Source: Geothrix paludis (GTDB lineage: Bacteria; Acidobacteriota; Holophagae; Holophagales; Holophagaceae). From it: a stretch of DNA of 64,000 nucleotides. The position numbers and the translations under genes were made by a program. Each line of letters begins with the position of its first letter. Position 1 is the stretch's first letter. Location of the stretch: positions 930,001-994,000 of the forward strand of contig NZ_JAKZLC010000001.1 in NCBI RefSeq assembly GCF_022808815.1. Reading direction: 5' to 3'. Of the stretch, positions 1 to 64,000 are shown piece after piece. The notes under the pieces are model-generated. The model was not told the origin of the DNA. It worked only from the letters and a program-made list of their open reading frames with translations, and did not search any database.

Positions 1-95
1 AGGCAGCCGCCCATCATGGCGTAGATGGGCCAGAGGTCCAGGGTGCCGCCCGCGAAATCAATGCGGACGGGGACCCGCCAGCTTTCGACGCTCAT
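1..95 (-). CDS. GHMP-family kinase, N-terminal fragment (runs off the window)
   Basis: The first 31 codons of a minus-strand gene start with ATG at 95, four bases after the cpoB stop codon. They encode a short lead followed by RIDFAGGTLDLWP. This is the usual N-terminal strand of GHMP small-molecule kinases (galactokinase, mevalonate kinase and heptose-7-phosphate kinase relatives), where a conserved Arg-Ile-Asp and a Gly-Gly-Thr form part of the substrate pocket. The tight spacing puts it in the same transcription unit as tolB-pal-cpoB. The ATP-binding glycine loop lies outside the window, so the substrate cannot be named. Family assignment rests on this one motif. Confidence 0.6.
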   Translation of the reverse strand, partial: MSVESWRVPVRIDFAGGTLDLWPIYAMMGGC

Positions 96-99
96 GCGC

Positions 100-816
100 T
101 CAAAGCCCCAGGTCGCTCAGTTCCTGCTGGGCCGTGCGGGCTTCGGCGCTGCCGGAGAACCCGTCCACCAGCTCGCGGAAGGCCTTCACGGCCGCCGGCT
201 TCAGGCCCTGCTTCAGCAGGCACTGGGCCCGCTTGAGCTTGGCAGGCAGGAACTGGGAGGAGGCCGCATGATCCTTGATGATCCGCTCGAACGCCTGCTG
301 GGCCTTGTCGTAGGCCCTCAGGTTGTAGTGGGAGAGGCCGAGGAAGAACAGGGCATCGGGGCGCTTCGCGCTCTGGGGGTAGTTCTTCAGGAAGAGATTG
401 AAGCCTTCGGCGGCCAGGGGATAGTTGCCGCGGTTGTAGTCCAGCACCGCCGCGTTGAAGGCCCGCTCCTCATCGGACACCTGGGCAGGCTGGGTCTCGG
501 CGGCCGCGGGTCGCACCGCCGTCCCGCGGGGCATGCTGTTCAGGCGGTTGTTCAGCACCCGCGTGGTGTCCTGCACCTGGCGCAGGCTCTCCTGCAGATC
601 GGCCTGGAAGCGGCGGTCCTGGCCGCGGGCCTCCTGGGCGGCCTTCTGCTCCGCTTCGGCGCGCTTGTTGCCGTCCTCGACCTGCTGGCGCAGCTTGAAG
701 ACCTCGAGCTTGAGGTCGCCGACTTCCTGCTCCACGCGGCGGAGCTGGTCTTCGGAACTGCAGCCAACGGCGAGGATCACGGCCAGGACGGGGAACAGCA
801 TCGCGCGGGCGCTCAT
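100..816 (-). CDS. cpoB: Tol-Pal system protein CpoB/YbgF (TPR lipoprotein)
   Basis: This is a periplasmic coordinator of the Tol-Pal machine with peptidoglycan synthesis during outer-membrane constriction. The 238-residue product begins with a lipoprotein signal (lipobox LAVGC, Cys19). A Glu/Arg/Gln-rich coiled-coil segment follows (about residues 24-75), then a Pro/Ala linker and C-terminal tetratricopeptide repeats (about 118-235, with YNRGNYPLAAEGFNLFLKNYP and ALFFLGLSHYNL). That coiled-coil plus TPR layout is the family signature. E. coli CpoB is soluble, whereas this copy appears lipidated. It is downstream of pal, but a strong hairpin with a T-rich tail lies between them, so it may be expressed below pal. 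The next gene starts within its terminal codons. Confidence 0.9.
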   Translation of the reverse strand: MSARAMLFPVLAVILAVGCSSEDQLRRVEQEVGDLKLEVFKLRQQVEDGNKRAEAEQKAAQEARGQDRRFQADLQESLRQVQDTTRVLNNRLNSMPRGTAVRPAAAETQPAQVSDEERAFNAAVLDYNRGNYPLAAEGFNLFLKNYPQSAKRPDALFFLGLSHYNLRAYDKAQQAFERIIKDHAASSQFLPAKLKRAQCLLKQGLKPAAVKAFRELVDGFSGSAEARTAQQELSDLGL

Positions 817-842
817 GGGGACTCCGGGACTTTCATCATCCT

Positions 843-874
843 AAACGAAAAGCGGGGGCCGAGGCCCCCGCTTC
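843..874 (-). terminator. Intrinsic terminator or attenuator between pal and cpoB
   Basis: A perfect inverted repeat has arms at 850-860 and 863-873 (AAGCGGGGGCC / GGCCCCCGCTT). Read on the minus strand it is followed directly by TTTTCGTTT. The stem plus U-rich tail is the classic Rho-independent form. It lies after the pal stop codon and before the cpoB start, inside what otherwise looks like one operon, so partial read-through is likely. Confidence 0.8.
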
Positions 875-890
875 GCGTCCTTCGGAACGA

Positions 891-1613
891 CTACTTGAGC
901 TTGAACTCGCCGCGGCGGTTCTGGCTCCAGCAGGCTTCCTTGGCCTCGGTGCAGAGGGGCTTCTCCTTGCCATAGCTGATGGTGGTAAAGCGGGCCTCGT
1001 CCACGCCCAGGGTCTTCAGGTAGGCCAGGGCGGCGGCGGCGCGGCGATTGCCGAGGGCCAGGTTGTACTCGTTGGTGCCGCGCTCGTCGCAGTGGCCTTC
1101 GATCTCGACCTTGGCGGCGGGGTAGGCCTTCATGAAGTCGGCGATGCCCTGGAGCAGCGCGCGATCGTTCTCCTTGATGTCCGACTTGTCGAAGTCGAAG
1201 TGGATGGTCTTGAGGGCGGCCTCGGCGGCGCGCTTGAAGGCGGCGGCCTTCTCGGCCTCGGCGGCCTTGCGGGCAGCTTCCTCAGCAGCGGCCTTCTCGG
1301 CGGCGGCCTTGCGGGCGGCTTCGTCGGCAGCGGCCTTCTCGGCGGCGGCCTTGTCAGCGGCATCCTTGTCGGCCTTGGCCTTGTCCCAACCCTCGTACCA
1401 GCCCGTCACCTTGTGCTGGTTTTCCTTGGCGTCCTTCGCGTTCACGTAGGGGTTGGTGTCGCGGGCCTTGCCATCCTTGAACGCCTGGTACCCCTCGTTG
1501 AACGCCGCCTGGGTCTCGGCCTTGATCTCCTCCGCGGTCTTGGGGGGCTTGCAGGCGAGGCTGCCGAGCGTGAGCACGATGGCAGCGGGGACGAGGTAGG
1601 TTCCGTATCTCAT
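891..1613 (-). CDS. pal: Peptidoglycan-associated lipoprotein Pal
   Basis: This is an outer-membrane lipoprotein that binds peptidoglycan and TolB in the Tol-Pal system. The 240-residue product has a lipoprotein signal (LGSLAC, Cys21). A long linker rich in Ala/Lys/Glu (about residues 80-133, made of repeated KAAAEKAAADEAARK-like units) follows. The C-terminal OmpA-like domain (about 136-240) contains the strand IHFDFDKSDI, the peptidoglycan-binding region EGHCDERGTNEYNLALGNRR and the terminal NRRGEF. A Cys pair (LCTEAKEACW) replaces the loop found in proteobacterial Pal. The protein is longer than the usual 170 or so residues because of the helical linker. A good ribosome site (GGAGGAACAACCCC before ATG) sets the start. 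Confidence 0.95.
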   Translation of the reverse strand: MRYGTYLVPAAIVLTLGSLACKPPKTAEEIKAETQAAFNEGYQAFKDGKARDTNPYVNAKDAKENQHKVTGWYEGWDKAKADKDAADKAAAEKAAADEAARKAAAEKAAAEEAARKAAEAEKAAAFKRAAEAALKTIHFDFDKSDIKENDRALLQGIADFMKAYPAAKVEIEGHCDERGTNEYNLALGNRRAAAALAYLKTLGVDEARFTTISYGKEKPLCTEAKEACWSQNRRGEFKLK

Positions 1614-1635
1614 GGGGTTGTTCCTCCTGGATGAG

Positions 1636-1662
1636 CCTGAGTATAGATGGACAGTACTCAGG
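1636..1662. promoter_or_regulatory. Small hairpin in the tolB-pal spacer
   Basis: CCTGAGTA (1636-1643) and TACTCAGG (1655-1662) form an 8-bp perfect stem with an 11-nt loop, just upstream of the pal ribosome-binding site. There is no T-run on the minus strand, so it is not a standard terminator. It could be an mRNA-stability or processing element. The role is inferred only from position. Confidence 0.3.
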
Positions 1663-1679
1663 TAAATGCGATTTATTTT

Positions 1680-2969
1680 TTAACGCGCCCTAGTCCACTT
1701 GGGACTCTGGCAACCCGCAAGTTCCGTCATCCGCACCACCTGGCGGCCGGACAGATCCGTGGTGAAGATTTGCATGGAGCCGAAGCGATTGCTGGTGAAC
1801 ACAAGCCGGCGCTCATCGGGGGACCAGGCCGGCGATTCGGATGTGCTCACGCCAGTGGTGATCTGATAGGCCTTTCCTTCTCCCAATTTATAGATAAAAA
1901 GATCGAACTTGCCCTCGAATCGCGAGACATACGCGATCATGGCGCCGTTGGGGCTCCAGGCCGGGCTGGCGTTGTACAGTCCTTCACCAGTCAGGCGGCG
2001 GAGGTTGGAGCCATCGTCCTGCATGAGGAACACCTGCGGGCCGCCCTCGCGGTCAGAGGTGAACGCGATCTGTGTGCCGTTGGGATTCCAGCTTGGTTCG
2101 GTATTGATGCCATTACCGTCGGTCAGACGCCGTGCGCGTCCTGTGTCCAGATCCAGCACCATGATGTCGCTGTTGCCGCGCCGATCGCCCTGCACGAAGG
2201 CCAGGCGGCGGCCATCCGGGGACCAGGCCGGCGAGGAGACCATGGCTCCGGAGCCGGTCGCCGGATAGAGCTTCTCGTGGGCGCCATCCCGGCGGCGCTG
2301 GCCCCAGATCTCGGGCGCCCCGCCCTTGTAGGTCACATAGGCCAGACGGCCATCGGCCGCCACCGTGGGCGACAGCGTGAGGCTGCCGTGGCGCGTGAGC
2401 TGCACCAGGTTCGCGCCGTCGCGATCGATCTGGAACAGTTCCTTCACCCCCGGCGCCGTCTGGCGGACGAACACCACCCGGCTGGACGCCACGCCGCGCT
2501 CGCCTGTCAGACGGGCCACGAGGTCGTCGGCCAGCGCATGGGCCATGCGCCGCAGGGGAACCATGCGATCCGCCTTGTAGGGCTTGGTGAACACCGCCTT
2601 CTCCGCGGCGGTGTCGAGCGCGGAGGCTTCAAGCTGAAGGTCCCCGGCAGCCCCCTTCGTGAGACGGACATTAAGCAGCCACTGGGCGCCCGCCTCCTTC
2701 CAGGCTTTCACGGGGGCGCCATCGGCCGGCAGCCGCTCCTGAAGTACCGCGAACACGCCGGTCTCATCGAGATCGCGCTTGAGTACGGCCGTGAATTCCG
2801 TGGCGACCAGGCTGTCATCGATGCCGGAAGCCTTCGGCGGGGTCATCCCCAGCACCAGCTTCGCGCTGCTTGATGCGCTCAACACCACTTCGGTCTGCTG
2901 GGCCTGGAGCGCCAGCCCGGTCAGCGCGGCCAGGGCGCACAGGAAGGTCCGAATGAAGTATCGAGGCAT
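1680..2969 (-). CDS. tolB: Tol-Pal system beta-propeller protein TolB
   Basis: This is the periplasmic TolB, which shuttles between TolA and Pal to maintain the outer membrane. The start at 2969 gives 429 residues with a Sec signal peptide (MPRYFIRTFLCALAALTGLA, cleavage near LQAQ). The N-terminal alpha/beta domain (about 25-170) is followed by a six-bladed propeller whose blades carry the repeated AWSPDGRRLAFV, SWNPNGTQIAF, AWSPNGAMIAYV and AWSPDERRLVFTSNR motifs. An in-frame extension upstream of 2969 lacks a signal peptide and overlaps the Nudix gene, so it was not used. pal and cpoB follow. No tolQ, tolR or tolA is visible in the window, so those components must be encoded elsewhere. Confidence 0.95.
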   Translation of the reverse strand: MPRYFIRTFLCALAALTGLALQAQQTEVVLSASSSAKLVLGMTPPKASGIDDSLVATEFTAVLKRDLDETGVFAVLQERLPADGAPVKAWKEAGAQWLLNVRLTKGAAGDLQLEASALDTAAEKAVFTKPYKADRMVPLRRMAHALADDLVARLTGERGVASSRVVFVRQTAPGVKELFQIDRDGANLVQLTRHGSLTLSPTVAADGRLAYVTYKGGAPEIWGQRRRDGAHEKLYPATGSGAMVSSPAWSPDGRRLAFVQGDRRGNSDIMVLDLDTGRARRLTDGNGINTEPSWNPNGTQIAFTSDREGGPQVFLMQDDGSNLRRLTGEGLYNASPAWSPNGAMIAYVSRFEGKFDLFIYKLGEGKAYQITTGVSTSESPAWSPDERRLVFTSNRFGSMQIFTTDLSGRQVVRMTELAGCQSPKWTRAR

Positions 2970-3006
2970 GGCAGCTCCGGGCCTGGGGAGAGTCCAGCCT
3001 ATCAGA

Positions 3007-3387
3007 TCAGTCCGCGACATCCGGAGAGGGGACGCCCTTGAGGCGGCGGATGAGCTCGTCGTTGGCCGGCGGGATGGGAAGACGCGCCATCTCCTCCAGG
3101 GTGAACCATCCCCAGGCCAGCTCCGTCCGCGGAGCCCCCACCCCATGGACCACGAACGGATGGAGGCGCACGGGCCCCTCCAGCGTCGGCAGCGCAGTGG
3201 CCGCTTCGAGCTTCATGCCGACCTCTTCCATGAGCTCCCGGCGAAGCGCGTCCAGGAGAGTCTCCCGGGCCTCCACCTTCCCGCCCGGGAATTCCCACAG
3301 CCCCGGCATCACAGGATTCGAGGGCTCCCTGCGCTGGAGGAACCAGCGCCCGTCGGACTGGATCAGGGCCAGGGCCACCTCGGTCAT
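3007..3387 (-). CDS. Nudix hydrolase, MutT-like (8-oxo-dGTP diphosphatase type)
   Basis: The 126-residue protein has a complete Nudix box, GGKVEARETLLDALRRELMEE, matching the G-x5-E-x7-REUxEExGU pattern that binds the catalytic metals. The motif LWEFPGGK just before it is typical of MutT/8-oxo-dGTP pyrophosphatases that sanitise the nucleotide pool. Other small Nudix substrates cannot be excluded. Its ATG overlaps the stop of rnhB by four bases (ATGA), so the two are translationally coupled. tolB begins 38 bp downstream on the same strand and may be co-transcribed. Confidence 0.85.
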   Translation of the reverse strand: MTEVALALIQSDGRWFLQRREPSNPVMPGLWEFPGGKVEARETLLDALRRELMEEVGMKLEAATALPTLEGPVRLHPFVVHGVGAPRTELAWGWFTLEEMARLPIPPANDELIRRLKGVPSPDVAD

Positions 3388-4193
3388 TCAAGGCCTTCTT
3401 CACTGGCGAACCGGGCCAGCCGATCCGCATACCGGCGGCGGAGCGTTTCCACCCAGACCAGTTTCAGGCGGCCATAGGCGGGCCGAAGGTCCGTCTGCAC
3501 CCAGGCCTGCAGTTCCGCCACCGAGGCGCAGCCGTCCAGGCTGTGGCGCAGGACCTCGCGAAGGCCTTCATCCACCTGCTGCAGGGCAGCGACCGGCGCA
3601 TAGCTGATGCGGTGGATCGGGGAGACGCCCAGCTCGGCGATCCGGGCGCGGTGGAGGGCCGTCCCGTAGCCTTTGTGCTGGCCGAACCCGTAGCCGGGAT
3701 GCAGCTCTTCCATGGCGATCATGAGCGCGTCCCGGTGGGCCTTGGCCAGGATGCTCGCCGCCCCGACGGCGCAGCTGATGGCGTCCCCATCCACCACCAG
3801 GCGCTCCAGCAGGCCCGTCCCGGGGGCGCGGTTGCCGTCCACGAACAGGATGCGGGGACGGGGGGAGAGGTCCTTCGCCGCCTGCCGCATGGCCATCATG
3901 GTGGCCTCGAGGATGTTCTCCCGGTCGATCGCCATCGGGTCCATCTCGGCGATGCCGAACGCAGGGAGAATGGACTTCAGCTCCGCCGCCATGGCCTCGC
4001 GCTTCTCGGGGCTCAGCTGCTTGCTGTCCCGGACGCCCCTCAGCACATGGCCCCATCGGCGCACCGTGTCCGCGTCCAGCACCGCGCAGGCGGCCACCAC
4101 CGGGCCGGCCCAGGCCCCCCGGCCCGCCTCGTCCACGCCACCCCACGGCACCCCCGGCGGGACATTGCCCAGGTCCCAATCCAGGGGGTTCAT
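3384..4193 (-). CDS. rnhB: Ribonuclease HII
   Basis: RNase HII removes ribonucleotides and RNA from RNA-DNA hybrids. The 269-residue product has the diagnostic GVDEAGRGAWAGPVVAA (Asp21 and Glu22 are metal ligands), VRDSKQLSPEKRE, the strand ILFVDGN carrying the third acidic ligand, and the C-terminal GAASILAKAHRDALM and GYGFGQHKGYGT segments. An extension of about 50 residues follows the core domain and is not recognised. The downstream Nudix gene overlaps by 4 bp. Both proteins guard nucleic-acid quality, so the pairing makes sense. Confidence 0.95.
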   Translation of the reverse strand: MNPLDWDLGNVPPGVPWGGVDEAGRGAWAGPVVAACAVLDADTVRRWGHVLRGVRDSKQLSPEKREAMAAELKSILPAFGIAEMDPMAIDRENILEATMMAMRQAAKDLSPRPRILFVDGNRAPGTGLLERLVVDGDAISCAVGAASILAKAHRDALMIAMEELHPGYGFGQHKGYGTALHRARIAELGVSPIHRISYAPVAALQQVDEGLREVLRHSLDGCASVAELQAWVQTDLRPAYGRLKLVWVETLRRRYADRLARFASEEGLE

Positions 4194-4363
4194 CGGGCCC
4201 CGCCCCGCGCCTTCGGATCAGAAGATTCCATCGTCATGCGACCAAGGTACCCCCGAAGGGAACGGATCCCAAGTCCACCGGACGCGCTCCTTTTTTCGAA
4301 TACACTCGAGCCATCCCCACCTCAACGGATGGACCCAGGTCCCAGCCAGACGAAGGAAGATCC

Positions 4364-6406
4364 ATGCGACTGCTGACCCCTCTGCTGCTCCCGTGCCTGC
4401 TGGCCGCCACCGCCCTCCTGGGCCAGGAGACTGCGCTGGCCCCGGCCGTGAAGGCCCGCGTCACCGAGGCCAGCTTCGAGGTGGTGGTCGCCCGCCCCGA
4501 CCCCGCCAAGGATCCCGTGTCCTATGAGAAGGACCTCCCCTGGGACCTGGTCCCCTTCAACCTCCGCAACGATCCCTACATCTCCATCGGAACCGCTTTC
4601 GCCGTCTCGAAGAACGAGCTGGTGACGGCCCACCACGTGTTCAGGTCCATCCACGCCTCCAAGGGCTACACCACCTGCTACATCCGCGACGCCAAGCAGA
4701 AGGTCTGGGAAGTGGATCGCATCCTGGCCCTGGACGAACAGCGGGACGTGATCCGCTTCTCGGTCAAGGGGCGCACCTTCGACCGGTGGCTGGACCTGCG
4801 CCCCGGTTTCCGCGAGAACGAGCCGGTCTTCACCGTGGGGAACGCGTACGGGGAAGGCCTTGTGATCCGCCCCGGCGAGGTGATCGGGACCCTTCCCGAA
4901 CCCATGAACGGCGCCTGGAACCTGCTGAAGAGCAGCGCCGGCGTGAACCCGGGCAACTCCGGCGGTCCGCTGGTGGATCCCCAGGGCCGAGTGGTGGGCG
5001 TGGTCCTCGGAAAGAAGGACAACATCTGCTATTCCCTGCCCACCGCCGAACTGAAGGCCATGAAATCCCACACGGCTGCCTTCTTCAACAAGGTGACTTT
5101 CAGCTTCTCCCTCTTTCCCGAGAAATCGAAGGCGCTCGAGCGGGTGTTCGATCTCCCGCTGCCGCGGCCGTACTCTGAGCTCAAGCAGGAGATCGCCGTC
5201 CGGGAGAAGGCCTTCTACGTCCAGTCCATGGATGCCCTGTTCGCGAGCCTCCGGGGGGAGCTGTTCCCCGAGGGCGAGGCCAGCGAGGCGGCCATCGGAG
5301 ACATTCCCACCAGCGGCAAGCCCGAGGTGATCTTCCGCGACACGACCACCAAGACCTGGGCGATCTCGGGGCTGGAATACAAGAAGAACGATCTCCCGAA
5401 AAATGGCCGCCTCCTCTATGCCCAGGCCAACAATGTCTACCTCTTCATGCTCCGGCATCCTGACAACGTGGCCGTCGGCGACCTCTTGGCCAAGCCCAGG
5501 GTCGCCATGGACCTGCTGCTGAAAGGCGCCCAGGTCACCCGCACCGTGGGCGGACAGGACATCCGGGTCACCTCCTTCGGAGATCCCTACCAGGTGCAGC
5601 CCCACGTGGACCGCCTCGGGCGCCCCTGGCAGCAGGCCATCTGGTTCACGCCCTACGACGATGGCTCCGTCCTGACCTACACCACCCTGATTCCCGGCGG
5701 CGTGGTCATGGCCGTCAAGTTCGTGGACTCGTCCAGCCTCATGCCCTGGCTCTACGACCTTCCCAAGTTCCTCGACTACACCTACATCCCCTACGCCGGA
5801 GAGCTGCGGGACTGGGTGGAGTACCTGAAGCACCGGGACCGCCTGCCCTCGGCCCTGAAGGACATGGCCTTCGACTTCAAGGAGGGCAAGCACCTCCGCC
5901 TGCAGGCACTCTGGACAAAGCTCGAACTGGATTCCAGCCAGGTCGAGCTCTCCCCGAAGGCCTTCCTCATCCTGAACATGGGCTTCTCCCGGAAGGACGG
6001 GAACGTAGCCTGGGACCTGCGCCGCGTGAGCATCTCTGAAGACGAGGAAGACAACTACTTCGTCCTGCTGAAGCATCTCCATCCCACGCCGAACATGCCG
6101 GATGGCGAGCAGAAGAGCTGGAAGGAGATCGCCAAGCAGCGGCATCCCTACACCCAGCGCACCTTCGAAGAGGAGGGCGCCAGCCGCATCGCCGCGGTGC
6201 ACCCCGCCTTCCTGAAGGCCGGCATGGCGAACGCGGACAGCCCCGATCTGTTCACCCTCTACCTGGCCCGGGTGGGCAAGGTGGACGACAAGGAGATGCA
6301 GGCCCGCCTCCAGGCCCTGCTTCACGCCATCACCCCCGTGACCGGCGTTCCCGAGACCCAGGTGGTACAGGCGCACGCCCCAGCGACGCGCAACGCCGCC
6401 AAGTGA
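4364..6406 (+). CDS. Secreted trypsin-like serine protease (S1/HtrA-type fold)
   Basis: The 680-residue protein has a Sec signal peptide (about residues 1-20, ending ATALLGQ). A trypsin-like domain has an apparently intact triad: His90/91 in ELVTAHHVF, Asp128 in DEQRDVIRF and Ser199 in VNPGNSGGPL. GNSGGP is typical of HtrA/DegP-like and other secreted S1 peptidases. No PDZ domain could be recognised after the protease domain. The remaining 450 or so residues are unassigned and do not look repetitive. The gene stands alone and is convergent with the glycosyltransferase at 6552. The substrate is unknown, and a role in envelope protein quality control or nutrient proteolysis is possible. Confidence 0.8.
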   Translation: MRLLTPLLLPCLLAATALLGQETALAPAVKARVTEASFEVVVARPDPAKDPVSYEKDLPWDLVPFNLRNDPYISIGTAFAVSKNELVTAHHVFRSIHASKGYTTCYIRDAKQKVWEVDRILALDEQRDVIRFSVKGRTFDRWLDLRPGFRENEPVFTVGNAYGEGLVIRPGEVIGTLPEPMNGAWNLLKSSAGVNPGNSGGPLVDPQGRVVGVVLGKKDNICYSLPTAELKAMKSHTAAFFNKVTFSFSLFPEKSKALERVFDLPLPRPYSELKQEIAVREKAFYVQSMDALFASLRGELFPEGEASEAAIGDIPTSGKPEVIFRDTTTKTWAISGLEYKKNDLPKNGRLLYAQANNVYLFMLRHPDNVAVGDLLAKPRVAMDLLLKGAQVTRTVGGQDIRVTSFGDPYQVQPHVDRLGRPWQQAIWFTPYDDGSVLTYTTLIPGGVVMAVKFVDSSSLMPWLYDLPKFLDYTYIPYAGELRDWVEYLKHRDRLPSALKDMAFDFKEGKHLRLQALWTKLELDSSQVELSPKAFLILNMGFSRKDGNVAWDLRRVSISEDEEDNYFVLLKHLHPTPNMPDGEQKSWKEIAKQRHPYTQRTFEEEGASRIAAVHPAFLKAGMANADSPDLFTLYLARVGKVDDKEMQARLQALLHAITPVTGVPETQVVQAHAPATRNAAK

Positions 6407-6413
6407 TCTGCCT

Positions 6414-6439
6414 GGCGCCGGTCCGCGAGGGTCGGCGCC
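6414..6439 (+). terminator. Hairpin just after the serine protease gene
   Basis: GGCGCCG (6414-6420) pairs with CGGCGCC (6433-6439) around a 12-nt loop, eight bases after the stop codon. There is no T-tract, so termination strength is uncertain. The second, better hairpin at 6499-6523 may do most of the work. Confidence 0.4.
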
Positions 6440-6444
6440 CGTTC

Positions 6445-6478
6445 AGCACTTCAGGGATTCCCAGGCAATCAGCCAGGT
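6445..6478 (-). pseudogene. Relic duplicate of the 3-prime end of the adjacent GT2 gene
   Basis: These 34 nt match 6554-6587, the last codons of the glycosyltransferase at 6552-7223, with only two differences. Both differences are synonymous (CTA/CTG Leu and TCT/TCC Ser), and the relic also ends in a stop (TGA at 6443-6445 versus TAG). It encodes TWLIAWESLKC. The copies are 109 bp apart. This looks like a scar from replacement of the gene by a diverged homologue, or from a short duplication. Confidence 0.6.
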
Positions 6479-6498
6479 CAACCCGGATCAGGACCGAG

Positions 6499-6523
6499 CT
6501 TGGCGCTGCGGGGCAGCGCCAAG
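6499..6523. terminator. Bidirectional hairpin between convergent genes
   Basis: An 11-bp perfect stem (CTTGGCGCTGC at 6499-6509 with GCAGCGCCAAG at 6513-6523) has a 3-nt GGG loop. It lies between the convergent serine protease and glycosyltransferase genes and could terminate both. No long T-run follows on either strand. Confidence 0.55.
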
Positions 6524-6551
6524 TGACAAGGCCTGACTGGGTTGAAGCCAG

Positions 6552-7223
6552 CTAGCACTTCAGAGATTCCCAGGCAATTAGCCAGGTATCCATCACCCCT
6601 CTGAAATGGCTCCTCACCGGCCCCGGCTGGTAGATGGCCCGGATGGGCACGTGGGCCCATCGCAGCTTCCAGTCGGCCGCCTTCATCGCGATCTCCATCT
6701 CGATGGCGAACCCGCGCGACTTCAGCTCCAGCCGATCCAGCACCTTCTTGCGGATCATGCGGAAGCCGCTCTGGCTGTCCTCCCAGGTGACGCCGGCGAT
6801 ACGCCCCAGGGTCCAGGTGCCCAGGGCATTGGTGCGCCAGCGCTTGGCCGGGATCTTCGCCCGGTCCAGGAGCCGCGAGCCGATGAGGAAGTCGGCGTCC
6901 GGGTGGATGGCGAGGTGATCCAGGAAGCGCCGGAGGTCGGCCGGATCGTGTTGGCCGTCCGCGTCCAGGAACAGGTAGAAGTCGAAGTCATCGGGGCGCA
7001 GCCGGGCGATGCCCGCCCGCAGGGCCTGCCCCTTGCCCCCGCCCTGCCCCGGCTCCAGGCGCAGTACCTCGGCGCCATGGGCGGCGGCCACAGCCCCCGT
7101 GCCGTCCGAGGAACCGTCATCCACCACCAGCACGCGATGGAGGCCGAACGGTTTCAGGCCCTCCAGCACCGCTCCGATGTGATCCGCCTCGTCGTGGGCG
7201 GCGAGGATCGCGGCGAGCCTCAC
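6552..7223 (-). CDS. Family 2 glycosyltransferase (dolichyl/polyprenyl-phosphate sugar synthase type)
   Basis: The 223-residue cytosolic GT-A protein has the GT2 nucleotide-sugar motifs VVDDGSSDGTG and the metal-binding FLDADGQHDP. It also has GSRLLDR, DSQSGFRMIRKKVLDRL (the acceptor-loop region of polyprenyl-phosphate mannose/glucose synthases) and RSHFRGVMDTW near the end. No C-terminal membrane helices are present, so it probably acts peripherally on a polyprenyl-phosphate acceptor. Sugar and acceptor are not known. Its ATG overlaps the stop of the M61 peptidase gene by 4 bp. A short duplicated copy of its 3-prime end lies downstream. Confidence 0.85.
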   Translation of the reverse strand: MRLAAILAAHDEADHIGAVLEGLKPFGLHRVLVVDDGSSDGTGAVAAAHGAEVLRLEPGQGGGKGQALRAGIARLRPDDFDFYLFLDADGQHDPADLRRFLDHLAIHPDADFLIGSRLLDRAKIPAKRWRTNALGTWTLGRIAGVTWEDSQSGFRMIRKKVLDRLELKSRGFAIEMEIAMKAADWKLRWAHVPIRAIYQPGPVRSHFRGVMDTWLIAWESLKC

Positions 7224-9019
7224 CGGCGTCCGCCCCGCTTCACCAGCGCTGAGGGAAGGGCCTGGCCATAGGACGCCGAGAACGCGGCCCGCTGCGTGGT
7301 GCCGGCCCGGGGATCCGCCGTCAGCCGGTGGGAACGGTCGGGGCTCTCGATCACGGGCACGTCCACGGCCAGCACCCGGCCCCGGTCCGCTGCCAGGACC
7401 GCGACCTTCCCGCCGGGTCCGGGGTCCGCGAGGTACCGCTGCGCCTCGGCGGCGGTCGTGGTGCGCCAGCCGTCCACCGCCAGGATCTCCATGCCGAAGC
7501 TGAGGCCTGCCCTGGCGGCTGGGCTGCCGGGAATCACGTTCTGGATGGTGGGGCCATTGGAGGCCAGTACCAGGCCTGTCCAGGATCGGGCCCGTCGCTG
7601 GGCGGTCGGGTCCTTAGCCTCTTCGGGGCCCAGGGATTCCCAGGGCGCCCGGGCTTCCATCGACAGGCCGAAGGCGCGCCGCAGAGGTGCGGGATCCAGT
7701 TCCGCACGGCCTGAGATGTAGGCGTCCCAGAAGGGACCGGGATCCTTCCCGGAGAGTTCCCGGAAGACTTGGCGCACATCCCCGTCCGTGAGGCCGGCCT
7801 CGCCATGACGCGTCCAGAGCAGGGCGAAGAGATCCGTCAGTCCGGCCTTTCCACGGCTGCCTTCCCGGATGGTGGCATCCATGAGCCAGGCCACCATCTC
7901 GCCCTTGTCGTAGTAGCTGACCGAACTGTTGGGGCTGAACTCATGCTGCTTGTAGAAGCGGATCCAGGCATCCCAGCTGGACTCCTCCAGGCTCTGCTCC
8001 AGGCGGCCGGGACGCTGCACCTGCTCGCTCCAGCACTTGGCCAGTTCCTTCGACGTGTGGCTCCAGGGCACCACGCCGGCCCGCAGCACGATCACGTGCT
8101 CCATGTACGAGGTGAGCCCCTCGTGGAACCAGAGCATCTTCGTGGGGTTTTCCCGGCTGTAGTCGAAGGGCCCCAGGACCGGATCGTGGAGCCGCTTCAC
8201 GTTCCAGGCGTGGAAGAACTCGTGGGCCACGAGCTGGTAGAGGGCGAAATAGCCCTCGGGCTTGTCGAAGGCGTGGCTGTCCGCGATGAGGCTGGTGCAG
8301 TCCCGGTGCTCGAGACCACCGCGCAGCTTGGGTGTGAAGGTGAAGAAGAAGACGTACCGCTTGAAGGGGAAGCCGCCGAAGATGGCGCCCGCGGCCTCCA
8401 CGATCTTCCGAGTGGCCTCGGCCATGCGGCCTTCATCACCGTTGTGCGGCCCCGTGAACACCAGCTCGAAGGCTGTACCGCCCGTCCTGAAGCTGCGGGT
8501 CCGGAAGGCGCCCAGCTCGAAGGGCGAATCCACGAGGGTGTCGAAGTCCTTCGCCAGGCAGGCGCCCTGCTTCTGCGGCAGGGCGGAAGCCACCTTCCAG
8601 TCGCCGGGGAAGCCCTCGAAGCGGACCTCCACGGGCCGGTCCAGCTGATCCTCCAGGTAGAGGAAAGTGGCGGCGGGGATGATCTGCGCATGGGCGGCGT
8701 CCACATGGTTCGTCCGCACGGTGAGGTCGTTCCCGTACACACGGTAGCGGAGCACGAGGTCCCGCTTGGATGCCGGAACCCGCCACCGCTGCTTGTCGAG
8801 CTTCTCCAGGGGCCGTTCCCGGCGGCCCTCCAGAATCCGCACGCGGTCCACGAACCGTGCGTAGTCCCGCACCAGATAGGAACCGGGCGTCCATGCGGGC
8901 AGCGCGGCCACCGCGCCTGAACCCAGGGCTTCGACGGGAACCGCCAGCTCGACCTCGAAGAGATGCTGGGGCAGATCCAGCGGACGGAGGGTGGCCCTGA
9001 TGGGGGCGAGCTTGGCCAT
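7220..9019 (-). CDS. M61-family metallopeptidase with C-terminal PDZ domain
   Basis: The start at 9019 (ribosome site GGGAAGGGCACC) gives 599 residues. An N-terminal beta domain is followed by a thermolysin-like catalytic domain with HEFFHAWNVKRL (HExxH, about residue 265) and the third zinc ligand in WFHEGLTSYMEH. Both are hallmarks of M61 glycyl aminopeptidases. A PDZ domain (about 500-580, NVIPGSPAARAGLSFGMEILAVDG) occupies the C-terminus. No signal peptide is evident, so the enzyme is probably cytoplasmic. M61 enzymes trim peptides with N-terminal Gly/Ala. It sits between a TetR regulator (19 bp upstream) and a glycosyltransferase with which it overlaps. An in-frame extension upstream of 9019 runs into the TetR gene and is not credible. 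Confidence 0.9.
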   Translation of the reverse strand: MAKLAPIRATLRPLDLPQHLFEVELAVPVEALGSGAVAALPAWTPGSYLVRDYARFVDRVRILEGRRERPLEKLDKQRWRVPASKRDLVLRYRVYGNDLTVRTNHVDAAHAQIIPAATFLYLEDQLDRPVEVRFEGFPGDWKVASALPQKQGACLAKDFDTLVDSPFELGAFRTRSFRTGGTAFELVFTGPHNGDEGRMAEATRKIVEAAGAIFGGFPFKRYVFFFTFTPKLRGGLEHRDCTSLIADSHAFDKPEGYFALYQLVAHEFFHAWNVKRLHDPVLGPFDYSRENPTKMLWFHEGLTSYMEHVIVLRAGVVPWSHTSKELAKCWSEQVQRPGRLEQSLEESSWDAWIRFYKQHEFSPNSSVSYYDKGEMVAWLMDATIREGSRGKAGLTDLFALLWTRHGEAGLTDGDVRQVFRELSGKDPGPFWDAYISGRAELDPAPLRRAFGLSMEARAPWESLGPEEAKDPTAQRRARSWTGLVLASNGPTIQNVIPGSPAARAGLSFGMEILAVDGWRTTTAAEAQRYLADPGPGGKVAVLAADRGRVLAVDVPVIESPDRSHRLTADPRAGTTQRAAFSASYGQALPSALVKRGGRR

Positions 9020-9038
9020 GGTGCCCTTCCCTCGAATG

Positions 9039-9740
9039 TCAGCCCTGGACGCCGTGGAGCCAGCGCTGGGCCACCCACCGCACTTCATCCCCGGTGATCT
9101 GGTACTGCGGATCGCGGAGCTTCTCTTCGATGAGCGCGCCCACCAGGGAAGTGAACAGCAGCACTTCCTTGCGCGCCTGCTCCAGGCTCGTGCCGAACAC
9201 ATGGTTCATGAAGAGGCCCAACGGGGCCAGTCCCTTCTCCACCAGGGGCATGAGGTCCCGGAATCCCGAATCCGGCGACGGCACGGCGATGGAGCGCAGG
9301 ATGAAGCCGGTGAATTCCTGGCTCTCCAGCAGCAGATCGAGATAGGCCTGGGCGAGCTTCACGCTGGCCTCGTCAATGGCCTTGACCCCCCGGATGGGCG
9401 AGGCCAGGAACGGCTCGACCAGCCTCTGGATGCGCACGGCCATGGCCGAGAGGGACACGAGGCAGAGCTGCCGGAAGAGGCCCTCCTTGCTGCCGAAGTG
9501 ATAGTAGAGGGTGGGCTTGGAGACTCCCGCCTCCTCGGCCACCTCCTTCACCTGCACGCCGTCGTAGCCCTTGGCGGCGAAATGGGAAAGCGCCGACAGC
9601 AGCAGGCGGGCCTTGAGGTCGCCGCCCTCGCTGAGCCGCGCCAGCGCGTGGTGGAAGCTCACGCCGGCCTGGGCCCCGAGGGCGTCGGGCCCGAAGACCG
9701 GCACCATCTCTTTGAGACCGTGGTCGGGAACTGTGGACAT
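9039..9740 (-). CDS. TetR/AcrR-family transcriptional regulator
   Basis: The 233-residue one-component regulator has a TetR helix-turn-helix (about residues 40-90: ARLLLSALSHFAAKGYDGV, then EVAEEAGVSKPTLYYHFGSKEGLF). The helical C-terminal ligand-binding domain has no recognisable ligand. An N-terminal stretch of about 38 residues precedes the DNA-binding domain, so an internal start is possible. It is followed by the M61 peptidase and a glycosyltransferase in the same direction, which it may control or merely be co-transcribed with. A MITE-like element is inserted 60 bp upstream of its start, in the expected promoter region. Confidence 0.9.
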   Translation of the reverse strand: MSTVPDHGLKEMVPVFGPDALGAQAGVSFHHALARLSEGGDLKARLLLSALSHFAAKGYDGVQVKEVAEEAGVSKPTLYYHFGSKEGLFRQLCLVSLSAMAVRIQRLVEPFLASPIRGVKAIDEASVKLAQAYLDLLLESQEFTGFILRSIAVPSPDSGFRDLMPLVEKGLAPLGLFMNHVFGTSLEQARKEVLLFTSLVGALIEEKLRDPQYQITGDEVRWVAQRWLHGVQG

Positions 9741-9800
9741 AGGCTGCCTCGGAGGTAGTCCAGTCTGCCACGGTTGAGCCTACTTCTGGTTAAGAGACCT

Positions 9801-10074
9801 TAGGGCCTGTTTTCAAAGTGGGACGCCGCCGCGACGCTGCCCAGCCGCGCTCATGGCAAGGCGGCGGCCGAGGGGCGATGCGGGACATCGTTCGAGGCCG
9901 GCAACGCAGCCAGGGGTGCGGCGGGGCAGCGTCCCGGAGGGCACGGGGCGGCGCCCGGCGCGATGCTGCGTCAAGCTCCTCGTCGATGGGTCCACCATCG
10001 CCTTCGTCGCTGTCCTTGCCTCGCTTGGGCGGCGCCCCTTGCGCGGCCACGCCCCACTTTGAAAACAGGCCCTA
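9801..10074. mobile_element. MITE-like element, copy A (270 bp plus TA duplication)
   Basis: The segment 9803-10072 is bounded by perfect 20-bp terminal inverted repeats, GGGCCTGTTTTCAAAGTGGG. The similarity extends imperfectly to about 31 bp, and the ends are flanked by TA on both sides (9801-9802 and 10073-10074). It encodes no credible protein. A near-identical copy in the opposite orientation is at 22262-22601. The structure (short, non-coding, inverted termini, TA target duplication) is that of a non-autonomous element mobilised by an IS630/Tc1-like or TA-duplicating IS5-group transposase. The parent family is inference. It fills the gap between miaE and the TetR gene. The final G of the miaE stop codon TAG is the first base of the element. 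Confidence 0.85.
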
Positions 10075-10668
10075 ATGGACCGCAGACCTCCAGGGCTGGG
10101 TCCGGATCGCTTCCGCCTCCCGGTCCAGCCACCAGTCCAGCCGCAGCTGGGTGGCCTCCCGGCCGAACCGCTCCTCCGCCAGGCTCCGGTAGGCCTGGGC
10201 GTGGCCGGCCTCGCACCGTTCCAGCTCCAGCAGGAAGGCCAGCCAGGGGGCGGATCCCAGGGTCGGATGAGTCGCGGCGGCGCGCTCCAGCAGCCAGAGC
10301 CGCTCGCAGCTGCGGGCCTCGATGAGGGCGGCGATGAGCAGCTGGTCCAGCAGCCCCTTGGAGGCCGACCGGTGGAGCGCCTGGGCGTAGGGGTTCCCCC
10401 GGTCGGGACGCAGGGTCCAGCCGAAGCCCTGGAGGCCCTCCAGCACTCGGCGGTAGTGATCCAGCTCCTCCTCCGCCAGCCGCTCCAGCAACCCCGCGGC
10501 CCGGGCCATGTCGCCCAGGTGGCGGGCCAGGTTCATGGCTGTGAGGGCCGCCTTCTTTTCGCAGTGGGCGTGGTCGGATAGCAGGGCTTCCGGGTCCGCC
10601 AGGGCGGCCTCGGCCCATTCGAAGGGGGTCTCGGCCCGGAGGGCCAGGGGTGGCGTAAAGGCGTTCAT
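10072..10668 (-). CDS. miaE: tRNA-(ms2io6A)-hydroxylase-like diiron protein MiaE
   Basis: The 198-residue protein belongs to the MiaE ferritin-like diiron family, which hydroxylates the isopentenyl group of modified A37 in tRNA. The iron-ligand helices are visible: DHAHCEKKAALTAMNLA, AEEELDHYRRVL, IEARSCERLWLL and ELERCEAGHAQAY, giving the expected ExxH and E...ExxH ligand sets. The length matches the family. It overlaps by 4 bp with the upstream EamA transporter gene. The stop codon TAG straddles the edge of the MITE (TA from the target duplication, G from the element). The reconstructed empty site would read TAA, so the protein is not altered. Confidence 0.85.
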   Translation of the reverse strand: MNAFTPPLALRAETPFEWAEAALADPEALLSDHAHCEKKAALTAMNLARHLGDMARAAGLLERLAEEELDHYRRVLEGLQGFGWTLRPDRGNPYAQALHRSASKGLLDQLLIAALIEARSCERLWLLERAAATHPTLGSAPWLAFLLELERCEAGHAQAYRSLAEERFGREATQLRLDWWLDREAEAIRTQPWRSAVH

Positions 10669-11513
10669 GGCCTTGCTCCAGTGAGGCCGTTCAAGCCGAG
10701 GGCGCAGGCGATCACCGCGCCGCCGGCCGCGAGTCTCGGCCAGTCCACGGCTTCACGGAACACCAGGCCCGAGGCCAGGATGGCCAGGGGGATCTTCATG
10801 TTGTTGAAGATGGCCAGGGTGCCGATGTCCGTCCGCCGGGCCCCGGCATTGAAGAGGAAGAAACCCAGGCCCGACGCCACGGCGCCGAGGTAGACCAGCA
10901 CCGCCCATTGGCGCAGGCCCATGGCGGAAATCCGGGCCCAAGGGATGGAGGGCGCGGCCATGGCCACGGCCACCACGGAAGCCCCCAGGTAGAGCAGGCC
11001 CATGAGGTCGCGATCCCGCTTGCCCGACGCCGGCGCCAGGCGCCGGTAGAGCACCTGGCCCAGGGCGAAGCAGAGGTTCGCGGCCTGCATGAGCAGGAAG
11101 CCCAGGAGGATCCCGCGGCGCCCCAGCCCCGACCACACGCAGATGCCCGTCCCCAGCACGGCCAGGGCGGCCGTGAGGAGGAACATCCACGACATGCGGC
11201 CGTCCAGAAGGTCGCTCACCAGGGTCACCAAGAGGGGCGTGAAGATGGTGAAGAGCGCCACCTCCGAGGAGCGCAGCCAGTGGAAGGAGGCGATGTAGAG
11301 CAGGTACATCAGACCGAACTGGAGGGCGCCGATGCCGGCGAAGGCCAGGACCTGCCTCCGCGTGAGGCCCCTGGAATCCAGAAAGGGTAGGAACACCAGG
11401 GCCGCCAGGAGGGTCCGCATGGCCGTCACGAAGGGCGCCCCGAGCTCGCTCACCTGGGCCGTGAGACCGAAGGACAAGGCCCAGAGAATCGAGACGATCA
11501 TCAGCAGGGACAT
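10665..11513 (-). CDS. EamA-family (DMT superfamily) transporter
   Basis: The 282-residue integral membrane protein has about ten hydrophobic helices and the two-repeat EamA organisation (WALSFGLTAQ at the start, AMRTLLAALVFLPFL, then a second half beginning AANLCFALGQVLYRRL). These carriers export metabolites or take up small solutes in the inner membrane. No substrate can be read from the sequence. The first residues are already in the first membrane helix, so the true start could be slightly upstream. It is translationally coupled to miaE, and the DUF2520 gene precedes it. Confidence 0.8.
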   Translation of the reverse strand: MSLLMIVSILWALSFGLTAQVSELGAPFVTAMRTLLAALVFLPFLDSRGLTRRQVLAFAGIGALQFGLMYLLYIASFHWLRSSEVALFTIFTPLLVTLVSDLLDGRMSWMFLLTAALAVLGTGICVWSGLGRRGILLGFLLMQAANLCFALGQVLYRRLAPASGKRDRDLMGLLYLGASVVAVAMAAPSIPWARISAMGLRQWAVLVYLGAVASGLGFFLFNAGARRTDIGTLAIFNNMKIPLAILASGLVFREAVDWPRLAAGGAVIACALGLNGLTGARP

Positions 11514-11535
11514 GAGGCTCCGGGGCGGATTCGGT

Positions 11536-12171
11536 TCAGTCGAGGCTTCGGCCCAGTGTCAGGAAGATGTCCCGCCAGGGCTCGGGCAGGGCTTCGGCAT
11601 CCCGGGCGATGGTGGCCTCGTCGCCGCGCACGAACGGGCCCGTGCGTCCCGCGGATCCGAGGGCGGCCACGTTGCGCAGGGTGGCCTCCGCCAGCGGAAG
11701 CAGGCCCCGGCCCGGCAGCGCCACGCCCCGGGCGCGCAGCAGGGCCTCGGCTCCCAGCCACAGCGAGGCGGCGTGGCCCGAGGTGAGCACCGCCGCCGCG
11801 TGGTAGAGCGGCTTCAGCTCCGCGGGCAGGTCGAAGGCCGCGAAGCCCAGATCCCCGAAAGCCCTCCGCAGGCCGTCCGGCACCGCGCCCGTGATGGCCA
11901 GGGGCGTGCCCTTCCAGTCCCGGGCCTGCCCGTCGAAGCTGGTGAGCGGATGAGCACAGGGCACGCCCGGCAGATGCAGGCTGCCCGCCAGGTGCACGCA
12001 GCGCCCGAGGAAGGCCTGGGCCAGCTCGGCCACCGCCCGGTCCGGCACCGCCAGGATCACCAGACCATCTGGCCGGGCGCCGTGATCCAGCAGGCCCGCC
12101 CGCGGCCCCCAGGCCGCCGCCAGCGCGCGGCCGGCGCGGCCCCGGCCCAGGATGGTGAACTCGGGAGTCAT
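11536..12171 (-). CDS. Rossmann-like/DUF2520 domain protein (putative NAD(P)-dependent oxidoreductase)
   Basis: The 211-residue protein has an N-terminal dinucleotide fold (FTILGRGRAGRALAAAW, then LVILAVPDRAVAELA). An all-helical C-terminal domain resembling 6-phosphogluconate or pantoate dehydrogenases follows (HAAAVLTSGHAASLW, ALGSAGRTGPFVRGD with the TGP motif). This is the usual arrangement of the Rossmann_2/DUF2520 family, whose biochemical role is not established. The ATG at 12171 was preferred over an in-frame TTG 18 bp upstream. It lies 22 bp before the EamA gene, so probably in one operon with EamA and miaE. Confidence 0.75.
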   Translation of the reverse strand: MTPEFTILGRGRAGRALAAAWGPRAGLLDHGARPDGLVILAVPDRAVAELAQAFLGRCVHLAGSLHLPGVPCAHPLTSFDGQARDWKGTPLAITGAVPDGLRRAFGDLGFAAFDLPAELKPLYHAAAVLTSGHAASLWLGAEALLRARGVALPGRGLLPLAEATLRNVAALGSAGRTGPFVRGDEATIARDAEALPEPWRDIFLTLGRSLD

Positions 12172-12538
12172 GGGGATAGTGTGGCGCAAATCGGTCCTCA
12201 GTCCTCGGCATTCAGTCCTCAGTCCAGAGTCAGGGCTCTATCCCCTTACCCGGTTATCGACGAGCCTCAGCCTGACCAAGGGCTTCAAAAGCCTCCACGA
12301 AGGGCACAAAGAAGAAAACAAAGGCCACGAAGACAGGCACCAGCGTTTCCGCTTAGGACATCCGGGCCTCTGGCCCCCGGTCACGCATCGCGCGACCGGC
12401 TTCGCGGGCGACGGGATGTCCGTGATGGGTCAAGTTCCCTTCGCGCTCTTCGTGCGCCCGCAAGGCGTCTTCGTGCTCTTCGTGGAGATCTTTTTTGGCT
12501 GAGGCTCGCCGATCATTGGATTCCCTTAGACTTCCCCC
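12172..12538. repeat. Non-coding repeat-rich intergenic region with nested inverted repeats
   Basis: No gene is visible between the divergent genes at 12171 and 12539. It holds a short tandem-like motif (TCAGTCCTC occurring twice at about 12197-12223) and an inverted-repeat unit. The unit has outer arms CGAGCCTCAGCC (12261-12272) and GGCTGAGGCTCG (12497-12508). Inner arms at 12293-12312 and 12468-12487 match at 18 of 20 positions and are built of CACGAAG-like units. A central pair GGACATCC/GGATGTCC lies at 12356-12363 and 12414-12421. The nested symmetry suggests a foldable repeat element of about 248 bp. The promoters of both flanking genes must also lie here, but none is clear. Confidence 0.6.
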
Positions 12539-13243
12539 ATGTCGCGCCCCTCATCCGCCCCCTGGGCCCTGCCGCCCGAGCTGCCCTGGCCGCGGTTCCT
12601 GCGGATGCTCCGGCATCCGGAGCCGCCCCGGGGATGGCTGGAGGCGGCGGCGGACCTTCCGGAGCTGAAGAAGCGCCCCCTGCTCCTCCGGTGGATCGCC
12701 CAGCACCCCAAGGCCACTGCCCACCTGCGCGCCTCGCTCATGATGCGCCTGCCCTGGCGGGCCCTGGCGGCGGTGGCGGTGGATCCGGCGGCCCACCCCC
12801 AGGCGCGCCAGCAGGCCATCGAGAAACTCCAGCAGCAGTGGACGGCCATGACCACCGGCGAGCGCCGCAGCCTCGCCCTGCACGCCCCGCGGCCCCTGTG
12901 GGCCCTGGTGTGGCGGGCTCCCGACGCGGGCGTGCTGGCCGCTTTCCTCCAGAATCCCAAGCTGGGCCTGGAGGCCCTGGTGGCACTCATCCAGCCGCCT
13001 CTGCGCCCCGCTCAGGCCGAAGCCCTGGCCACCTCTCGCTGGCGCGAGGTGGGCCCCGTGGCAGACCAGATGCTGCGCGCCCTGGACCGCAGCCTGGCCC
13101 TGCCGGAATCCGGCCTGGCCCTCGGGCATGCCGCCCCCTGGATCAGGGCCCTGGACGAGGATGCCCGTATCCTCGCCGCCAGCCGGATCCTGACGCCCGC
13201 CCTGCGCCGGATGGTGCATCCGCGGCGGGAATCGGAGGGCTGA
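12539..13243 (+). CDS. Hypothetical helical-repeat protein
   Basis: The 234-residue cytoplasmic protein has no signal peptide or membrane helix. It is rich in Leu/Ala/Arg and appears to be almost all helix, with short paired helices of about 25-30 residues (LLLRWIAQHPKATAHLRASL, MMRLPWRALAAVAVDP, AFLQNPKLGLEALVALI). This resembles a HEAT-like solenoid, but no family can be named with certainty. Codon use is like its neighbours. It is a single-gene unit, convergent with the acyl-CoA dehydrogenase and divergent from the DUF2520 gene across a repeat-rich spacer. There is no strong ribosome-binding site before the ATG, so the start is moderately certain. Confidence 0.65.
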   Translation: MSRPSSAPWALPPELPWPRFLRMLRHPEPPRGWLEAAADLPELKKRPLLLRWIAQHPKATAHLRASLMMRLPWRALAAVAVDPAAHPQARQQAIEKLQQQWTAMTTGERRSLALHAPRPLWALVWRAPDAGVLAAFLQNPKLGLEALVALIQPPLRPAQAEALATSRWREVGPVADQMLRALDRSLALPESGLALGHAAPWIRALDEDARILAASRILTPALRRMVHPRRESEG

Positions 13244-13273
13244 AGGCGCGAGAGGGGCCTCCAGGGAGGCCGG

Positions 13274-14530
13274 TCACTCGAAGGCCTTCTCCTCCGGAGC
13301 CTCGGCGTTCACCGCATCGGCCTCCAGGTCGCGGCCTGGCAGGGGCGCTTTGAGGAACTCGCGGTAGAACTCGTGCTGGATGACGAGGTCCATGATCTCA
13401 TTGGTTCCCGTCCAGATGAGGATGAGCCGGATGTCGCGGAGGAGCCGCTCCAGCGGGTAGACGTTGGTGTAGCCGATGCCGCCCAGCACCTGCATGGCGT
13501 GGTTCACCACGGTCCAGGCCGTGTCCGTAGCGAACTTCTTGGACTCGGAAACCATGCGGCGGACCCGCCCCGGGGCGATGCCGCCGTGGTCGATGGCACG
13601 GCCCGTCTCCCGGCACAGGGCGCGGGCCGCCTCAAGCTGCGTGAGGGACTCGGCGATCTTGAAGGAGACGCCTTCGAAGCGCCGGATCTCCTGGCCGAAG
13701 GCCTTGCGCTTGGCTGCGTAGCGCGCGGCGATCTCCAGCCCGGCCCGGGCCATGCCCAGGGCCCCGCCCGCGCTGGTCATGCGCTCGGGGATCATCATCT
13801 GGTCGAAGACCTCGGCCCCCTGCCCGATCCCGGCCTCACCGCCCAGCACCTGGGCCATGGGCACACGGCAGTTCCGGAACCGGAGCCGTCCGGTGCCGCT
13901 GCCCCGGGTGCCCATCAGCCCGTAGACGTGCTCCACGGTCAGGCCCTCGCCCCGCTCCACGAGGAAGGCCGTGATGGATCGCCGGGGATCGCCAACGTCC
14001 GAGGTGCGTGCGTAGACCAGGAAGACGTCCGCCCCTTCGGCACCCACCACGAACCGCTTCTGGCCCTCGAGGATGAAGGAATCTCCGTCCCGGACGGCGC
14101 GGGTGGCGGCTCCGAAGAAGTCCGATCCGCCCCGGGGCTCGGTGAGCGCTTCGGCAGGGGCAAGCGTCCCGGCGATCATCGGCGCCAGGTAGCGGCGCTT
14201 CTGCTCCTCGGTCCCGAAGTGGACCAGCGCCTCGCCCACGATGGACACCAACGAGTAGAGGCAGCCGAGGGAGGTCCCCAGAACGCCGACCTCCTCCAGG
14301 GCAGCCAGTTCCGCGGTCCAGGGCAGCGCGCGGCCCCCGTAGGCCTCCGGGAAGCGCAGCCCCAGGAGGCGTCTCCGCCCGGCATCCGCGAGGAAACCCT
14401 TGGGATACCGCACCCGTTCCGCGTCCATGTCCAGAAGGAGGTCCCGGGGCACGGCCTTGACGAAGGCCCGGATTTCCTCCCGCAGGCCCCGGGTCCGCTC
14501 ATCCAGGAGTTCGTCCGGGCAGGTGGTCAT
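13274..14530 (-). CDS. Acyl-CoA dehydrogenase (isovaleryl/long-chain-type active-site arrangement)
   Basis: This flavoenzyme of 418 residues oxidises acyl-CoA thioesters to enoyl-CoA. The FAD and substrate motifs are present ([42 protein letters not shown]). The usual catalytic Glu just before the GTNEI motif is Thr374 (WTGTNEIM). Instead Glu249 in [14 protein letters not shown] sits at the position used by isovaleryl-CoA and long-chain dehydrogenases, so this enzyme probably belongs to that branch. The exact chain specificity is not readable. The elbB gene lies immediately upstream on the same strand. No electron-transfer flavoprotein genes are nearby. Confidence 0.9.
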
Positions 14531-14546
14531 GGGACCTCCGGCCTTC

Positions 14547-15224
14547 TCAGCAACGCTTCAGGACTTCGGCCACGCAGCGCTCGATGCCGACCCATACGTC
14601 GCTCAACCGCGCGTCGTCGAACATGTAGGCCGGTGTGGTGACGAGCTTGCAGGCCTCGTCGATGACGATCTCCCGCGAATCCGGCGTGTCCTTGTGATGC
14701 TGGCCCAGCTTGTTGACGGCCGCGGCACAGCCCGCGTCGTTGCCCAGGGTGAGGCTGGCGGAGGCCCGGCCAGAGAGGGCCAGGGCCACCAGGGCCGGGG
14801 CGATACAGATGGCGCCCACGGGTTTCTTCGCGTCGAAGAACGCGCGCACAAAGGCGGCCACGTCCGGCCGCACGTCGGCTTCGGCGCCCTTGAAAGCGAA
14901 GCTGCAGTGGTTCTTGGCCACGCCGTACCCGCCCGGCATCACCAGGGCGTCGTAGTCGCCGGCCTTGGCTTGGGCGAGGTCCAGGCACTGACCCACCCGG
15001 GCGATGCGGCTGGATTCCTCCAGGATGTTGCGGGCGGCGCCGGGCACGGGCTGGCCCGTGACGTGGTTGATGACGTGGTGCTGGTCCGCATTGGGCGCGA
15101 TGCACTGGAAGGCGGCTCCGTGCTGGTCCAGGGCCAGCAGCGTGAGCACCGCCTCGCGCACCTCCGCGCCGTCCAGGTGGCCGCAACCGGCCAGCAGCAC
15201 CGCGACCTTGGGGGTCTTCGCCAT
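14547..15224 (-). CDS. elbB: ElbB-like glyoxalase (DJ-1/PfpI superfamily)
   Basis: The 225-residue protein has the ElbB pattern: [19 protein letters not shown] at the N-terminus, then [48 protein letters not shown] and the C-terminal [20 protein letters not shown]. ElbB (isoprenoid-biosynthesis enhancing protein) has weak glyoxalase activity in E. coli and belongs to the class I glutamine amidotransferase-like DJ-1 fold. The nucleophile elbow holds Cys in GAICIAP. It is followed 16 bp later by the acyl-CoA dehydrogenase gene and preceded by a copy of the genome-dispersed GAGAACGCGG-type repeat. Confidence 0.9.
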
Positions 15225-15259
15225 GGGAGCCTCCTGATTTGTAGGTCGATTATCCCTCT

Positions 15260-15342
15260 AAAGACAAACCGCCAACCGCAGAGAACGCGGAGAGCGCAGA
15301 GAAAAAACATTCCTTCCCCGGCGTTCTCAGCGATCTCCGCGG
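15260..15342. repeat. Dispersed intergenic repeat, copy 1 (degenerate hairpin)
   Basis: The 28-nt core at 15276-15303 is the same as the left arm at 20554-20581 (one base different) and the reverse complement of 37376-37403. It is preceded by the shared AAAGACAAAC leader. The expected right arm is present only in degraded form (about 15319-15342). It lies between elbB and the aminotransferase, in the only gap there. Confidence 0.75.
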
Positions 15343-15371
15343 CGAGCCAGCTGTTCGATTAACCTAGCCCC

Positions 15372-16529
15372 ATGCACCTGTCGTCGCGCCTCCCGCACGG
15401 TTTCGAGCCGAACGCCCTGTCTGCGGCGCTGGCTCGCATGCGGCGGGAAAGCCGGGAGGTCCTGGATCTCACGGTGTCGAACCCCACCCGCTGCGGGTTC
15501 GCCTACCCCGAAGCGGTGATCCGCGCAGCGCTGTCCACACCCGCGGTGCTGGCCTACGATCCCGATCCGTTGGGTTCCCGGGTCGCCCGGGAGGCCGTGA
15601 CCGCCCACCACGGGCATGGGCTGCGGGCGGAGGACCTGCTGCTCACAGCTTCCACCAGCGAGGGCTATGGCCTGCTCTTCAAGCTGCTGGGCGATCCCGG
15701 CGACGAGATCCTGGTGCCCAGCCCCAGCTACCCGCTCTTCGAGTGGCTGGCGCGCCTGGAGGGCCTGCACGCCCGGCCCGTGCCCTCCTATTTCCATGAC
15801 CGCTGGCACCTCGACCTGGGCGCTCTGGAGGCCTCAGTGGGCCCCCGCACGCGGGCGGTGGTGGTGGTGAACCCCAACAATCCCACGGGACACTTCCTGT
15901 CCAAGGGCGAGTGGGACGGTCTCACGGCCCTATGTGCCCGTCGGGGTCTGGCCCTGCTGGTGGACGAGGTCTTCGCGGACTACACCCTGGAGGCTCCGGC
16001 GGACCGGCTCCCCACGGCCCTGGAGGATGCGGCGCCGCCCTGCCCGGTCTTCCTGCTGTCGGGCCTAAGCAAGGTGGCGGCCCTGCCGCAGCTCAAGCTG
16101 GGCTGGATCGCCGTGCGCGGCGCCGGCGCCGAGGCGCACCTGGAGGCTCTTGCCTTCCTGGCGGACCAGTACCTTTCCGTTTCCGCGCCGGTACAGGCCG
16201 CGGCACCGGCCCTTCTGGCCCTGGCTCCCGCGATTCGCTCCCAGGTGCGCGCCCGCCTCTCCGCCAACCTCGCAGCCCTGGACGCCGCGCTCGCCCGGCA
16301 TCCCCGCCTCACCCGGCTTCCCGTGGAGGGCGGCTGGTCCGCCCTGCTGCGCCGCCCCGCCGTGGACGCGGACGAAGCCTGCGCCCTGCGTCTGCTCGAG
16401 CAGGCGGAGGTGCTCGCCCATCCGGGTTCCTTCTTCGACCTGCCGGGGGACGGCCACCTGGTCCTGAGCCTGCTCACGCCGGAAACGGGCTTTCGGGAAG
16501 GCCTCAACCGGATTCTTCCGATCCTCTGA
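15372..16529 (+). CDS. PLP-dependent aminotransferase, class I/II
   Basis: The 385-residue fold-type I aminotransferase has the PLP lysine at Lys234 in SGLSKVAALPQLKLGW. The ring-binding VNPNNPTGHFLS and VDEVFADY motifs are present, as is the phosphate-binding TASTSEGYGLLF. Substrate specificity is not determined. The SNPT motif near residue 36 and the overall pattern resemble AspC/ArgD-like or alanine-type enzymes acting on amino acids. It is the first gene of a plus-strand run that continues with the DUF4178 protein 17 bp later. The two may be co-transcribed, but no functional link is evident. Confidence 0.85.
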   Translation: MHLSSRLPHGFEPNALSAALARMRRESREVLDLTVSNPTRCGFAYPEAVIRAALSTPAVLAYDPDPLGSRVAREAVTAHHGHGLRAEDLLLTASTSEGYGLLFKLLGDPGDEILVPSPSYPLFEWLARLEGLHARPVPSYFHDRWHLDLGALEASVGPRTRAVVVVNPNNPTGHFLSKGEWDGLTALCARRGLALLVDEVFADYTLEAPADRLPTALEDAAPPCPVFLLSGLSKVAALPQLKLGWIAVRGAGAEAHLEALAFLADQYLSVSAPVQAAAPALLALAPAIRSQVRARLSANLAALDAALARHPRLTRLPVEGGWSALLRRPAVDADEACALRLLEQAEVLAHPGSFFDLPGDGHLVLSLLTPETGFREGLNRILPIL

Positions 16530-16546
16530 CATAATCGGCCATCCCC

Positions 16547-18589
16547 ATGAGCCCCCTCGCCTCCTGCCCCAGCTGCGGTGCCCCCCTGAGCTTCCGGCCA
16601 GGAACCATGGTGGCCGTCTGCTCCTACTGCAAGGCCCTGGCGGCCCGGCGCGACCGGGATCCCGAGCTCATCGGCAAGGTGGCCGACCTGGTGGACACGG
16701 GCTCGCCCCTGGGCCTGGGCGCCACCGGGCGCCATGCGGGGCGCTCGTTCACCCTGGCGGGCCGGGTGCAGCTTAAGCATCCCCTGGGCGGCGTGTGGGA
16801 CGAGTGGTACCTGGCCCTCGACGACGGCCGCTGGGGCTGGCTGGCGGAGGCCCAGGGCCGCTTCTACCTCACCTTCACCCAGACGCCCCACGGAACCCTG
16901 CCGTCTCCGGCCGGCCTGCAACCCGGCGGCCTGGCGGACCTGGGACCGGACGGCCTCTGGACCGTGGACGAAGTGAGCGAGGCCGCCTTCCACAGCGCCG
17001 AAGGCGAGATCCCCTGGGCCGTGGAACCCGGCGCCACCTACCGCTACGCCGACCTCTCGGGCCGCAACGGCGCCTTCGCCACCCTGGACTACGGCGAGGA
17101 GCCGCCCCTCTTCTTCCTGGGCCGCGAAGTGTCGCTGGCGGAGCTGGGGATCCAGGGCGGCACGCGGAAGCCGCCCAAGGCGGGCACCCAGGCCCTCAAC
17201 TGCCCCAAGTGCGGCGGCGCTCTGGCCCTGCGCGCTCCGGACCAGACCCAGCGGGTGGGCTGTCCCAGCTGCGGCAGCCTGCTCTCGGCTGAAAACGGAA
17301 AGCTCGCCTTCCTCAAGAGCCTGCAGCAGCCCCGCCAGGATGTGGTCATCCCGCTGGGCGCCGAGGGCAGCCTGCGCGGCGAGCCGGTCACCTGCATCGG
17401 CCAGCTTCGCCGGAGCTGCACCATCGAGGGCACGGCCTATCCCTGGAACGAGTACTTGCTGCTGGACAGCCGCCACGGCTTCCAGTGGCTGGTGCAAAGC
17501 GACGGCCACTGGAGCCTGGCCGTGGCGGTGGCGCCCGGCGAGATCCCCCAGGCCCGCGATGGCCAGAAGAACCTCTTCGCCCAGGGCCGCAACTGGCGGC
17601 GCTTCCAGGATGTCGAAGCGGTCGTCGAAGGCGTGTGGGGCGAGTTCTACTGGCAGGTGGAGCAGGGCGAGCGGGTGGAGGTGACCGAGTTCGTGGCCCC
17701 GCCCCAGAGCCTCACCCGCGAACGCCAAGCCCACAAGGGCGGGGGAGGCGAGGTGAACTGGAGCCTCTCCACCTATCTGGAGCCGGCGGAGGTCTGGTCC
17801 GCCTTCAAGCTGCAGGGCGCCCCGCCGGAACCCATCGGCATCGCGTCCTTCCAGCCCAACCCCCACAGGGTCGCCCTGGCGAAGTCCGCCCTCTGGCTGG
17901 TGGGAGCCCTGGGCCTCCTGCTGCTGCTCGTGATGGCGGAATCCATCACGCACCGCAACGCGGAGCTGTTCCACCGGCAGCTGGACCTGTACGATCTGGC
18001 CCGCATCCAGGCCGAGGCCCCCGGCGCGGCGCGCCCGGGCATTCCCGCGCGCAGACCGCCAACCCAGGCGGTTCTCCCGACTTCGGCTGCATCCGCGGCC
18101 CCGGCGGAACCCCAGGAGCCGGTGTTCTTCTCCGACCCCATCGAGATCAAGGACGGCCACCAGAACCTGGCGGTCACCCTCAACGCCCCGGTGAACAACA
18201 GCTGGGTGGGCGTGGAGGGGGCCCTGGTGAGCGAGACCACGGGCGTGGCGGAGCTCTTCCTGGTGGAATCGAGCTGGTACCACGGCGTGGATGGCGGCGA
18301 GTCCTGGTCCGAGGGCGGCCGCACCGACACGGTGTTCCTCAGCGCCGTGCCGCCCGGAAGCTACGTGCTGCGCCTCGCGCCCCAATGGGACGGGAAGGTG
18401 CCGCCGGTCCGGCTGATTGACGTGAGGCTGCGCCAGGGGGTCATGCGCTGGCTCTATCCGGGCCTGGCCCTGCTGGCCATCCTGCTCGTGCCCCTGCTCA
18501 TGGTGTTCCGCCTGGTCGCCTTCGAGAGCCGGCGCTGGCAGGAGAGCATGTACGCGCCGAACGCGGGCGCCTCCGGGAGTGACGACTGA
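16547..18589 (+). CDS. Membrane protein with duplicated zinc-ribbon/DUF4178 units
   Basis: The 680-residue protein contains two tandem modules. Each is a four-cysteine zinc ribbon followed by a DUF4178-like beta domain: Cys7/10/25/28 then about residues 50-190 (DEWYLALDDGRWGWLAEAQG), and Cys219/222/239/242 then about 260-400 (PWNEYLLLDSRHGFQWLVQS). Two membrane helices (about 441-467 and 633-657) enclose an extracytoplasmic domain of about 165 residues. DUF4178 proteins have no assigned biochemistry but recur beside DUF350 and spermidine-synthase-like genes, exactly as here. The next gene overlaps by one base (TGATG). The module duplication and membrane anchoring suggest a scaffold or sensor for this block. 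Confidence 0.85.
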   Translation: MSPLASCPSCGAPLSFRPGTMVAVCSYCKALAARRDRDPELIGKVADLVDTGSPLGLGATGRHAGRSFTLAGRVQLKHPLGGVWDEWYLALDDGRWGWLAEAQGRFYLTFTQTPHGTLPSPAGLQPGGLADLGPDGLWTVDEVSEAAFHSAEGEIPWAVEPGATYRYADLSGRNGAFATLDYGEEPPLFFLGREVSLAELGIQGGTRKPPKAGTQALNCPKCGGALALRAPDQTQRVGCPSCGSLLSAENGKLAFLKSLQQPRQDVVIPLGAEGSLRGEPVTCIGQLRRSCTIEGTAYPWNEYLLLDSRHGFQWLVQSDGHWSLAVAVAPGEIPQARDGQKNLFAQGRNWRRFQDVEAVVEGVWGEFYWQVEQGERVEVTEFVAPPQSLTRERQAHKGGGGEVNWSLSTYLEPAEVWSAFKLQGAPPEPIGIASFQPNPHRVALAKSALWLVGALGLLLLLVMAESITHRNAELFHRQLDLYDLARIQAEAPGAARPGIPARRPPTQAVLPTSAASAAPAEPQEPVFFSDPIEIKDGHQNLAVTLNAPVNNSWVGVEGALVSETTGVAELFLVESSWYHGVDGGESWSEGGRTDTVFLSAVPPGSYVLRLAPQWDGKVPPVRLIDVRLRQGVMRWLYPGLALLAILLVPLLMVFRLVAFESRRWQESMYAPNAGASGSDD

Positions 18590-18768
18590 TGCGGATCCTC
18601 TACCTGCTCTTCCTCGGCGGCGGGTTCAGCCTCATGGTGGCCAACGGCTTCTTCGGCCGGGAATTCTTCGGGAACCGCCGCCGCGCCGACCTGCCGCCCA
18701 GCGTACGCCAGACACCCGGCGCCTACCGCACCTTCCTGCACAACAACGGATTCCACGGGGGTAAGTGA
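18589..18768 (+). CDS. Small membrane-anchored protein, 59 residues
   Basis: An open frame of 59 codons starts at ATG 18589, overlapping the previous stop by one base. It ends at TGA 18766-18768, overlapping the next ATG by one base. It encodes one hydrophobic helix (ILYLLFLGGGFSLMVANGFF), a basic stretch (GNRRRADL) and a distinctive tail ending PGAYRTFLHNNGFHGGK. The perfect fit between two overlapping genes is strong evidence that it is translated. No family name is known to me. The tail looks conserved rather than random, and the protein probably works with DUF4178 and DUF350 in the membrane. Confidence 0.75.
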   Translation: MRILYLLFLGGGFSLMVANGFFGREFFGNRRRADLPPSVRQTPGAYRTFLHNNGFHGGK

Positions 18769-18986
18769 TGATCACGGACCAACTGCTCCACCAGCTCGTC
18801 GTCGCCGCCATCTTCTCCGTCTTGGGCCTCGTCATCCTGGGCCTGGTCTGGCTGATCCTGGTGAAGGTCCTGCCCTTTTCCCTCCGCAAGGAGATGGAGG
18901 ACGACCAGAACGTGGCCCTGGGCATCGTCCTCGGCAGCCTCATCCTGGGCATCAGCCTCATCATCGCTGCCGCGATCCATGGGTGA
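18768..18986 (+). CDS. DUF350 family membrane protein
   Basis: The 72-residue protein has two hydrophobic helices (LVVAAIFSVLGLVILGLVWL and NVALGIVLGSLILGISLIIA). They are separated by a charged loop (RKEMEDDQ), the usual half-unit of DUF350/YjfL proteins. A GTG at 18765 is also in frame, but the ATG at 18768 gives a TGATG overlap with the preceding small gene. It overlaps the next gene by 8 bp. DUF350 proteins are inner-membrane proteins that often accompany spermidine synthase, ATP-grasp and phage-shock-like genes. Their molecular role is not known. Confidence 0.85.
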   Translation: MITDQLLHQLVVAAIFSVLGLVILGLVWLILVKVLPFSLRKEMEDDQNVALGIVLGSLILGISLIIAAAIHG

Positions 18987-20514
18987 ATCTGAACCAGAGG
19001 CACCCGCACCGACGCTCAAGGCGCCGCTGCTGTTCATCAGCGTGCTGCTCATCGCCAGCTGCGGCCTGATCTACGAGCTGGTGGCCGGCACCCTGTCGAG
19101 CTACCTGCTGGGCGACTCGGTGATGCAGTTCTCCACGGTGATCGGGGTGTACCTCAGCGCCATGGGGCTGGGATCCTATCTCTCGAAGTTCATCCAGCGG
19201 GGCCTGGCGCGGCGCTTCGTGGACCTGGAGCTGGGCGTAGCCCTGGTGGGCGGCTTCTCCGCGCCCATCCTGTTCCAGGCCTTCGCCCACACCCATGCCT
19301 TCCGGGTGGTGCTCTACGGCGTGGTGATGGTCGTAGGCACGCTGGTGGGCCTGGAGATCCCCATCCTCATGCGCATCCTCAAGAACCAGGTGCGCTTCAA
19401 GGATCTCATCGCGGGCGTGCTCACCCTCGACTACATGGGCGCGCTGTTCGCCTCGATCCTCTTCCCCCTGCTCTTCATGCCCAAGCTGGGCCTGGTGCGC
19501 ACCAGCCTGTTCTTCGGCCTGCTGAACGCCACCGTGGGCCTCTGGTGCACCTACCTGCTGGCCACGCAGCTGGGACCCACGCGGCTGATCCGCCTGCGCT
19601 GCCTGGCGGTCATGGCCCTGCTGGCGGTGGGCCTGGCGTTCGCCGGGAAGTTCACGCTGGTCCTGGAGGAGGAAGTCTTCGCCGACGAGATCGTCTACGC
19701 CAAGGACAGCCCCTACCAGCGCATCGTCCTCACCCGGGGGCGGGGCAGCTTCCAGCTCTTCCTCAACGGCAACCTGCAGTTCTCCTCGGCGGATGAGTAC
19801 CGCTACCACGAGGCTCTGGTGCATCCGGCCTTCGGCGTGAAGCCGGATGCGAAGCGGGTACTCATCTGCGGCGGCGGCGACGGCCTGGCCGTGCGCGAGG
19901 TGCTGAAGCACCCTTCGGTCCAGGAGATCGTGCTGGTGGACCTGGACCCCGCCATGACCGACATGGCCCGGTTCCAACCCATGGTGCGCCAGCTCAACGG
20001 GGCTTCCCTGGAGGATCCCCGCGTGAAGGTGATCAACGCCGACGCCATGGTCTGGCTCCAGGAGAGCTCGGGACCGCCTTTCGACCTGGCCCTGGTGGAC
20101 TTCCCGGACCCCAACACCTACGCCCTGGGAAAGCTCTACACCTCCCGGTTCTACCGCCTGCTCCAGCGCCGCCTCACCGATGACGCCATGATCGCCGTGC
20201 AGAGCACCTCGCCCCTCATGGCGCGGGAATCCTTCTGGTGCATCGCCGCCACCATGGAGGCCGCGGGCCTGAAGGTGCACCCCTACCACCTGGCCGTACC
20301 CTCCTTCGGCGTCTGGGGCTTCGCCCTGGCCTCCAGGCGCGATTTCGCCATCCCCACGCACGTGCTGCCCGGCCTGCGCCACCTCTCCGACGAGGCCACA
20401 GCCGCCATGTTCGCCTTCCCCAGGGACATGGACCGCGTGCCCACCGAAGTGAACCGTCTCGACAACCAGGTGCTGGTCCACCTCTACGCCCGGGAGTGGC
20501 GGCGGTGGTCGTGA
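18979..20514 (+). CDS. Membrane-anchored spermidine-synthase-like aminopropyltransferase
   Basis: The 511-residue protein has an N-terminal polytopic membrane region (about residues 14-215, seven or so helices). A Rossmann-type spermidine synthase domain (about 225-505) follows. The nucleotide-binding loop GGGDGLAVREVLKH starts at residue 298, followed by VLVDLDPAMTDMA and VKVINADAM, then LVDFPDPNTYALGKLYT where soluble SpeE has a DSSDP-type loop. The fold transfers aminopropyl groups from decarboxylated SAM to an amine. The changed loop leaves the substrate open. No speD was found nearby. The overlapped order with DUF4178, DUF350 and a secreted amine-type oxidoreductase points to a shared polyamine-related role at the membrane. 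Confidence 0.85.
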   Translation: MGESEPEAPAPTLKAPLLFISVLLIASCGLIYELVAGTLSSYLLGDSVMQFSTVIGVYLSAMGLGSYLSKFIQRGLARRFVDLELGVALVGGFSAPILFQAFAHTHAFRVVLYGVVMVVGTLVGLEIPILMRILKNQVRFKDLIAGVLTLDYMGALFASILFPLLFMPKLGLVRTSLFFGLLNATVGLWCTYLLATQLGPTRLIRLRCLAVMALLAVGLAFAGKFTLVLEEEVFADEIVYAKDSPYQRIVLTRGRGSFQLFLNGNLQFSSADEYRYHEALVHPAFGVKPDAKRVLICGGGDGLAVREVLKHPSVQEIVLVDLDPAMTDMARFQPMVRQLNGASLEDPRVKVINADAMVWLQESSGPPFDLALVDFPDPNTYALGKLYTSRFYRLLQRRLTDDAMIAVQSTSPLMARESFWCIAATMEAAGLKVHPYHLAVPSFGVWGFALASRRDFAIPTHVLPGLRHLSDEATAAMFAFPRDMDRVPTEVNRLDNQVLVHLYAREWRRWS

Positions 20515-20538
20515 GGGCCATCCATCTCCCATCCCCGG

Positions 20539-20620
20539 AAAGACAAACGCCAACCGCAGAGAACGCGGGGAGCGCAGAGAATAATTTGGCCTTTCTCTGC
20601 GCTCTCCGCGTTCTCTGCGG
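20539..20620. repeat. Dispersed repeat, copy 2: 28-bp stem hairpin
   Basis: The left arm 20554-20581 and right arm 20593-20620 are complementary over 28 positions. There is a single G:T mismatch (wobble in RNA) and an 11-nt loop. The left arm follows the leader AAAGACAAAC shared with copy 1. It lies between the aminopropyltransferase and oxidoreductase genes, so their transcript could fold into a very stable hairpin here, acting as a processing or partial-termination site. Copies also occur at 15260-15342 and 37376-37403. Confidence 0.8.
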
Positions 20621-20656
20621 TGAACAGACCGCTCGAATCTCCAGGGCGCCTGGATC

Positions 20657-22264
20657 ATGAAACGCCGCGCCTTCCTCGCAGCGGGCGCCATCTCGGCGGC
20701 TTCCCTGGCCTGCCGGCGGAAGCCGGAGTTCCCATTCCAGGGTGAGCTGGTGGGGCCGGATCTGGCCCTGGGCCACTGGCTTCGCGGCGGGGATTTCCCT
20801 GATCCGGAGCGCTTCGAACCGGTCTCCGCCCTGGTGGTGGGCGGCGGCGTGGCCGGCCTCAGCGCCGCCTGGCGGCTGGCGGGCGGCGGGCTGGACGACT
20901 TCCGCGTGCTGGAACTGGAGCCGGAACCGGGCGGGACCTCCCGCTCGGGGCGCAACCACGTGAGCGCCTTCCCCTGGGCCGCCCACTACCTGCCCGTGCC
21001 TGATCGGGGGAACCACGCGGTGCTGCGCCTGCTGGACGAGTGCGGCGTCCTGGAGGGCTTCGACGCCAAGGGCGAGCCGCGCTTCGCGGAGGAGGCCACG
21101 GTGCGGTCTCCCGAGGAGCGGATCTTCGCCTACGGCCAGTGGTGGGAAGGACTCTACCTGCGCGCCGGAGCCAGTGCCGATGATGAGCGCCAGTACCATG
21201 CCTTCTTCCATGAGATCGACCGCTGGGCGGCATTCCGCGACGCGAAGGGGCGCCCGGCCTTCAGCATCCCGCGCTCCCGCTGCTCGGACGCACCCGAGGC
21301 GGTAGCCCTGGATGGCCTCTCCTTCGCCGCCTGGCTCGACGCCCGCGGTCTCTCCTCGCCGCGCCTGCGCTGGCTGCTGGACTACGCCTGCCGCGACGAC
21401 TATGGCTCCCGGCTGGACACCACCAGCGCCTGGGCGGGCCTCTTCTACTTCGCGGCCCGGAAGCAGGGCCCCGGCGAGGACTCCCGGCCCCTCCTCACCT
21501 GGCCCGAAGGCAACGGCTTCCTCGTGGACCACCTGCGCCAGCCCCTCGGCGACCGGCTCCGTTGCGGTGTGTTGGCCGTGGCCATCCGCGAGGAGAAGGA
21601 CGGCGTCCTGGTCACCGCCTGGGATCACCTGGGCCAGCGGCGTGTGGGCTGGAAGGCGAAGCGCGTGATCTTCGCGGGGCCGCAGCACGTGGCCCGCCAT
21701 GTGGTCGCGGGCCTGGCGGAAGCGCGCCCGGCCGCGGCCCGCATCCGGAACGCGCCCTGGATGGTGGCCAACCTCACCCTTCGCGCGCGCCCCAAGGAAC
21801 CCACCTTTCCTCTGGCCTGGGACAATGTACTCCGCGACAGCGAGGCCCTGGGCTACGTGGCCGCCACGCACCAGAGCCTGAAGGACTACGGCCCCACGGT
21901 GCTCACCTGGTACCGGCCCTTCGCCGGCGCCGACTGCGATGCGGAACGGGCGAGGCTCCGCGCCATGGACTGGCCCGCGTGCGCCCGCATGGTGATGGAC
22001 GACCTTCGCCCGGCCCATCCGGACCTCGAGGGCCTGGTGGCCCGGCTGGACGTGATGCGCTGGGGCCACGCCATGGTGCGGCCGGCGCCGGGCCAGATGT
22101 GGGACCCCGCCTTCCTGGGCCTCGCCCGGCCCTTCGGGGCCGTCCACTTCGCCCACACGGAGCTCAGCGGCCTGGCCCTCTTCGAAGAGGCCCAGGACCA
22201 CGGCGTGCGGGCAGCCGAAGAGGTGCTGGCCGCCTCAGGACGCCGCGGCGAGAGCTGGCGCTAG
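20657..22264 (+). CDS. Tat-exported flavin-dependent amine-oxidase-like lipoprotein
   Basis: The 535-residue protein opens with a twin-arginine signal (MKRRAFLAAGAISAASLAC) that ends in a lipobox, so it is probably exported folded and lipid-anchored. An FAD-binding motif ALVVGGGVAGLSAAWRLA begins near residue 56, followed by ELEPEPGGTSRSG, which matches the NAD(P)/FAD amine oxidoreductase fold. It is downstream of the membrane aminopropyltransferase (a 142-bp gap holding the hairpin repeat). Oxidation of polyamines or a derivative at the cell surface is therefore plausible but unproven. The stop codon TAG is formed by TA of the MITE target duplication plus the first G of the element. The reconstructed empty site also reads TAG. 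Confidence 0.8.
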   Translation: MKRRAFLAAGAISAASLACRRKPEFPFQGELVGPDLALGHWLRGGDFPDPERFEPVSALVVGGGVAGLSAAWRLAGGGLDDFRVLELEPEPGGTSRSGRNHVSAFPWAAHYLPVPDRGNHAVLRLLDECGVLEGFDAKGEPRFAEEATVRSPEERIFAYGQWWEGLYLRAGASADDERQYHAFFHEIDRWAAFRDAKGRPAFSIPRSRCSDAPEAVALDGLSFAAWLDARGLSSPRLRWLLDYACRDDYGSRLDTTSAWAGLFYFAARKQGPGEDSRPLLTWPEGNGFLVDHLRQPLGDRLRCGVLAVAIREEKDGVLVTAWDHLGQRRVGWKAKRVIFAGPQHVARHVVAGLAEARPAAARIRNAPWMVANLTLRARPKEPTFPLAWDNVLRDSEALGYVAATHQSLKDYGPTVLTWYRPFAGADCDAERARLRAMDWPACARMVMDDLRPAHPDLEGLVARLDVMRWGHAMVRPAPGQMWDPAFLGLARPFGAVHFAHTELSGLALFEEAQDHGVRAAEEVLAASGRRGESWR

Positions 22265-22601
22265 GGCCTGTTTTCAAAGTGGGGCGTGGCCGCGCAAGGG
22301 GCGCCGCCCAAGCGAGGCAAGGAAAGCGACGAAGGCGATGGTGGACCCATCGTCGAGGAGCTTGACGCAGCATCGCGCCGGGCGCCGCCCCTTGCCGGTT
22401 CCGCCCTCTGCCCGGCGTTCCGCCGGGCAGGAGCAGGCCCCGGGCGGGGCCTGCGATAGGGAGAGGGGGACGCTGCCCAGCCGCACCCCTGGCTGCGTTG
22501 CCGGCCTCAAACGATGTCCCGCATCGCCCTTCGGCCGTCGCCTTGCCATGAGCGCGGCTGGGCAGTGTCGCGGCGGCGTCCCACTTTGAAAACAGGCCCT
22601 A
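22262..22601. mobile_element. MITE-like element, copy B (336 bp plus TA duplication, with an extra double hairpin)
   Basis: The span 22264-22599 has the same 20-bp terminal repeats as copy A, flanked by TA at 22262-22263 and 22600-22601. It lies in reverse orientation relative to copy A. The two are nearly identical except for about 65 extra bases (about 22400-22465) containing two adjacent perfect hairpins: 22408-22430 (10-bp arms, 3-nt loop) and 22433-22454 (10-bp arms, 2-nt loop). The element separates two convergent genes. It supplies the third base of one stop codon and the last 30 or so codons of the histidine phosphatase. Confidence 0.85.
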
Positions 22602-23103
22602 GCTCCTGCACCTTCTCCACCAGCCGGGCCTCGCCCTCGGCGGGGATGGTGACGATCCAGATCCGGTCGTACGTGCCCAGCGACCAGTAGGGCACGGGCC
22701 CCTTCACGCCCAGGGCCCGGACGAGCTTCTTCATGAGGTCGTGATGCCAGCACACGATCACGGTGCGCCCCCGCTGGGCGTGGAGGATCTCCGCCGCCAG
22801 AGCCCCGCTGCCCTCCTTCGGCCGGACGAGGGGCGTCAGGCCCAGCCTGGCCGCGGTGGGGGCGAGGGTCTGCTGCGTGCGCCTCAGCTCCGACGTGAAG
22901 AGCGCCGCCGGGTGGAAGGCCGCCAGCACAGGCGCCAGCGCCTGGGCCCGGCGCAGGCCGGCCTCGGCCAGAGGAGAGTCCCCATCGAAGAGGGACTGGC
23001 GCTCCGCATGCCGGAGCAGGACCACCGTGGTGTCCTGGGCCGCGAGACCGGCCGCGGCGACGGCCAGCCAGAGCGAGAGGAAAGCGGATCGGACCGCGGC
23101 CAT
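22507..23103 (-). CDS. Secreted histidine phosphatase (phosphoglycerate-mutase superfamily), C-terminus altered by a MITE
   Basis: The start at 23103 (strong ribosome site GGAGGCGGAGG) gives 198 residues. It has a Sec signal (MAAVRSAFLSLWLAVAAAGLA) and a branch-1 histidine phosphatase domain: the phosphohistidine motif VVLLRHAERQS, a basic LRRTQQT, and the second His in VIVCWHHDLMKKL. The periplasmic substrate is unknown. After VEKVQEL the frame enters the MITE and continues GPVFKVGRRRDTAQ to a stop at 22507. Removing the element and one TA gives VEKVQELAPALAAAS and a stop at 22235-22237. The present tail is therefore an acquired 30-residue extension. Confidence 0.8.
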   Translation of the reverse strand: MAAVRSAFLSLWLAVAAAGLAAQDTTVVLLRHAERQSLFDGDSPLAEAGLRRAQALAPVLAAFHPAALFTSELRRTQQTLAPTAARLGLTPLVRPKEGSGALAAEILHAQRGRTVIVCWHHDLMKKLVRALGVKGPVPYWSLGTYDRIWIVTIPAEGEARLVEKVQELGPVFKVGRRRDTAQPRSWQGDGRRAMRDIV

Positions 23104-23262
23104 GAAACCTCCGCCTCCGAGGTTAACGGAGGTGCGCCTCCCCTGTGATGGCGGACACATGATCTCCCAGAGGCCTGGAAAGTCCCGACACGTGCCGCGA
23201 TCTGTTTTTTCTCAGCATCTCCGGCATTGGGGCGGCCCGACCGATTCGCGCATGTGATAACA

Positions 23263-23288
23263 CGATTCATTGTTTTCTTTATGAATCG
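23263..23288. promoter_or_regulatory. Inverted repeat in the AT-rich leader of the membrane-protein/cytochrome operon
   Basis: CGATTCAT (23263-23270) and ATGAATCG (23281-23288) form perfect 8-bp arms around a 10-nt T-rich spacer. They lie about 105 bp before the gene at 23392, in a locally AT-rich patch unusual for this genome. It could be a regulator-binding site or hairpin. A possible -35-like TTGACG starts at 23310, but no convincing -10 follows. Apart from this, the 288-bp gap (23104-23391) shows nothing coding. Confidence 0.4.
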
Positions 23289-23391
23289 CTTGGAATGGAT
23301 TCCCGAGACTTGACGTCCCCTGACCCGGGGTGAGGATGGGTCCAACTCATCCATCCACATATGTCGGTCCCACCTCCCCGGAGGAAGGTCC

Positions 23392-25200
23392 ATGTCCACT
23401 GCCCAGGTTCCACCCCTGAAGGCCCCGCCGGGCGAAGCCCCGCCGGCCGGAATGGAATCCCGCCTTGCGGCACTGGCGGAGGTGGTCCGGGGCCTGGAGG
23501 CCCGGGTGGGAGCCCTGGAGGCGGCGCTCCGGACCGCGCCGACATCCGCGGCGGCGTCCACGGCGGCGTCCGCGGCGCGATCTCCCGGAGTCACTCCCGC
23601 GGTGGATGCGCTCCTGCCGGAACCCGCCCTGCCAAGTCCCACCCGCGTCCTGGGCCTCATCGGACGGGTCTGCCTCATCCTCGGCGGGGCCTACCTCATC
23701 CGGACCCTGGTGGACGCCGGCACCCTGCCCCACGGCGTGGGCGTGGCCCTGGGACTCGCCTACGCCGCCACCTGGGCCGTGCTGGGGCGCCGGGCCCGGC
23801 GTCCCCTGGACGCCGCCTTCCGCACCCTGGCCTCCATCCTCATCGCCTATCCGCTGACCGTGGAATCCTCCACCCACTTCGGCATCCTGGCCCCGGGACT
23901 GGCGGCCCTGGTCCTGGTCGCGGTCGCGGCGCTGCACGCCGCCGTGGCCTGGCGCAGGGACCTCCACGCCATCCTCTGGACGGCCACGCTGGCCGCCCTG
24001 GGCTCCGGCTTCATCGTGATGATGGCCCGCCGGTCCATCGAACCCTTCACGGCGGCCTTCCTCGCCCTGGGCGCCGGGGCCCTGTGGCTCACCTACGGGC
24101 GGCGCTGGCACGGCCTGCGCTGGCCCACCGCACTAGCGGCCGATGCCGGTGTGCTGATCCTCACGCTCCTCGCCACCTGGCCGGGTGGCGCGCAGGGCAT
24201 CTATCAGGGGCTGTCCCTGGGACGGGCCATGTTCCTGGCCCTGGCCCTGGTGGCCATCTACATCGGTAGCTTCGCGGTGCGGATGCTCCAGCGCCGCCGG
24301 GCGGTGAACGCTTTCGAGTTCATCCAGACGGCCTTGGTCCTCCTCGTGGGCTTCGGGGGCGCGGTCCGCGTCGCCCAGGCCTCGGGCTCGGGCACGGCGC
24401 TGCTGGGCGCGGGAGTCTCCCTGGCCGGGGTGGGCTGCTACGCCGCCTCCTTCCCCTTCGCGGACGACCGGGAGGAGACCCGGGCGAACTTCAACTTCTT
24501 CACCTTCCTGGCCCAGATCTTCCTCCTGCTGGGCGGGCCCTTCGTCGTGCCCCTGCCCCTGTTCGCCACCCTCGCGGGGGTTCTCGGCCTGGTGGCCATG
24601 CTGGCCGCGCTGCGCCTGCGCCGAAAGGTGCTGGTGTACCAGAGCGGCATCTACCTCACGGCCGCCGCCCTGGCCTCCGGGCTCGGCTCCTGGGCCCTCC
24701 ACGTGTTCATGGATCCCGCCAGTCCCACCGCCGCCCCTTCCATCGCGGGGCTGGCCAGCCTGGCCGCGCTCTTCGCCTCCCTGGCGGTCTTCCTGGCGCG
24801 CCGGCCGCCGGATCCCGTCACCGCCCTGATGCGTCCCGCCATCCTGGTCATGGGAGCCCTGGCCGCGGCGGGCCTCGGCGCCGTGGCGATCTGGATCTGC
24901 TGCGGCGGCAGGACCCCGGATCCCGGAGGCCTGGCCCTGGCCCGGACCCTGGTGTTGTCGGCCCTCGCCATCGCCCTGGCCTGGCTGGGGCGGCGTGTGC
25001 CCGTGCTGGAGCTGCGGTGGATGGTCTACCCGTTCCTCGCCGTCACCACGCTCAAGTTCCTGTTCGAAGACATGGCCGTGGGACGGCCCCTCACCCTCTT
25101 CCTGGCCTTCATGGGCTTCGGGGCGACGCTCATCCTCGCCCCACGCCTGTTGAGGAACCCGGCGGTCCGGGACGCGGACGAAGAGGAGGACGCCCCATGA
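23392..25200 (+). CDS. Polytopic membrane protein with N-terminal coiled coil (unknown function)
   Basis: The 602-residue protein starts with a proline-rich stretch and a short coiled coil (LAALAEVVRGLEARVGALEAAL, about residues 22-43). An Ala/Thr/Ser linker follows, then some 14-16 hydrophobic helices to the C-terminus, which ends in an acidic cytoplasmic tail. The coiled coil plus many-helix layout resembles DUF2339-type membrane proteins, but I cannot confirm that family. The terminal ATGA overlaps a possible ATG at 25197, linking it to the cytochrome module downstream. It could be a membrane partner of that module, or simply a co-transcribed gene. Confidence 0.65.
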   Translation: MSTAQVPPLKAPPGEAPPAGMESRLAALAEVVRGLEARVGALEAALRTAPTSAAASTAASAARSPGVTPAVDALLPEPALPSPTRVLGLIGRVCLILGGAYLIRTLVDAGTLPHGVGVALGLAYAATWAVLGRRARRPLDAAFRTLASILIAYPLTVESSTHFGILAPGLAALVLVAVAALHAAVAWRRDLHAILWTATLAALGSGFIVMMARRSIEPFTAAFLALGAGALWLTYGRRWHGLRWPTALAADAGVLILTLLATWPGGAQGIYQGLSLGRAMFLALALVAIYIGSFAVRMLQRRRAVNAFEFIQTALVLLVGFGGAVRVAQASGSGTALLGAGVSLAGVGCYAASFPFADDREETRANFNFFTFLAQIFLLLGGPFVVPLPLFATLAGVLGLVAMLAALRLRRKVLVYQSGIYLTAAALASGLGSWALHVFMDPASPTAAPSIAGLASLAALFASLAVFLARRPPDPVTALMRPAILVMGALAAAGLGAVAIWICCGGRTPDPGGLALARTLVLSALAIALAWLGRRVPVLELRWMVYPFLAVTTLKFLFEDMAVGRPLTLFLAFMGFGATLILAPRLLRNPAVRDADEEEDAP

Positions 25201-25277
25201 AGCGCCTCGCCCGATCCGCCGGTCCCGCCCCCATCCATTCGCCGTCCTGCGGCGCCGTTCCACGAAAGGACATCCCT

Positions 25278-25850
25278 ATGCGTTTTCCGATCCTGTCCAT
25301 GCTGGCGGCGGGTCTGCTGATGCTCCTGGGCTCAGCGGCCTTCGCGGAGCCGCCCACCGTCAAGCCGCCCGCCGGAACCCGGGCGGAGAATCCGGGGATG
25401 CCGGAGGGCATCGAGGTGCCCAAGCCCCCCTTCAGCGAGGGCATCTTCCCCTGCACCTCCTGCCACGACGGCAAGAGCATGAAGCCGAACCTCAAGCGCC
25501 GCGAGCTGACCGACATGCACACGGACATCGTCCTGAACCACGGACCGGCGAGCCGCTGGTGCCTGGACTGCCACGACGCCAACAGCCGCGACAGCCTCCA
25601 CCTGGCCAGCGGCGAGAAGGTGCCCTTCACCGCCTCCTACCTGCTCTGCGGCCAGTGCCACGGGGACAAGCTGCGGGACTGGCGCGTGGGCGTCCACGGG
25701 AAGCGCACCGGCCACTGGAACGGCGAGAAGCAGTACCTCCTCTGCGTCCACTGCCACAACCCGCATTCCCCCCGGTTCAAGCCGCTGAAGCCCATGGCGC
25801 CGCCCGCCCATCCCGAAGAGATCCAGGCCCGGAAAGGGGGTGTCCGATGA
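25278..25850 (+). CDS. Periplasmic tetraheme cytochrome c
   Basis: The start at 25278 has a good ribosome site (GAAAGGA) and yields 190 residues with a Sec signal peptide (MRFPILSMLAAGLLMLLGSAAFA). An upstream in-frame ATG at 25197 would add 27 residues before the signal and is less likely. Four CxxCH heme motifs are at about residues 59 (CTSCH), 95 (CLDCH), 124 (CGQCH) and 156 (CVHCH). Extra His residues could serve as distal ligands. The gene overlaps the Fe-S protein gene by 4 bp and is followed by an NrfD-type subunit. This suggests it takes electrons from, or passes them to, the membrane quinone pool. Confidence 0.9.
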   Translation: MRFPILSMLAAGLLMLLGSAAFAEPPTVKPPAGTRAENPGMPEGIEVPKPPFSEGIFPCTSCHDGKSMKPNLKRRELTDMHTDIVLNHGPASRWCLDCHDANSRDSLHLASGEKVPFTASYLLCGQCHGDKLRDWRVGVHGKRTGHWNGEKQYLLCVHCHNPHSPRFKPLKPMAPPAHPEEIQARKGGVR

Positions 25851-26773
25851 CGGACCCGAAGCCCATCACCCCTCCCGAGAGCTGCGGCGATTCCGGCTGC
25901 GGCACCCGGCGCGAGTTCCTCGGCGCGGCCACGGCCGCCATGGCCGCCGCCCTCACGGGCTGCGGGACGCTGAGCAAGGAGGAGTTCCTCCAGCACAACT
26001 TCCGCGAGCTCTCCAAGCAGGAGGTGCAGGATGTCATCGCCCGGCTGGAGAAGGAATACAAGGCCAAGTACGGGAAGGACGTGAAGGTCGCCAACACCCC
26101 GGCCATCCCCGGCGTGATCTTCGGCTACGCCCTGGACCTCAGCCGCTGCATCGGCTGCCGGCGCTGCGTCCATGCCTGCGTGAAGGAGAACAACCAGTCT
26201 CGGGATCCCGAAGTGCAGTGGATCCGCGTCCTCCAGATGGACAAGGAGGAGGGCGTCAACCTCCAGCACGCGGACCAGTACTACAACCCCGAGGAGGTGC
26301 CCCAGGAGGGCCACTTCTACATGCCCGTCCAGTGCCAGCAGTGCAAGAAACCGCCCTGCACCAAGGTCTGCCCCGTGGGCGCCACCTGGCGCGAGAAGGA
26401 CGGCATCGTGGTGGTGGACTACAACTGGTGCATCGGCTGCCGCTACTGCATGGCCGCCTGCCCCTACGGCGCCCGTCACTTCAACTGGGGTGAGCCCAAC
26501 CTGCCCGCGGACCAGGTGAACACCAACACGCACTACCTGGGCAACCGCCCCCGGCCCAAGGGCGTGGTGGAGAAGTGCACCTTCTGCATCCAGCGCACCC
26601 GCAACGGCCAGTACCCGGCCTGCGTGGAGATCTGCCCCACGGGCTCCCGCAAGTTCGGCAACCTCCTCGACAAGGACAGCGAGATCCGCTACGTCCTCGA
26701 GAACAAGCGCGTCTTCAAGTTCAAGGAAGACCTGAACACCCAACCCAACTTCTTCTACTTCTACGGGGTGTAG
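25847..26773 (+). CDS. Tat-exported 4Fe-4S ferredoxin-type electron-transfer lipoprotein (NrfC/PsrB-like)
   Basis: The 308-residue protein has a twin-arginine signal (RREFLGAATAAMAAALTGC) ending in a probable lipobox. Four cysteine clusters typical of the NrfC/DmsB/PsrB family follow: CIGCRRCVHAC, CQQCKKPPCTKVC, CIGCRYCMAAC and CTFC...C...C, enough for four [4Fe-4S] centres. It would relay electrons between the NrfD membrane subunit and the cytochrome on the periplasmic side. A segment of about 50 residues rich in Lys/Glu (ELSKQEVQDVIARLEKEYKA) lies before the first cluster. The start ATG overlaps the cytochrome stop by 4 bp. An in-frame open region further upstream is only a reading-frame shadow. 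Confidence 0.9.
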   Translation: MTDPKPITPPESCGDSGCGTRREFLGAATAAMAAALTGCGTLSKEEFLQHNFRELSKQEVQDVIARLEKEYKAKYGKDVKVANTPAIPGVIFGYALDLSRCIGCRRCVHACVKENNQSRDPEVQWIRVLQMDKEEGVNLQHADQYYNPEEVPQEGHFYMPVQCQQCKKPPCTKVCPVGATWREKDGIVVVDYNWCIGCRYCMAACPYGARHFNWGEPNLPADQVNTNTHYLGNRPRPKGVVEKCTFCIQRTRNGQYPACVEICPTGSRKFGNLLDKDSEIRYVLENKRVFKFKEDLNTQPNFFYFYGV

Positions 26774-26777
26774 GGCC

Positions 26778-28031
26778 ATGATCACGCTGAAGAACTTCTG
26801 GCAGTTCATCACCGACACCCTGCGGATCATCCTGAAGGGCGACCGCCTCTACTACGCCTGGGTGGGGTTCCTCGTGCTCCTCATCGCCATCGGCGCGGCG
26901 GCCTACCTGGGCCAGCTCAACAGCGGCCTCATCGTCACCAAGATGCGCGACCAGGTCTCCTGGGGCTTCTACATCGGCAACTTCACCTTCCTGGTGGGCG
27001 TGGCCGCCGCGGCCATCATGCTCGTCATCCCGGCCTACATCTACGACTGGGAGCCCATCAAGGAGATCACCATCCTGGGCGAGATGCTGGCCATCAGCGC
27101 CCTCATCATGTGCCTCGGCTTCGTGATGGTGGACATCGGCCGGCCCGACCGCTTCTGGCACATCATCCCTCTGGTAGGACGGCTGAACTGGCCGCAGTCC
27201 ATGCTGGCCTGGGACGTGATCGTGCTGAACCTCTACCTGCTGCTGAACTGGTTCGTGGTCACCTACCTGCTCTTCTGCGCCTACACCGAGCGTCACTACG
27301 TGAAGAAGCTGGTGCTGCCGCTGGTGCTGCTCTCCATCCCCATGGCCGTGAGCATCCACACCGTCACCGCCTACCTCTACAACGGCCTGGCCGCCCGTCC
27401 CTTCTGGAACTCCGCCATCCTGGCGCCGCGCTTCCTGGCCTCGGCCTTCTGCTCGGGCCCGGCGATCCTGCTCATCCTCCTGCAGATCCTCCGGAAGACC
27501 ACCAAGCTCAGCATCAAGGACGAGGCCATCTTCAAGGTGGCCGAGCTGATGGCCTACACCATGGGCTTCAACCTCTTCCTCACCGCGGCCGAGGCCTTCA
27601 AGGAGCTCTACTCCGGCACCGAGCACATGGTGTACTTCCAGTACCTCCTGTTCGGCCTCAAGGGCCACACCACGCTGGTGCCCTATGCCTGGGCCTCCAT
27701 TCTCTGCGGCCTGGCGGCCTTCATCCTGTTCCTGGTGCCCCGCACCCGCACCAACTGGGTGACGCTCAACATCGGCTGCGTGCTGATCTACGCCAGCGTC
27801 TACATCGAGAAGGGCATGGGCCTCATCATCCCGGGTCTCACGCCGGACGTGCTGGGGGACATCTACGTCTACCGCCCATCCTTCACGGAGATCGCCGTGG
27901 CCGCGGGCATCTTCGCCACCGGCTTCCTGGTCTTCACCCTCATGCTGAAGGCCGCCGTGCCCATGATGCTGGGCGAGTTCACGATCTCCAAGGGACAGCC
28001 CCCGCAGGAGGCTCCGCCACAGAACGTCTAG
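26778..28031 (+). CDS. NrfD/PsrC-family quinone-interacting membrane subunit
   Basis: The 417-residue integral membrane protein has about ten helices and the NrfD/PsrC pattern (DIGRPDRFWHIIP after the fourth helix or so, then NWPQSMLAWDVIVLNLYLLLNW, and IPMAVSIHTVTAYLYNGLAARPFWNSAILAPR broken by loops). This family oxidises or reduces menaquinol and passes electrons to a Fe-S partner, here the upstream NrfC-like lipoprotein. No molybdopterin or NrfA-like catalytic subunit lies in the window. The tetraheme cytochrome may therefore be the terminal module, as in cytochrome-linked quinol oxidoreductases of metal-reducing bacteria. It is convergent with the HD-GYP gene, only 3 bp apart. Confidence 0.9.
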   Translation: MITLKNFWQFITDTLRIILKGDRLYYAWVGFLVLLIAIGAAAYLGQLNSGLIVTKMRDQVSWGFYIGNFTFLVGVAAAAIMLVIPAYIYDWEPIKEITILGEMLAISALIMCLGFVMVDIGRPDRFWHIIPLVGRLNWPQSMLAWDVIVLNLYLLLNWFVVTYLLFCAYTERHYVKKLVLPLVLLSIPMAVSIHTVTAYLYNGLAARPFWNSAILAPRFLASAFCSGPAILLILLQILRKTTKLSIKDEAIFKVAELMAYTMGFNLFLTAAEAFKELYSGTEHMVYFQYLLFGLKGHTTLVPYAWASILCGLAAFILFLVPRTRTNWVTLNIGCVLIYASVYIEKGMGLIIPGLTPDVLGDIYVYRPSFTEIAVAAGIFATGFLVFTLMLKAAVPMMLGEFTISKGQPPQEAPPQNV

Positions 28032-28034
28032 GGC

Positions 28035-29117
28035 TCAGATTCCCGGATCCTCGTCGCGCTCCTCATCGGGGTTCGCGGCGAGGATCGCGGCGAACCGGTC
28101 GACGTGGGCCAGGAAGAGATCCACCAGATGGGGGTCGAAATGGACGCCCCGCCCCCTCTGGAGCAGGGCCACCACCTGGTCCTCGGGCCAGGCGTCCTTG
28201 TAGTGGCGCCGGCTGCTGGCCGCATCGAAGACATCGACCAGGGTGGTGATGCGGGCCTCGATGGGGATGGCCTCCCCCTTCAGGCCTCTCGGATAGCCAG
28301 TGCCGTCCCACTTTTCGTGATGGCCGAAGGCGATGCGGGCCCCCATCTGGATGAAGGGCACCTTCGACCCCTTCAGGATGGTGGCCCCCATGGAGGTGTG
28401 CCGCTTCATGGTCACCCACTCCTCCACCGTGAGGGCGCCCGGCTTCTGGAGGATGGCGTCGGGCACCCCGACCTTCCCGATGTCGTGCATGGGCGCGGCG
28501 GCCCGGATGGTCTCGATGGCCTCCTCGTCCCAGCCCAGCAGCCGGCCCATCTCCGCGGCGTAGAGGCCGATCCGCCGGACGTGCGTCCCGGTCTCGTGGT
28601 CCCGGTGCTCGCTGGCGGAGATGAGCCGGAGCGCCACTTCCTCCCGGGAAGCCCGGATCTGCTCGGTCTGCTCCCGGACCTTCTGGGCGAGCTGGGCCTC
28701 CCGGTCACGGAAGGCGATCTCCAGCATCCGCCGCCTCAGCGCGGCATTCACCTGGACCAGGATCTCCCGGGGCTGGAAGGGCTTCAGCACATAGCCGAAG
28801 GCGCCCTCCTGGAGGCATTCGATGGCCGTCTCCGCCGCCTCCGTGGAGCTCACCATCACCACAGAGATATCCGGGATGCGGGGCTGGAGCGCCTTCACCA
28901 GGTCGAGCCCCGAGGCCCCCGGCATCTGGATGTCGCTGAGCACCAGGTCGGAGGGTTCCTCTTCCAGGGCCTTGAGGGCGGCCGGCACATCGCCGGCCGT
29001 CCGGCACCGGTACCCCGCCTTCGCCAGGATCCGCTCGAGCGATAGGCGAATGATGGGCAGGTCATCCACGATCAGGATGCTGACCTGCTGGGGCACCACT
29101 TGGATGTCTTCGCCCAT
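28035..29117 (-). CDS. Response regulator with HD-GYP c-di-GMP phosphodiesterase domain (RpfG-type)
   Basis: The start at 29117 gives 360 residues. A receiver domain (about 12-130) has the acidic pocket VDD (residues 17-19), the phospho-acceptor Asp62 in SDIQMPG and a conserved KPF. A coiled-coil linker (QKVREQTEQIRASREEV) leads to a full HD-GYP domain with ERRD-like EHRDHETGTHVRR, MHDIGKVGVPD and HHEKWDGTGYPRGL. All metal and GYP residues are present, so active degradation of c-di-GMP is expected. No histidine kinase is adjacent. The few bases between this gene and the NrfD gene leave no room for a terminator. Confidence 0.9.
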   Translation of the reverse strand: MGEDIQVVPQQVSILIVDDLPIIRLSLERILAKAGYRCRTAGDVPAALKALEEEPSDLVLSDIQMPGASGLDLVKALQPRIPDISVVMVSSTEAAETAIECLQEGAFGYVLKPFQPREILVQVNAALRRRMLEIAFRDREAQLAQKVREQTEQIRASREEVALRLISASEHRDHETGTHVRRIGLYAAEMGRLLGWDEEAIETIRAAAPMHDIGKVGVPDAILQKPGALTVEEWVTMKRHTSMGATILKGSKVPFIQMGARIAFGHHEKWDGTGYPRGLKGEAIPIEARITTLVDVFDAASSRRHYKDAWPEDQVVALLQRGRGVHFDPHLVDLFLAHVDRFAAILAANPDEERDEDPGI

Positions 29118-29246
29118 GGACCTTCCCGGGACTGGTGTTGAACGGCAAGTCTGTCGGATAGCTATCGGGAACGATGATGGCACAGGTGGAAAAAACCATG
29201 AAGCATCGGTGCGAGGCAGGCCTGGCGCGCCTGCTTTGTCCCCCCG

Positions 29247-29693
29247 CTACCGGGCCCACTCCAGGGAGTCCCGCTTGGCCCGGAAGTGGGCGCCCAGATC
29301 CAGACCGATGGCCCGCTCGCAAAGGGCCAGGGCTTCGTGGAAGTCTCCAAGCTCGCTGTGGGCCTGGATGCCACGCTCGAAGCAGGTGAGGTTCTCCAGC
29401 ATCCGCCGGTACTCATGCGGGAAGGCCGCTTCCAGATCCGGCAAGTGGCCGATCACCGCAGCCACCGATCCGGCGCAGGCCTCCCACTGGCCCAGCTGCG
29501 CCAGGGCTTCGGAAGTCAGATCGTGGGCCACGCATTTCACAGCGTTCGGCAGGCTGGCCTGCCCCTCCAGGGTCCGGCGCAGGTACTTGAGCGCGGACTC
29601 CGGCCCGCTGAAGGCCGCCTCGCGGTGCCCCGCCAGCAGGTCCGCCAGGATCTCCTTCACCGACTTGCGGACGGGTTCCTGTCGCTTCGCCAC
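29247..29693 (-). CDS. Small helical (TPR-like) hypothetical protein
   Basis: The 148-residue protein starts with GTG at 29693 and overlaps the guaA stop by one base (TAGTG), so it is translationally coupled to guaA. It is mostly helical with weakly TPR-like pairs (EALAQLGQWEACAGSVAAVI and GDFHEALALCERAIGLDL near the C-terminus). No catalytic motif or signal is visible. The coupling to guaA suggests co-expression, but nothing in the sequence points to a nucleotide function. Confidence 0.6.
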   Translation of the reverse strand: MAKRQEPVRKSVKEILADLLAGHREAAFSGPESALKYLRRTLEGQASLPNAVKCVAHDLTSEALAQLGQWEACAGSVAAVIGHLPDLEAAFPHEYRRMLENLTCFERGIQAHSELGDFHEALALCERAIGLDLGAHFRAKRDSLEWAR

Positions 29694-31222
29694 TATTCGT
29701 ACTCGATCGTGGCGGGGGGTTTGGAGGTGATGTCGAAGACCACTCGGTTGATGCCCTTCACCTCACGGACGATACGCTGGGCGATCCGGTCCAGCAGCTC
29801 GTGGGGGAGCCGGGCCCAGTCGGCGGTCATAAAGTCCTCGCTGGTGACGGCGCGCAGGGCGCACATCCACTCGAAGGTGCGCTCATCGCCCATGATGCCC
29901 ACGGTCTGCACGGGCAGCAGCACGGCAAACGCCTGGCTGGTGCGGCCGTACCAGCCGCTCTCGCGCAGCTCCTGGAGGAAGATGGCGTCGGCGTTCTGGA
30001 GGATGGTGGCGCGCTCCCGGGTGATGGCGCCCGGCAGGCGCACCGCTAGCCCCGGCCCGGGGAAGGGATGCCGCTGGTTCATCTCCTCGGGCAGGCCCAG
30101 GGCCAAGCCCGTGGCCCGCACCTCGTCCTTGAACAGCTCGCGGAGGGGCTCCACCAGCTTGAGCTTCATGCGCTCCGGCAGGCCGCCCACGTTGTGGTGG
30201 GACTTCACCAGGATGGCCCCGCCGATGCCGCTGGACTCGATGACGTCCGGGTAGGTGGTGCCCTGGCCCAGGAAGTCGGCCTTCACCTTGCCGGCCTCGC
30301 GCTCGAAGACTTCGATGAACTTGCCGCCGATGATCTTCCGCTTCTGCTCGGGATCGGTCACGCCCGCCAGGGCGCCCAGGAACTCATCCGAGGCATCCAC
30401 CCAGATCACATTGAGCTCGAAGGGGGCGAAGTAGGCCTGCACCTGCTTCATCTCGTCCTTGCGCATGAGCCCGTGGTCCACGAATACGCAGGTGAGCTGC
30501 TTCCCGATGGCCTTGTGCAGCAGCAGCGCCGCCACGCTGGAGTCCACGCCGCCGCTGAGCCCCAGCACCACCGTGCCCTGGCCCACCTGCTCGCGGATGA
30601 CCTTGACCTTCTCCTCGATGAAGTTGCCCGCGTTCCAGTCCAACGCCATGCCGCAGCGCTTGAGGAAGTTCAGCAGCAGGGGCGTGCCCTGGGTGCTGTG
30701 GGTGACCTCCGGGTGGAACTGGAGGCAGTAGATCCCGCGCCTCGGGTCCTCCATGGCCGCCACGGGCACGCTGGGCGTCTTCGCCGTGACCGTGAAGCCC
30801 GCCGGGGCGACTTCCACATGGTCGCCATGGCTCATCCACACCTGCTGGGCGTGGGGCAGCCCTTCGAAGAGCATCGAGCCCTCAGGCGTGGCCTGGATCT
30901 CCGCCTTGCCGTATTCCCGGCTCGCGGAGCGGTGCAACTGCCCGCCCAGGTTCCGGGCCAGGAGCTGCTGGCCGTAGCAGATGCCGAGAATGGGCACGCC
31001 GAGGTCCAGGATGGCCGGGTCCAGGTCCGGCGCCCCGGGCTCCAGCACCGAGTTGGGCCCGCCAGACAGGATCACGCCCTTCAGGTCCGCCCCCTCGATC
31101 TCCGCGGCTGTCGCGCCGGAGTTGTACACCAGGCCGAAGGCCCCCAGCTCGCGCAGCCGTCGCGTGATGAGCCGCGTGTACTGGCTGCCGTAGTCGATGA
31201 TGGCGATGCGCTCGTGGTGCAT
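29693..31222 (-). CDS. guaA: GMP synthase (glutamine-hydrolysing)
   Basis: This converts XMP to GMP in purine synthesis. The start at 31222 gives 509 residues. An N-terminal class I glutamine amidotransferase has the nucleophile Cys in GICYGQQLLAR and the His/Glu pair in LQFHPEVTHS. The ATP pyrophosphatase P-loop VVLGLSGGVDSSVAALLLH follows, then the dimerisation domain with FPGPGLAVRLPG and the C-terminal PPATIEYE. All signature residues are intact. A small hairpin (ATGTCC at 31225-31230, GGACAT at 31236-31241) lies directly upstream of the start and includes the only weak ribosome site. It is downstream of the DUF3857 genes only by position, since their frames end at 31256. Confidence 0.95.
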   Translation of the reverse strand: MHHERIAIIDYGSQYTRLITRRLRELGAFGLVYNSGATAAEIEGADLKGVILSGGPNSVLEPGAPDLDPAILDLGVPILGICYGQQLLARNLGGQLHRSASREYGKAEIQATPEGSMLFEGLPHAQQVWMSHGDHVEVAPAGFTVTAKTPSVPVAAMEDPRRGIYCLQFHPEVTHSTQGTPLLLNFLKRCGMALDWNAGNFIEEKVKVIREQVGQGTVVLGLSGGVDSSVAALLLHKAIGKQLTCVFVDHGLMRKDEMKQVQAYFAPFELNVIWVDASDEFLGALAGVTDPEQKRKIIGGKFIEVFEREAGKVKADFLGQGTTYPDVIESSGIGGAILVKSHHNVGGLPERMKLKLVEPLRELFKDEVRATGLALGLPEEMNQRHPFPGPGLAVRLPGAITRERATILQNADAIFLQELRESGWYGRTSQAFAVLLPVQTVGIMGDERTFEWMCALRAVTSEDFMTADWARLPHELLDRIAQRIVREVKGINRVVFDITSKPPATIEYE

Positions 31223-31255
31223 GGATGTCCCAAAAGGACATTCTCTCAAGGGGAG

Positions 31256-33259
31256 TCACTTGTGACCAGTGGCGGGTCCCTGACCGGGCTGGAAGGCCAG
31301 GGCTTCTTCGAGGAAGCGAAGGCAGTCGCTGCGGTCCTTCCTAAGAGCCTGCAGGCCGGCATCCTGGTCTTTGATCTCCCATCGCACGGGCTTCTGCCGG
31401 TGGTCCAGGGCCAAGTCCAGCATGCCGCCCTGGGAGGAGGCCTTCCAGGTGGCCTCCCGCAGGGGCGTGGCCAGACGGCCGCTGGCGCACACAGGACTGG
31501 CTTCAGTCCCCACCTTGAGGGAAGCCGTCCAATGGTAATCCACCCCTGGGGGGACCTCGATCGGGAAGCGGCGCTTCGCCTTCGTCCGCTTGAGCGGAGC
31601 GGGAGGCCTCACCAGGGCGGGGAGGTTCAGTTCCCATTCGCCCCCCTTCTGGATCCGGGCACCGGAGTACTCGATCTTCAGGATCGTCTCAAAGGGGTCC
31701 TCTGGTCGCATCGGTGGCCGGATGGAGGACACCTCCCAGTGCGCCGGCAGGGCCTGAGGAGCGAACCGCAGCGAGTGCTGCTTCAGTCCCTTGGCTCCTT
31801 CGGTCTGGGCGATGCTCTGAAGTCCAAGGGCGTCGGCGGATTCCAGGATTCGCAAGGTGCCCGTCAGGACACCTTCGGACGAGATCTGGCCTTCGAGGTG
31901 GTACTCGACTCGTTCCCGGTCGAGGGCCGAATCCGGCACTTCCACCCAGGCCGCCCCCTCCGCGGTGCAGATCATGAGCCGGGCCCCCCGATGCCCCACG
32001 GGCAGCCACCCCAGCGGCGTCGTCCGGGAGGTGGGATCCACCAGGAGAAAGCGGCCCCGCGGTGTCTGAACCTCTGCGGGAAACTCCAGGGATTGGTCCA
32101 GGCGGATGGCGGCGATGACGTGATTGAAGAGGAACGGATTCACGGGTGCGTCCCCTGGAATACGCCCCTGACCCAGGCGCGCCAGGACGGGACTGCCATC
32201 CAACCGGAGGGCGCTGGCCCCGCCCAGCAGGCAGGTGGCCAGGTCCTTGCAATCCCCGTAGCGACGCCGGAGGGTCTCCGTGCTGCGCTCGGGGATCCAG
32301 CCACGCTCAGGGCTCAGGTAGACCATGCGATAGACGAGTGAGGTCCTCATCCACTGGCTGAGGCGCACAAGCGCGTCCCGGACGCTCACCCCCTCCATGG
32401 GAACGGGCTGGACCTTCTCGATCATGGGTGCGTAACGCTGGTGGATCCACTTCGCGTAGCCATCCCAGTTCGACAGGTCAGGGCAGACGGTCAGCGCCGG
32501 ATCCTGGAAGCGAAGGCTGACGAAAGGAACCTGCTCGAGGCCCGCGGCCGCCCAGGGCTCGTCCTTCGGCAGTGCCGGGAGATCCTCCAGTTCGACCAGC
32601 CGGTCGCTCTGGCGGATGACGGAGGCCCAGGCATTCAGGTTCCGGGAGTCGACGCGGACGGAGAGCAGCTCCTCTCTGCTGGTGGTCCGGAAGGGGAGGT
32701 CCACCCCCACCGCCAGGATGTAGCGCCGGATGGGGTGGCTTTCCAAGGGAAACACAAGATCCACTGGTCCCAACGGGAGCTTCAGGGTCTCCTGGGACTC
32801 GAAGGCGATGATGCAGCCGACCTCGACATCTGGCAGGGTCGCTGCGGACAGAACCTCGGTGGAAACCGTTCGCCCCGCGAAGGCATCCGCGTCGATGCTC
32901 ACCAGATCGTCCCGGTCGATCTTCCGCGTAGAGCCATCCGGGCGTAGATTCCAGCCTTTGAGTTTCTGGATCTTGGACACCGTCTTGCCGAACCCGCGGC
33001 TCAGGAAGGTGCCTTCATCCCTGCCTTGCTTGGTGAGCACGCGCACGACCCTGGTGTGGATTTTCCGGAGCTCTCCCGCGCCGCGGTAGCTGACCAGGGT
33101 TTGATCCAGAAGAATCCACGCATCTTCCCCTTCTGGCGGCATTCGGGTCGCTGAATCCCGAACGGCGCGGTCCGCCCAGTTGGGAAGACCCCAGAACTGG
33201 GCTCGCACCGGCCATGCCCCAGCGAGGAGCAGGAACAGCAGGGCGATCGTGCGGCTCAT
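31256..33259 (-). CDS. DUF3857/transglutaminase-like secreted protein (catalytic residues present)
   Basis: The 667-residue protein has a Sec signal (MSRTIALLFLLLAGAWPVRA). A DUF3857 beta domain (about 40-270) and a transglutaminase-like domain follow, in which the Cys-His-Asp triad is visible: Cys337 in YGDCKDLA, His380 in FNHVIAAI and Asp408 in LLVDPTS. A C-terminal beta region resembling DUF2569/DUF3858-type tails follows. Such proteins are periplasmic and of unknown substrate, common in Bacteroidota and Acidobacteriota. Its ATG overlaps the stop of the homologous gene upstream by 4 bp. The two look like a duplicated pair, of which only this one keeps the active-site residues. Confidence 0.85.
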   Translation of the reverse strand: MSRTIALLFLLLAGAWPVRAQFWGLPNWADRAVRDSATRMPPEGEDAWILLDQTLVSYRGAGELRKIHTRVVRVLTKQGRDEGTFLSRGFGKTVSKIQKLKGWNLRPDGSTRKIDRDDLVSIDADAFAGRTVSTEVLSAATLPDVEVGCIIAFESQETLKLPLGPVDLVFPLESHPIRRYILAVGVDLPFRTTSREELLSVRVDSRNLNAWASVIRQSDRLVELEDLPALPKDEPWAAAGLEQVPFVSLRFQDPALTVCPDLSNWDGYAKWIHQRYAPMIEKVQPVPMEGVSVRDALVRLSQWMRTSLVYRMVYLSPERGWIPERSTETLRRRYGDCKDLATCLLGGASALRLDGSPVLARLGQGRIPGDAPVNPFLFNHVIAAIRLDQSLEFPAEVQTPRGRFLLVDPTSRTTPLGWLPVGHRGARLMICTAEGAAWVEVPDSALDRERVEYHLEGQISSEGVLTGTLRILESADALGLQSIAQTEGAKGLKQHSLRFAPQALPAHWEVSSIRPPMRPEDPFETILKIEYSGARIQKGGEWELNLPALVRPPAPLKRTKAKRRFPIEVPPGVDYHWTASLKVGTEASPVCASGRLATPLREATWKASSQGGMLDLALDHRQKPVRWEIKDQDAGLQALRKDRSDCLRFLEEALAFQPGQGPATGHK

Positions 33260-35208
33260 GACGATGACCGGGAGAGGGTGATGGTCCTGGAGAAGCTCTC
33301 GCGTACCCAGGCCAGGAAGGTTTTGAATTCGGGATAGCTGGAGGGTTCAGCCAACAATGTCCTGGTGCGGACCTTGAGCAGCACGTGGATCTCGGAGGGG
33401 GAGTCCCCGGGGCCGGCGGTCCAGCTCACCTCGCCGAAGGTGTTCGACCGCTGGATCGGAGGAGCGCCGGACCAGACGAACCCCTGCGGGCATACGATGG
33501 TCGCCTGGTATTCCTGAAGGCCGAGTAGAGGGAGCGCGATCCGTTCCTGGCGCTGGGCCGGAAGATCCCTCGGAAGGTCCATGGGAGGATCCACCAGCGG
33601 AAACGGGTTCACCTCGATGTGGCGCGCCGCATCACGCTCTCTCACGGCATCGCATTTCCACTCGAAGGGACCTCTTTTGTAGGGGCCTACCGTGGCCGTC
33701 TCAATCTGCACGGCCGCATCCCTCTTCTCGAGAATCTCCTTGAGGTTCTTGTTCCGCTCCGCGGGAAGCATGGACCACCACTGGGCTCGCTCCTCCCAAT
33801 CCTTGATGCCGGTGCTGTGGGAGGTCAGATGGATCTGATCCCGATCCTCGCCCACGATGGTGGTCACCTTCACCACCTGCGTATTGCGGGATCCATCCTG
33901 GATCGGCACTTTCACGACCTGATAGCCCCACTTGGGGTCGGCGGGCGTGAGCGCCAGAGCCTCCGTTCCCTGGAATTTCGGCAGAATGAGGTCCGGTGGC
34001 GCAAAGCGTCGGGCCGGTTCGATGAAGATCGGCGGCGCACCCTCCTGTTCGATCATCAGGACCCAGTCTCCCAGTTGGGCGATGTTGCACTCCTTGGGCC
34101 TCAGCTTCCGCTCGCGCCGGTCGACTATGAACACGGGCTTGGCTGGAATCCCAGCCGAACCGAGCAGGCTCCAGAGGAGCAGGTGAAGGCCGGCGCCGGT
34201 GGTTTCGCCGGTCTTCAGGACCTCTCCAAAATCCCGAGGATCGATCTTCCGCTTGTTCTGCTTCTCCGAACGGGCCGCCAATTCCTCGGGGGTGAGAGCC
34301 GTGACGTCCAGAAACCGGGCCACCAGGCGGCGATGCAGCTCGAGCGCGGCCGCTTGCCGGGAAGGCGGAAGCCCTTGGCGGATCTCGTCCGAGAAAGCTC
34401 CCCAGACCTTCCCGTACTGGATTTTCTGATCGTAGAAGGGCCGGTACCAATGGTTCGCAACCTCCTCCCAGAACACCTTCTCCCCCTTCTGAGACGCCTC
34501 CACCAGGTACCGGGGCTGCTGGTACAGGACGAAGCGGGGATTGTCCTTGGCGCTCTCCTCCGAATAGGGCACCCACTCGTAGGCCGGGATCTCCTTGAAG
34601 ATCGCCTTCCTGAATCCCTTCCCGTTCACGATCTGAGCGCCCCGGGGGCCGGTCTGGAGGTCGTAGCCCCAGGCGAGGTCGTCATAGACCTCCAGTTCCA
34701 ACCGCCGGGTTGGAAGCCGTGCCCCCAGGGAGAACACCCGGTCCTGCACCTGGTAATCCCAGAAGGGCCCCGCAACCCCAAAGAAGGCCTGCTCGGTCCA
34801 CTGGATCTGCACGACGCAATCCAACGTCAGTCCGGGGGGGATCACCGAAGTACGGTTAAGAGACCCCTTTCCGGTCTCCACCAGAGCCTTGGTCTGGAAA
34901 TCGGAAGAAGCCTTGAAAGGGGTCTCGACCCCTCCTCGCGCGATGGTTCGGCCCTCGATGGTGCTCGTGGGCAGGAATTTGGGGAACTCCACCGCATTCC
35001 TGCCTTGCTCGTTCAGGACACGGATGAGGTAGGCGTGCTCCACAGAAGTGGCATGAAACCTGATCGTCCGTTCGAGGATGATGGCGCCGAAGCCCTTGGT
35101 TTCGGCCTCCTTGACCTCCCACACGTCAGGTTTGATCTGCGGTAGCTCCGCCATCAGGCCACGCAGGCACAAGATCATCAGGGCTGACGCCATCAGGTGG
35201 ATGCGCAT
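33256..35208 (-). CDS. DUF3857 secreted protein with a degenerate transglutaminase core
   Basis: The 650-residue protein has a signal peptide (MRIHLMASALMILCLRGLMA) and the same DUF3857 plus transglutaminase layout as its neighbour. The catalytic triad is gone. The GDCKD segment is replaced by TGETTGAGLHLLLWSLLGSA, the His strand reads LGDWVLMI, and the DPTS motif reads FIEPARR. The fold signature GIPAKPVFIVDRR is kept. It is likely a non-enzymatic partner or regulator of the downstream active homologue, with which it overlaps. The ribosome site is GAGGATTG before the ATG. Confidence 0.8.
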   Translation of the reverse strand: MRIHLMASALMILCLRGLMAELPQIKPDVWEVKEAETKGFGAIILERTIRFHATSVEHAYLIRVLNEQGRNAVEFPKFLPTSTIEGRTIARGGVETPFKASSDFQTKALVETGKGSLNRTSVIPPGLTLDCVVQIQWTEQAFFGVAGPFWDYQVQDRVFSLGARLPTRRLELEVYDDLAWGYDLQTGPRGAQIVNGKGFRKAIFKEIPAYEWVPYSEESAKDNPRFVLYQQPRYLVEASQKGEKVFWEEVANHWYRPFYDQKIQYGKVWGAFSDEIRQGLPPSRQAAALELHRRLVARFLDVTALTPEELAARSEKQNKRKIDPRDFGEVLKTGETTGAGLHLLLWSLLGSAGIPAKPVFIVDRRERKLRPKECNIAQLGDWVLMIEQEGAPPIFIEPARRFAPPDLILPKFQGTEALALTPADPKWGYQVVKVPIQDGSRNTQVVKVTTIVGEDRDQIHLTSHSTGIKDWEERAQWWSMLPAERNKNLKEILEKRDAAVQIETATVGPYKRGPFEWKCDAVRERDAARHIEVNPFPLVDPPMDLPRDLPAQRQERIALPLLGLQEYQATIVCPQGFVWSGAPPIQRSNTFGEVSWTAGPGDSPSEIHVLLKVRTRTLLAEPSSYPEFKTFLAWVRESFSRTITLSRSSS

Positions 35209-35272
35209 GGATCAATCCTCAAGGAGGGATGGATCCATCCTAAATCTGAAGGTGAAAGGCAGCCTCAGGAAG

Positions 35273-37345
35273 TTATTGCCAGATGCTGAAGTCCGCAATC
35301 CGCAGGAAGGCCTGGCGGAGACGGTGGAGAAGGCTGAGGCGGGCGGCGCGGAGGGCGGGGTCGTCGCACTTCACCATGACGGCGTTGAAGAAGGCCTCCA
35401 GGGGTCCGGCCAGATCGGCGAGGGCCGCGAGCAGGGCCTTCTGGTCGGCGGTACCCTCGAGCCGGCCGAGGTGTTCAGCCAGCACTTTCTCCTCTGCCTG
35501 CGCCAGCAGGCCTCTATCGAAATCGCCTGCGGCGATTTCGTCCTTCAGGATGTTCCCGATGCGCTTGGCGCTCTGGGCGAGGCTGGCGAAGCGGGCGTCC
35601 TCGGCGAAGGCGGAGAGGGCCTCGCAGCGAGCCTTGAGGTCCGCCAGGTCCTCCCAGCCGGCGGCGAGCGCCGAGCGGCGCACGGAACCGGCGTACCCGG
35701 CCAGCTCCAGCTGGTAGGCCACGCGGTCCTTGAAGAAGGCCAGCAGGGCCTCGCGGGTCTCCGCCTCGGGCTTCGTGGCCTTCGGTCCGACCACCTTCAG
35801 GGCGGCGGCGATGAGGTCTGAGGGCGTGAAGGGCCAGCCCTGCTCCCAGAGGATGCGGACGAGGCCCTGGCCCGCGCGGCGCAGGGCGAGGGGATCCTTC
35901 GAGCCGCTGGGGATGAGGCCCACGGCGAAGCAGCCCGCCACCGTGTCCAGCTTGTCGCAGAGGGACAGCAGGCAGCCCATGGGTGTACCGGGGATGGCAT
36001 CCTCGGCACCCACCGGCCGGTAGTGCTCCTTGACGGCCTTCCAGACTTCCTCGTGGGCGCCCTCGTGCTTGAGATACTCGCCGCCCATGACGCCTTGCAG
36101 CTCGGGGAACTCGCCCACCATCAGCGTGCGGAGGTCGCACTTGGCCATGCGGGCGGCCTCGAGGGCGCGGTCGACGTGCTCGTCGTCCGTGGAGAGGCGC
36201 GTGGCCAGAGCCTTGGTGAGGGCCACCACGCGGCCGGTCTTGTCGTGGTAGCTGCCCAGCTCCCGCTGGAAGGTGAGGGCCTTCAGCTTCTCAAGCCGGT
36301 CGGACAGGGGGTGCTTGCGGTCCTCCGCGAAGAAGAATCGCGCATCGTAGAGCCGCGCCTTCAGCACCCACTCGTTGCCGGCCTTCACGAAACCCGCCGG
36401 GTCGTCCGTGCGGTTGGCGGCGGTGAGGAAGAAGGGCAGCAGCGCACCGTCCGATCCCTCGATGCAGAAGCTCTTCTGGTGCTCGCGGAGGCTGGTGACC
36501 AGCACCTCCTTGGGCAGCTCCAGGAAGTCTGCCGGGAACTCGCCGCGCACAACCTTCGGGAATTCCACGATCTCGGCCAGGGTGTCCAGCAGCTCGGCGT
36601 CGGCCACCACGCGGCCGCCCGCCTCGGCCGCCAGCCGGTCCAGCTGTTCAGCCATGCGGGCGCGACGGGCCTCCACGCTGACCACGACGCCCGCAGCCTC
36701 CAGTGTGGCCTCGTAGGCATCGGGCGAAGCGACCTTCACGGGTTCGGGATGCTGGCGATGGTGGAGCCGGTGCCCCCAGGTGGTGGCCGTGGCTGCCACG
36801 CCATCCACGGTGATGGGCACGACTTCTCCGCCGAAGAGGCAGAGGATGTTCCGGATGGGCCGAACGAACTCGAATTCGGAGTTCCCCCAGCGCATGGCCT
36901 TGGGCACGTGTAGCCCAGCGACGAGCCCCGGCAGCGCCTCCGCCAGCAGCTCCTTCGTGGGCCGCCCCTGCTTCGTGATCGTCACCACCGCGCAGGGCTC
37001 CTTCTTGCCCGCGGGCTGCTCGAAGCGCACCGCCGAGAAGTCCACACCCCACTTCTCCGCGAACTTCAGCCCTTGGATCGTCGGCTTGCCGTCTGCGTCC
37101 ACACACATGCGCTGGGGCGGACCGACCTGGGTGTCGGTTTGATCGGGCTGAGCCATGGGAAGGTCCTGGGCTCGCCACGCAAGCTTGCGCGGTGAGTAGA
37201 AGGCCTCGAGCGATGACGTGGACAAGCCCTGCCCACCTGCCCAGGCAGTGAAGGCTGCAGCCAACTCCTCCGTCAGCGGCCCCAGGAATCGCGCCGGGAT
37301 CTCCTCACAGTGCAGTTCCAGCAGGAAGGTCGCGGTGCCGCTCAC
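35273..37345 (-). CDS. glyS: Glycyl-tRNA synthetase beta subunit
   Basis: The 690-residue product has the GlyS pattern: [18 protein letters not shown] at the N-terminus, [20 protein letters not shown]-like [17 protein letters not shown] and the repeated HD-type helical regions ([33 protein letters not shown]). It ends with the DALR anticodon-binding domain ([25 protein letters not shown]). It functions as the beta part of the alpha2-beta2 enzyme that charges tRNA-Gly. Its ATG overlaps the glyQ stop by 4 bp, giving coupled expression of both subunits. Confidence 0.95.
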
Positions 37346-38283
37346 TTCGCACCCCCCTTCCCAGCCACCACGTTTTTCTCTGCGCTCTCCGCGTTCTCTG
37401 CGGTTGGCGTTTTTGCATTTTCAAAGTCCAGGTACGCCCGGGCGCAAGCGCACGCCAGGTCACGCACGCGCTTGATGATGCCGGGGCGCTCGGTGGTGCT
37501 CACGGCGCCGCGGGCGTCCAGCACGTTGAAGGTGTGGCTCATCTTGAGTGCCTGCTCGTAGGCGCTGAGGAAGTGGCCCAGGTCGTTGAGTAGGTGCCAA
37601 CCCTCCTTCTCGTAGGCGTCGAAGAGGGTCTTGTGCAGGCCCAGGTCCGCGTGCTCGAAGCTGTAGGCGCTGAGCTCGAACTCCTCACGCTGGCGCATCT
37701 GGCCGTAGGTGACGGGGAACACACCGTCGTCCGTCTTCACCTCGCCGTGCACCAGGTCGAAGATGTTGTCGTAGCCGCCCAGGAACATGCAGATGCGCTC
37801 GATGCCGTAGGTCAGTTCCGCGGAGACGGGCCGGCAGTCCAGGCCGCCCACCTGCTGGAAGTAGGTGAACTGGCTGATCTCCATGCCGTCCAGCACCACC
37901 TGCCAGCCCACGCCCCAGGCGCCCAGCGACGGCGATTCCCAGTTGTCCTCCTCGAAGCGGAGGTCGTGCTTGGAGAGGTCGATGCCCAGGGCCTCCAGGC
38001 TCTCGATGTAGAGATCCTGCACCTTGGCCGGGCTGGGCTTGAGGATCACTTGGAACTGCAGGTGCTTGTAGACGCGGAAGGGGTTCTCGCCGTAGCGGCC
38101 GTCCGCCGGGCGGCGCGAAGGCTCCACGTAGGCCACGTTCCAGGGCTTGGATCCCAGGGCGCCGAAGAAGGTCAGCGGATTCATGGTGCCCGCGCCCTTT
38201 TCCAGATCGTAGGGCTGGCCGATGAGGCAGCCCCGGTCGGCCCAGAACCGCTGCAGACGGAGGATCAGTTCCTGGATGTGCAT
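37342..38283 (-). CDS. glyQ: Glycyl-tRNA synthetase alpha subunit with repeat-derived C-terminal tail
   Basis: The 313-residue class II synthetase subunit contains [39 protein letters not shown]-like segments, the motif [23 protein letters not shown] region and [17 protein letters not shown]. The end is unusual. After the normal [13 protein letters not shown] the protein continues [18 protein letters not shown] and a short Lys/Gly tail. The middle of this tail is encoded by a copy of the dispersed 28-nt repeat (37376-37403). The repeat thus extends the protein by about 20-25 residues while keeping the 4-bp overlap with glyS. Confidence 0.95.
37376..37403 (-). repeat. Dispersed 28-nt repeat, copy 3, inside glyQ
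   Basis: This copy is the reverse complement of the core at 15276-15303 (identical) and of 20554-20581 (one difference). Here it lies in the coding end of glyQ, where its frame reads [10 protein letters not shown]. The flanks also match (CGCCAAC leader on the minus strand). There is no complementary second arm. Confidence 0.85.
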
Positions 38284-38341
38284 GGAGGCCTACCAAAACG
38301 AGCATTGTAGCGGGTTTTCGGCCCCTTGATAAGCTGCTGGA

Positions 38342-38875
38342 ATGCTGATCCGGATCGCCCTTCCTTCCGAAGCTCCTGCCCTGGCGGCCCTGGGTGAGCG
38401 CCTGTGGCGCGAAACCTACACCGGACTCATCCCTGCTTCGAATCTGGAGCTGCATCTGGCGGAGACCTTCGGTCCCCGGCAGCAGGCTGAGGAGCTTGCC
38501 GATCCTGCCTGCCGGACGCTGGTGATCGTGGAGGGGAACGCCCTTCTGGGCTACACCCTGCTCCAGGCCCGCGGCCCGGAGGAAGGAAGAGCCTCTTTCC
38601 ACTTCGTCAATCCGCTCGAAGTGGCCCGGTTCTATGTGGATGCCTCCCTGCATGGCCGTGGTGCCGCCCAGGCGCTGATGGCGGCGGCGCTCGACCACGC
38701 CGCATCCGCTGGCCACGACGGCGTCTGGTTGCAGGTCTGGGAACAGAACCCGCGCGCCATCCGGTTCTACGCCAAGGCGGGCTTCCAGGATGTCGGCGAG
38801 GCCACCTTCCGCGTGGGCGAGCAGGTGGACCGGGACCGGGTGCTGGTGCACAACCTGATGAACCTGGGTTTCTAA
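38342..38875 (+). CDS. GNAT-family N-acetyltransferase
   Basis: The 177-residue protein has the GNAT fold. The acetyl-CoA pyrophosphate-binding loop is in motif A (VDASLHGRGAAQALMAAAL, near residues 100-118), and the C-terminal NPRAIRFYAKAGFQDVG is typical of motif B. An N-terminal tail aligned with LWRETYTGLIP is seen in many RimI-like or general acyltransferases. The acceptor substrate is unknown. It is divergent from glyQ and convergent with the Sel1-repeat gene, so it stands as a single-gene unit. Confidence 0.85.
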   Translation: MLIRIALPSEAPALAALGERLWRETYTGLIPASNLELHLAETFGPRQQAEELADPACRTLVIVEGNALLGYTLLQARGPEEGRASFHFVNPLEVARFYVDASLHGRGAAQALMAAALDHAASAGHDGVWLQVWEQNPRAIRFYAKAGFQDVGEATFRVGEQVDRDRVLVHNLMNLGF

Positions 38876-38903
38876 GGCCTCCCCGATCCGGGGTTCTGCT
38901 GGG

Positions 38904-40694
38904 TCAGGAATCCTCGTTGGGCTCGGGCAGCGGAGGCAGGGTGAGGCGCAGGTAGGCCGCCCGGGCCTCCGCATCGCCAGCTTCCATGCCCTTCCGGTAC
39001 CAGGAGAGTGCCTGGTCGATGTCCCTGGTACCGCCCAGCCCCTGCTCCAGGTAGCTCCCGAGTTTCCGCATGGCGGCCGCGTTCCCGCCCCCGGCAGCCT
39101 CCGCGAAGGCGTGCCGGGCCTTCTCGGAGTCCTTCGGAATCGTGCCCTCGCCCGACTCGTAGATCAGGCCTGCATTCCACCACCCGCTGGCGCTTCCCTT
39201 GGCTCCGGCCCGGAGATACCACCCGAGGGCCATGTCCGGGTTCCTGGGCACGATCAGGCCCTGCTCGTAGAACCAGCCGAGCTGGTTCATGGACGCTCCG
39301 TTCCCCTGGTCCGCGGCCGCCTGGTAGCACCTGATGGCCTCGGTGAGGTTCACGGGCACGCCCTCACCGTTCTGGTGGGCCCAGCCGACCTGATGCAGAG
39401 CGACCACATGGCCGAGGTCCGCGGCCTTGCGGAAATAGTCCAGCGACTTGCCGAGATCCCTGTCCGCCCACCCCTCGCGCTTGTAGCAGAAACCCAGCTG
39501 CGCCCAGGCCTGCACCCAGCCCCGCTCTCCAGCCTGCTGGTAGTGGCTGACGGCCGCCTGAAGGTCCTTGGCCGCGCCCCACCCGTTCTCCGAGAACCAT
39601 CCCAGGAGGTAGATCGACCGGGCAGATCCCTGCCTGGCTCCCTGCTTCAGCCAGACGAGGGCGCGCCGGTCGTCCTGACCGACCCCCTGGCCCTTGTGGT
39701 AGAGCCAGGCGAGCTGGGGAAACGCCCCGGGGTATTCATGTTCCGCGGCCTTCGCGTACCAGAAGGCGGCCTCTGAGTAGTCCGCCGCCACCCCGAGGCC
39801 GTATTCGTAGCACTCCCCCAGCCATCCCATGGCCTGAGGGGAACCCATCCGCGCAGCCTGCCTGCAGAGCGTGACGGCGCGCTCCGGATCCTTGGGGACG
39901 CCCTGGCCCCGGATGAGCATCCCGGCCAGCATCACCAGGGCCGAGGGATCCTCGAGCCCCTGGGCCTGCGTGAGCCAGGAGAGGGCTCCCGTCGGATCCT
40001 TGGGCACGCCGGTGCCGTCGAGGAGGAACCGTCCCATGAGTCGCGGCCCATCCGTGTAGCCCGCCTCGGCGGCTTGCTTGGCGAACCGGAAGGCCGCCGC
40101 GGTGTCCTTGGGGAACCCCAGCCCTCGCTCATGCATCCAGGCGAGCGTCATGGGGTAGAAGCGCGATTGGGGCTGGTCCGCGGCCCGGCTGAACCAGACT
40201 TTGGCGGCCGACGGATCCCAGGCGACACCCGCACCGCTGTCAAGACACTGCCCCAGCTCCGCCATGGCATCCGGAGATCCCTTCTCCGCTGCCTCCCGGA
40301 GCAGCTTGGCGTACTGGGCGTGATCCACCCGCACGCCGAAGCCGTTCTGATGGAGCTCCGCCAGGTGGTAGAGACCCCGGGCATTGCCTTTGGCCGCGCT
40401 GGCCTTCAGCCACCTCAGGGTCTCGGTGGAATCCCTGGGGACGCCTTCGCCCCGGAAGTGCATGCGCCCGAGATGGGCCATGGCCTCAGCATCGCCGGCC
40501 TCGGCCGCCGCCCGGTAGCAGGCCGCCGCCCTGGCCCAATCCCGCGGACAGCCCTCCGAGCCGAGCCACCGGCGGTGCCCCTCGGCCACGAGTCCACCTT
40601 CGAGGCCTGGCGCGCCCGGCGTCTGGGCGAGCACGGCCGCCGCCGGCACGAGCAGCCACGGGAGGACGGGGAGCCTGGAGATCGGGGGGCGCAT
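38904..40694 (-). CDS. Secreted Sel1-repeat protein
   Basis: The start at 40694 gives 596 residues with a Sec signal (MRPPISRLPVLPWLLVPAAAVLA). About 14 tandem Sel1-like repeats of 36 residues cover most of the protein, with units such as AMAHLGRMHFRGEGVPRDST and SMNQLGWFYEQGLIVPRNP. Sel1 repeats are alpha-alpha solenoids used for protein-protein contacts. In bacteria they are often periplasmic and linked to envelope signalling or interaction with hosts or other cells. The in-frame extension upstream has no signal and was not used. It is divergent from the carbamate kinase gene with 133 bp between them. Confidence 0.85.
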   Translation of the reverse strand: MRPPISRLPVLPWLLVPAAAVLAQTPGAPGLEGGLVAEGHRRWLGSEGCPRDWARAAACYRAAAEAGDAEAMAHLGRMHFRGEGVPRDSTETLRWLKASAAKGNARGLYHLAELHQNGFGVRVDHAQYAKLLREAAEKGSPDAMAELGQCLDSGAGVAWDPSAAKVWFSRAADQPQSRFYPMTLAWMHERGLGFPKDTAAAFRFAKQAAEAGYTDGPRLMGRFLLDGTGVPKDPTGALSWLTQAQGLEDPSALVMLAGMLIRGQGVPKDPERAVTLCRQAARMGSPQAMGWLGECYEYGLGVAADYSEAAFWYAKAAEHEYPGAFPQLAWLYHKGQGVGQDDRRALVWLKQGARQGSARSIYLLGWFSENGWGAAKDLQAAVSHYQQAGERGWVQAWAQLGFCYKREGWADRDLGKSLDYFRKAADLGHVVALHQVGWAHQNGEGVPVNLTEAIRCYQAAADQGNGASMNQLGWFYEQGLIVPRNPDMALGWYLRAGAKGSASGWWNAGLIYESGEGTIPKDSEKARHAFAEAAGGGNAAAMRKLGSYLEQGLGGTRDIDQALSWYRKGMEAGDAEARAAYLRLTLPPLPEPNEDS

Positions 40695-40827
40695 GGGAGA
40701 CCTTTGACAGGGTGCAAAAACCATGGGGATTCCCGCAAGGAAATTCCGCGAACTGCCCCGCACTGTGACGCCCGTCCTTTGGCCTGCCCCCCGGGCCCTG
40801 TAGAATCCTCGTTTCCCGGGGACCTGC

Positions 40828-41775
40828 ATGACCCGAAAAATCGCACTCCTGGCCATCGGTGGCAACGCGTTGCTCAAAGAGAAGGAGCGCGGGCTCCAGG
40901 AGGAGCAACTGGAGAACGCCCGGGAGACGGCGGAGATGCTGGCGCGAGTGGTGGCCGAGGGCTACGCCCTCTGCGTGGTGCACGGCAACGGGCCCCAGGT
41001 GGGTAACCTGCTCATCCAGCAGGAGGCCGGATCTGGCCAGATCCCGCCCTACAGCCTGGACATCTGCGGGGCCATGACCCAGGGCTCCATGGGCTACATG
41101 CTGGAGCGCATGCTCATCAACCGCCTGCGCTTCATGGGCCTGGATGCGCCGGTGACCTCCGTGCTCACCGAGGTGGTGGTGGACAAAGAGGACAAGGGCT
41201 TTCAGGACCCGACGAAACCTGTTGGTCCTTTCTACCCCGAGTTCCGCGCCCTGGAACTGATGCGGTCCAAGCGCTGGAAGATGAAGGAGGATTCGGGCCG
41301 CGGCTGGCGCAAGGTGGTGCCCTCGCCCAAGCCCATCGAGATCGTCCAGCTCGACGCCATCAAGACCCTGCTCCAGTCCGGCAGTTCCGTCATCGCCGGC
41401 GGCGGTGGCGGCATCCCGGTCATCCGCGACGCCAGCGGCTTCCTGGTGGGCATGGAGGCCGTCATCGACAAGGACCGCCTCAGCGCCCTGCTGGCCGCCC
41501 AGCTCGATGCGGACCTCTTCATCATCCTCACGGGCGTGGCCAAGGTGGCCCTCGACTTCGGCAAGCCCACCCAGCGCTGGGTGGACCGCCTCACCGCCAG
41601 CGAAGCCCGGAAGCACCTGGCCGAGGGCCAGTTCCCGCCCGGCAGCATGGGTCCCAAGATCGAGAGCGCCCTGGCCTACCTGGAAGGCGGCGGCCACGAG
41701 GTGCTCATCACCACCGCTGAGGCCCTGGCCACCGAGGACCCCGCCACCGTGGGCACTCGCATCGTGCGAGACTGA
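40828..41775 (+). CDS. arcC: Carbamate kinase
   Basis: The 315-residue amino-acid kinase family protein reversibly transfers phosphate between carbamoyl phosphate and ADP. Motifs match the family: IALLAIGGNALL at the N-terminus, VVHGNGPQVGNLL, QGSMGYMLE, FVIAGGGGGIPVI-like VIAGGGGGIPVIRD, the loop AVIDKDRLSALLA, and PPGSMGPKIESALAYL near the C-terminus. No arginine deiminase or ornithine transcarbamylase gene is adjacent, so it may act in another carbamoyl-phosphate context. A YciI-like gene follows 23 bp later. Confidence 0.95.
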   Translation: MTRKIALLAIGGNALLKEKERGLQEEQLENARETAEMLARVVAEGYALCVVHGNGPQVGNLLIQQEAGSGQIPPYSLDICGAMTQGSMGYMLERMLINRLRFMGLDAPVTSVLTEVVVDKEDKGFQDPTKPVGPFYPEFRALELMRSKRWKMKEDSGRGWRKVVPSPKPIEIVQLDAIKTLLQSGSSVIAGGGGGIPVIRDASGFLVGMEAVIDKDRLSALLAAQLDADLFIILTGVAKVALDFGKPTQRWVDRLTASEARKHLAEGQFPPGSMGPKIESALAYLEGGGHEVLITTAEALATEDPATVGTRIVRD

Positions 41776-41798
41776 GGCTTCTTGGGAGGAAGCTTCCG

Positions 41799-42092
41799 AT
41801 GTACGCCCTCATCCTCGTCCGCTACCGCCGGCCCCTCACCGAGGTCGAAGCCGTCACGGAAGCCCACCGGGCCTACCTCGACACCCTGAAGCAGCAGGGC
41901 GTCCTCCTGGCCTCGGGGCCTCTGGATCCCCGGTTCGGCGGCGCCTGGCTGGTACGGGTACAGGACGAGAACCCCCTCGCCGACCTGGACACCCTGCGCG
42001 ATGGCGATCCCTTCCACAAGGCGGGCCTCGCCAACTATGAGCTGCTGCCCTGGAAGGTGATGGCCGGCAAGGAAGCGTTCGACAAGATCTGA
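41799..42092 (+). CDS. YciI-family protein
   Basis: The 97-residue dimeric ferredoxin-like protein of the YCII family has the conserved AHRAYLDTLKQQGVLLASGPL and the GDPFHKAGLANYELLPW tail. YciI proteins have a proposed His-Asp dyad. Some bind small acids or act as dehydrochlorinase-like enzymes, but most are uncharacterised. The ribosome site GGAGGAAG precedes the start. It follows arcC in one short operon, and a strong hairpin terminator lies just after the stop. Confidence 0.8.
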   Translation: MYALILVRYRRPLTEVEAVTEAHRAYLDTLKQQGVLLASGPLDPRFGGAWLVRVQDENPLADLDTLRDGDPFHKAGLANYELLPWKVMAGKEAFDKI

Positions 42093-42127
42093 TCTCCGCC
42101 CGCCGGGCCTCCCCCGCGGGCGGAGAT
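42092..42127. terminator. Bidirectional hairpin after yciI and the OsmC gene
   Basis: ATCTCCGCCCGC (42092-42103) and GCGGGCGGAGAT (42116-42127) form a perfect 12-bp stem with a 12-nt loop. It overlaps the last base of the YciI gene. A partly T-rich tail (TCTTCC) follows on the plus strand. It lies between convergent transcription units. Confidence 0.75.
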
Positions 42128-42142
42128 TCTTCCGCGGTTCGC

Positions 42143-42697
42143 TCAGTGGCTGAGCTTGATGTCCACCGGGTTCTTGAAGGTGTCGTAGAGGGGCGACGTC
42201 CGCATGACGCAGTCGTGGAGCTCCTGGATCTGCGCCGGGGTGCCGCTGCAGGCGAGGTTCACCTTCACGCGGATCTGGGACAGCCCGGGACGGATGTTCT
42301 TGTCGAGCTCAAGGAAGCCCCGGAGATCGGAATCCGTCTCCATGTCGAAGCTGAGGCTGCTGATGTCCAGGCCCATGGCCGCGGCCGTGTAGGCGTAGGT
42401 CACGCTCAGGCAGGAGCTGAGGGCGTGCAGGGCCGCTTCCCCCGCATTGGGCGCCAGGTCCGAGCCCAGCAGGGCCTCCGGCTCATCGGCCTCGAGGAAC
42501 ATCGGCGTGGTCCGCTTGTGCTCCATTCCGGCCCCGTAGAGCGAATCGAAGGTGCTCTGGGAGTGGGCGCCGTTGATCCATTTGGCCTTGGACCGGAAGG
42601 TGAACTTGGCGAGGGCGGGATTGGCCTTCACCATCGAGACAGTGGTGTTGAGGGCATCCACGTTCACGCCGTTGTGGATGGTTGCGATGCTGCCCAT
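42143..42697 (-). CDS. OsmC-family peroxiredoxin-like protein
   Basis: The start at 42697 is set by a very strong ribosome site (GAGGAGG). The 184-residue protein belongs to the OsmC/Ohr superfamily (PNAGEAALHALSSCLSVTYAY carries a conserved Cys, and NLACSGTPAQI a second one). This set often reduces organic hydroperoxides. The N-terminal part (TFRSKAKWINGAHSQSTF) corresponds to the first OsmC beta sheet. It stands alone, convergent with yciI. An in-frame upstream extension has no matching signals and was not used. Confidence 0.85.
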   Translation of the reverse strand: MGSIATIHNGVNVDALNTTVSMVKANPALAKFTFRSKAKWINGAHSQSTFDSLYGAGMEHKRTTPMFLEADEPEALLGSDLAPNAGEAALHALSSCLSVTYAYTAAAMGLDISSLSFDMETDSDLRGFLELDKNIRPGLSQIRVKVNLACSGTPAQIQELHDCVMRTSPLYDTFKNPVDIKLSH

Positions 42698-42893
42698 GGA
42701 TCCTCCTCGTGGATCGGGCGCTGCCCGTACGGGGGTCGGGCCTCCGAGGGGAAGCGCGTGTAGGACACCCACAAGGGTCCCGCAAGCCACGGGGCCCCCT
42801 GGAAAGAGACCTCCAGGATGGGCCCGGTTGAGCCTGAAACAAGGTCGCAAAATTCGAACCAGGGACCCGCTGGTCCATCTGTCCAAGGCACAG

Positions 42894-43859
42894 CTACTTC
42901 AGCGCCGGCGCTGCCTTGGCGGCTTCCACCGCCTGCCGGGCCCGGGCCCGTTCCGCATCACTGGGGGTGCCCCAGACGGCCCGGCTGGGCTTCTGCTTCA
43001 ACAATTGCAGCAGTTCCTCCGCGGAATCCAGGGAACGCCTCAGCGCCTTGAGGCTGGCCTCCAGCTCCGGCTGGTCCTCGGCCCGGAACCGGGCCAGCAG
43101 CGCATCCGACTGCTGCAGCACCGACGCCAGACTCACGAGAATCCGATCCAAGTCCGGCGCGCGCGTTTCAAGGAGGGTACGGGTCACCGCCAGGCTCTTC
43201 TCCAGGTCGGCGAGGGCCTTGTCGGCCTCTCCCATGCTGCGGTCCGCATGGGCGGCCAGTCCGCGGCCATCCCTGGCCAGGGCCTGGAATTCGCGCAGGG
43301 TGGCGTCCAGCGATCGCAGCGCCCGGGCCACGGAAGGATGCTCCAGCAGGTCTCCCAGCCCCTTCGCCTGGATGCGATCGCGCACCGCGTCCAGAGAGGC
43401 GTTCAGGCTGGCCAGCAGACGGTCCGCCCGCTCCAGCACGCCGCTCAGGGAGACCCCCTGCTCGCCCGGGATCTGCTCGCCCGGCACCAGTGGCACCATG
43501 CGCATGTCTGACGGCGGCAGTCGCAGGTCCAGCATCACGCTGCCCACGCCCCTGGGGGCCACCACGGCCCGGGTGCCGCGCCACAGCTGGATATCCGAGC
43601 GCACGGCCAGGGTGGCCAGGAAGTGGTAGTCCGTGCCCTCTCGCCGCATGTCCACCCGTTCCACGGACCCCACGCGATAGCCCTTCAGCTGGACGTCGGT
43701 GCCGGGCGCCAGTCCCTCCATCTGGTCCAGCCGCACCACCAGCGGATAGGTCTTCTCGGTCACCACCGCGGCGTTCTTGTAGGCCAGGAGGCCCCCGAAG
43801 AAGCCCAGCGCCAGGAGGATGAAGAGGCCCAGGCGGGCGTCCTGCTTCTCGAAGTTCAT
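42894..43859 (-). CDS. MlaD-like MCE-domain lipid-transport protein
   Basis: The 321-residue protein has an N-terminal anchor (LGLFILLALGFFGGLLAY) and an MCE domain (about 35-115) with the family motif GLAPGTDVQLKGYRVGSVE. A long helical region follows (about 130-300) with a coiled-coil character. MCE proteins form ring- or tube-like periplasmic lipid conduits between inner and outer membrane. The last gene of a three-gene unit, it overlaps the ATPase gene by 4 bp, as in Mla-type operons. The conduit's lipid is not known. A substrate-binding protein (MlaC) is not evident in the window. Confidence 0.9.
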   Translation of the reverse strand: MNFEKQDARLGLFILLALGFFGGLLAYKNAAVVTEKTYPLVVRLDQMEGLAPGTDVQLKGYRVGSVERVDMRREGTDYHFLATLAVRSDIQLWRGTRAVVAPRGVGSVMLDLRLPPSDMRMVPLVPGEQIPGEQGVSLSGVLERADRLLASLNASLDAVRDRIQAKGLGDLLEHPSVARALRSLDATLREFQALARDGRGLAAHADRSMGEADKALADLEKSLAVTRTLLETRAPDLDRILVSLASVLQQSDALLARFRAEDQPELEASLKALRRSLDSAEELLQLLKQKPSRAVWGTPSDAERARARQAVEAAKAAPALK

Positions 43860-44521
43860 GACGGCTCCGAAGGCGGGTGGGGCGCGCGGAGGTCCAGCGT
43901 CTGGAACTCCGCCCCCAGGGGCAGATCCGCCTCCTCCATGGCCAGGAGGAGGGTGCGGCCGGAATCCAGGGCCCAGCCCGAGATGAGGTCGAGGACCAGG
44001 CCGCGGTCGGTGGCATCCAGTCCCTCCAGGGGCCCGTCCAGGAGGATCAGCTCCGGGTCCAGGGCCAGCACCCGGGCCAGGTTGGCGTGCTTCCGCGCCG
44101 CCGCGCTCACCGCATGGGGACGGAGGCCCGCCAAGGGCTCCAGCCCGAGTCGCGCCAGGGCCTCTCCCGTCCGGCGGTCGACCTCTCCTCTGGGAAGCCC
44201 CAGGAATCTCAGCGGGAGGACCACATTGTCCGCCAGGCTGAGGTTCGACAGCAGCCCGCCGGCAGGGAAGGCGAACCCCATGCGGACCCGTCCCGCCAGC
44301 CCCAGGGCGCCCTCCCCTGGCCAGACGGGGATGCCCGCGATCGTCACCTCGCCAGCCCTGGGGCGCTCTGTGCCGGCAAGCACCTTCAGCAGGTGGCCTC
44401 TTCCCGTTCCGCCGGCGCCCGCCACCAGGAGGTTCCGGCCCGGCGGGAGGTCCAGATCCAGGCCCTCCACCAGAGGCCGGCCATCGGGGAGATCGCAGGC
44501 GAGGCCGCGGACCTGGAGCAT
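43856..44521 (-). CDS. MlaF-like ABC ATPase with degenerate active site
   Basis: The 221-residue nucleotide-binding subunit sits in the Mla position and overlaps the permease gene by one base (TGATG). Its ABC fold is recognisable (LVAGAGGTGRGHLLKVLAG, RMGFAFPAGGLLSNLSL, LARVLALDPELILLDGP). The active-site residues are changed: Walker A Lys is Arg41, followed by Gly-His instead of Ser/Thr. The signature is VSAAARK (Ser139) rather than LSGGQ. Walker B is followed by Gly163 instead of the catalytic Glu, and the switch His region is AMEE. Hydrolysis is therefore unlikely. An in-frame upstream extension is only a shadow of the permease gene. Confidence 0.85.
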   Translation of the reverse strand: MLQVRGLACDLPDGRPLVEGLDLDLPPGRNLLVAGAGGTGRGHLLKVLAGTERPRAGEVTIAGIPVWPGEGALGLAGRVRMGFAFPAGGLLSNLSLADNVVLPLRFLGLPRGEVDRRTGEALARLGLEPLAGLRPHAVSAAARKHANLARVLALDPELILLDGPLEGLDATDRGLVLDLISGWALDSGRTLLLAMEEADLPLGAEFQTLDLRAPHPPSEPS

Positions 44522-45309
44522 CAGAAGTAGAAGCATGCGGCCAGGAGGCCGTCGATGACGAACACCGCCACCAGGGCGGAGACCACCGTCTTCGTGACGG
44601 CCTGGGGGACCTCGGTCTGGCTGCGCCGGACGCGGAGGCCGAAGTGGCAGGCGTGGAAGGTGATGGCGCCCGAGAAGAAGAAGACCTTCAGCAGGGTGGC
44701 CGTGAAATCCAGATTTGACAGCGCCTGTCGCACGGACTCCATGAAGAAGCCCCAGGTGATGCCGTATTTCAAGCGGGCCACCAGGAAGCCACCCCCAAGC
44801 GCCGCCGCATCGAAGCACACCACCAGGGCGAAGATCGCCACGAGCACGCCCGCCCAGCGAGGCAGGAGCAGGTAGCGGTAGGGGTCCACCCCGTGGGCCG
44901 CGAGCGCATCGACCTCTCCGTTGAGCTGCATGGTGCCCAGTTCCGCCGCGATGGCTGTGGCGCTGCGGCCGATGACCAGCACGGCGGTCAGCAATGGGCC
45001 CAACTCCCGCAGGATGATGACCACCATGAGCGTGCCGATGTAGTTCTCTGCGCCCAGGCCGGAGAGCTGGCTGAAGGCCTGGATGAGCGTCACCGCGCCC
45101 AGCAGCAGCGCCGTGCCCGCCACGAGCACCCCGGCGTCGAGGCCCGTGAAGCGGATCTGGAGCTTTGTCTGCCCGCCCACCACCGCCAGCTGGCCGGCCC
45201 GGAGCGCCAGCCCGGAACGCAGGGTCCGCCATACCAGGTGCGCCTGGTCGCCCAGGAACTCCAGGAAGCCGCGCACCGGCGCGCCAATCCGCGCTAGGAA
45301 AGCCATCAT
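44521..45309 (-). CDS. MlaE-family phospholipid transport permease
   Basis: The 262-residue inner-membrane protein has the MlaE core: VIILRELGPLLTAVLVIGR, SATAIAAELGTMQLNGEVDAL and HGVDPYRYLLLPR, which form the membrane interface with the ATPase coupling helix. About five or six hydrophobic helices are seen. It is the first gene of the unit MlaE-MlaF-MlaD and probably moves lipids to or from the outer membrane. The permease looks intact although its ATPase partner does not. Confidence 0.9.
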   Translation of the reverse strand: MMAFLARIGAPVRGFLEFLGDQAHLVWRTLRSGLALRAGQLAVVGGQTKLQIRFTGLDAGVLVAGTALLLGAVTLIQAFSQLSGLGAENYIGTLMVVIILRELGPLLTAVLVIGRSATAIAAELGTMQLNGEVDALAAHGVDPYRYLLLPRWAGVLVAIFALVVCFDAAALGGGFLVARLKYGITWGFFMESVRQALSNLDFTATLLKVFFFSGAITFHACHFGLRVRRSQTEVPQAVTKTVVSALVAVFVIDGLLAACFYF

Positions 45310-45347
45310 TCACCCGAGGGATGGCTCCAAGGCTAGCAGAAAACCGT

Positions 45348-46157
45348 TCAGGGCTGAGCCGCACCACCCCTGCCGAGGCGCGGCCTCCCCGCCTCCAGGC
45401 TGAGGGTCGCCTGGTAGCCGAGGTAGAGGTGGATCTCCCGGTCGCCCGACAGGTTCCGGCCGGCGCTGATCAGGACGTGGTCCCGCTCCGACAGGTTGAG
45501 GATGGCCCCGACGTTGAAGCCGGTCGAGGCCACGCCATCTTGCGTGGCCGCCGAGCGTTGGAACAGCTCCCCGCCCAGGGTGATCCGCTCCGACAGATCC
45601 CGCTGGAGGAGCCACCCGAGGTAGTGCCAATTGCGCTGGCCCTCCCCCGGGTTCCGCCACCAGCCGTACCCGCCGTAGCTGGTCCATGGGCCCCAGCTCT
45701 TCTGGAGCCACAGCGGGAGGTACACCTGGGTGTGCCCCGCGCCGAGCCCCCGTTCCGCGGCCCCCGTGGGAACCTCCACCAGCGGGAAGACGCCCACCTG
45801 GGGAAGGACCCCGGTTTCGCGCAGAAGGCGGATCTTGAGCCCGACCTCCGTATCGCCGTAGCCCCGCGTCACGGGCCCTCCCGCGGGCTTGGCGTAGGCG
45901 AGGGGCGCCACGAGGTGGAACTGCGTTTCCGGCAGGATGCCGGCGTTGAACTCCGCCAGGGGTAGGCTGCCCGACGCGCCACCGGGTGCTCGAAGTCCCA
46001 TCCAGCTCAGGTAGAGCTCCATGTGGTGGTGCTCCACCGGCTCCGGGTCGTCCGTGAAGAAGGGTGGGCCCGCCTGCAGCCAGGTCCCCAGGAGCCCGGC
46101 CACCACCAGCGCCCGCCACCGACCGGCCCGCAGGAGAAGGGTCACATCACGTCCCAT
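45348..46157 (-). CDS. Outer-membrane beta-barrel protein (phenol MetA-type/transporter-like)
   Basis: The start at 46157 gives 269 residues with a signal peptide (VVAGLLGTWLQAG). Near the mature N-terminus it has PPFFTDDPEPVEHHHMELY, a motif seen in a family of predicted outer-membrane proteins often labelled MetA-pathway or transporter. The rest is alternating beta-strand segments ending in aromatic residues (GYGWWRNPGEGQRNWHYLGWLL), as expected of a small barrel. Function is unknown. It lies between the Mla-type unit and the CAP gene, and all three are on the minus strand, so a common transcript is possible. Confidence 0.7.
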   Translation of the reverse strand: MGRDVTLLLRAGRWRALVVAGLLGTWLQAGPPFFTDDPEPVEHHHMELYLSWMGLRAPGGASGSLPLAEFNAGILPETQFHLVAPLAYAKPAGGPVTRGYGDTEVGLKIRLLRETGVLPQVGVFPLVEVPTGAAERGLGAGHTQVYLPLWLQKSWGPWTSYGGYGWWRNPGEGQRNWHYLGWLLQRDLSERITLGGELFQRSAATQDGVASTGFNVGAILNLSERDHVLISAGRNLSGDREIHLYLGYQATLSLEAGRPRLGRGGAAQP

Positions 46158-46167
46158 GACGCGTCCC

Positions 46168-46797
46168 CTACCGGCTCTCCACGAACCCATCGGCGTAGTC
46201 GATCACGGTCACCGTTCGGTACTCCCGATGGGGCGCCGAGCCGGCGCCGGCCTGGTGGAGATCCGGGTTGAAGAGGTTCTTCCGGTGGCCGCGGCTGGCC
46301 ACTCCATCGTCGACCAGCAGCTGGATCACCACCTGCCGGGCCTCGTCCTCGCCGGCGCTGATGTTCTCTGCGATGAGCCCCTGCCAGCGTCCCAGCCGGT
46401 TCAGCCGGTCCGTGAGGCGGCTGCCATCCGAACCCGTGTGCTCGATGCTGCCCCTCGGCCCGATGTCCTGGGCATGCAGGCGGGCCGCCCGCGCCAGCCC
46501 CTCGCTGAAGCGCAGGGGGCCCACCGGCCGAGCGGACTCGAGAAACGCGATGGCCTCGTCCAGCGCGGTCACACCCTCCTCCGTACGCAGGGGCACGCGG
46601 CCCGGGCGGCTCCAGAGGGTGCCTTCGAAATACGGCCGCAGCTCCCGGAGGTATTTCGCGTAGGCCTTCGGCCGCACGCGCGCGTCGCTCATCTCCTGGA
46701 CCACCGCCCGCTCGAAGGCCGTGGCCTTCGCGGGTTCACCAGACACCCCATGGATGGGGCACAGCAGCGCGGCAAGGGACAGGACGGCGATCCTCAT
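46168..46797 (-). CDS. CAP-domain (SCP/PR1) secreted protein
   Basis: The second of two close ATGs (46797) is spaced correctly from GGGAG and gives 209 residues with a Sec signal (MRIAVLSLAALLCPIHGVSG). The CAP domain is seen as LRFSEGLARAARLHAQDIG, EHTGSDGSRL, GLIAENISAG and RKNLFNPDLHQAGAG, the usual bacterial CAP motifs. Bacterial CAP proteins have roles in sporulation, adhesion or signalling but little defined biochemistry. It is followed 10 bp later by the beta-barrel gene. Confidence 0.85.
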   Translation of the reverse strand: MRIAVLSLAALLCPIHGVSGEPAKATAFERAVVQEMSDARVRPKAYAKYLRELRPYFEGTLWSRPGRVPLRTEEGVTALDEAIAFLESARPVGPLRFSEGLARAARLHAQDIGPRGSIEHTGSDGSRLTDRLNRLGRWQGLIAENISAGEDEARQVVIQLLVDDGVASRGHRKNLFNPDLHQAGAGSAPHREYRTVTVIDYADGFVESR

Positions 46798-46833
46798 GGG
46801 CATCTCCCGACGGACCCTCAAGGATAGGCGCTC

Positions 46834-47331
46834 TCAGCGCGCCGGTTCATCGGCTCCGGTGGCAAGCAGCCGGGTCGAGGCGTTCCGCACCCAGGGCAGC
46901 CAGGGATGGATCCGGCAGGCCAGGCAGAACCCGAAGAAGGCTTCGAGACCCGCGCAGGTTCCCAGGATGAACGCCAAGGCGAGGCCGAGGGATCGGAGGC
47001 CGGCCACGAATGCCAGGCCGATGCCCAGGGAGAACAGGAAGCCCACGGAAGCCGCGAAGCGCTTGGGACCCGCGTTGATCCTCCGCTCGGAAAGGCCCGC
47101 CCGGCGGCGGAGGGCACCTGCCGCGCGGGCCACCGGGCTGAAGGCCGGGCGGCCCGCGGCGCGGAGAAGGAAATCCGCGGCCAGGGCCAGGACCGCCCAG
47201 CCCCAGCCCTGCCAGACGGACACCCCGAGGAAGCCGAGCGACAGGAAGGCGGCGATCCGCCCGGCCGATTCATCGGTCAGGTCCGGCGTGATGGGGCAGC
47301 TCGGCCCCGGGCGAAGCGCCTTCTGGTTCAT
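46834..47331 (-). CDS. DUF4395 membrane protein
   Basis: The 165-residue protein begins with a short CPIT segment (PSCPITPDL), then two pairs of hydrophobic helices and a C-terminal FCLACRIHPWLP motif. That matches DUF4395, a family of small membrane proteins of unknown function sometimes found beside thioredoxin-like or rhodanese genes. Here the upstream neighbour is cysK (10 bp away), which may reflect a sulfur link. The start ATG at 47331 was preferred because the region before it overlaps the cysK end. Confidence 0.7.
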   Translation of the reverse strand: MNQKALRPGPSCPITPDLTDESAGRIAAFLSLGFLGVSVWQGWGWAVLALAADFLLRAAGRPAFSPVARAAGALRRRAGLSERRINAGPKRFAASVGFLFSLGIGLAFVAGLRSLGLALAFILGTCAGLEAFFGFCLACRIHPWLPWVRNASTRLLATGADEPAR

Positions 47332-47341
47332 CCGGGGTCCC

Positions 47342-48298
47342 TCAGATCGCCGGCCCATCGATCTCCGCGAACAGCGGATGCGTCAGGTAGCGCTCGCCGG
47401 TGTCGCAGAGCACGGCCACGACCGTCTTCCCTTCCCCCAGCTCCTTGGCCACTTCCAGGGCGGCGAAGACGATGGCGCCGGTGCTGATGCCCGTGAGCAG
47501 GCCCTCTTCGCGGGCCAGGCGGCGGGCGATGGCGATGGCGTCGTCGTAGCCCACGGGGCGGACGCGCTGGAACGCCTTCTTGTTCAAGATGCCCGGCACG
47601 AAGTTCGGCCCCAGGCCCTGGAGCTTGTGCGGGCCAGCCTTCCCCTCGCTCAGCAGGGGCGACGTTTCGGGTTCCACCGCCACGACCAGGGTGCCGGGCT
47701 TCTTCTCGGCCAGCACCTCGCCCACGCCGGTGACCGTGCCGCCGGTGCCCACGCCGGCTACGAAGGCGTCCAGTTCCGGCACCTGCTCCAGCACCTCCAG
47801 GGCCGTGGTGCGGCGGTGGACGGCGGGATTGGCAGGGTTCTCGAACTGGCGCACCAGGAAGTAGGAGGGATCACCGTCGGCCAGCTCCTGGGCCTTGTCC
47901 ACGGCGGCCTTCATGCCGCCCGAACCGGGCGTCAGCAGCAGCTCGGCGCCGTAGGCCTTCAGCAGAGAGCGGCGCTCCTGCGTCATCGTGTCGGGCATCA
48001 CCAGCGTGATCTTGTAGCCCTTGGCCGCCGCCACGAAGGCGAGGCCGATGCCCGTGTTGCCGCTGGTGGCCTCCAGCAGCGTCATGCCGGGCTTCAGCGC
48101 GCCGCGCGCTTCCGCGTCCTGGATCATGCTCAGGGCGATGCGGTCCTTCACGCTGCCGCCGGGGTTGGCGCTCTCGAGCTTCACGTAGACCTTGGCCGAG
48201 CCCTTGGGCACGAGGCGGTTCAGGCGCACGACGGGCGTGTAGCCCACCAGCTCATAGGCGTGTTCGACGCGGTTGGGGCGTTCAGTGGGGCGGGCCAT
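47342..48298 (-). CDS. cysK: Cysteine synthase A (O-acetylserine sulfhydrylase)
   Basis: This PLP enzyme makes cysteine from O-acetylserine and sulfide. The start at 48298 follows a good ribosome site (GGAGGAAG) and gives 318 residues. Lys51 in GGSVKDRIA forms the Schiff base, and EATSGNTGIGLAF, GVGTGGTVTGVGE and DTGERYLTHPLF are typical CysK/CysM motifs. A candidate promoter lies at 48362-48335 on the minus strand (TTGACA, 16 bp, CATACT), overlapping a perfect palindrome. An Rrf2 regulator gene is divergent, which suggests repression of cysK by that protein. Confidence 0.95.
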   Translation of the reverse strand: MARPTERPNRVEHAYELVGYTPVVRLNRLVPKGSAKVYVKLESANPGGSVKDRIALSMIQDAEARGALKPGMTLLEATSGNTGIGLAFVAAAKGYKITLVMPDTMTQERRSLLKAYGAELLLTPGSGGMKAAVDKAQELADGDPSYFLVRQFENPANPAVHRRTTALEVLEQVPELDAFVAGVGTGGTVTGVGEVLAEKKPGTLVVAVEPETSPLLSEGKAGPHKLQGLGPNFVPGILNKKAFQRVRPVGYDDAIAIARRLAREEGLLTGISTGAIVFAALEVAKELGEGKTVVAVLCDTGERYLTHPLFAEIDGPAI

Positions 48299-48334
48299 GG
48301 CTTCCTCCAAGCTTCGGACGCTGCCGAGTCCTGG

Positions 48335-48393
48335 AGTATGAAGAAGAAAAATAAATTGTCAAGTTTGTCAATTTATTTTGTTATGTATTAAGC
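48335..48393. promoter_or_regulatory. Divergent cysK/rrf2 promoter region with palindromic operator
   Basis: A perfect inverted repeat, AATAAATTG (48350-48358) and CAATTTATT (48369-48377) with a 10-bp spacer, lies between the divergent cysK and Rrf2 genes in a strikingly AT-rich patch. It overlaps candidate promoters in both directions: minus TTGACA at 48362-48357 with CATACT at 48340-48335, and plus TTGTCA at 48356-48361 with TGTTAT at 48379-48384. The position fits an operator for the adjacent regulator, which would control both genes. Confidence 0.65.
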
Positions 48394-48419
48394 TGTCCAG
48401 GTTTGGAGGAGGGCTCGCC

Positions 48420-48848
48420 ATGAGGGGATCGGCCAAAGGGCGCTACGGCCTGCAGTTCATGGTGGAACTGGCTCTACAGACCGGCCACGGCCCCATCCAG
48501 GTGGAGGCCGTGGCCCAGCGCCAGGCCCTTCCCTCCAAGTTCCTCCGGGTGCTCCTGGGCCCACTCAAGGCCGCAGGGCTGGTGAAGGTGCAGCGGGGCC
48601 CCAACGGTGGTTGCGAATTGGCCCGGCACCCCAGCCACATCACGGCCCTGGAGGTGCTGGAGGCCCTGGAAGGGCGCCTCGGCCCCGCCAGCCTCCCCCC
48701 CGACGCCACCCCGGGCGCCCGCGCCGTTCGGGACCTCTGGACCCGCAGCACCGAGGCCGCCCGCGCCGTCCTCCGCGGCGCCACCCTCGCCGACCTCGCC
48801 TTCAAGCAGCAGGCCATCGAGGTGGACAGCCAGGGGTACTCCATCTGA
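48420..48848 (+). CDS. Rrf2-family transcriptional regulator (CymR-like)
   Basis: The start at 48420, after GGAGGAGGG, gives 142 residues. An N-terminal winged helix-turn-helix is typical of Rrf2 proteins (GRYGLQFMVELALQ, VEAVAQRQALPSKFLRVLLGPLKAAGLV, RGPNGGCELAR). The three closely spaced cysteines of IscR or NsrR Fe-S sensors are missing, so it is probably not a cluster sensor. It resembles CymR, the cysteine-metabolism repressor that acts with CysK in Firmicutes. Being divergent from cysK with a palindrome between them strengthens this reading. In-frame codons upstream of 48420 are within the promoter. Confidence 0.85.
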   Translation: MRGSAKGRYGLQFMVELALQTGHGPIQVEAVAQRQALPSKFLRVLLGPLKAAGLVKVQRGPNGGCELARHPSHITALEVLEALEGRLGPASLPPDATPGARAVRDLWTRSTEAARAVLRGATLADLAFKQQAIEVDSQGYSI

Positions 48849-48895
48849 CCAGCTCGGAATCCGCTGCCGCGGATTCCGAACAAGCAGAACGGCGC

Positions 48896-51800
48896 TCAGG
48901 GTTGGAAGTCCACCACCGTTCCTTCAGTGGCGGGCTGGCCCTTCTCCTTCACCTCGCCGCCGCGGTAGACCGACCATCCGGGCAGGCCGCGGGGCACGGT
49001 CTTCGTCATGGCCCACTGCTGGACACGGCTGTTGGCGAGGACGAGAACCATCATGCGCTTGGGGTTCCAGGGGTTGGGGAAGGCGGCCAGCAGGCCGTCG
49101 TCGGGTCGGCCATAGGTGCGCCCCTGCCATTTGAACCAGCCCGGGCCGGCTTCGAAGGGCAGCTTGCCTTCGGCCTGGAGGCGGGCCACCACGCCGTTGT
49201 CGGCGGGGCCGCCGAAGAGCACCAGGTCGCTGGCGGCCAGGTCGGCGTCGCCCACCTCGGCATCGGGCTTCAGAGGCAGCAGCACCTCGGTCATGTTGTC
49301 CGCCAGAGTCTCGCGGTAGTTCAGCGCCAGCGTGCGCTGGGCCTCCACCTCGCGGGCGGTGCCGAAGACCAGCAGCGCGTGGCCCCAGTCGTCCAACAGG
49401 TTGCCCGGAACCCAGACATTGGCGCGAGGCATGGGAAGGTCGCTCCCCGCATTGAAGACGAGCCGCGTGGGCTTCGACTCGCTGCGGAGCGTGAAGGCCG
49501 CTTTCGCACCGTTCACCTCCAGTCGCTCCAGCTTGGCCCCCTTGTCTGTCTCCAGGCTGGCGAAGGCCACGAAGGGATAGGCGAAGCCGGACTGGTCCAC
49601 CTCGACCTTCACCTCGTAGGCACCACCCACCTTCCCGACGCGGGCCCTGACCTTGGGAGCGGGCAGGTCCGCCCGCTCCAGCCAGGGTTTCAGGATCGGC
49701 GCCACATCCTTCCCGGCCCCATCGGAGAGGGCCTTCAGGATGTCCGCCGTGGACGCAGCCTTGCCGGCGTAGCGGCCATGGACCGACTGCATGGCCTTGG
49801 CGAAGGCGGCGTTGCCCAGGTGCAGGCGAAGCTGGTGCAGGGCGAACACGCCGCGGATGCGGGGAATCTGGTAGGCGCCGTAGTGGTCGTAGTCCGTGAC
49901 CGTGGCGAGCGGGGCCTTGACGCCCTCTTCGCGTTCCAACCAGAGGTGGCGCGTGGCGAGGTCGGCCAGGGCCGTGCCCTGGGCCTCGAAGGCTTTGGCA
50001 GGCCCAACCGGTAGGTGCTTCAGCTGCTGCCAGTAGGCCGCGGACCCGCTGATGAACCAGTTGTCCGCGTCCGAGGCCGGCTTGACAGTCCCTGTCCATA
50101 GCCCCTTGGGATCGAAGCTGAACGCCTCCTTCACCCCAGCTACATCAGGTGCCGGAGCCGCTTTGGTGGGCTTCTCCATGCTCCAGGCGGCCCTCGCGGC
50201 CTGGAGCTTCGCCGTCACCCAGATGGGGCTGAAGGCCGTGTAGCCATAGGTCAGGTGCGGCGTGGCGCCGGGCAGGTCGGCGATCCAGCGGCCGCCCACC
50301 ATCTTCTCCCGCTGGGTGGTCTTGCCCTGGTGGGCAATGAACACCAGCTTCTCGGCCATCTCCGAGGTGGTCAGCTTGGCGTCGCAGGCGTGAGGCCGGT
50401 TGATGGGGCTGCTGGCCATGAGGCGTGTGGAGGCGTCGATGTCGAAGCCGCTCTTGCCGTAGGTCTTGAAGGCCTCCTGGAAGGCGATATCGCGGTTCCA
50501 GGTGTTGAAGGCCAGATCGGCGGGGGCGTTGTCGGGGTTGGCCACGTACTCACCGCGCACCTCGAGGTCGCGGTTGTTGTTGTTGGCCCAGATGAAGTCC
50601 CGGTGATGCCCGGGCGTGTCGGCGCCCTTCCCGTTTCCTCCGGTGCGCCACAGGCGCGTCTTCTCGGTGCCAAGCAGGAAGCAGGCGCCTTCGTCGGTCT
50701 TGGTGTCGGCCATGGTCCAGTCGTTGGTGTAGAGGCCGTTGTTCTGCTTGAAGAGGATCTCCGCGGCCTCGTCGATGCTGTTGGCGTACTGGGCCGCCTT
50801 GCGGATGCGGTTGCTCTGGGGCGTTCCGTCGGGGTTGAAGGGCGTCTGCCCCACGGTGGTCTCGCCCATCACGAGCCCTGCGGCGTTCAGGTACCAGTCC
50901 GTGCCGCTGTGGATGCCGCCGGCGAAGGTCTGCATCACGAACCGGTGGCCCTTCTCGGGGACGACGTCCAGCATCATGTTCCACTCGGTGCCCGTGTAGC
51001 CGTTCCACATGAACATCTGCGTGAAGATGAAGCGGCCGGATTTGGTGGCGTCCTTGGTGGCCACGAAGGAGGAGCAATGGTCGCCCTCGCCGCCCTTGGC
51101 CATCTCATCCTCGCCGGTCATGAAGGTGCGGCCGGTGAGCGGGTTCGCGGCGCGGGCCAGGCCCTCCTGGAGGGAGCTCATGTCCACGGCGCTGTTGAGC
51201 GTCACGATGTCCAGCAGGTCCACGGGCCGGCCCTTGAACGCCGCCCCCGCCTTGGCGGCGCCGTCGGCGATGCCCTTCATCTCCTCCAGGAACTCCACGT
51301 CGTACTTGCGGAAGAAGAGGGCGTCCGCCGTCTGCCGCTGGTCGGCCCAGCCGCGGGCGGGATCCGCCGCGTTCTTCAACACGCCCAGCTTGGTGATGTA
51401 GCGCACGATCTCGTCGGCCATGAGCTCGCCATGCTGGCGGCCCCGGGCGTAGGGCGCACCCTCGATGTGCAAGAAGGTCCAGCCGCCCATCTCGTAGCGG
51501 AAGCCCTTCCCCGCCCAGCGCACAGTCTGCAGGGGAATGAGCGCGGTGACGTCCTCCACCTTCTCCAGCTTCACGCCGCTGAACGTGGCCGCGCCGGTGG
51601 CCTTCCCGTTGCGGCCCAGGTGCAGCTGCACGCGGTCGGTGGGACTGGTGGCCAGGAACAGCAAGGAGACCTTGCGCTCGGAGGTGCCAGCCACGCTCTG
51701 GGAGGCGTTGGTGAAGGGGAAGCTCTCCATGGAGAGGCAGGCGCCCAGGGCCGTGGGATAGCGGGCCAGCGCATCGGCCTTCACGCCTTCCGTGCGCACC

Positions 51801-52012
51801 TTGGCGCTGAGCTGGTACAGCTCGCCCACCTTCAATGTCACGGGCGCGGACACCAGCGTGGCTTCGGAACCTTCCGGCGCCGCCGCCAGACGGAGGCCCT
51901 GGGCCTTGGCGGTGGATCCCGGCTTCAGGGCGAACCCGGACACAGGAAGGTCGGCGGCGGTGGCCAGCACCGCCAGGGCCATCAGCAGCCCGGCGCGAAG
52001 CGTTTGAATCAT
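48896..52012 (-). CDS. Large secreted C45-family (acyltransferase-like) hydrolase with M1-like C-terminal region
   Basis: The start at 52012 (ribosome site GGAGG) gives 1038 residues with a signal peptide (MIQTLRAGLLMALAVLATAA). An N-terminal beta domain (about 25-160) is followed by a C45/phospholipase-B-like Ntn-hydrolase region (GAPYARGRQHGELMADEI, then GEGDHCSSFVA). Cys313 would become the N-terminal nucleophile after self-cleavage. WNMMLDVVPEKGHRFVMQTFAGG and AAGLVMGETTVG support that fold. The C-terminal third (about 660-900) resembles the helical and beta parts of M1 peptidases but has no HExxH. A fusion of these parts is unusual. The substrate is unknown. Confidence 0.75.
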   Translation of the reverse strand: MIQTLRAGLLMALAVLATAADLPVSGFALKPGSTAKAQGLRLAAAPEGSEATLVSAPVTLKVGELYQLSAKVRTEGVKADALARYPTALGACLSMESFPFTNASQSVAGTSERKVSLLFLATSPTDRVQLHLGRNGKATGAATFSGVKLEKVEDVTALIPLQTVRWAGKGFRYEMGGWTFLHIEGAPYARGRQHGELMADEIVRYITKLGVLKNAADPARGWADQRQTADALFFRKYDVEFLEEMKGIADGAAKAGAAFKGRPVDLLDIVTLNSAVDMSSLQEGLARAANPLTGRTFMTGEDEMAKGGEGDHCSSFVATKDATKSGRFIFTQMFMWNGYTGTEWNMMLDVVPEKGHRFVMQTFAGGIHSGTDWYLNAAGLVMGETTVGQTPFNPDGTPQSNRIRKAAQYANSIDEAAEILFKQNNGLYTNDWTMADTKTDEGACFLLGTEKTRLWRTGGNGKGADTPGHHRDFIWANNNNRDLEVRGEYVANPDNAPADLAFNTWNRDIAFQEAFKTYGKSGFDIDASTRLMASSPINRPHACDAKLTTSEMAEKLVFIAHQGKTTQREKMVGGRWIADLPGATPHLTYGYTAFSPIWVTAKLQAARAAWSMEKPTKAAPAPDVAGVKEAFSFDPKGLWTGTVKPASDADNWFISGSAAYWQQLKHLPVGPAKAFEAQGTALADLATRHLWLEREEGVKAPLATVTDYDHYGAYQIPRIRGVFALHQLRLHLGNAAFAKAMQSVHGRYAGKAASTADILKALSDGAGKDVAPILKPWLERADLPAPKVRARVGKVGGAYEVKVEVDQSGFAYPFVAFASLETDKGAKLERLEVNGAKAAFTLRSESKPTRLVFNAGSDLPMPRANVWVPGNLLDDWGHALLVFGTAREVEAQRTLALNYRETLADNMTEVLLPLKPDAEVGDADLAASDLVLFGGPADNGVVARLQAEGKLPFEAGPGWFKWQGRTYGRPDDGLLAAFPNPWNPKRMMVLVLANSRVQQWAMTKTVPRGLPGWSVYRGGEVKEKGQPATEGTVVDFQP

Positions 52013-52103
52013 GGGGGGAGCCTCCGCCCTCCAGCATGCCAAAACCCGCCGCGGAATTGCCTCGCTTTTTGAGGCAATTCTGCGCCGCGGCTACCCTGGG
52101 GAT

Positions 52104-52973
52104 ATGGCGCTGAAAAAATGGACCTTCACCGTGGATCCCGACGATGCCGAGCTGCGCCTCGACCAGCTCATCGCCAAGCGCACAGACCTGTCCCGCCGGG
52201 CGGCCCGCGAGGCCCTGAAGCTGGGCGGTGTGCAGGTGGACCGCAAGCGGGTGAAAGTGGCGGGCAAGCTGGTGAAGCCGGGGCTCGAGGTCCGCGTGGC
52301 CTACGATCCCGACCTCCCCCCGGTGCCGACGACCGCCATCCCCATCGTGTTCGAAGACGCCTGGCTCCTGGCCGTGGACAAGCCAGCGGGCATCGCCACC
52401 CAGGGCACCTGGGCCACGGACCGCCACGACCTGCTGGCCCTGCTGAAGACCCAGCGGCCGGAGCTGAAGCTGTTCCTCCACCACCGCCTGGACCAGGGCA
52501 CCTCGGGCCTGCTGGTGCTGGCCAAGGACGCCAAGGCGAACCCAGGCCTGGCGGCGGCCTTCGCGGACCGCAACCTGGAGAAGCTCTACCTGGCGCGGAT
52601 CTCCGAGCCTCTGGAGGCCTGCACCGTGGAGGCCCCCATCGGCCGCCTGCGGGGCGCGGACCCCGGCCGATTCGGCTGCGAAGGCGACCTCATGGAGCCG
52701 AAATCGGCCCGCACGGACTTCCGGCCCGCCACGGCGGAGGAGATCGTCGGACTGGTGCCGGGGCACTACGTCGTGGCCCGCATCCATACGGGCCGCACCC
52801 ACCAGATCCGCGTCCACCTCGCCCACCTGGGCCGGCCCGTCCTGGGCGATGCCCTCTACGGCGGGGCGCCCTCGAACCGCCTCTGGCTCCACGCCTGGCG
52901 CCTGGGACTGAAGCATCCCGTGACCGGGGAGGACCTGCGCCTGGAGGCCCCGCCGCTGCGGTTCCGGGCCTGA
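52104..52973 (+). CDS. RluA-family pseudouridine synthase
   Basis: The start at 52104 gives 289 residues. An S4 RNA-binding domain (about 15-75, LRLDQLIAKRTDLSRRAAREAL) is followed by the RluA catalytic domain with Asp130 in HHRLDQGTSGLLVLAK. The remaining motifs are DKPAGIATQG, EKLYLARI, TGRTHQIRVHLAHLGRPVLGD and LWLHAWRLGL. Such enzymes convert specific uridines in rRNA or tRNA to pseudouridine. The target (rluC/D-type or tRNA) is not decidable here. The region upstream of 52104 overlaps the divergent hydrolase signal and is not coding. Confidence 0.9.
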   Translation: MALKKWTFTVDPDDAELRLDQLIAKRTDLSRRAAREALKLGGVQVDRKRVKVAGKLVKPGLEVRVAYDPDLPPVPTTAIPIVFEDAWLLAVDKPAGIATQGTWATDRHDLLALLKTQRPELKLFLHHRLDQGTSGLLVLAKDAKANPGLAAAFADRNLEKLYLARISEPLEACTVEAPIGRLRGADPGRFGCEGDLMEPKSARTDFRPATAEEIVGLVPGHYVVARIHTGRTHQIRVHLAHLGRPVLGDALYGGAPSNRLWLHAWRLGLKHPVTGEDLRLEAPPLRFRA

Positions 52974-53053
52974 CCGAAGCCGTTGGCCCCAACCTATCTC
53001 CTGGTCCAGAATGGGCCCACGGAGCCTCGACGGGCCCTGCACGGAAGGCACGC

Positions 53054-54022
53054 ATGAACCTCCCTGCCCAAGCATCTGTCCGCGTGGCGGTCCTCATCCC
53101 CTGCTTCAACGAGGAGGCCGCCATCGCCCGCGTGGTGGCGGATTTCCGCGCGGCCCTGCCCGGCGTGGAAGTCCACGTCTATGACAACAACTCCACGGAC
53201 CGCACGGTCGAGGTGGCCCGGGCGGCGGGCGCGCTCGTGGGCTTCGAGACCGCGCAGGGCAAGGGCCACGTGGTGCGCCGCATGTTCGCGGACATCGACG
53301 CGGACATCTTCGTGATGGTGGACGGGGACTCCACCTACGACGCCGCCAGCGCCCCGGCCCTGGTGGACCTCCTGCGGAGCCGCCAGCTGGACATGGTGGT
53401 GGGCTGCCGGGTCGAGACGGAGACCGCGGCCTACCGCCGGGGCCACCGGTTCGGGAACCACCTGCTCACCTCCGCCGTGCGCCTGCTGTTCGGTCAGCGC
53501 TTCACGGACATCCTCTCGGGCTACCGCGTCTTCTCGCGACGCTTCGTGAAGAGCTTCCCCGCCCTGTCCCGGGGCTTCGAGATCGAGACGGAGCTCACCG
53601 TCCACGCCCTGGAGCTGGCCATGCCCGTGGCCGAACTGCCCGCGCCCTACGGGGCCCGGCCCGAGGGCTCGGCGAGCAAGCTCCGCACCTACGCCGACGG
53701 GTTCCGGATCCTGCGGCTCATCGCCTCGCTCTACCGGAACGAGAAGCCGCTCCAGTTCTTCTCCATCCTCTCGACCCTCCTGGCGCTCACGGCGGTGGGC
53801 CTGTCGGTGCCACTCTTCGTGACCTACTTCCGCACGGGCCTGGTGCCGCGGTTCCCCACGGCGATCCTGGTGACCGGGATGATGGTCATCTCGGCCCTGG
53901 GCTACACTTGCGGCCTGATCCTCGACACGGTCACCCGGGGCCGCAAGGAGCTGAAGCGCATGGCCTACCTGGCCATCCCACCCCTGGGCGGACGGCCGGA
54001 CGGAGTGGAGGATGGCCGATGA
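53054..54022 (+). CDS. Membrane-associated GT2 glycosyltransferase (polyprenyl-phosphate type)
   Basis: The start at 53054 gives 322 residues. A GT-A domain has VAVLIPCFNEEAAIARVV, DNNSTDRTVEVA, VMVDGDSTYDAAS and LSGYRVFSRRFVKSFP. Two C-terminal membrane helices (about 250-310, FSILSTLLALTAVGLSVPLF and AILVTGMMVISALGY) follow. This is the layout of polyprenyl-phosphate glycosyltransferases such as GtrB/DPM-like proteins. Its stop overlaps the ATG of a polytopic membrane protein by 4 bp, which may be the enzyme that uses the lipid-linked sugar outside. Sugar and final product are unknown. Confidence 0.85.
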   Translation: MNLPAQASVRVAVLIPCFNEEAAIARVVADFRAALPGVEVHVYDNNSTDRTVEVARAAGALVGFETAQGKGHVVRRMFADIDADIFVMVDGDSTYDAASAPALVDLLRSRQLDMVVGCRVETETAAYRRGHRFGNHLLTSAVRLLFGQRFTDILSGYRVFSRRFVKSFPALSRGFEIETELTVHALELAMPVAELPAPYGARPEGSASKLRTYADGFRILRLIASLYRNEKPLQFFSILSTLLALTAVGLSVPLFVTYFRTGLVPRFPTAILVTGMMVISALGYTCGLILDTVTRGRKELKRMAYLAIPPLGGRPDGVEDGR

Positions 54023-55539
54023 GTCTGGTCCAGCCCCAGGGAGGATGGACGTCCCGGCTGAAGGCCTGGGCGGCCCCGGGAGGCCTCCTCCTCTACGCCC
54101 TGCTCCTGTTCGGGGGCACCGCCTGGCTCCAGCGGGGCCTCTTCGAACGGGACGGCTACTTCCACGCCCGCTTCACGGCGCTAATGCCCGTCCAGGGCCT
54201 GTCGCAGGCCTTCCCGTGGACCCAGCTGAGCACCTGGCGGGAGCACTTCTGCGACAAGGAGTTCCTCTACCACCTGGCCATGGCCCCCTTCGCGCGGATC
54301 GGCCACGATCCGATCCTGGGCGCCCGGATCTTCGGCGTGCTGCTCTCGGTGGCGGTCCTGGCGGCGTTCTATGCCGTGCTCCGGGCTCATCGCGTCCGCT
54401 TCCCCGCCTTCTTCACGGCGCTTCCCCTGGCCACGGGCGGCCTCTTCATCGCCCGCCTGGGGATGATCCGCTCCCACGTACTCAGCATGCTGCTCCTGGT
54501 CATGGGCCTGCACTTCCTGCTGCAGAAGCGCTGGAAGGCCCTCCTCGTCCTGGGCTTCGTCTATGCCTGGGCCTACACCGTCCCCTTCGTGCTGCTCATG
54601 ACGGCGGTGTCCTTCGTGCTGGGGATGTGGCTCGGCGGCGAACGGCCGGACCTCCGGCTGCCCCTGGCGGCGGGTGCCGGTTCCGTGCTGGGGCTGGCGA
54701 TCCATCCCTACACGCCCCTCACGCTCGAGACCTTCCTCACCTATGTGCAGGTCTTCCGCCTCGGCCTGCAGGGATCGGCGGCCTCCGGCTTCGAGCTGGG
54801 GAACGAGCTCTATCCCTACTCGTGGCCGGTCTTCTGGGACATCTATCCCCTCCTGCTGATCCTGGCCTTCGCGCTGCCCCTGGCCCTCCTCCTCGCCCGG
54901 AAGCGGCTCGCCCCGGGCACTCTAGGCCTGGGGGCCGCCGCCCTCTTCTGGTTCGGCCTGACCGTCGCCACGCCCCGCTTCGCCGAATACTCCGCCCTGC
55001 TCGTACCCGCCGCCTGGGCGCTGGTGGTCCGCGACCTGTGGCCCATCCTCGACGCGTCAGCCTGGTGGACCGCCCGGCGTCCGGTCCGCCTGGCGGCGGG
55101 CGCGCTGGCCCTGGTCGTCCTCGCGGGGTTCCACGCGAGATCCCTGGGGTTCTACCGGGTCTACCAGACCCAGGCGTCGCCTCCGCGCTTCTTCACCGGC
55201 GCCTGCGCCTGGATGGCCCGGAACCTCGCGCCGGGCGAAACGGTCATCAACCTCTACTGGGACGATTTCCCCGAGCTGTTCTACGACGGCTACCGGCAAC
55301 GGTTCCTCTGGGGCCTGGACCCCACCTACTCCCTGCGGGAGGATCCGGACCGAGCCAAGCTCCTGGAGCGCCTGCGACGGCATCAGGTCCGCCTGGACGC
55401 CGAGCAGATGAAGGCCCAGTTCCACGCGCGGTACCTGGTCCTCCGCGCCGCCCGGGCTCCCGCCTATCCCGAGCTCCGCCAGGCCCCCTTCCGGGTGGCC
55501 TACGAGGACCCCACCGCCCTGGTGGTCGCCCTGGACTGA
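54019..55539 (+). CDS. Polytopic membrane protein, possible GT-C-type glycosyltransferase
   Basis: The 506-residue protein has about ten membrane helices followed by a soluble C-terminal region of about 130 residues. After the first helix it has an acidic exoplasmic loop (FERDGYFHARFTALMP) and a charged amphipathic segment (STWREHFCDKEFLYHLAM). This arrangement is seen in GT-C enzymes, which use polyprenyl-phosphate sugars at the outer face of the membrane. No family motif is certain. Its tight overlap with the GT2 gene supports a donor-maker/donor-user pair. A lipid kinase-like gene follows 25 bp later. Confidence 0.65.
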   Translation: MSLVQPQGGWTSRLKAWAAPGGLLLYALLLFGGTAWLQRGLFERDGYFHARFTALMPVQGLSQAFPWTQLSTWREHFCDKEFLYHLAMAPFARIGHDPILGARIFGVLLSVAVLAAFYAVLRAHRVRFPAFFTALPLATGGLFIARLGMIRSHVLSMLLLVMGLHFLLQKRWKALLVLGFVYAWAYTVPFVLLMTAVSFVLGMWLGGERPDLRLPLAAGAGSVLGLAIHPYTPLTLETFLTYVQVFRLGLQGSAASGFELGNELYPYSWPVFWDIYPLLLILAFALPLALLLARKRLAPGTLGLGAAALFWFGLTVATPRFAEYSALLVPAAWALVVRDLWPILDASAWWTARRPVRLAAGALALVVLAGFHARSLGFYRVYQTQASPPRFFTGACAWMARNLAPGETVINLYWDDFPELFYDGYRQRFLWGLDPTYSLREDPDRAKLLERLRRHQVRLDAEQMKAQFHARYLVLRAARAPAYPELRQAPFRVAYEDPTALVVALD

Positions 55540-55564
55540 GGGGACGAGCGGGTATCCTCGCCTC

Positions 55565-56512
55565 ATGAGACTTCCGATCCTCTTCAATCCCGCCTCGGGC
55601 ACAACCCCGAAGGATCCGGACACCCTGCTGCGGCCGCTCCCGAAGAACCTGCGGGACCGCGTGGAGGTCCTCCCCTTCGGGCCGCCCTGGGACTTCGAAC
55701 CCGCCATCGACCAGGCCCGGCGGGCGGAAGGTCCCCTGCTCGTCTGGGGTGGGGACGGCACCATCCACCACGCGGCCCGGGCCCTGGTCGAGCGGGGCTG
55801 CCCCGTGCCCCTCGGAGCCATCCCCGGCGGCAGCGGGAACGGGCTGGTGCGGGGCCTGAGGACCCCGCTGGAGCCCGCCGGCGCCCTCCGGCGGCTGCTC
55901 GAAGGCCGGGAGGTGCGCATGGACCTCCCCTGCCTGGACGGCACCCCCTTCGTGAATGTCTGCGGCACCGGCTTCGAAGCCGCCGTGGCGCACCGCTTCG
56001 CGGCCGTTCCCGGCCGCGGGTTCGCCGCCTACGCCCGGGCCACCCTGGAGCTGTGGCGCACCTGGAAGCCGGCCGCCCTGGCCTGGGAGGCGGAGGAGGC
56101 CCCCATGCCCCCTTCGGACGGCCGGATCGAGCGAATCCGCGCCGCCTTCCATCCGGGCGCGTCAAGGCTGCCGGAAGCCGCCTGGAGCCTCTGCTTCGCC
56201 AACCTCCCCACCTACGGCAGCGGGCTGTGGATCGCCCCGTACGCCGACCCCACGGACGGCTGCCTACAGTGGGCCACCCTGGCCCGGCCCACCTGGCTCA
56301 CCCTGTTCACCGAAGCGCCCAGGCTCTTCCAGGAGGGCGGACACACAGCCCTCCGCCACGAGGGACGGATCCGCCGGGCCACCCTGCGCCTGGAGCGCCC
56401 CCTGCCCTGGCACCTGGACGGCGAACCCGTCGCAGAGCGCGACCGCGCCGAGCTCACCGTGGAACCCCGGGCCTTCCGGATGTGGGTGACAGGCGCTTGT
56501 CCTTGGAGCTAG
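55565..56512 (+). CDS. Diacylglycerol/sphingosine kinase-like protein
   Basis: The 315-residue protein has the DAGK catalytic fold: LFNPASGTTPKDPD (where NPxSG is typical), VWGGDGTIHHAARAL with the GGDGT nucleotide loop at residues 62-66, and IPGGSGNGLVRGL. The C-terminal beta sandwich ends with LDGEPV. It would phosphorylate a lipid such as diacylglycerol. It follows the GT2/membrane-enzyme pair, so a role in recycling or making the same glycolipid is possible but not proven. A strong inverted repeat follows. Confidence 0.85.
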   Translation: MRLPILFNPASGTTPKDPDTLLRPLPKNLRDRVEVLPFGPPWDFEPAIDQARRAEGPLLVWGGDGTIHHAARALVERGCPVPLGAIPGGSGNGLVRGLRTPLEPAGALRRLLEGREVRMDLPCLDGTPFVNVCGTGFEAAVAHRFAAVPGRGFAAYARATLELWRTWKPAALAWEAEEAPMPPSDGRIERIRAAFHPGASRLPEAAWSLCFANLPTYGSGLWIAPYADPTDGCLQWATLARPTWLTLFTEAPRLFQEGGHTALRHEGRIRRATLRLERPLPWHLDGEPVAERDRAELTVEPRAFRMWVTGACPWS

Positions 56513-56520
56513 GCGGAGCC

Positions 56521-56560
56521 ATGCGCAGAAACGGCCCCGAACGGGGCCGTTTCTGCGCAT
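56521..56560. terminator. Strong bidirectional hairpin after the DAGK-like gene
   Basis: A perfect 18-bp inverted repeat (56521-56538 and 56543-56560) with a 4-nt GAAC loop lies between two convergent genes. It can form a very stable hairpin on either strand. On the plus strand no T-run follows. On the minus strand the arm holds only short T runs, so the hairpin itself or Rho is likely responsible. Confidence 0.7.
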
Positions 56561-56575
56561 GGTGAAAAAGATGAG

Positions 56576-57457
56576 TCAATGCGGGAAGACCGCGGGTCCG
56601 GTGAGGCTCGGTCCGCGGAACTCGGCGCTGACGCTGGGGCTGGCGCCCCAGAGGCCGGTCACCATCTTCACCCCGCTCAGGTCCACCGTGGCGGGATCCC
56701 AGTTCCGGCGGACGACCAGGGTGTAGGGGTCCCGGGCATCTGACCACCAGGCGGGATCATCCACGATGACGTAGACGGCCGTGGCCTCCTTGTGCGGGTT
56801 CTTGTAGGTCACCAGGATGGGCTGGGGCGCATAGGCAGCCTGCATCATGCCAGGCCCGGGCTGGCCCCACTTGTCCACCAGCATGAGCCGGAACCAGGCC
56901 AGCTTCGTGTGTTGGACCTCGATCTGGACGGTACCGCCCGCGGGGACGGAGATCCCATAAGCGCGCCACCCGGCGGGAACCTGGACATAGTCCGAGAGGG
57001 ACTCCACGGTGCCGCCCAGGGGTGTCACGGGGATGTAGCCGCGGCGGGAGAGCCACTGGATCTCCGCCATGATGTCGCGCCGCTGCCAGTAGTGGGCCGA
57101 GGGGATCGCGGAGCAGCGGTTCCAGGCCGGGGGCACCACCACCTGGGTGCCCGGGTACAGGCTGATGCGGGTGGCGCGGGGGGCGAGGTCCGCCGGACGG
57201 GGATCGACCCGGGGCGTGCGAATCCCCGGGTGGCGCTCCATCCGGTCCATCCGGTCGGCCGCCATGGGCCCGGCCAGGTTCCTGGGACTGTCAGACCGCG
57301 ATGCGTCGGGGGCGGGCCGATCGGCCGTGGGGCGCATGGGCTGTGGCGTTGCGCGACGGCCTCGCTCCTGCTGTGGCGAAGCGCCACAGACGGGAGCCAT
57401 GGCGAGAAGACAGGAAAAGATCGCGGTGGCGCGGAGTTGCGTATCGAGCTTCCTCAT
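56576..57457 (-). CDS. Secreted hypothetical protein
   Basis: The start at 57457 gives 293 residues with a Sec signal (MRKLDTQLRATAIFSCLLAMAPVCGA). A Pro/Arg/Asp-rich low-complexity stretch (about 26-95) is followed by a mainly beta region of about 190 residues (YPGTQVVVPPAW, VPAGWRAYGISVPAGGTVQIEV, WFRLMLVDKWGQPGPG, DDPAWWSDARDPYTLVVRR). The latter looks like one or two beta sandwiches, but I cannot name a family. It is divergent from murC with about 100 bp between the two. Function is not known. Confidence 0.6.
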   Translation of the reverse strand: MRKLDTQLRATAIFSCLLAMAPVCGASPQQERGRRATPQPMRPTADRPAPDASRSDSPRNLAGPMAADRMDRMERHPGIRTPRVDPRPADLAPRATRISLYPGTQVVVPPAWNRCSAIPSAHYWQRRDIMAEIQWLSRRGYIPVTPLGGTVESLSDYVQVPAGWRAYGISVPAGGTVQIEVQHTKLAWFRLMLVDKWGQPGPGMMQAAYAPQPILVTYKNPHKEATAVYVIVDDPAWWSDARDPYTLVVRRNWDPATVDLSGVKMVTGLWGASPSVSAEFRGPSLTGPAVFPH

Positions 57458-57556
57458 CACACACCCCCATGGTTCCGGTGGGAACCCCATCAGGATGCCA
57501 GAGCCATGCCAGGAGCTGGGGTATCCTGACACCTGCTTAAACATGGGGGCCTCCAG

Positions 57557-58924
57557 GTGTTCGGCAAGATCCAGCACATCCATTTCGTGGGCATCGGCGG
57601 GATCGGCATGTCCGGCATCGCGGAGGTCCTCGCCAACCTGGGCTACCGGGTGTCAGGCTCGGACCTGCGGGAGACCGCCGTCACCCAGCGCCTGCGGGGC
57701 CTGGGCATCGAGGTGCACCTGGGCCACCGGGGCGAGGCCATCGAAGGCGCCCAGGTGGTGGTGATCTCGTCGGCCGTGAAGGGCGACAACCCGGAAGTGG
57801 TGGCGGCCCATGCCGCCAAGGTGCCCGTGATCCCCCGGGGCGAGATGCTGGCGGAGCTGATGCGCATGAAGTACGGCATCGCCATGGCCGGCTCCCACGG
57901 CAAGACCACCACCACCAGCATGGTGGCCCAGGTGCTCAGCCAGGGCGGCCTCGACCCCACCATCGTCATCGGCGGCAAGCTCGGCACCATCGGCAGCAAC
58001 GCCAAGCTGGGCAAGGGCGACATCCTGGTGGCGGAGGCCGACGAGAGCGACGGCAGCTTCCTCATGCTGAACCCCACCCTGGCCACCATCACCAACATCG
58101 ACCGCGAGCACCTCGACCACTACCGCGACCTGGAGGAGATCCAGGAGGCCTTCGTGGCCTTCGCCAACAAGGTGCCCTTCTACGGATCGGTGTTCCTCTG
58201 CATGGACGATCCCCACGCCGCCGCCGTGCGCCCGCGCCTGAAGCGGCAGGTGCGGACCTACGGCACCCACCCCCAGGTGGACATCCGCGCCCAGGAGATC
58301 CGGCAGGAGGGCTTCCGCACCCACTTCAAGGTCCGGGCCTACGGCGAGGATCTGGGGGCCTTCAGCCTGGGCGTGCCGGGCCACCACATGGTGCTGAACG
58401 CCCTGGCCGCCATCGGCGTTGCCCTGGAGCTCGAAGTGGACCGCGAGACCATTCGCACCAGCCTGGCCGCCTTCACGGGCGCCGACCGGCGCTTCCAGGT
58501 CAAGGGCGAGAAGGATGGCGTGCTGGTGGTGGACGACTACGGCCACCACCCCACAGAGATCGCCGCCACCCTCGCCGCGGCCCGCGCCGGCTTCCCGGAC
58601 CGCCGCATCGTGGCCGCCTTCCAGCCCCACCGCTACAGCCGCACGAGGGCACTGCTGGAAGAGTTCAGCACGGCGTTCTTCGAGGCGGATTCCGTGGTGG
58701 TCACCGACATCTACCCCGCCGGCGAGCCCCCCATCCAGGGCGTGGACAGCGCCGCCGTCGTGGAGGCCCTGCGCGCCCACGGCCAGAAGGACGTCCACCT
58801 CGCCGGCCGGATCGACGATCTGCCCGAGGTCCTCAGGCGCCTGACCCGCAGCGGGGATCTCCTCATCACCTTCGGCGCGGGTTCCATCACGCAGGCCGGA
58901 CCGGCCTTCCTGGGCCTGGCCTGA
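57557..58924 (+). CDS. murC: UDP-N-acetylmuramate-L-alanine ligase
   Basis: MurC adds the first L-Ala to UDP-MurNAc in peptidoglycan synthesis. The 455-residue product starts with GTG and has the N-terminal nucleotide motif HFVGIGGIGMSGIAEVL, the ATP loop AMAGSHGKTTTTSMVAQVL (Lys116), ADESDGSFLMLNPTLATITNI, HLDHY and DDYGHHPTEIAATLAA. The family length is normal (E. coli 491). Other mur genes are not adjacent, and the next gene is a peptidase 7 bp downstream. The upstream region also serves the divergent hypothetical gene. Confidence 0.95.
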   Translation: MFGKIQHIHFVGIGGIGMSGIAEVLANLGYRVSGSDLRETAVTQRLRGLGIEVHLGHRGEAIEGAQVVVISSAVKGDNPEVVAAHAAKVPVIPRGEMLAELMRMKYGIAMAGSHGKTTTTSMVAQVLSQGGLDPTIVIGGKLGTIGSNAKLGKGDILVAEADESDGSFLMLNPTLATITNIDREHLDHYRDLEEIQEAFVAFANKVPFYGSVFLCMDDPHAAAVRPRLKRQVRTYGTHPQVDIRAQEIRQEGFRTHFKVRAYGEDLGAFSLGVPGHHMVLNALAAIGVALELEVDRETIRTSLAAFTGADRRFQVKGEKDGVLVVDDYGHHPTEIAATLAAARAGFPDRRIVAAFQPHRYSRTRALLEEFSTAFFEADSVVVTDIYPAGEPPIQGVDSAAVVEALRAHGQKDVHLAGRIDDLPEVLRRLTRSGDLLITFGAGSITQAGPAFLGLA

Positions 58925-58931
58925 GGCGCGC

Positions 58932-61559
58932 ATGAGGCGGCGCTCCCTCCTCCTGCCTGTCCTCATCGCCCCGGCCTGCGCCCCGATCAGCCTCCTGGCC
59001 GGCCTTCCGCCCGGCCTGCTGCCGGCCGGAGACCGCCGCCCCGACGTGCCCCGGCCGGATCTTGGCTCCCGCTACACCTCCCACCATGACCTGTTCGCCT
59101 ACGTCCGGGCCCTGGCCGCGGCGGCGCCGGACCGGGTGAAGCTCCTCACCCTGAACGTCACGGAAGAAGGGCGGGAACAGCCCTTCCTCGTCATCAGCGC
59201 GCCGGAGAACCTGAAGCGCCTGGACGAGCTGCAGGCCCTCAACGCGAAGCTGGCGGACCCCCGCACCTGCGGGGAGGACGAGGCCCGCCGCATCGCGGAG
59301 ACCAACCCCGCCTTCGTGTGGCTGGGCTATTCGGTGCACGGCTCCGAGGCTTCGGGTTCCGAGGCGGCCCTGGCCGTGGCCTATCACTTCGCCTCCGCCC
59401 GCCAGCCGGAGGTTCTGAAGCAGCTCGACCGCGTGGTGCTGCTCATGGACCTCACGCAGAACCCGGACGGGCTGGCCCGGCACAGGCAAGCCGTGGCGGA
59501 GGCTTCGACCCCCTTCAACACCAACGACCCCATGGACGCCACGAACACAGGCCGCTGGCCCGGGGGACGATTCAACCACCGGCTCTTCGACCTGAATCGT
59601 GACTGGGCCTGGCAGACCCAGGGCGAGTCCCGGGCCAAGGCCGCCGCCTTCCTGCGCTGGAACCCCCAGGTGCTGGCGGACTACCACGAGATGTGGCCCG
59701 AAGCCACCTATTACTTCCCGCCCACCATGCAGCCCATCCACGAGGCGCTCCCCGCGGCCTTCTCCGGCCGCTGGCAGGCGGCCTTCGGGAAGGGCGTGGC
59801 CCGGGCCTTCGACGCCCACGGCTGGGCCTACTTCAGCCGGGACGTGTTCGACCTCTTCTACCCCGGCTACGGAGACTCCTGGCCCACCTTCCAGGGCGCC
59901 GTGGGCATGACCTTCGAAGTGGCGGGCCAGGGCGGGCCCGCCTACAAGCGGCAGGATGGCGAGATCCTCACCCTCGAGGGACGCATCCAGCGCCACGTGG
60001 CCGCCAGCCTGGCCACCGTGGCCACCGCCGCCAGCGAGCGCCAGGCCCTCCTCTGGGACTACCAGCGGGCCCGCCGCGAGCGCGTGGCCCAGGGCGACCG
60101 CGCCGGGGCCTTCCTCCTGGCGGAGGGGGACGATCCGGGCCGGACGAGGGCCCTGGTGGACCTGCTGGGACGGAACGGCATCGAGGTGCTGCGCACGACG
60201 GGGCCGGTGGGCACGGCCGGCCTGGAGCCCATCGGCCTCGCCAAGGCCCCGGGCCTGCCCGCGGGCAGCTACCTGGTGTCCCTGGACCAGCCCCGGGGCG
60301 ATCTGGCCCAGGCCCTGCTGGAGGGCGAGGCCCACATGGGCCCCAAGCCCACCTACGACCTCACGGCCTGGAGCCTGCCCCTGGCCTTCCATGTGCCCGC
60401 CTGGCGGGCGAAGGCCCGCCCCAAGATCGCCACGGCGCCCCTCACGGTGGCCGAGGAGGGTACGCTCCCCGAGGCGGCCTGGGGCTACCTCATCCCCGCC
60501 GGCCACGAGGGGGTCGAACGCACGGTGGCGGCCCTGCTTCAGGAAGGCTTCAAGGCCACCGTCCTGGCCGAACCGGCCGCCTACCGGAGCCAGCGGTTCG
60601 GAGCGGGCACCATCGTCCTGCCCCGACGCACGAACCTGGAATCCCTGGCCGGGCGGCTGCAGGCCCTGGCCCGGGAGAACCATCACCCGGTGGTGGCCAT
60701 GGACACCGCCCAGATGGACGCGGGGCCCGATCTGGGGTCCAACCGGGCCCTGATCCTGCGGACCCCCCGTATCGCCATCCTCATGGACCGCCCCGCCAAC
60801 CCCATGGCCTTCGGCGCCCTCGCCCACACCCTCACCGAGGCCGGCCTGCCCTTCGTGCAGCTGCGCGCCGACCGGTTCGGAGCCGTCCCCCTGGCCCGAT
60901 TCACCCACGTCCTCGTCGTGGACGATGGCGCCCAGGGCAAAGCCTGGCAGCAGACCCTCGGCGAGGGCGGCGCGGCGAAGCTGAAGGCCTGGATCACCGA
61001 GGGCGGCAGCCTGCTGGCCTTCCAGGGCGGGGCCGCCTACGCCTCCCGGGCCGGTCTCACCCCCACGGGCTACCACCTGCTGGCCAAAGCGGCGGAGGAG
61101 GCCCGGCTGAAGGAGAAGGACCCCAAGCGCGAAGCGCCCAAGGCCGATCCCGCGGACCTGGTGCGCCCCTGGGACAAGCGCGAGGAGCGGGCCCTGGAGG
61201 AGAGCATCCCCGGGGCCTTCCTGAAGGTCCAGGTGGACGGCGGCCATCCCCTGGCCTGGGGCCTCCACGCCGAGGGCGGCGCGGCGGTGCTCGACACCAG
61301 CGACCCCATCCTCGAGCTGAGCCAGGGCGGCGAGAACCCCCTCCACTACGGCAAGGAGGAGCTGAAGGTCTCCGGCCTGGTGCCGAAGGCCATGGAAGCC
61401 AAGCTCCAGCAGACCGCCTATGCCCTTCGCGAGAAGCTGGGCCTGGGGGCGGTGATCCTGGTGGCGGGCGATCCGGTCTTCCGCGGGCAGGAGCCCTTCA
61501 CGCGCCGCCTGCTGTTCAACGCCATCTTCTTCGGGGCCTACCGGCCTGCTCCAGAATGA
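58932..61559 (+). CDS. Secreted M14-family zinc carboxypeptidase-like protein
   Basis: The 875-residue protein has a signal sequence (MRRRSLLLPVLIAPACAPIS), possibly with a lipobox. An M14 domain (about 45-360) has the first zinc pair His-x-x-Glu in YSVHGSEASG. The conserved NPDGLARH and NRDWAWQTQGE segments follow, with the third His in LADYHEMWPE and a possible catalytic Glu in MTFEVAG. The last 500 residues (about 370-875) contain alpha/beta segments of no sure family. Such long M14 proteins are frequent in Acidobacteriota and Bacteroidota. The substrate (peptides or cell-wall peptides) is not known. It follows murC but the link may be only positional. Confidence 0.85.
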   Translation: MRRRSLLLPVLIAPACAPISLLAGLPPGLLPAGDRRPDVPRPDLGSRYTSHHDLFAYVRALAAAAPDRVKLLTLNVTEEGREQPFLVISAPENLKRLDELQALNAKLADPRTCGEDEARRIAETNPAFVWLGYSVHGSEASGSEAALAVAYHFASARQPEVLKQLDRVVLLMDLTQNPDGLARHRQAVAEASTPFNTNDPMDATNTGRWPGGRFNHRLFDLNRDWAWQTQGESRAKAAAFLRWNPQVLADYHEMWPEATYYFPPTMQPIHEALPAAFSGRWQAAFGKGVARAFDAHGWAYFSRDVFDLFYPGYGDSWPTFQGAVGMTFEVAGQGGPAYKRQDGEILTLEGRIQRHVAASLATVATAASERQALLWDYQRARRERVAQGDRAGAFLLAEGDDPGRTRALVDLLGRNGIEVLRTTGPVGTAGLEPIGLAKAPGLPAGSYLVSLDQPRGDLAQALLEGEAHMGPKPTYDLTAWSLPLAFHVPAWRAKARPKIATAPLTVAEEGTLPEAAWGYLIPAGHEGVERTVAALLQEGFKATVLAEPAAYRSQRFGAGTIVLPRRTNLESLAGRLQALARENHHPVVAMDTAQMDAGPDLGSNRALILRTPRIAILMDRPANPMAFGALAHTLTEAGLPFVQLRADRFGAVPLARFTHVLVVDDGAQGKAWQQTLGEGGAAKLKAWITEGGSLLAFQGGAAYASRAGLTPTGYHLLAKAAEEARLKEKDPKREAPKADPADLVRPWDKREERALEESIPGAFLKVQVDGGHPLAWGLHAEGGAAVLDTSDPILELSQGGENPLHYGKEELKVSGLVPKAMEAKLQQTAYALREKLGLGAVILVAGDPVFRGQEPFTRRLLFNAIFFGAYRPAPE

Positions 61560-61581
61560 AGCCCGGAATGAGGGACGCCCG

Positions 61582-62163
61582 ATGACCAACCCCAGCGGCC
61601 GCCGCTTCACCCTCGCCATCACCGGCGCTTCCGGCTCGGCCTTCGGTGTGGCCGTGCTGCGGCGCCTGTCCGCCAACCCTGCGGTCGAGGAGATCGCCTT
61701 GCTGCTCTCCCCCACCGGAAAGCGCTGCCTGCTGGACGAGACGGGCCTCATGCCGAAGGACCTGGCGGCCCTGCCGAAAGTGGGCCTGCGGGATGAGCGC
61801 GACCTGGGCGCGGACATTTCCTCGGGCTCCCACCGCCACGACGGCATGGCCATCGTGCCCTGCAGCGCCGGCGCCCTGGGCCGCATCGCCTCCGGCGTGA
61901 GCGAATCCCTCGTGAGCCGCGCCGCGGACGTATGCCTGAAGGAGCACCGCCCCCTGGTGCTCTGCCTCCGGGAGACGCCGCTCAACCGCATCCACCTGGA
62001 GAACATGCTCCGCGTCCACGACGCCGGCGCCATCGTGATGCCCCTCATGCCCAGCTTCTACACCGCCCCCAAGGCCCTCGACGACCTCTACGACACCTTC
62101 GCCACCCGTGTGCTGGACCAGCTGGGACTGCGGGAAAGCGATTCCCGCCGGTGGAAGGAATGA
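61582..62163 (+). CDS. ubiX: UbiX-like flavin prenyltransferase
   Basis: The 193-residue protein makes prenylated FMN, the cofactor of UbiD decarboxylases. Motifs are clear: AITGASGSAFGVAVLRRL, SGSHRHDGMAIVPCSAGALG, RIASGVSESLVSRAADV, LKEHRPLVLCLRETPL and the C-terminal GAIVMPLMPSFYTAP. No ubiD gene is in the window. It overlaps the PfkB kinase gene by 4 bp (ATGA), which suggests one transcript, but there is no known link between these activities. Confidence 0.95.
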   Translation: MTNPSGRRFTLAITGASGSAFGVAVLRRLSANPAVEEIALLLSPTGKRCLLDETGLMPKDLAALPKVGLRDERDLGADISSGSHRHDGMAIVPCSAGALGRIASGVSESLVSRAADVCLKEHRPLVLCLRETPLNRIHLENMLRVHDAGAIVMPLMPSFYTAPKALDDLYDTFATRVLDQLGLRESDSRRWKE

Positions 62164-63056
62164 TCCCCCCGGAGGTCGTCGTCGTCGGGTGCGCGGGCCT
62201 CGACACCAACGTGTACCTTCCGCCGGAAGGCATCGACTGGACCGTGGAGGGGAACTTCACGGAGAACCTGGACTGCGTGGGCCAGGCCGGGGGCTATGCC
62301 AGCCTGGGCTACGCGGCCCTGGGGCGGCGCGTGGGCTTCATCGGCCATGTGGGCGAGGACGCCGCGGGCGGGGCCGTCCGTCAGCGGCTCGCGGATGCCG
62401 GCGTCGACCTGCGTGGCCTGGGCGTGGATCCGACGGGCACCGCCCGGAGCGTGAACCTGATGTATCCCGATGGCCGGCGGAAGAACTTCTACGACGGGAA
62501 GGGGCGCACCGGCCTCGATCTGGACTTGCCGCTCTGCCGCGAGGTGATGTCCGGGGCCCGGCTGGCGCACCTGAACATCCCGGACTGGGCTCGCCGCCTG
62601 CTGCCGATGGCGAAGGAACTGGGCCTCACCGTGGCCTGCGACCTCCAGGATGTCCTCGACCCGGCGGATTCCTATCGGCGCGACTTCATCGAGCAGGCGG
62701 ACATCCTCTTCTTCTCCGCCGCCAATCACGGGGATCCCTCCACGCTCATCCGGGCCTTCCTGGCGGGTCATCCGGACCGCATCGTGGTGTCGGGCATGGG
62801 CGCGCAGGGCTGCGCCCTGGGTACCCGCGGCGGCATCGCCTTCTTCCCGCCCGTGGCCAACGAGCGGCCCGTGGTGGACACCAACGGCGCCGGCGACGCC
62901 CTCGCCGTCGGGTTCCTCACCAGCTACGTGCTGGAAGGGCGATCGCTGGAGGCGTCCATCCGGCGGGGTCAGATCGCCGCCCGCCACACCTGCACCCTGC
63001 GGGGAACCTCCTCCGGCCTCATCACGGCCCGGGAGTTGGACGCCCGGTCCCGCTGA
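62160..63056 (+). CDS. PfkB-family carbohydrate/nucleoside kinase
   Basis: The 298-residue ribokinase-like protein has the N-terminal VVVVGCAGLDTNVY and QAGGYASLGYAALGRRVGFIGHVGEDAAG signatures. The C-terminal PfkB signature DTNGAGDALAVGFL contains the catalytic base Asp246 and the anion hole. It probably phosphorylates a sugar or nucleoside, with the exact substrate unknown. Its start is the ATG overlapping ubiX. It is convergent with ftsX (9 bp apart). Confidence 0.85.
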   Translation: MIPPEVVVVGCAGLDTNVYLPPEGIDWTVEGNFTENLDCVGQAGGYASLGYAALGRRVGFIGHVGEDAAGGAVRQRLADAGVDLRGLGVDPTGTARSVNLMYPDGRRKNFYDGKGRTGLDLDLPLCREVMSGARLAHLNIPDWARRLLPMAKELGLTVACDLQDVLDPADSYRRDFIEQADILFFSAANHGDPSTLIRAFLAGHPDRIVVSGMGAQGCALGTRGGIAFFPPVANERPVVDTNGAGDALAVGFLTSYVLEGRSLEASIRRGQIAARHTCTLRGTSSGLITARELDARSR

Positions 63057-63065
63057 GGCCCGGAA

Positions 63066-63995
63066 TCAGCCTGCGCTCTCCATCAGCGCGGCCTCAGCGC
63101 GCTGGGCCCGGCGGGTGCTCCAGAAGGCCCAGAGCGCGCCCAGGGCGCCGGTGACGGCTCCCACGAAGGCGAGCAGCGCCATGCTTCCGGCGGAGAAGAA
63201 GCCCAGGCGGGCCAGGTCCACCAGGAGCGGCGAGAGGCCGCCCATGCCCCGGGAGACGGGCAGCCACAGGCCGAACAGGCCCAGCAAGGCCAGGATGCTG
63301 CCCCCGAAGCCCAGGGCCGCGCCTTCCAGCACCAGGGGCGTGCGGATGAAGCTCTCGGAGGCCCCCACCAGGCGCATGATGCTGATCTCCTCCTCCCGGG
63401 CCAGGATGCTCATGCGGATGACGTTCCCCGTGGCGAAGCCCGCGGCCACCAGGAGGAGCACGCCCAGGCTGGCCAGGGCCGAGCGCAGCATCCGGGCCAT
63501 GCGCTGGATCTGCTCCAGCCGTTCCTGGTCCGCCAGCACATCGCCCACGCCCGGAAGGTTCCGGAGGCTCGCGGCCACCTCCACCGCCTTGGCGCCTTCG
63601 GCGAGGTCCTGGCGGAGGCTCAGCTCCAGGCTCTCCGGAAGGGCGTCCTGGCCGGCGCTCTCCAGCAGCAGGCCCGCTTCGCGCGTGGCCGACTGGAAGC
63701 GCTTGCGGTTCTCCACGGCGGTCACCCGGCGCACCTCCCGGAAGCGCGGATCCCGCCGGAGACGGGCCTCGGCCTCATCGAGGGTCTTGCCATCGGCGGC
63801 GTAGACCACCACCTTGGCCATGTCCTCCAGGCGCCCCACGAAGCGGTCGAGGCTCTCCACCAGGAGCAGGCCGCCGCCCGCCAGGAGGAGGCCCGACGCC
63901 AGGGTGAGCACGGCGAGGAAGTACTGGCCTCGGTGCCGGAAGAGGTCCCGCAGCACATCCTGGAGCAGCAATCCCAGGAGGCGGAGGGCGGTCAC
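63066..63995 (-). CDS. ftsX: Cell-division ABC transporter permease FtsX
   Basis: The 309-residue membrane protein has the FtsX organisation: a cytoplasmic N-terminus with a first helix (YFLAVLTLASGLLLAGGGLLLV), a periplasmic domain of about 120 residues, then three helices. The conserved VIRMSILAREEEISIMRLVGASESFIRTP lies before the third. With FtsE it activates peptidoglycan hydrolases at the division site. The gene starts with GTG (63995), overlapping a TGA at 63992-63994 that ends an upstream minus-strand gene, presumably ftsE. Only the last two codons of that gene are inside the window. Confidence 0.9.
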   Translation of the reverse strand: MTALRLLGLLLQDVLRDLFRHRGQYFLAVLTLASGLLLAGGGLLLVESLDRFVGRLEDMAKVVVYAADGKTLDEAEARLRRDPRFREVRRVTAVENRKRFQSATREAGLLLESAGQDALPESLELSLRQDLAEGAKAVEVAASLRNLPGVGDVLADQERLEQIQRMARMLRSALASLGVLLLVAAGFATGNVIRMSILAREEEISIMRLVGASESFIRTPLVLEGAALGFGGSILALLGLFGLWLPVSRGMGGLSPLLVDLARLGFFSAGSMALLAFVGAVTGALGALWAFWSTRRAQRAEAALMESAG

Positions 63996-64000
63996 GAGGC

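Follow-up and report, generated by a model that had tools for sequence, protein, structure and literature searches.

Can an Mla-type operon persist once its own ABC ATPase has lost the residues of its active site? The question is raised by a gene in a 64,000-nucleotide stretch of Geothrix paludis DNA (the whole stretch analysed, hereafter the window), which the first-pass annotation had read as the catalytically dead ATPase of an Mla-type operon. The direction in which Mla systems move lipid (in or out) and the purpose of ATP are debated. A lineage that sheds the catalytic residues while keeping the complex is an evolutionary separation-of-function experiment, and it offers a way to test what part of the function of MlaFED requires ATP. 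The products of this operon and of its relatives are named here MlaE-d, MlaF-d and MlaD-d.

The operon and the active site of MlaF-d

The reading frame of mlaF-d, 221 codons long and stop-free, overlaps mlaE-d by 1 base and mlaD-d by 4 bases (Table 1), as the first-pass annotation had indicated, so that its translation is probably coupled to that of its neighbours. Pfam model PF00005 (ABC_tran) matched MlaF-d with 53.9 bits (E 3.8e-14), the AlphaFold2 model had a pLDDT of 91 and a pTM of 0.88, and Foldseek aligned the protein with E. coli MlaF (6xbd_I) at a TM-score of 0.79. The ABC NBD fold, made of a RecA-like and a helical subdomain, is predicted to be retained, in agreement with the earlier reading; such a prediction is silent on activity. 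The top NCBIfam matches were other ABC models, far under their cut-offs. Both partners look intact: MlaE-d matched PF02405 with 203.6 bits (cut-off 22.5) as well as PDB chains 7ch8_G and 6xbd_G, and MlaD-d matched PF02470 with 44.1 bits (cut-off 25.1). The latter consists of an N-terminal helix, the MCE domain and then a long helical tail, in a low-confidence model.

Table 1. Genes of the degenerate system and sites in MlaF-d, with their positions in the window.
Feature	Position	Strand	Description	Basis
mlaF-d	43856..44521	-	degenerate ABC ATPase subunit, 221 aa	translation, Pfam, AlphaFold2, Foldseek, motif alignment
mlaE-d	44521..45309	-	MlaE-family permease, 262 aa, conserved coupling-helix region	
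mlaD-d	42894..43859	-	MCE-domain protein, 321 aa, long helical tail	
Walker A remnant	44396..44419	-	GAGGTGRG, residues 35-42; Lys to Arg41, Ser/Thr to Gly42	
Arg41 codon	44399-44401	-		
Q-loop position	44264..44266	-	Pro86 replaces Gln	motif alignment
Degenerate signature	44090..44110	-	VSAAARK, residues 138-144 (LSGGM to VSAAA)	
Walker B remnant	44030..44050	-	residues 158-164; Asp162 retained, Glu to Gly163	
Switch-His position	43934..43936	-	Glu196 replaces His	
Post-Q-loop segment	44204..44260	-	GGLLSNLSLADNVVLPLRF, residues 88-106, most conserved stretch of MlaF-d	

The intact MlaF encoded in the same genome (L047) served as the reference for calling motifs. Arg41, the VSAAARK signature and Gly163 were read in the 221-aa translation exactly as first described. 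The accompanying claim that several active-site motifs are lost proved understated, as Gly42, Pro86, Glu196 and the missing A-loop aromatic have to be added. All five elements by which a functional ATPase was to be recognized (Walker A, Q-loop, signature, Walker B Glu and switch His) are altered in the alignment and, judged by motif, MlaF-d is a dead ATPase. The label "ABC transporter ATP-binding protein" is misleading for mlaF-d genes.

Searching the genome for a second MlaF, as first proposed, did reveal an intact copy, in an MlaFED operon at C1:551520-553289 (GGSGTGKT, LSGGM, DEPT, THD). Canonical MlaE and intact MlaF were also present in the other checked genomes carrying the dead system. 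The mlaE-d operon itself carries a single NBD gene, and a homodimer of MlaF-d would thus have two dead sites. This differs from the degenerate-site ABC transporters TAP, CFTR and TM287/288. Their degenerate sites have likewise lost the Walker B Glu, His and signature consensus, but a second NBD of a different kind lets them retain one consensus site (PMC7756269).

Distribution, origin and order of the losses

The nearest orthologues of MlaF-d, from Geothrix terrae SG184 and Geothrix sp. SG200 (90% and 87% identity), share Arg41 and Gly42 in open frames, and sequencing error or recent decay could be rejected on these grounds. A single-sequence scan of named genomes returned true orthologues in these two only. 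Orthologues were found in 42 of 47 Geothrix genomes (53-90% identity, one truncated at a contig end); five Geothrix genomes, several of them incomplete, gave no MlaE-d match. MlaE-d with an adjoining MlaF-d also occurs in six more genera of Holophagaceae, where MlaD-d comes next except at one incomplete locus, and the order MlaE-d, MlaF-d, MlaD-d with its tight spacing persists across genera. Outside Holophagaceae, all 11 MlaE loci examined from the same class had an intact MlaF. Elsewhere in the phylum, strong MlaE-d matches came from genomes G251 and G158, in a sample of 297 genomes with at most 8 candidates scored per genome, which is not a census; a further one, G357, was found within the family of G251. 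MlaF is degenerate in all three. The G251 copy retains the Q-loop Gln and has GRGSGGT, LSPGE and an Arg in place of the Walker B Glu, and the G357 copy resembles it. Read by eye, the G158 copy retains Walker A, the Q-loop Gln and an Asp-Asp Walker B, with LSDEN as signature and Ser in place of the His. This copy (L173:4062-4793) is the least degenerate MlaF-d and a useful intermediate for biochemistry.

MlaE proteins with a degenerate MlaF partner form one clade with a single origin. In the MlaE tree, all 23 sampled members lie on one side of a single branch with support 100/100, and the comparison set consisted of 35 MlaE whose partner was labelled intact, a label that was motif-checked for part of the loci. 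The stem of the clade is long and drew a long-branch-join warning from the program, and its placement within MlaE is not settled. G251 and G357 (L172, L192), which belong to a different family of Acidobacteriota, nest inside the Holophagaceae part of the tree, and this suggests horizontal transfer.

The Q-loop Gln, the LSGGQ/M signature and the switch His are missing in 55 of 55 aligned MlaF-d of Holophagaceae and present in 16 of 16 canonical MlaF, so that chance is ruled out for their absence. The idea that the loss is conserved in orthologues is borne out clade-wide for these three elements and fails for the Walker A Lys. The window clade comprises three species, and none of its three copies has that residue, whereas 37 of 38 copies from the remaining Geothrix have it, as do 2 of 14 from other genera. 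At the catalytic-Glu position, the 38 copies have Asp (31), Glu (6) or Ala (1) and the window clade has Gly or Ala; the Walker B Asp is retained in all 38. Read from the alignments, the losses in MlaF-d are stepwise. Since two or three of G251, G158 and G357 keep the Q-loop Gln, the losses of signature and switch His are the oldest shared step, and the phosphate-binding Lys was lost later and more than once. With the Lys present in nearly all other Geothrix copies, the Arg41/Gly163 pair is a late, local step over an old inactivation, and Walker A loss was rejected as the defining ancestral event. The MlaF-d of genome G034 (L025) also has Arg for the Walker A Lys (GSGRS, Ser retained), a change probably independent of that in the window clade.

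Most Geothrix copies and the G158 copy, which keep the Walker A Lys and the Walker B Asp, may still bind nucleotide. Such retention, and the intact Walker A and Q-loop of the G158 copy, speak for MlaF-d as a nucleotide sensor that would bind ATP without hydrolysing it, binding being what gates the permease. We regard this as quite unlikely, however, as the operon persists in the window clade without either the Lys or the Ser/Thr and in other genera, most of which lack Walker A, and as no copy has kept the signature, which would be needed to clamp ATP across the dimer.

Selection and a conserved segment after the Q-loop

In the three species of the window clade, which lack Walker A, omega was 0.29-0.30 for MlaF-d (bootstrap 0.17-0.51, P neutral <=2e-5), 0.07-0.10 for MlaE-d and 0.15-0.16 for MlaD-d, and it was 0.10-0.14 for canonical MlaF and 0.03-0.04 for canonical MlaE, all from Nei-Gojobori counts with small numbers of changes. 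Thus, MlaF-d is under purifying selection and is less constrained than its neighbours. As it evolves faster than MlaE-d, MlaD-d and intact MlaF (0.30 against 0.07-0.16), part of the protein is relaxed, and this counts against the explanation that we prefer below. Every copy of mlaF-d that was found has an open frame free of internal stops; with the low omega, this confirms the first-pass view that the gene is not a simple pseudogene. In Geothrix and related Acidobacteriota, this second Mla-type operon has thus retained mlaF-d as an open gene under selection over a very long time.

A decaying operon, with a functionless MlaF-d heading for loss, would agree with MlaF-d having the highest omega and the lowest identity of the operon, and with the five Geothrix genomes that lack a match. 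It is nevertheless very improbable, given that omega stays significantly below 1 even after the loss of Walker A, that the frames are open, and that gene order and spacing are preserved across genera and also in other families of Acidobacteriota.

Between Geothrix and the other genera, mean identity is 0.32 over MlaF-d and 0.72 over residues 88-106, the segment following the Q-loop. Among 203 windows of equal length, this segment ranks 1st in MlaF-d and 57th in intact MlaF, whose best-ranked windows contain Walker A and the signature; as it was first chosen from the alignment, the rank is a description, not an independent test. In ABC proteins, the coupling helix of the permease sits in the cleft beside the Q-loop. 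The TM2-TM3 region of MlaE-d, where the coupling helix is expected, is well conserved in the clade, and it is through this helix that MlaE contacts MlaF (PMC7790496). The post-Q-loop segment is thus a putative docking site for the coupling helix of MlaE-d, and the pattern of constraint fits an MlaF-d kept for docking and not for catalysis.

The role of MlaF-d and comparison with known systems

We think it rather probable that MlaF-d is a pseudo-ATPase kept as structural subunit of an MCE lipid conduit that is not powered by its own NBDs, and the sequence pattern favours such a structural, unpowered role. The picture that we infer covers assembly, absent ATP binding and hydrolysis, and passive lipid flow with its direction. 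The complex of MlaE-d, MlaF-d and MlaD-d would probably still assemble, with MlaF-d docking on the MlaE-d coupling helices via its conserved segment after the Q-loop and serving as a scaffold that braces the permease dimer. It would probably function without ATP hydrolysis by MlaF-d, letting lipid pass downhill between the inner membrane and the helical tail of MlaD-d in the periplasm. In E. coli, MlaD hands lipid to MlaC spontaneously in the absence of ATP, and this transfer is prevented by ATP hydrolysis (PMC10212509), so a complex whose MlaF is dead would presumably act as an unpowered downhill conduit. Also, an ATPase domain is absent from the PqiA and LetA MCE systems (PMC12436622).

Besides the faster evolution of MlaF-d and the possible nucleotide binding by copies with Walker A, two observations count against this explanation. 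Walker A and Walker B mutants of E. coli MlaF fail to complement (PMC7367683), so that MlaFED is not known to work unpowered. Also, MlaF-d ends at residue 221 and has nothing that corresponds to the C-terminal part of the intact 263-aa paralogue. The handshake extension that is thus missing stabilises the MlaF dimer in E. coli and is needed there for assembly (PMC7367683). To the broader reading we give about even chances: an ABC lineage with both NBDs dead, in which a former pump is now an ATP-independent lipid conduit and the NBD dimer only a scaffold or gate, beside a canonical ATP-driven Mla in the same cell.

The main rival holds that the intact MlaF of the second operon powers MlaE-d, as a homodimer or in a mixed dimer, MlaF-d being a regulator or placeholder. 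The coexistence of intact MlaF with the dead system in this and the other checked genomes is in its favour, as are the MlaE-d coupling-helix region, still like that of MlaE, and the pairing of degenerate with consensus sites as a known ABC design (PMC7756269). However, the operon keeps an NBD of its own, canonical MlaF already belongs to a complete operon, and the docking segment is clade-specific, highly conserved and unlike that of intact MlaF. Were the two proteins to form a mixed dimer, the degenerate signature would fall in one site, and the altered Walker B, Q-loop and His in the other. With a separately conserved docking segment and neither composite site complete, this rival is weakened and we judge it unlikely.

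The MlaFEDB complex of E. coli and the minimal MlaEFD of Veillonella parvula (PMC10665443) combine the same three families (MlaE PF02405, ABC NBD, MlaD PF02470) in one operon. Compared with both, MlaF-d is without the Q-loop Gln, signature, switch His and C-terminal extension and, in the window, also without the Walker A Lys and Walker B Glu. The Veillonella system has no MlaC, and likewise none was found in this genome, so an MlaC shuttle was rejected. The tail of MlaD-d is helical, and the protein lacks the strand-rich C-terminal part seen in the canonical MlaD of this genome. By eye, the canonical Geothrix MlaD (L047 887-2350, minus strand) has an apparent long helical part followed by a strand-rich C-terminal region. 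In this it is like the long trans-envelope MlaD of Veillonella (PMC10665443), whereas the strand-rich region is missing in MlaD-d.

PqiABC and LetAB are MCE lipid conduits without an ABC ATPase of their own, and the MlaD-d tail weakly matches PqiB. Those systems use PqiA or LetA membrane proteins, whereas the permease here is a true MlaE; a PqiA/LetA-type partner was rejected, as the genome gave no PF04403 match. No PqiC-like lipoprotein was recognised beside the operon within the window. The Mpc system of Brucella abortus (PMC12436622) has MlaE and MlaF homologues and an MCE protein of 331 aa (321 aa in MlaD-d) that ends in coiled-coil helices, similar to MlaD-d. Its ABC transporter, MpcF included, is described as well conserved (PMC12436622), whereas MlaF-d is degenerate.

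What is new here is a clade-wide Mla/MCE operon that carries a pseudo-ATPase, a variation on Mla/MCE systems. No earlier report of a dead MlaF was found in the open-access literature searched, which is weak evidence of absence. MlaF-d would be a rare bacterial pseudo-ATPase retained in an ABC system whose NBDs come from one gene.

Several other genes lie near the operon. Directly upstream of mlaE-d, at 45348-46190 (minus strand), a gene for 280 aa without Pfam match reads like an outer-membrane beta-barrel. A match to it stands beside the operon in G046, G009, G002 and G020 and not in G001 and G017; with no match there in several Geothrix, it was rejected as a fixed component of the system. 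Further upstream, 46168-48310 (minus strand) encodes a CAP-domain secreted protein, a DUF4395 protein and a PALP enzyme resembling cysteine synthase. Of these, the CAP and PALP genes adjoin the operon in the g5 genomes (L090, L091) as well as in most of the Geothrix loci that were read. At 38904-40877 (minus strand), an ORF of at most 657 aa matches the Sel1 repeat nine times; it is adjoined by an amino-acid-kinase-family gene at 40828-41775 (plus strand).
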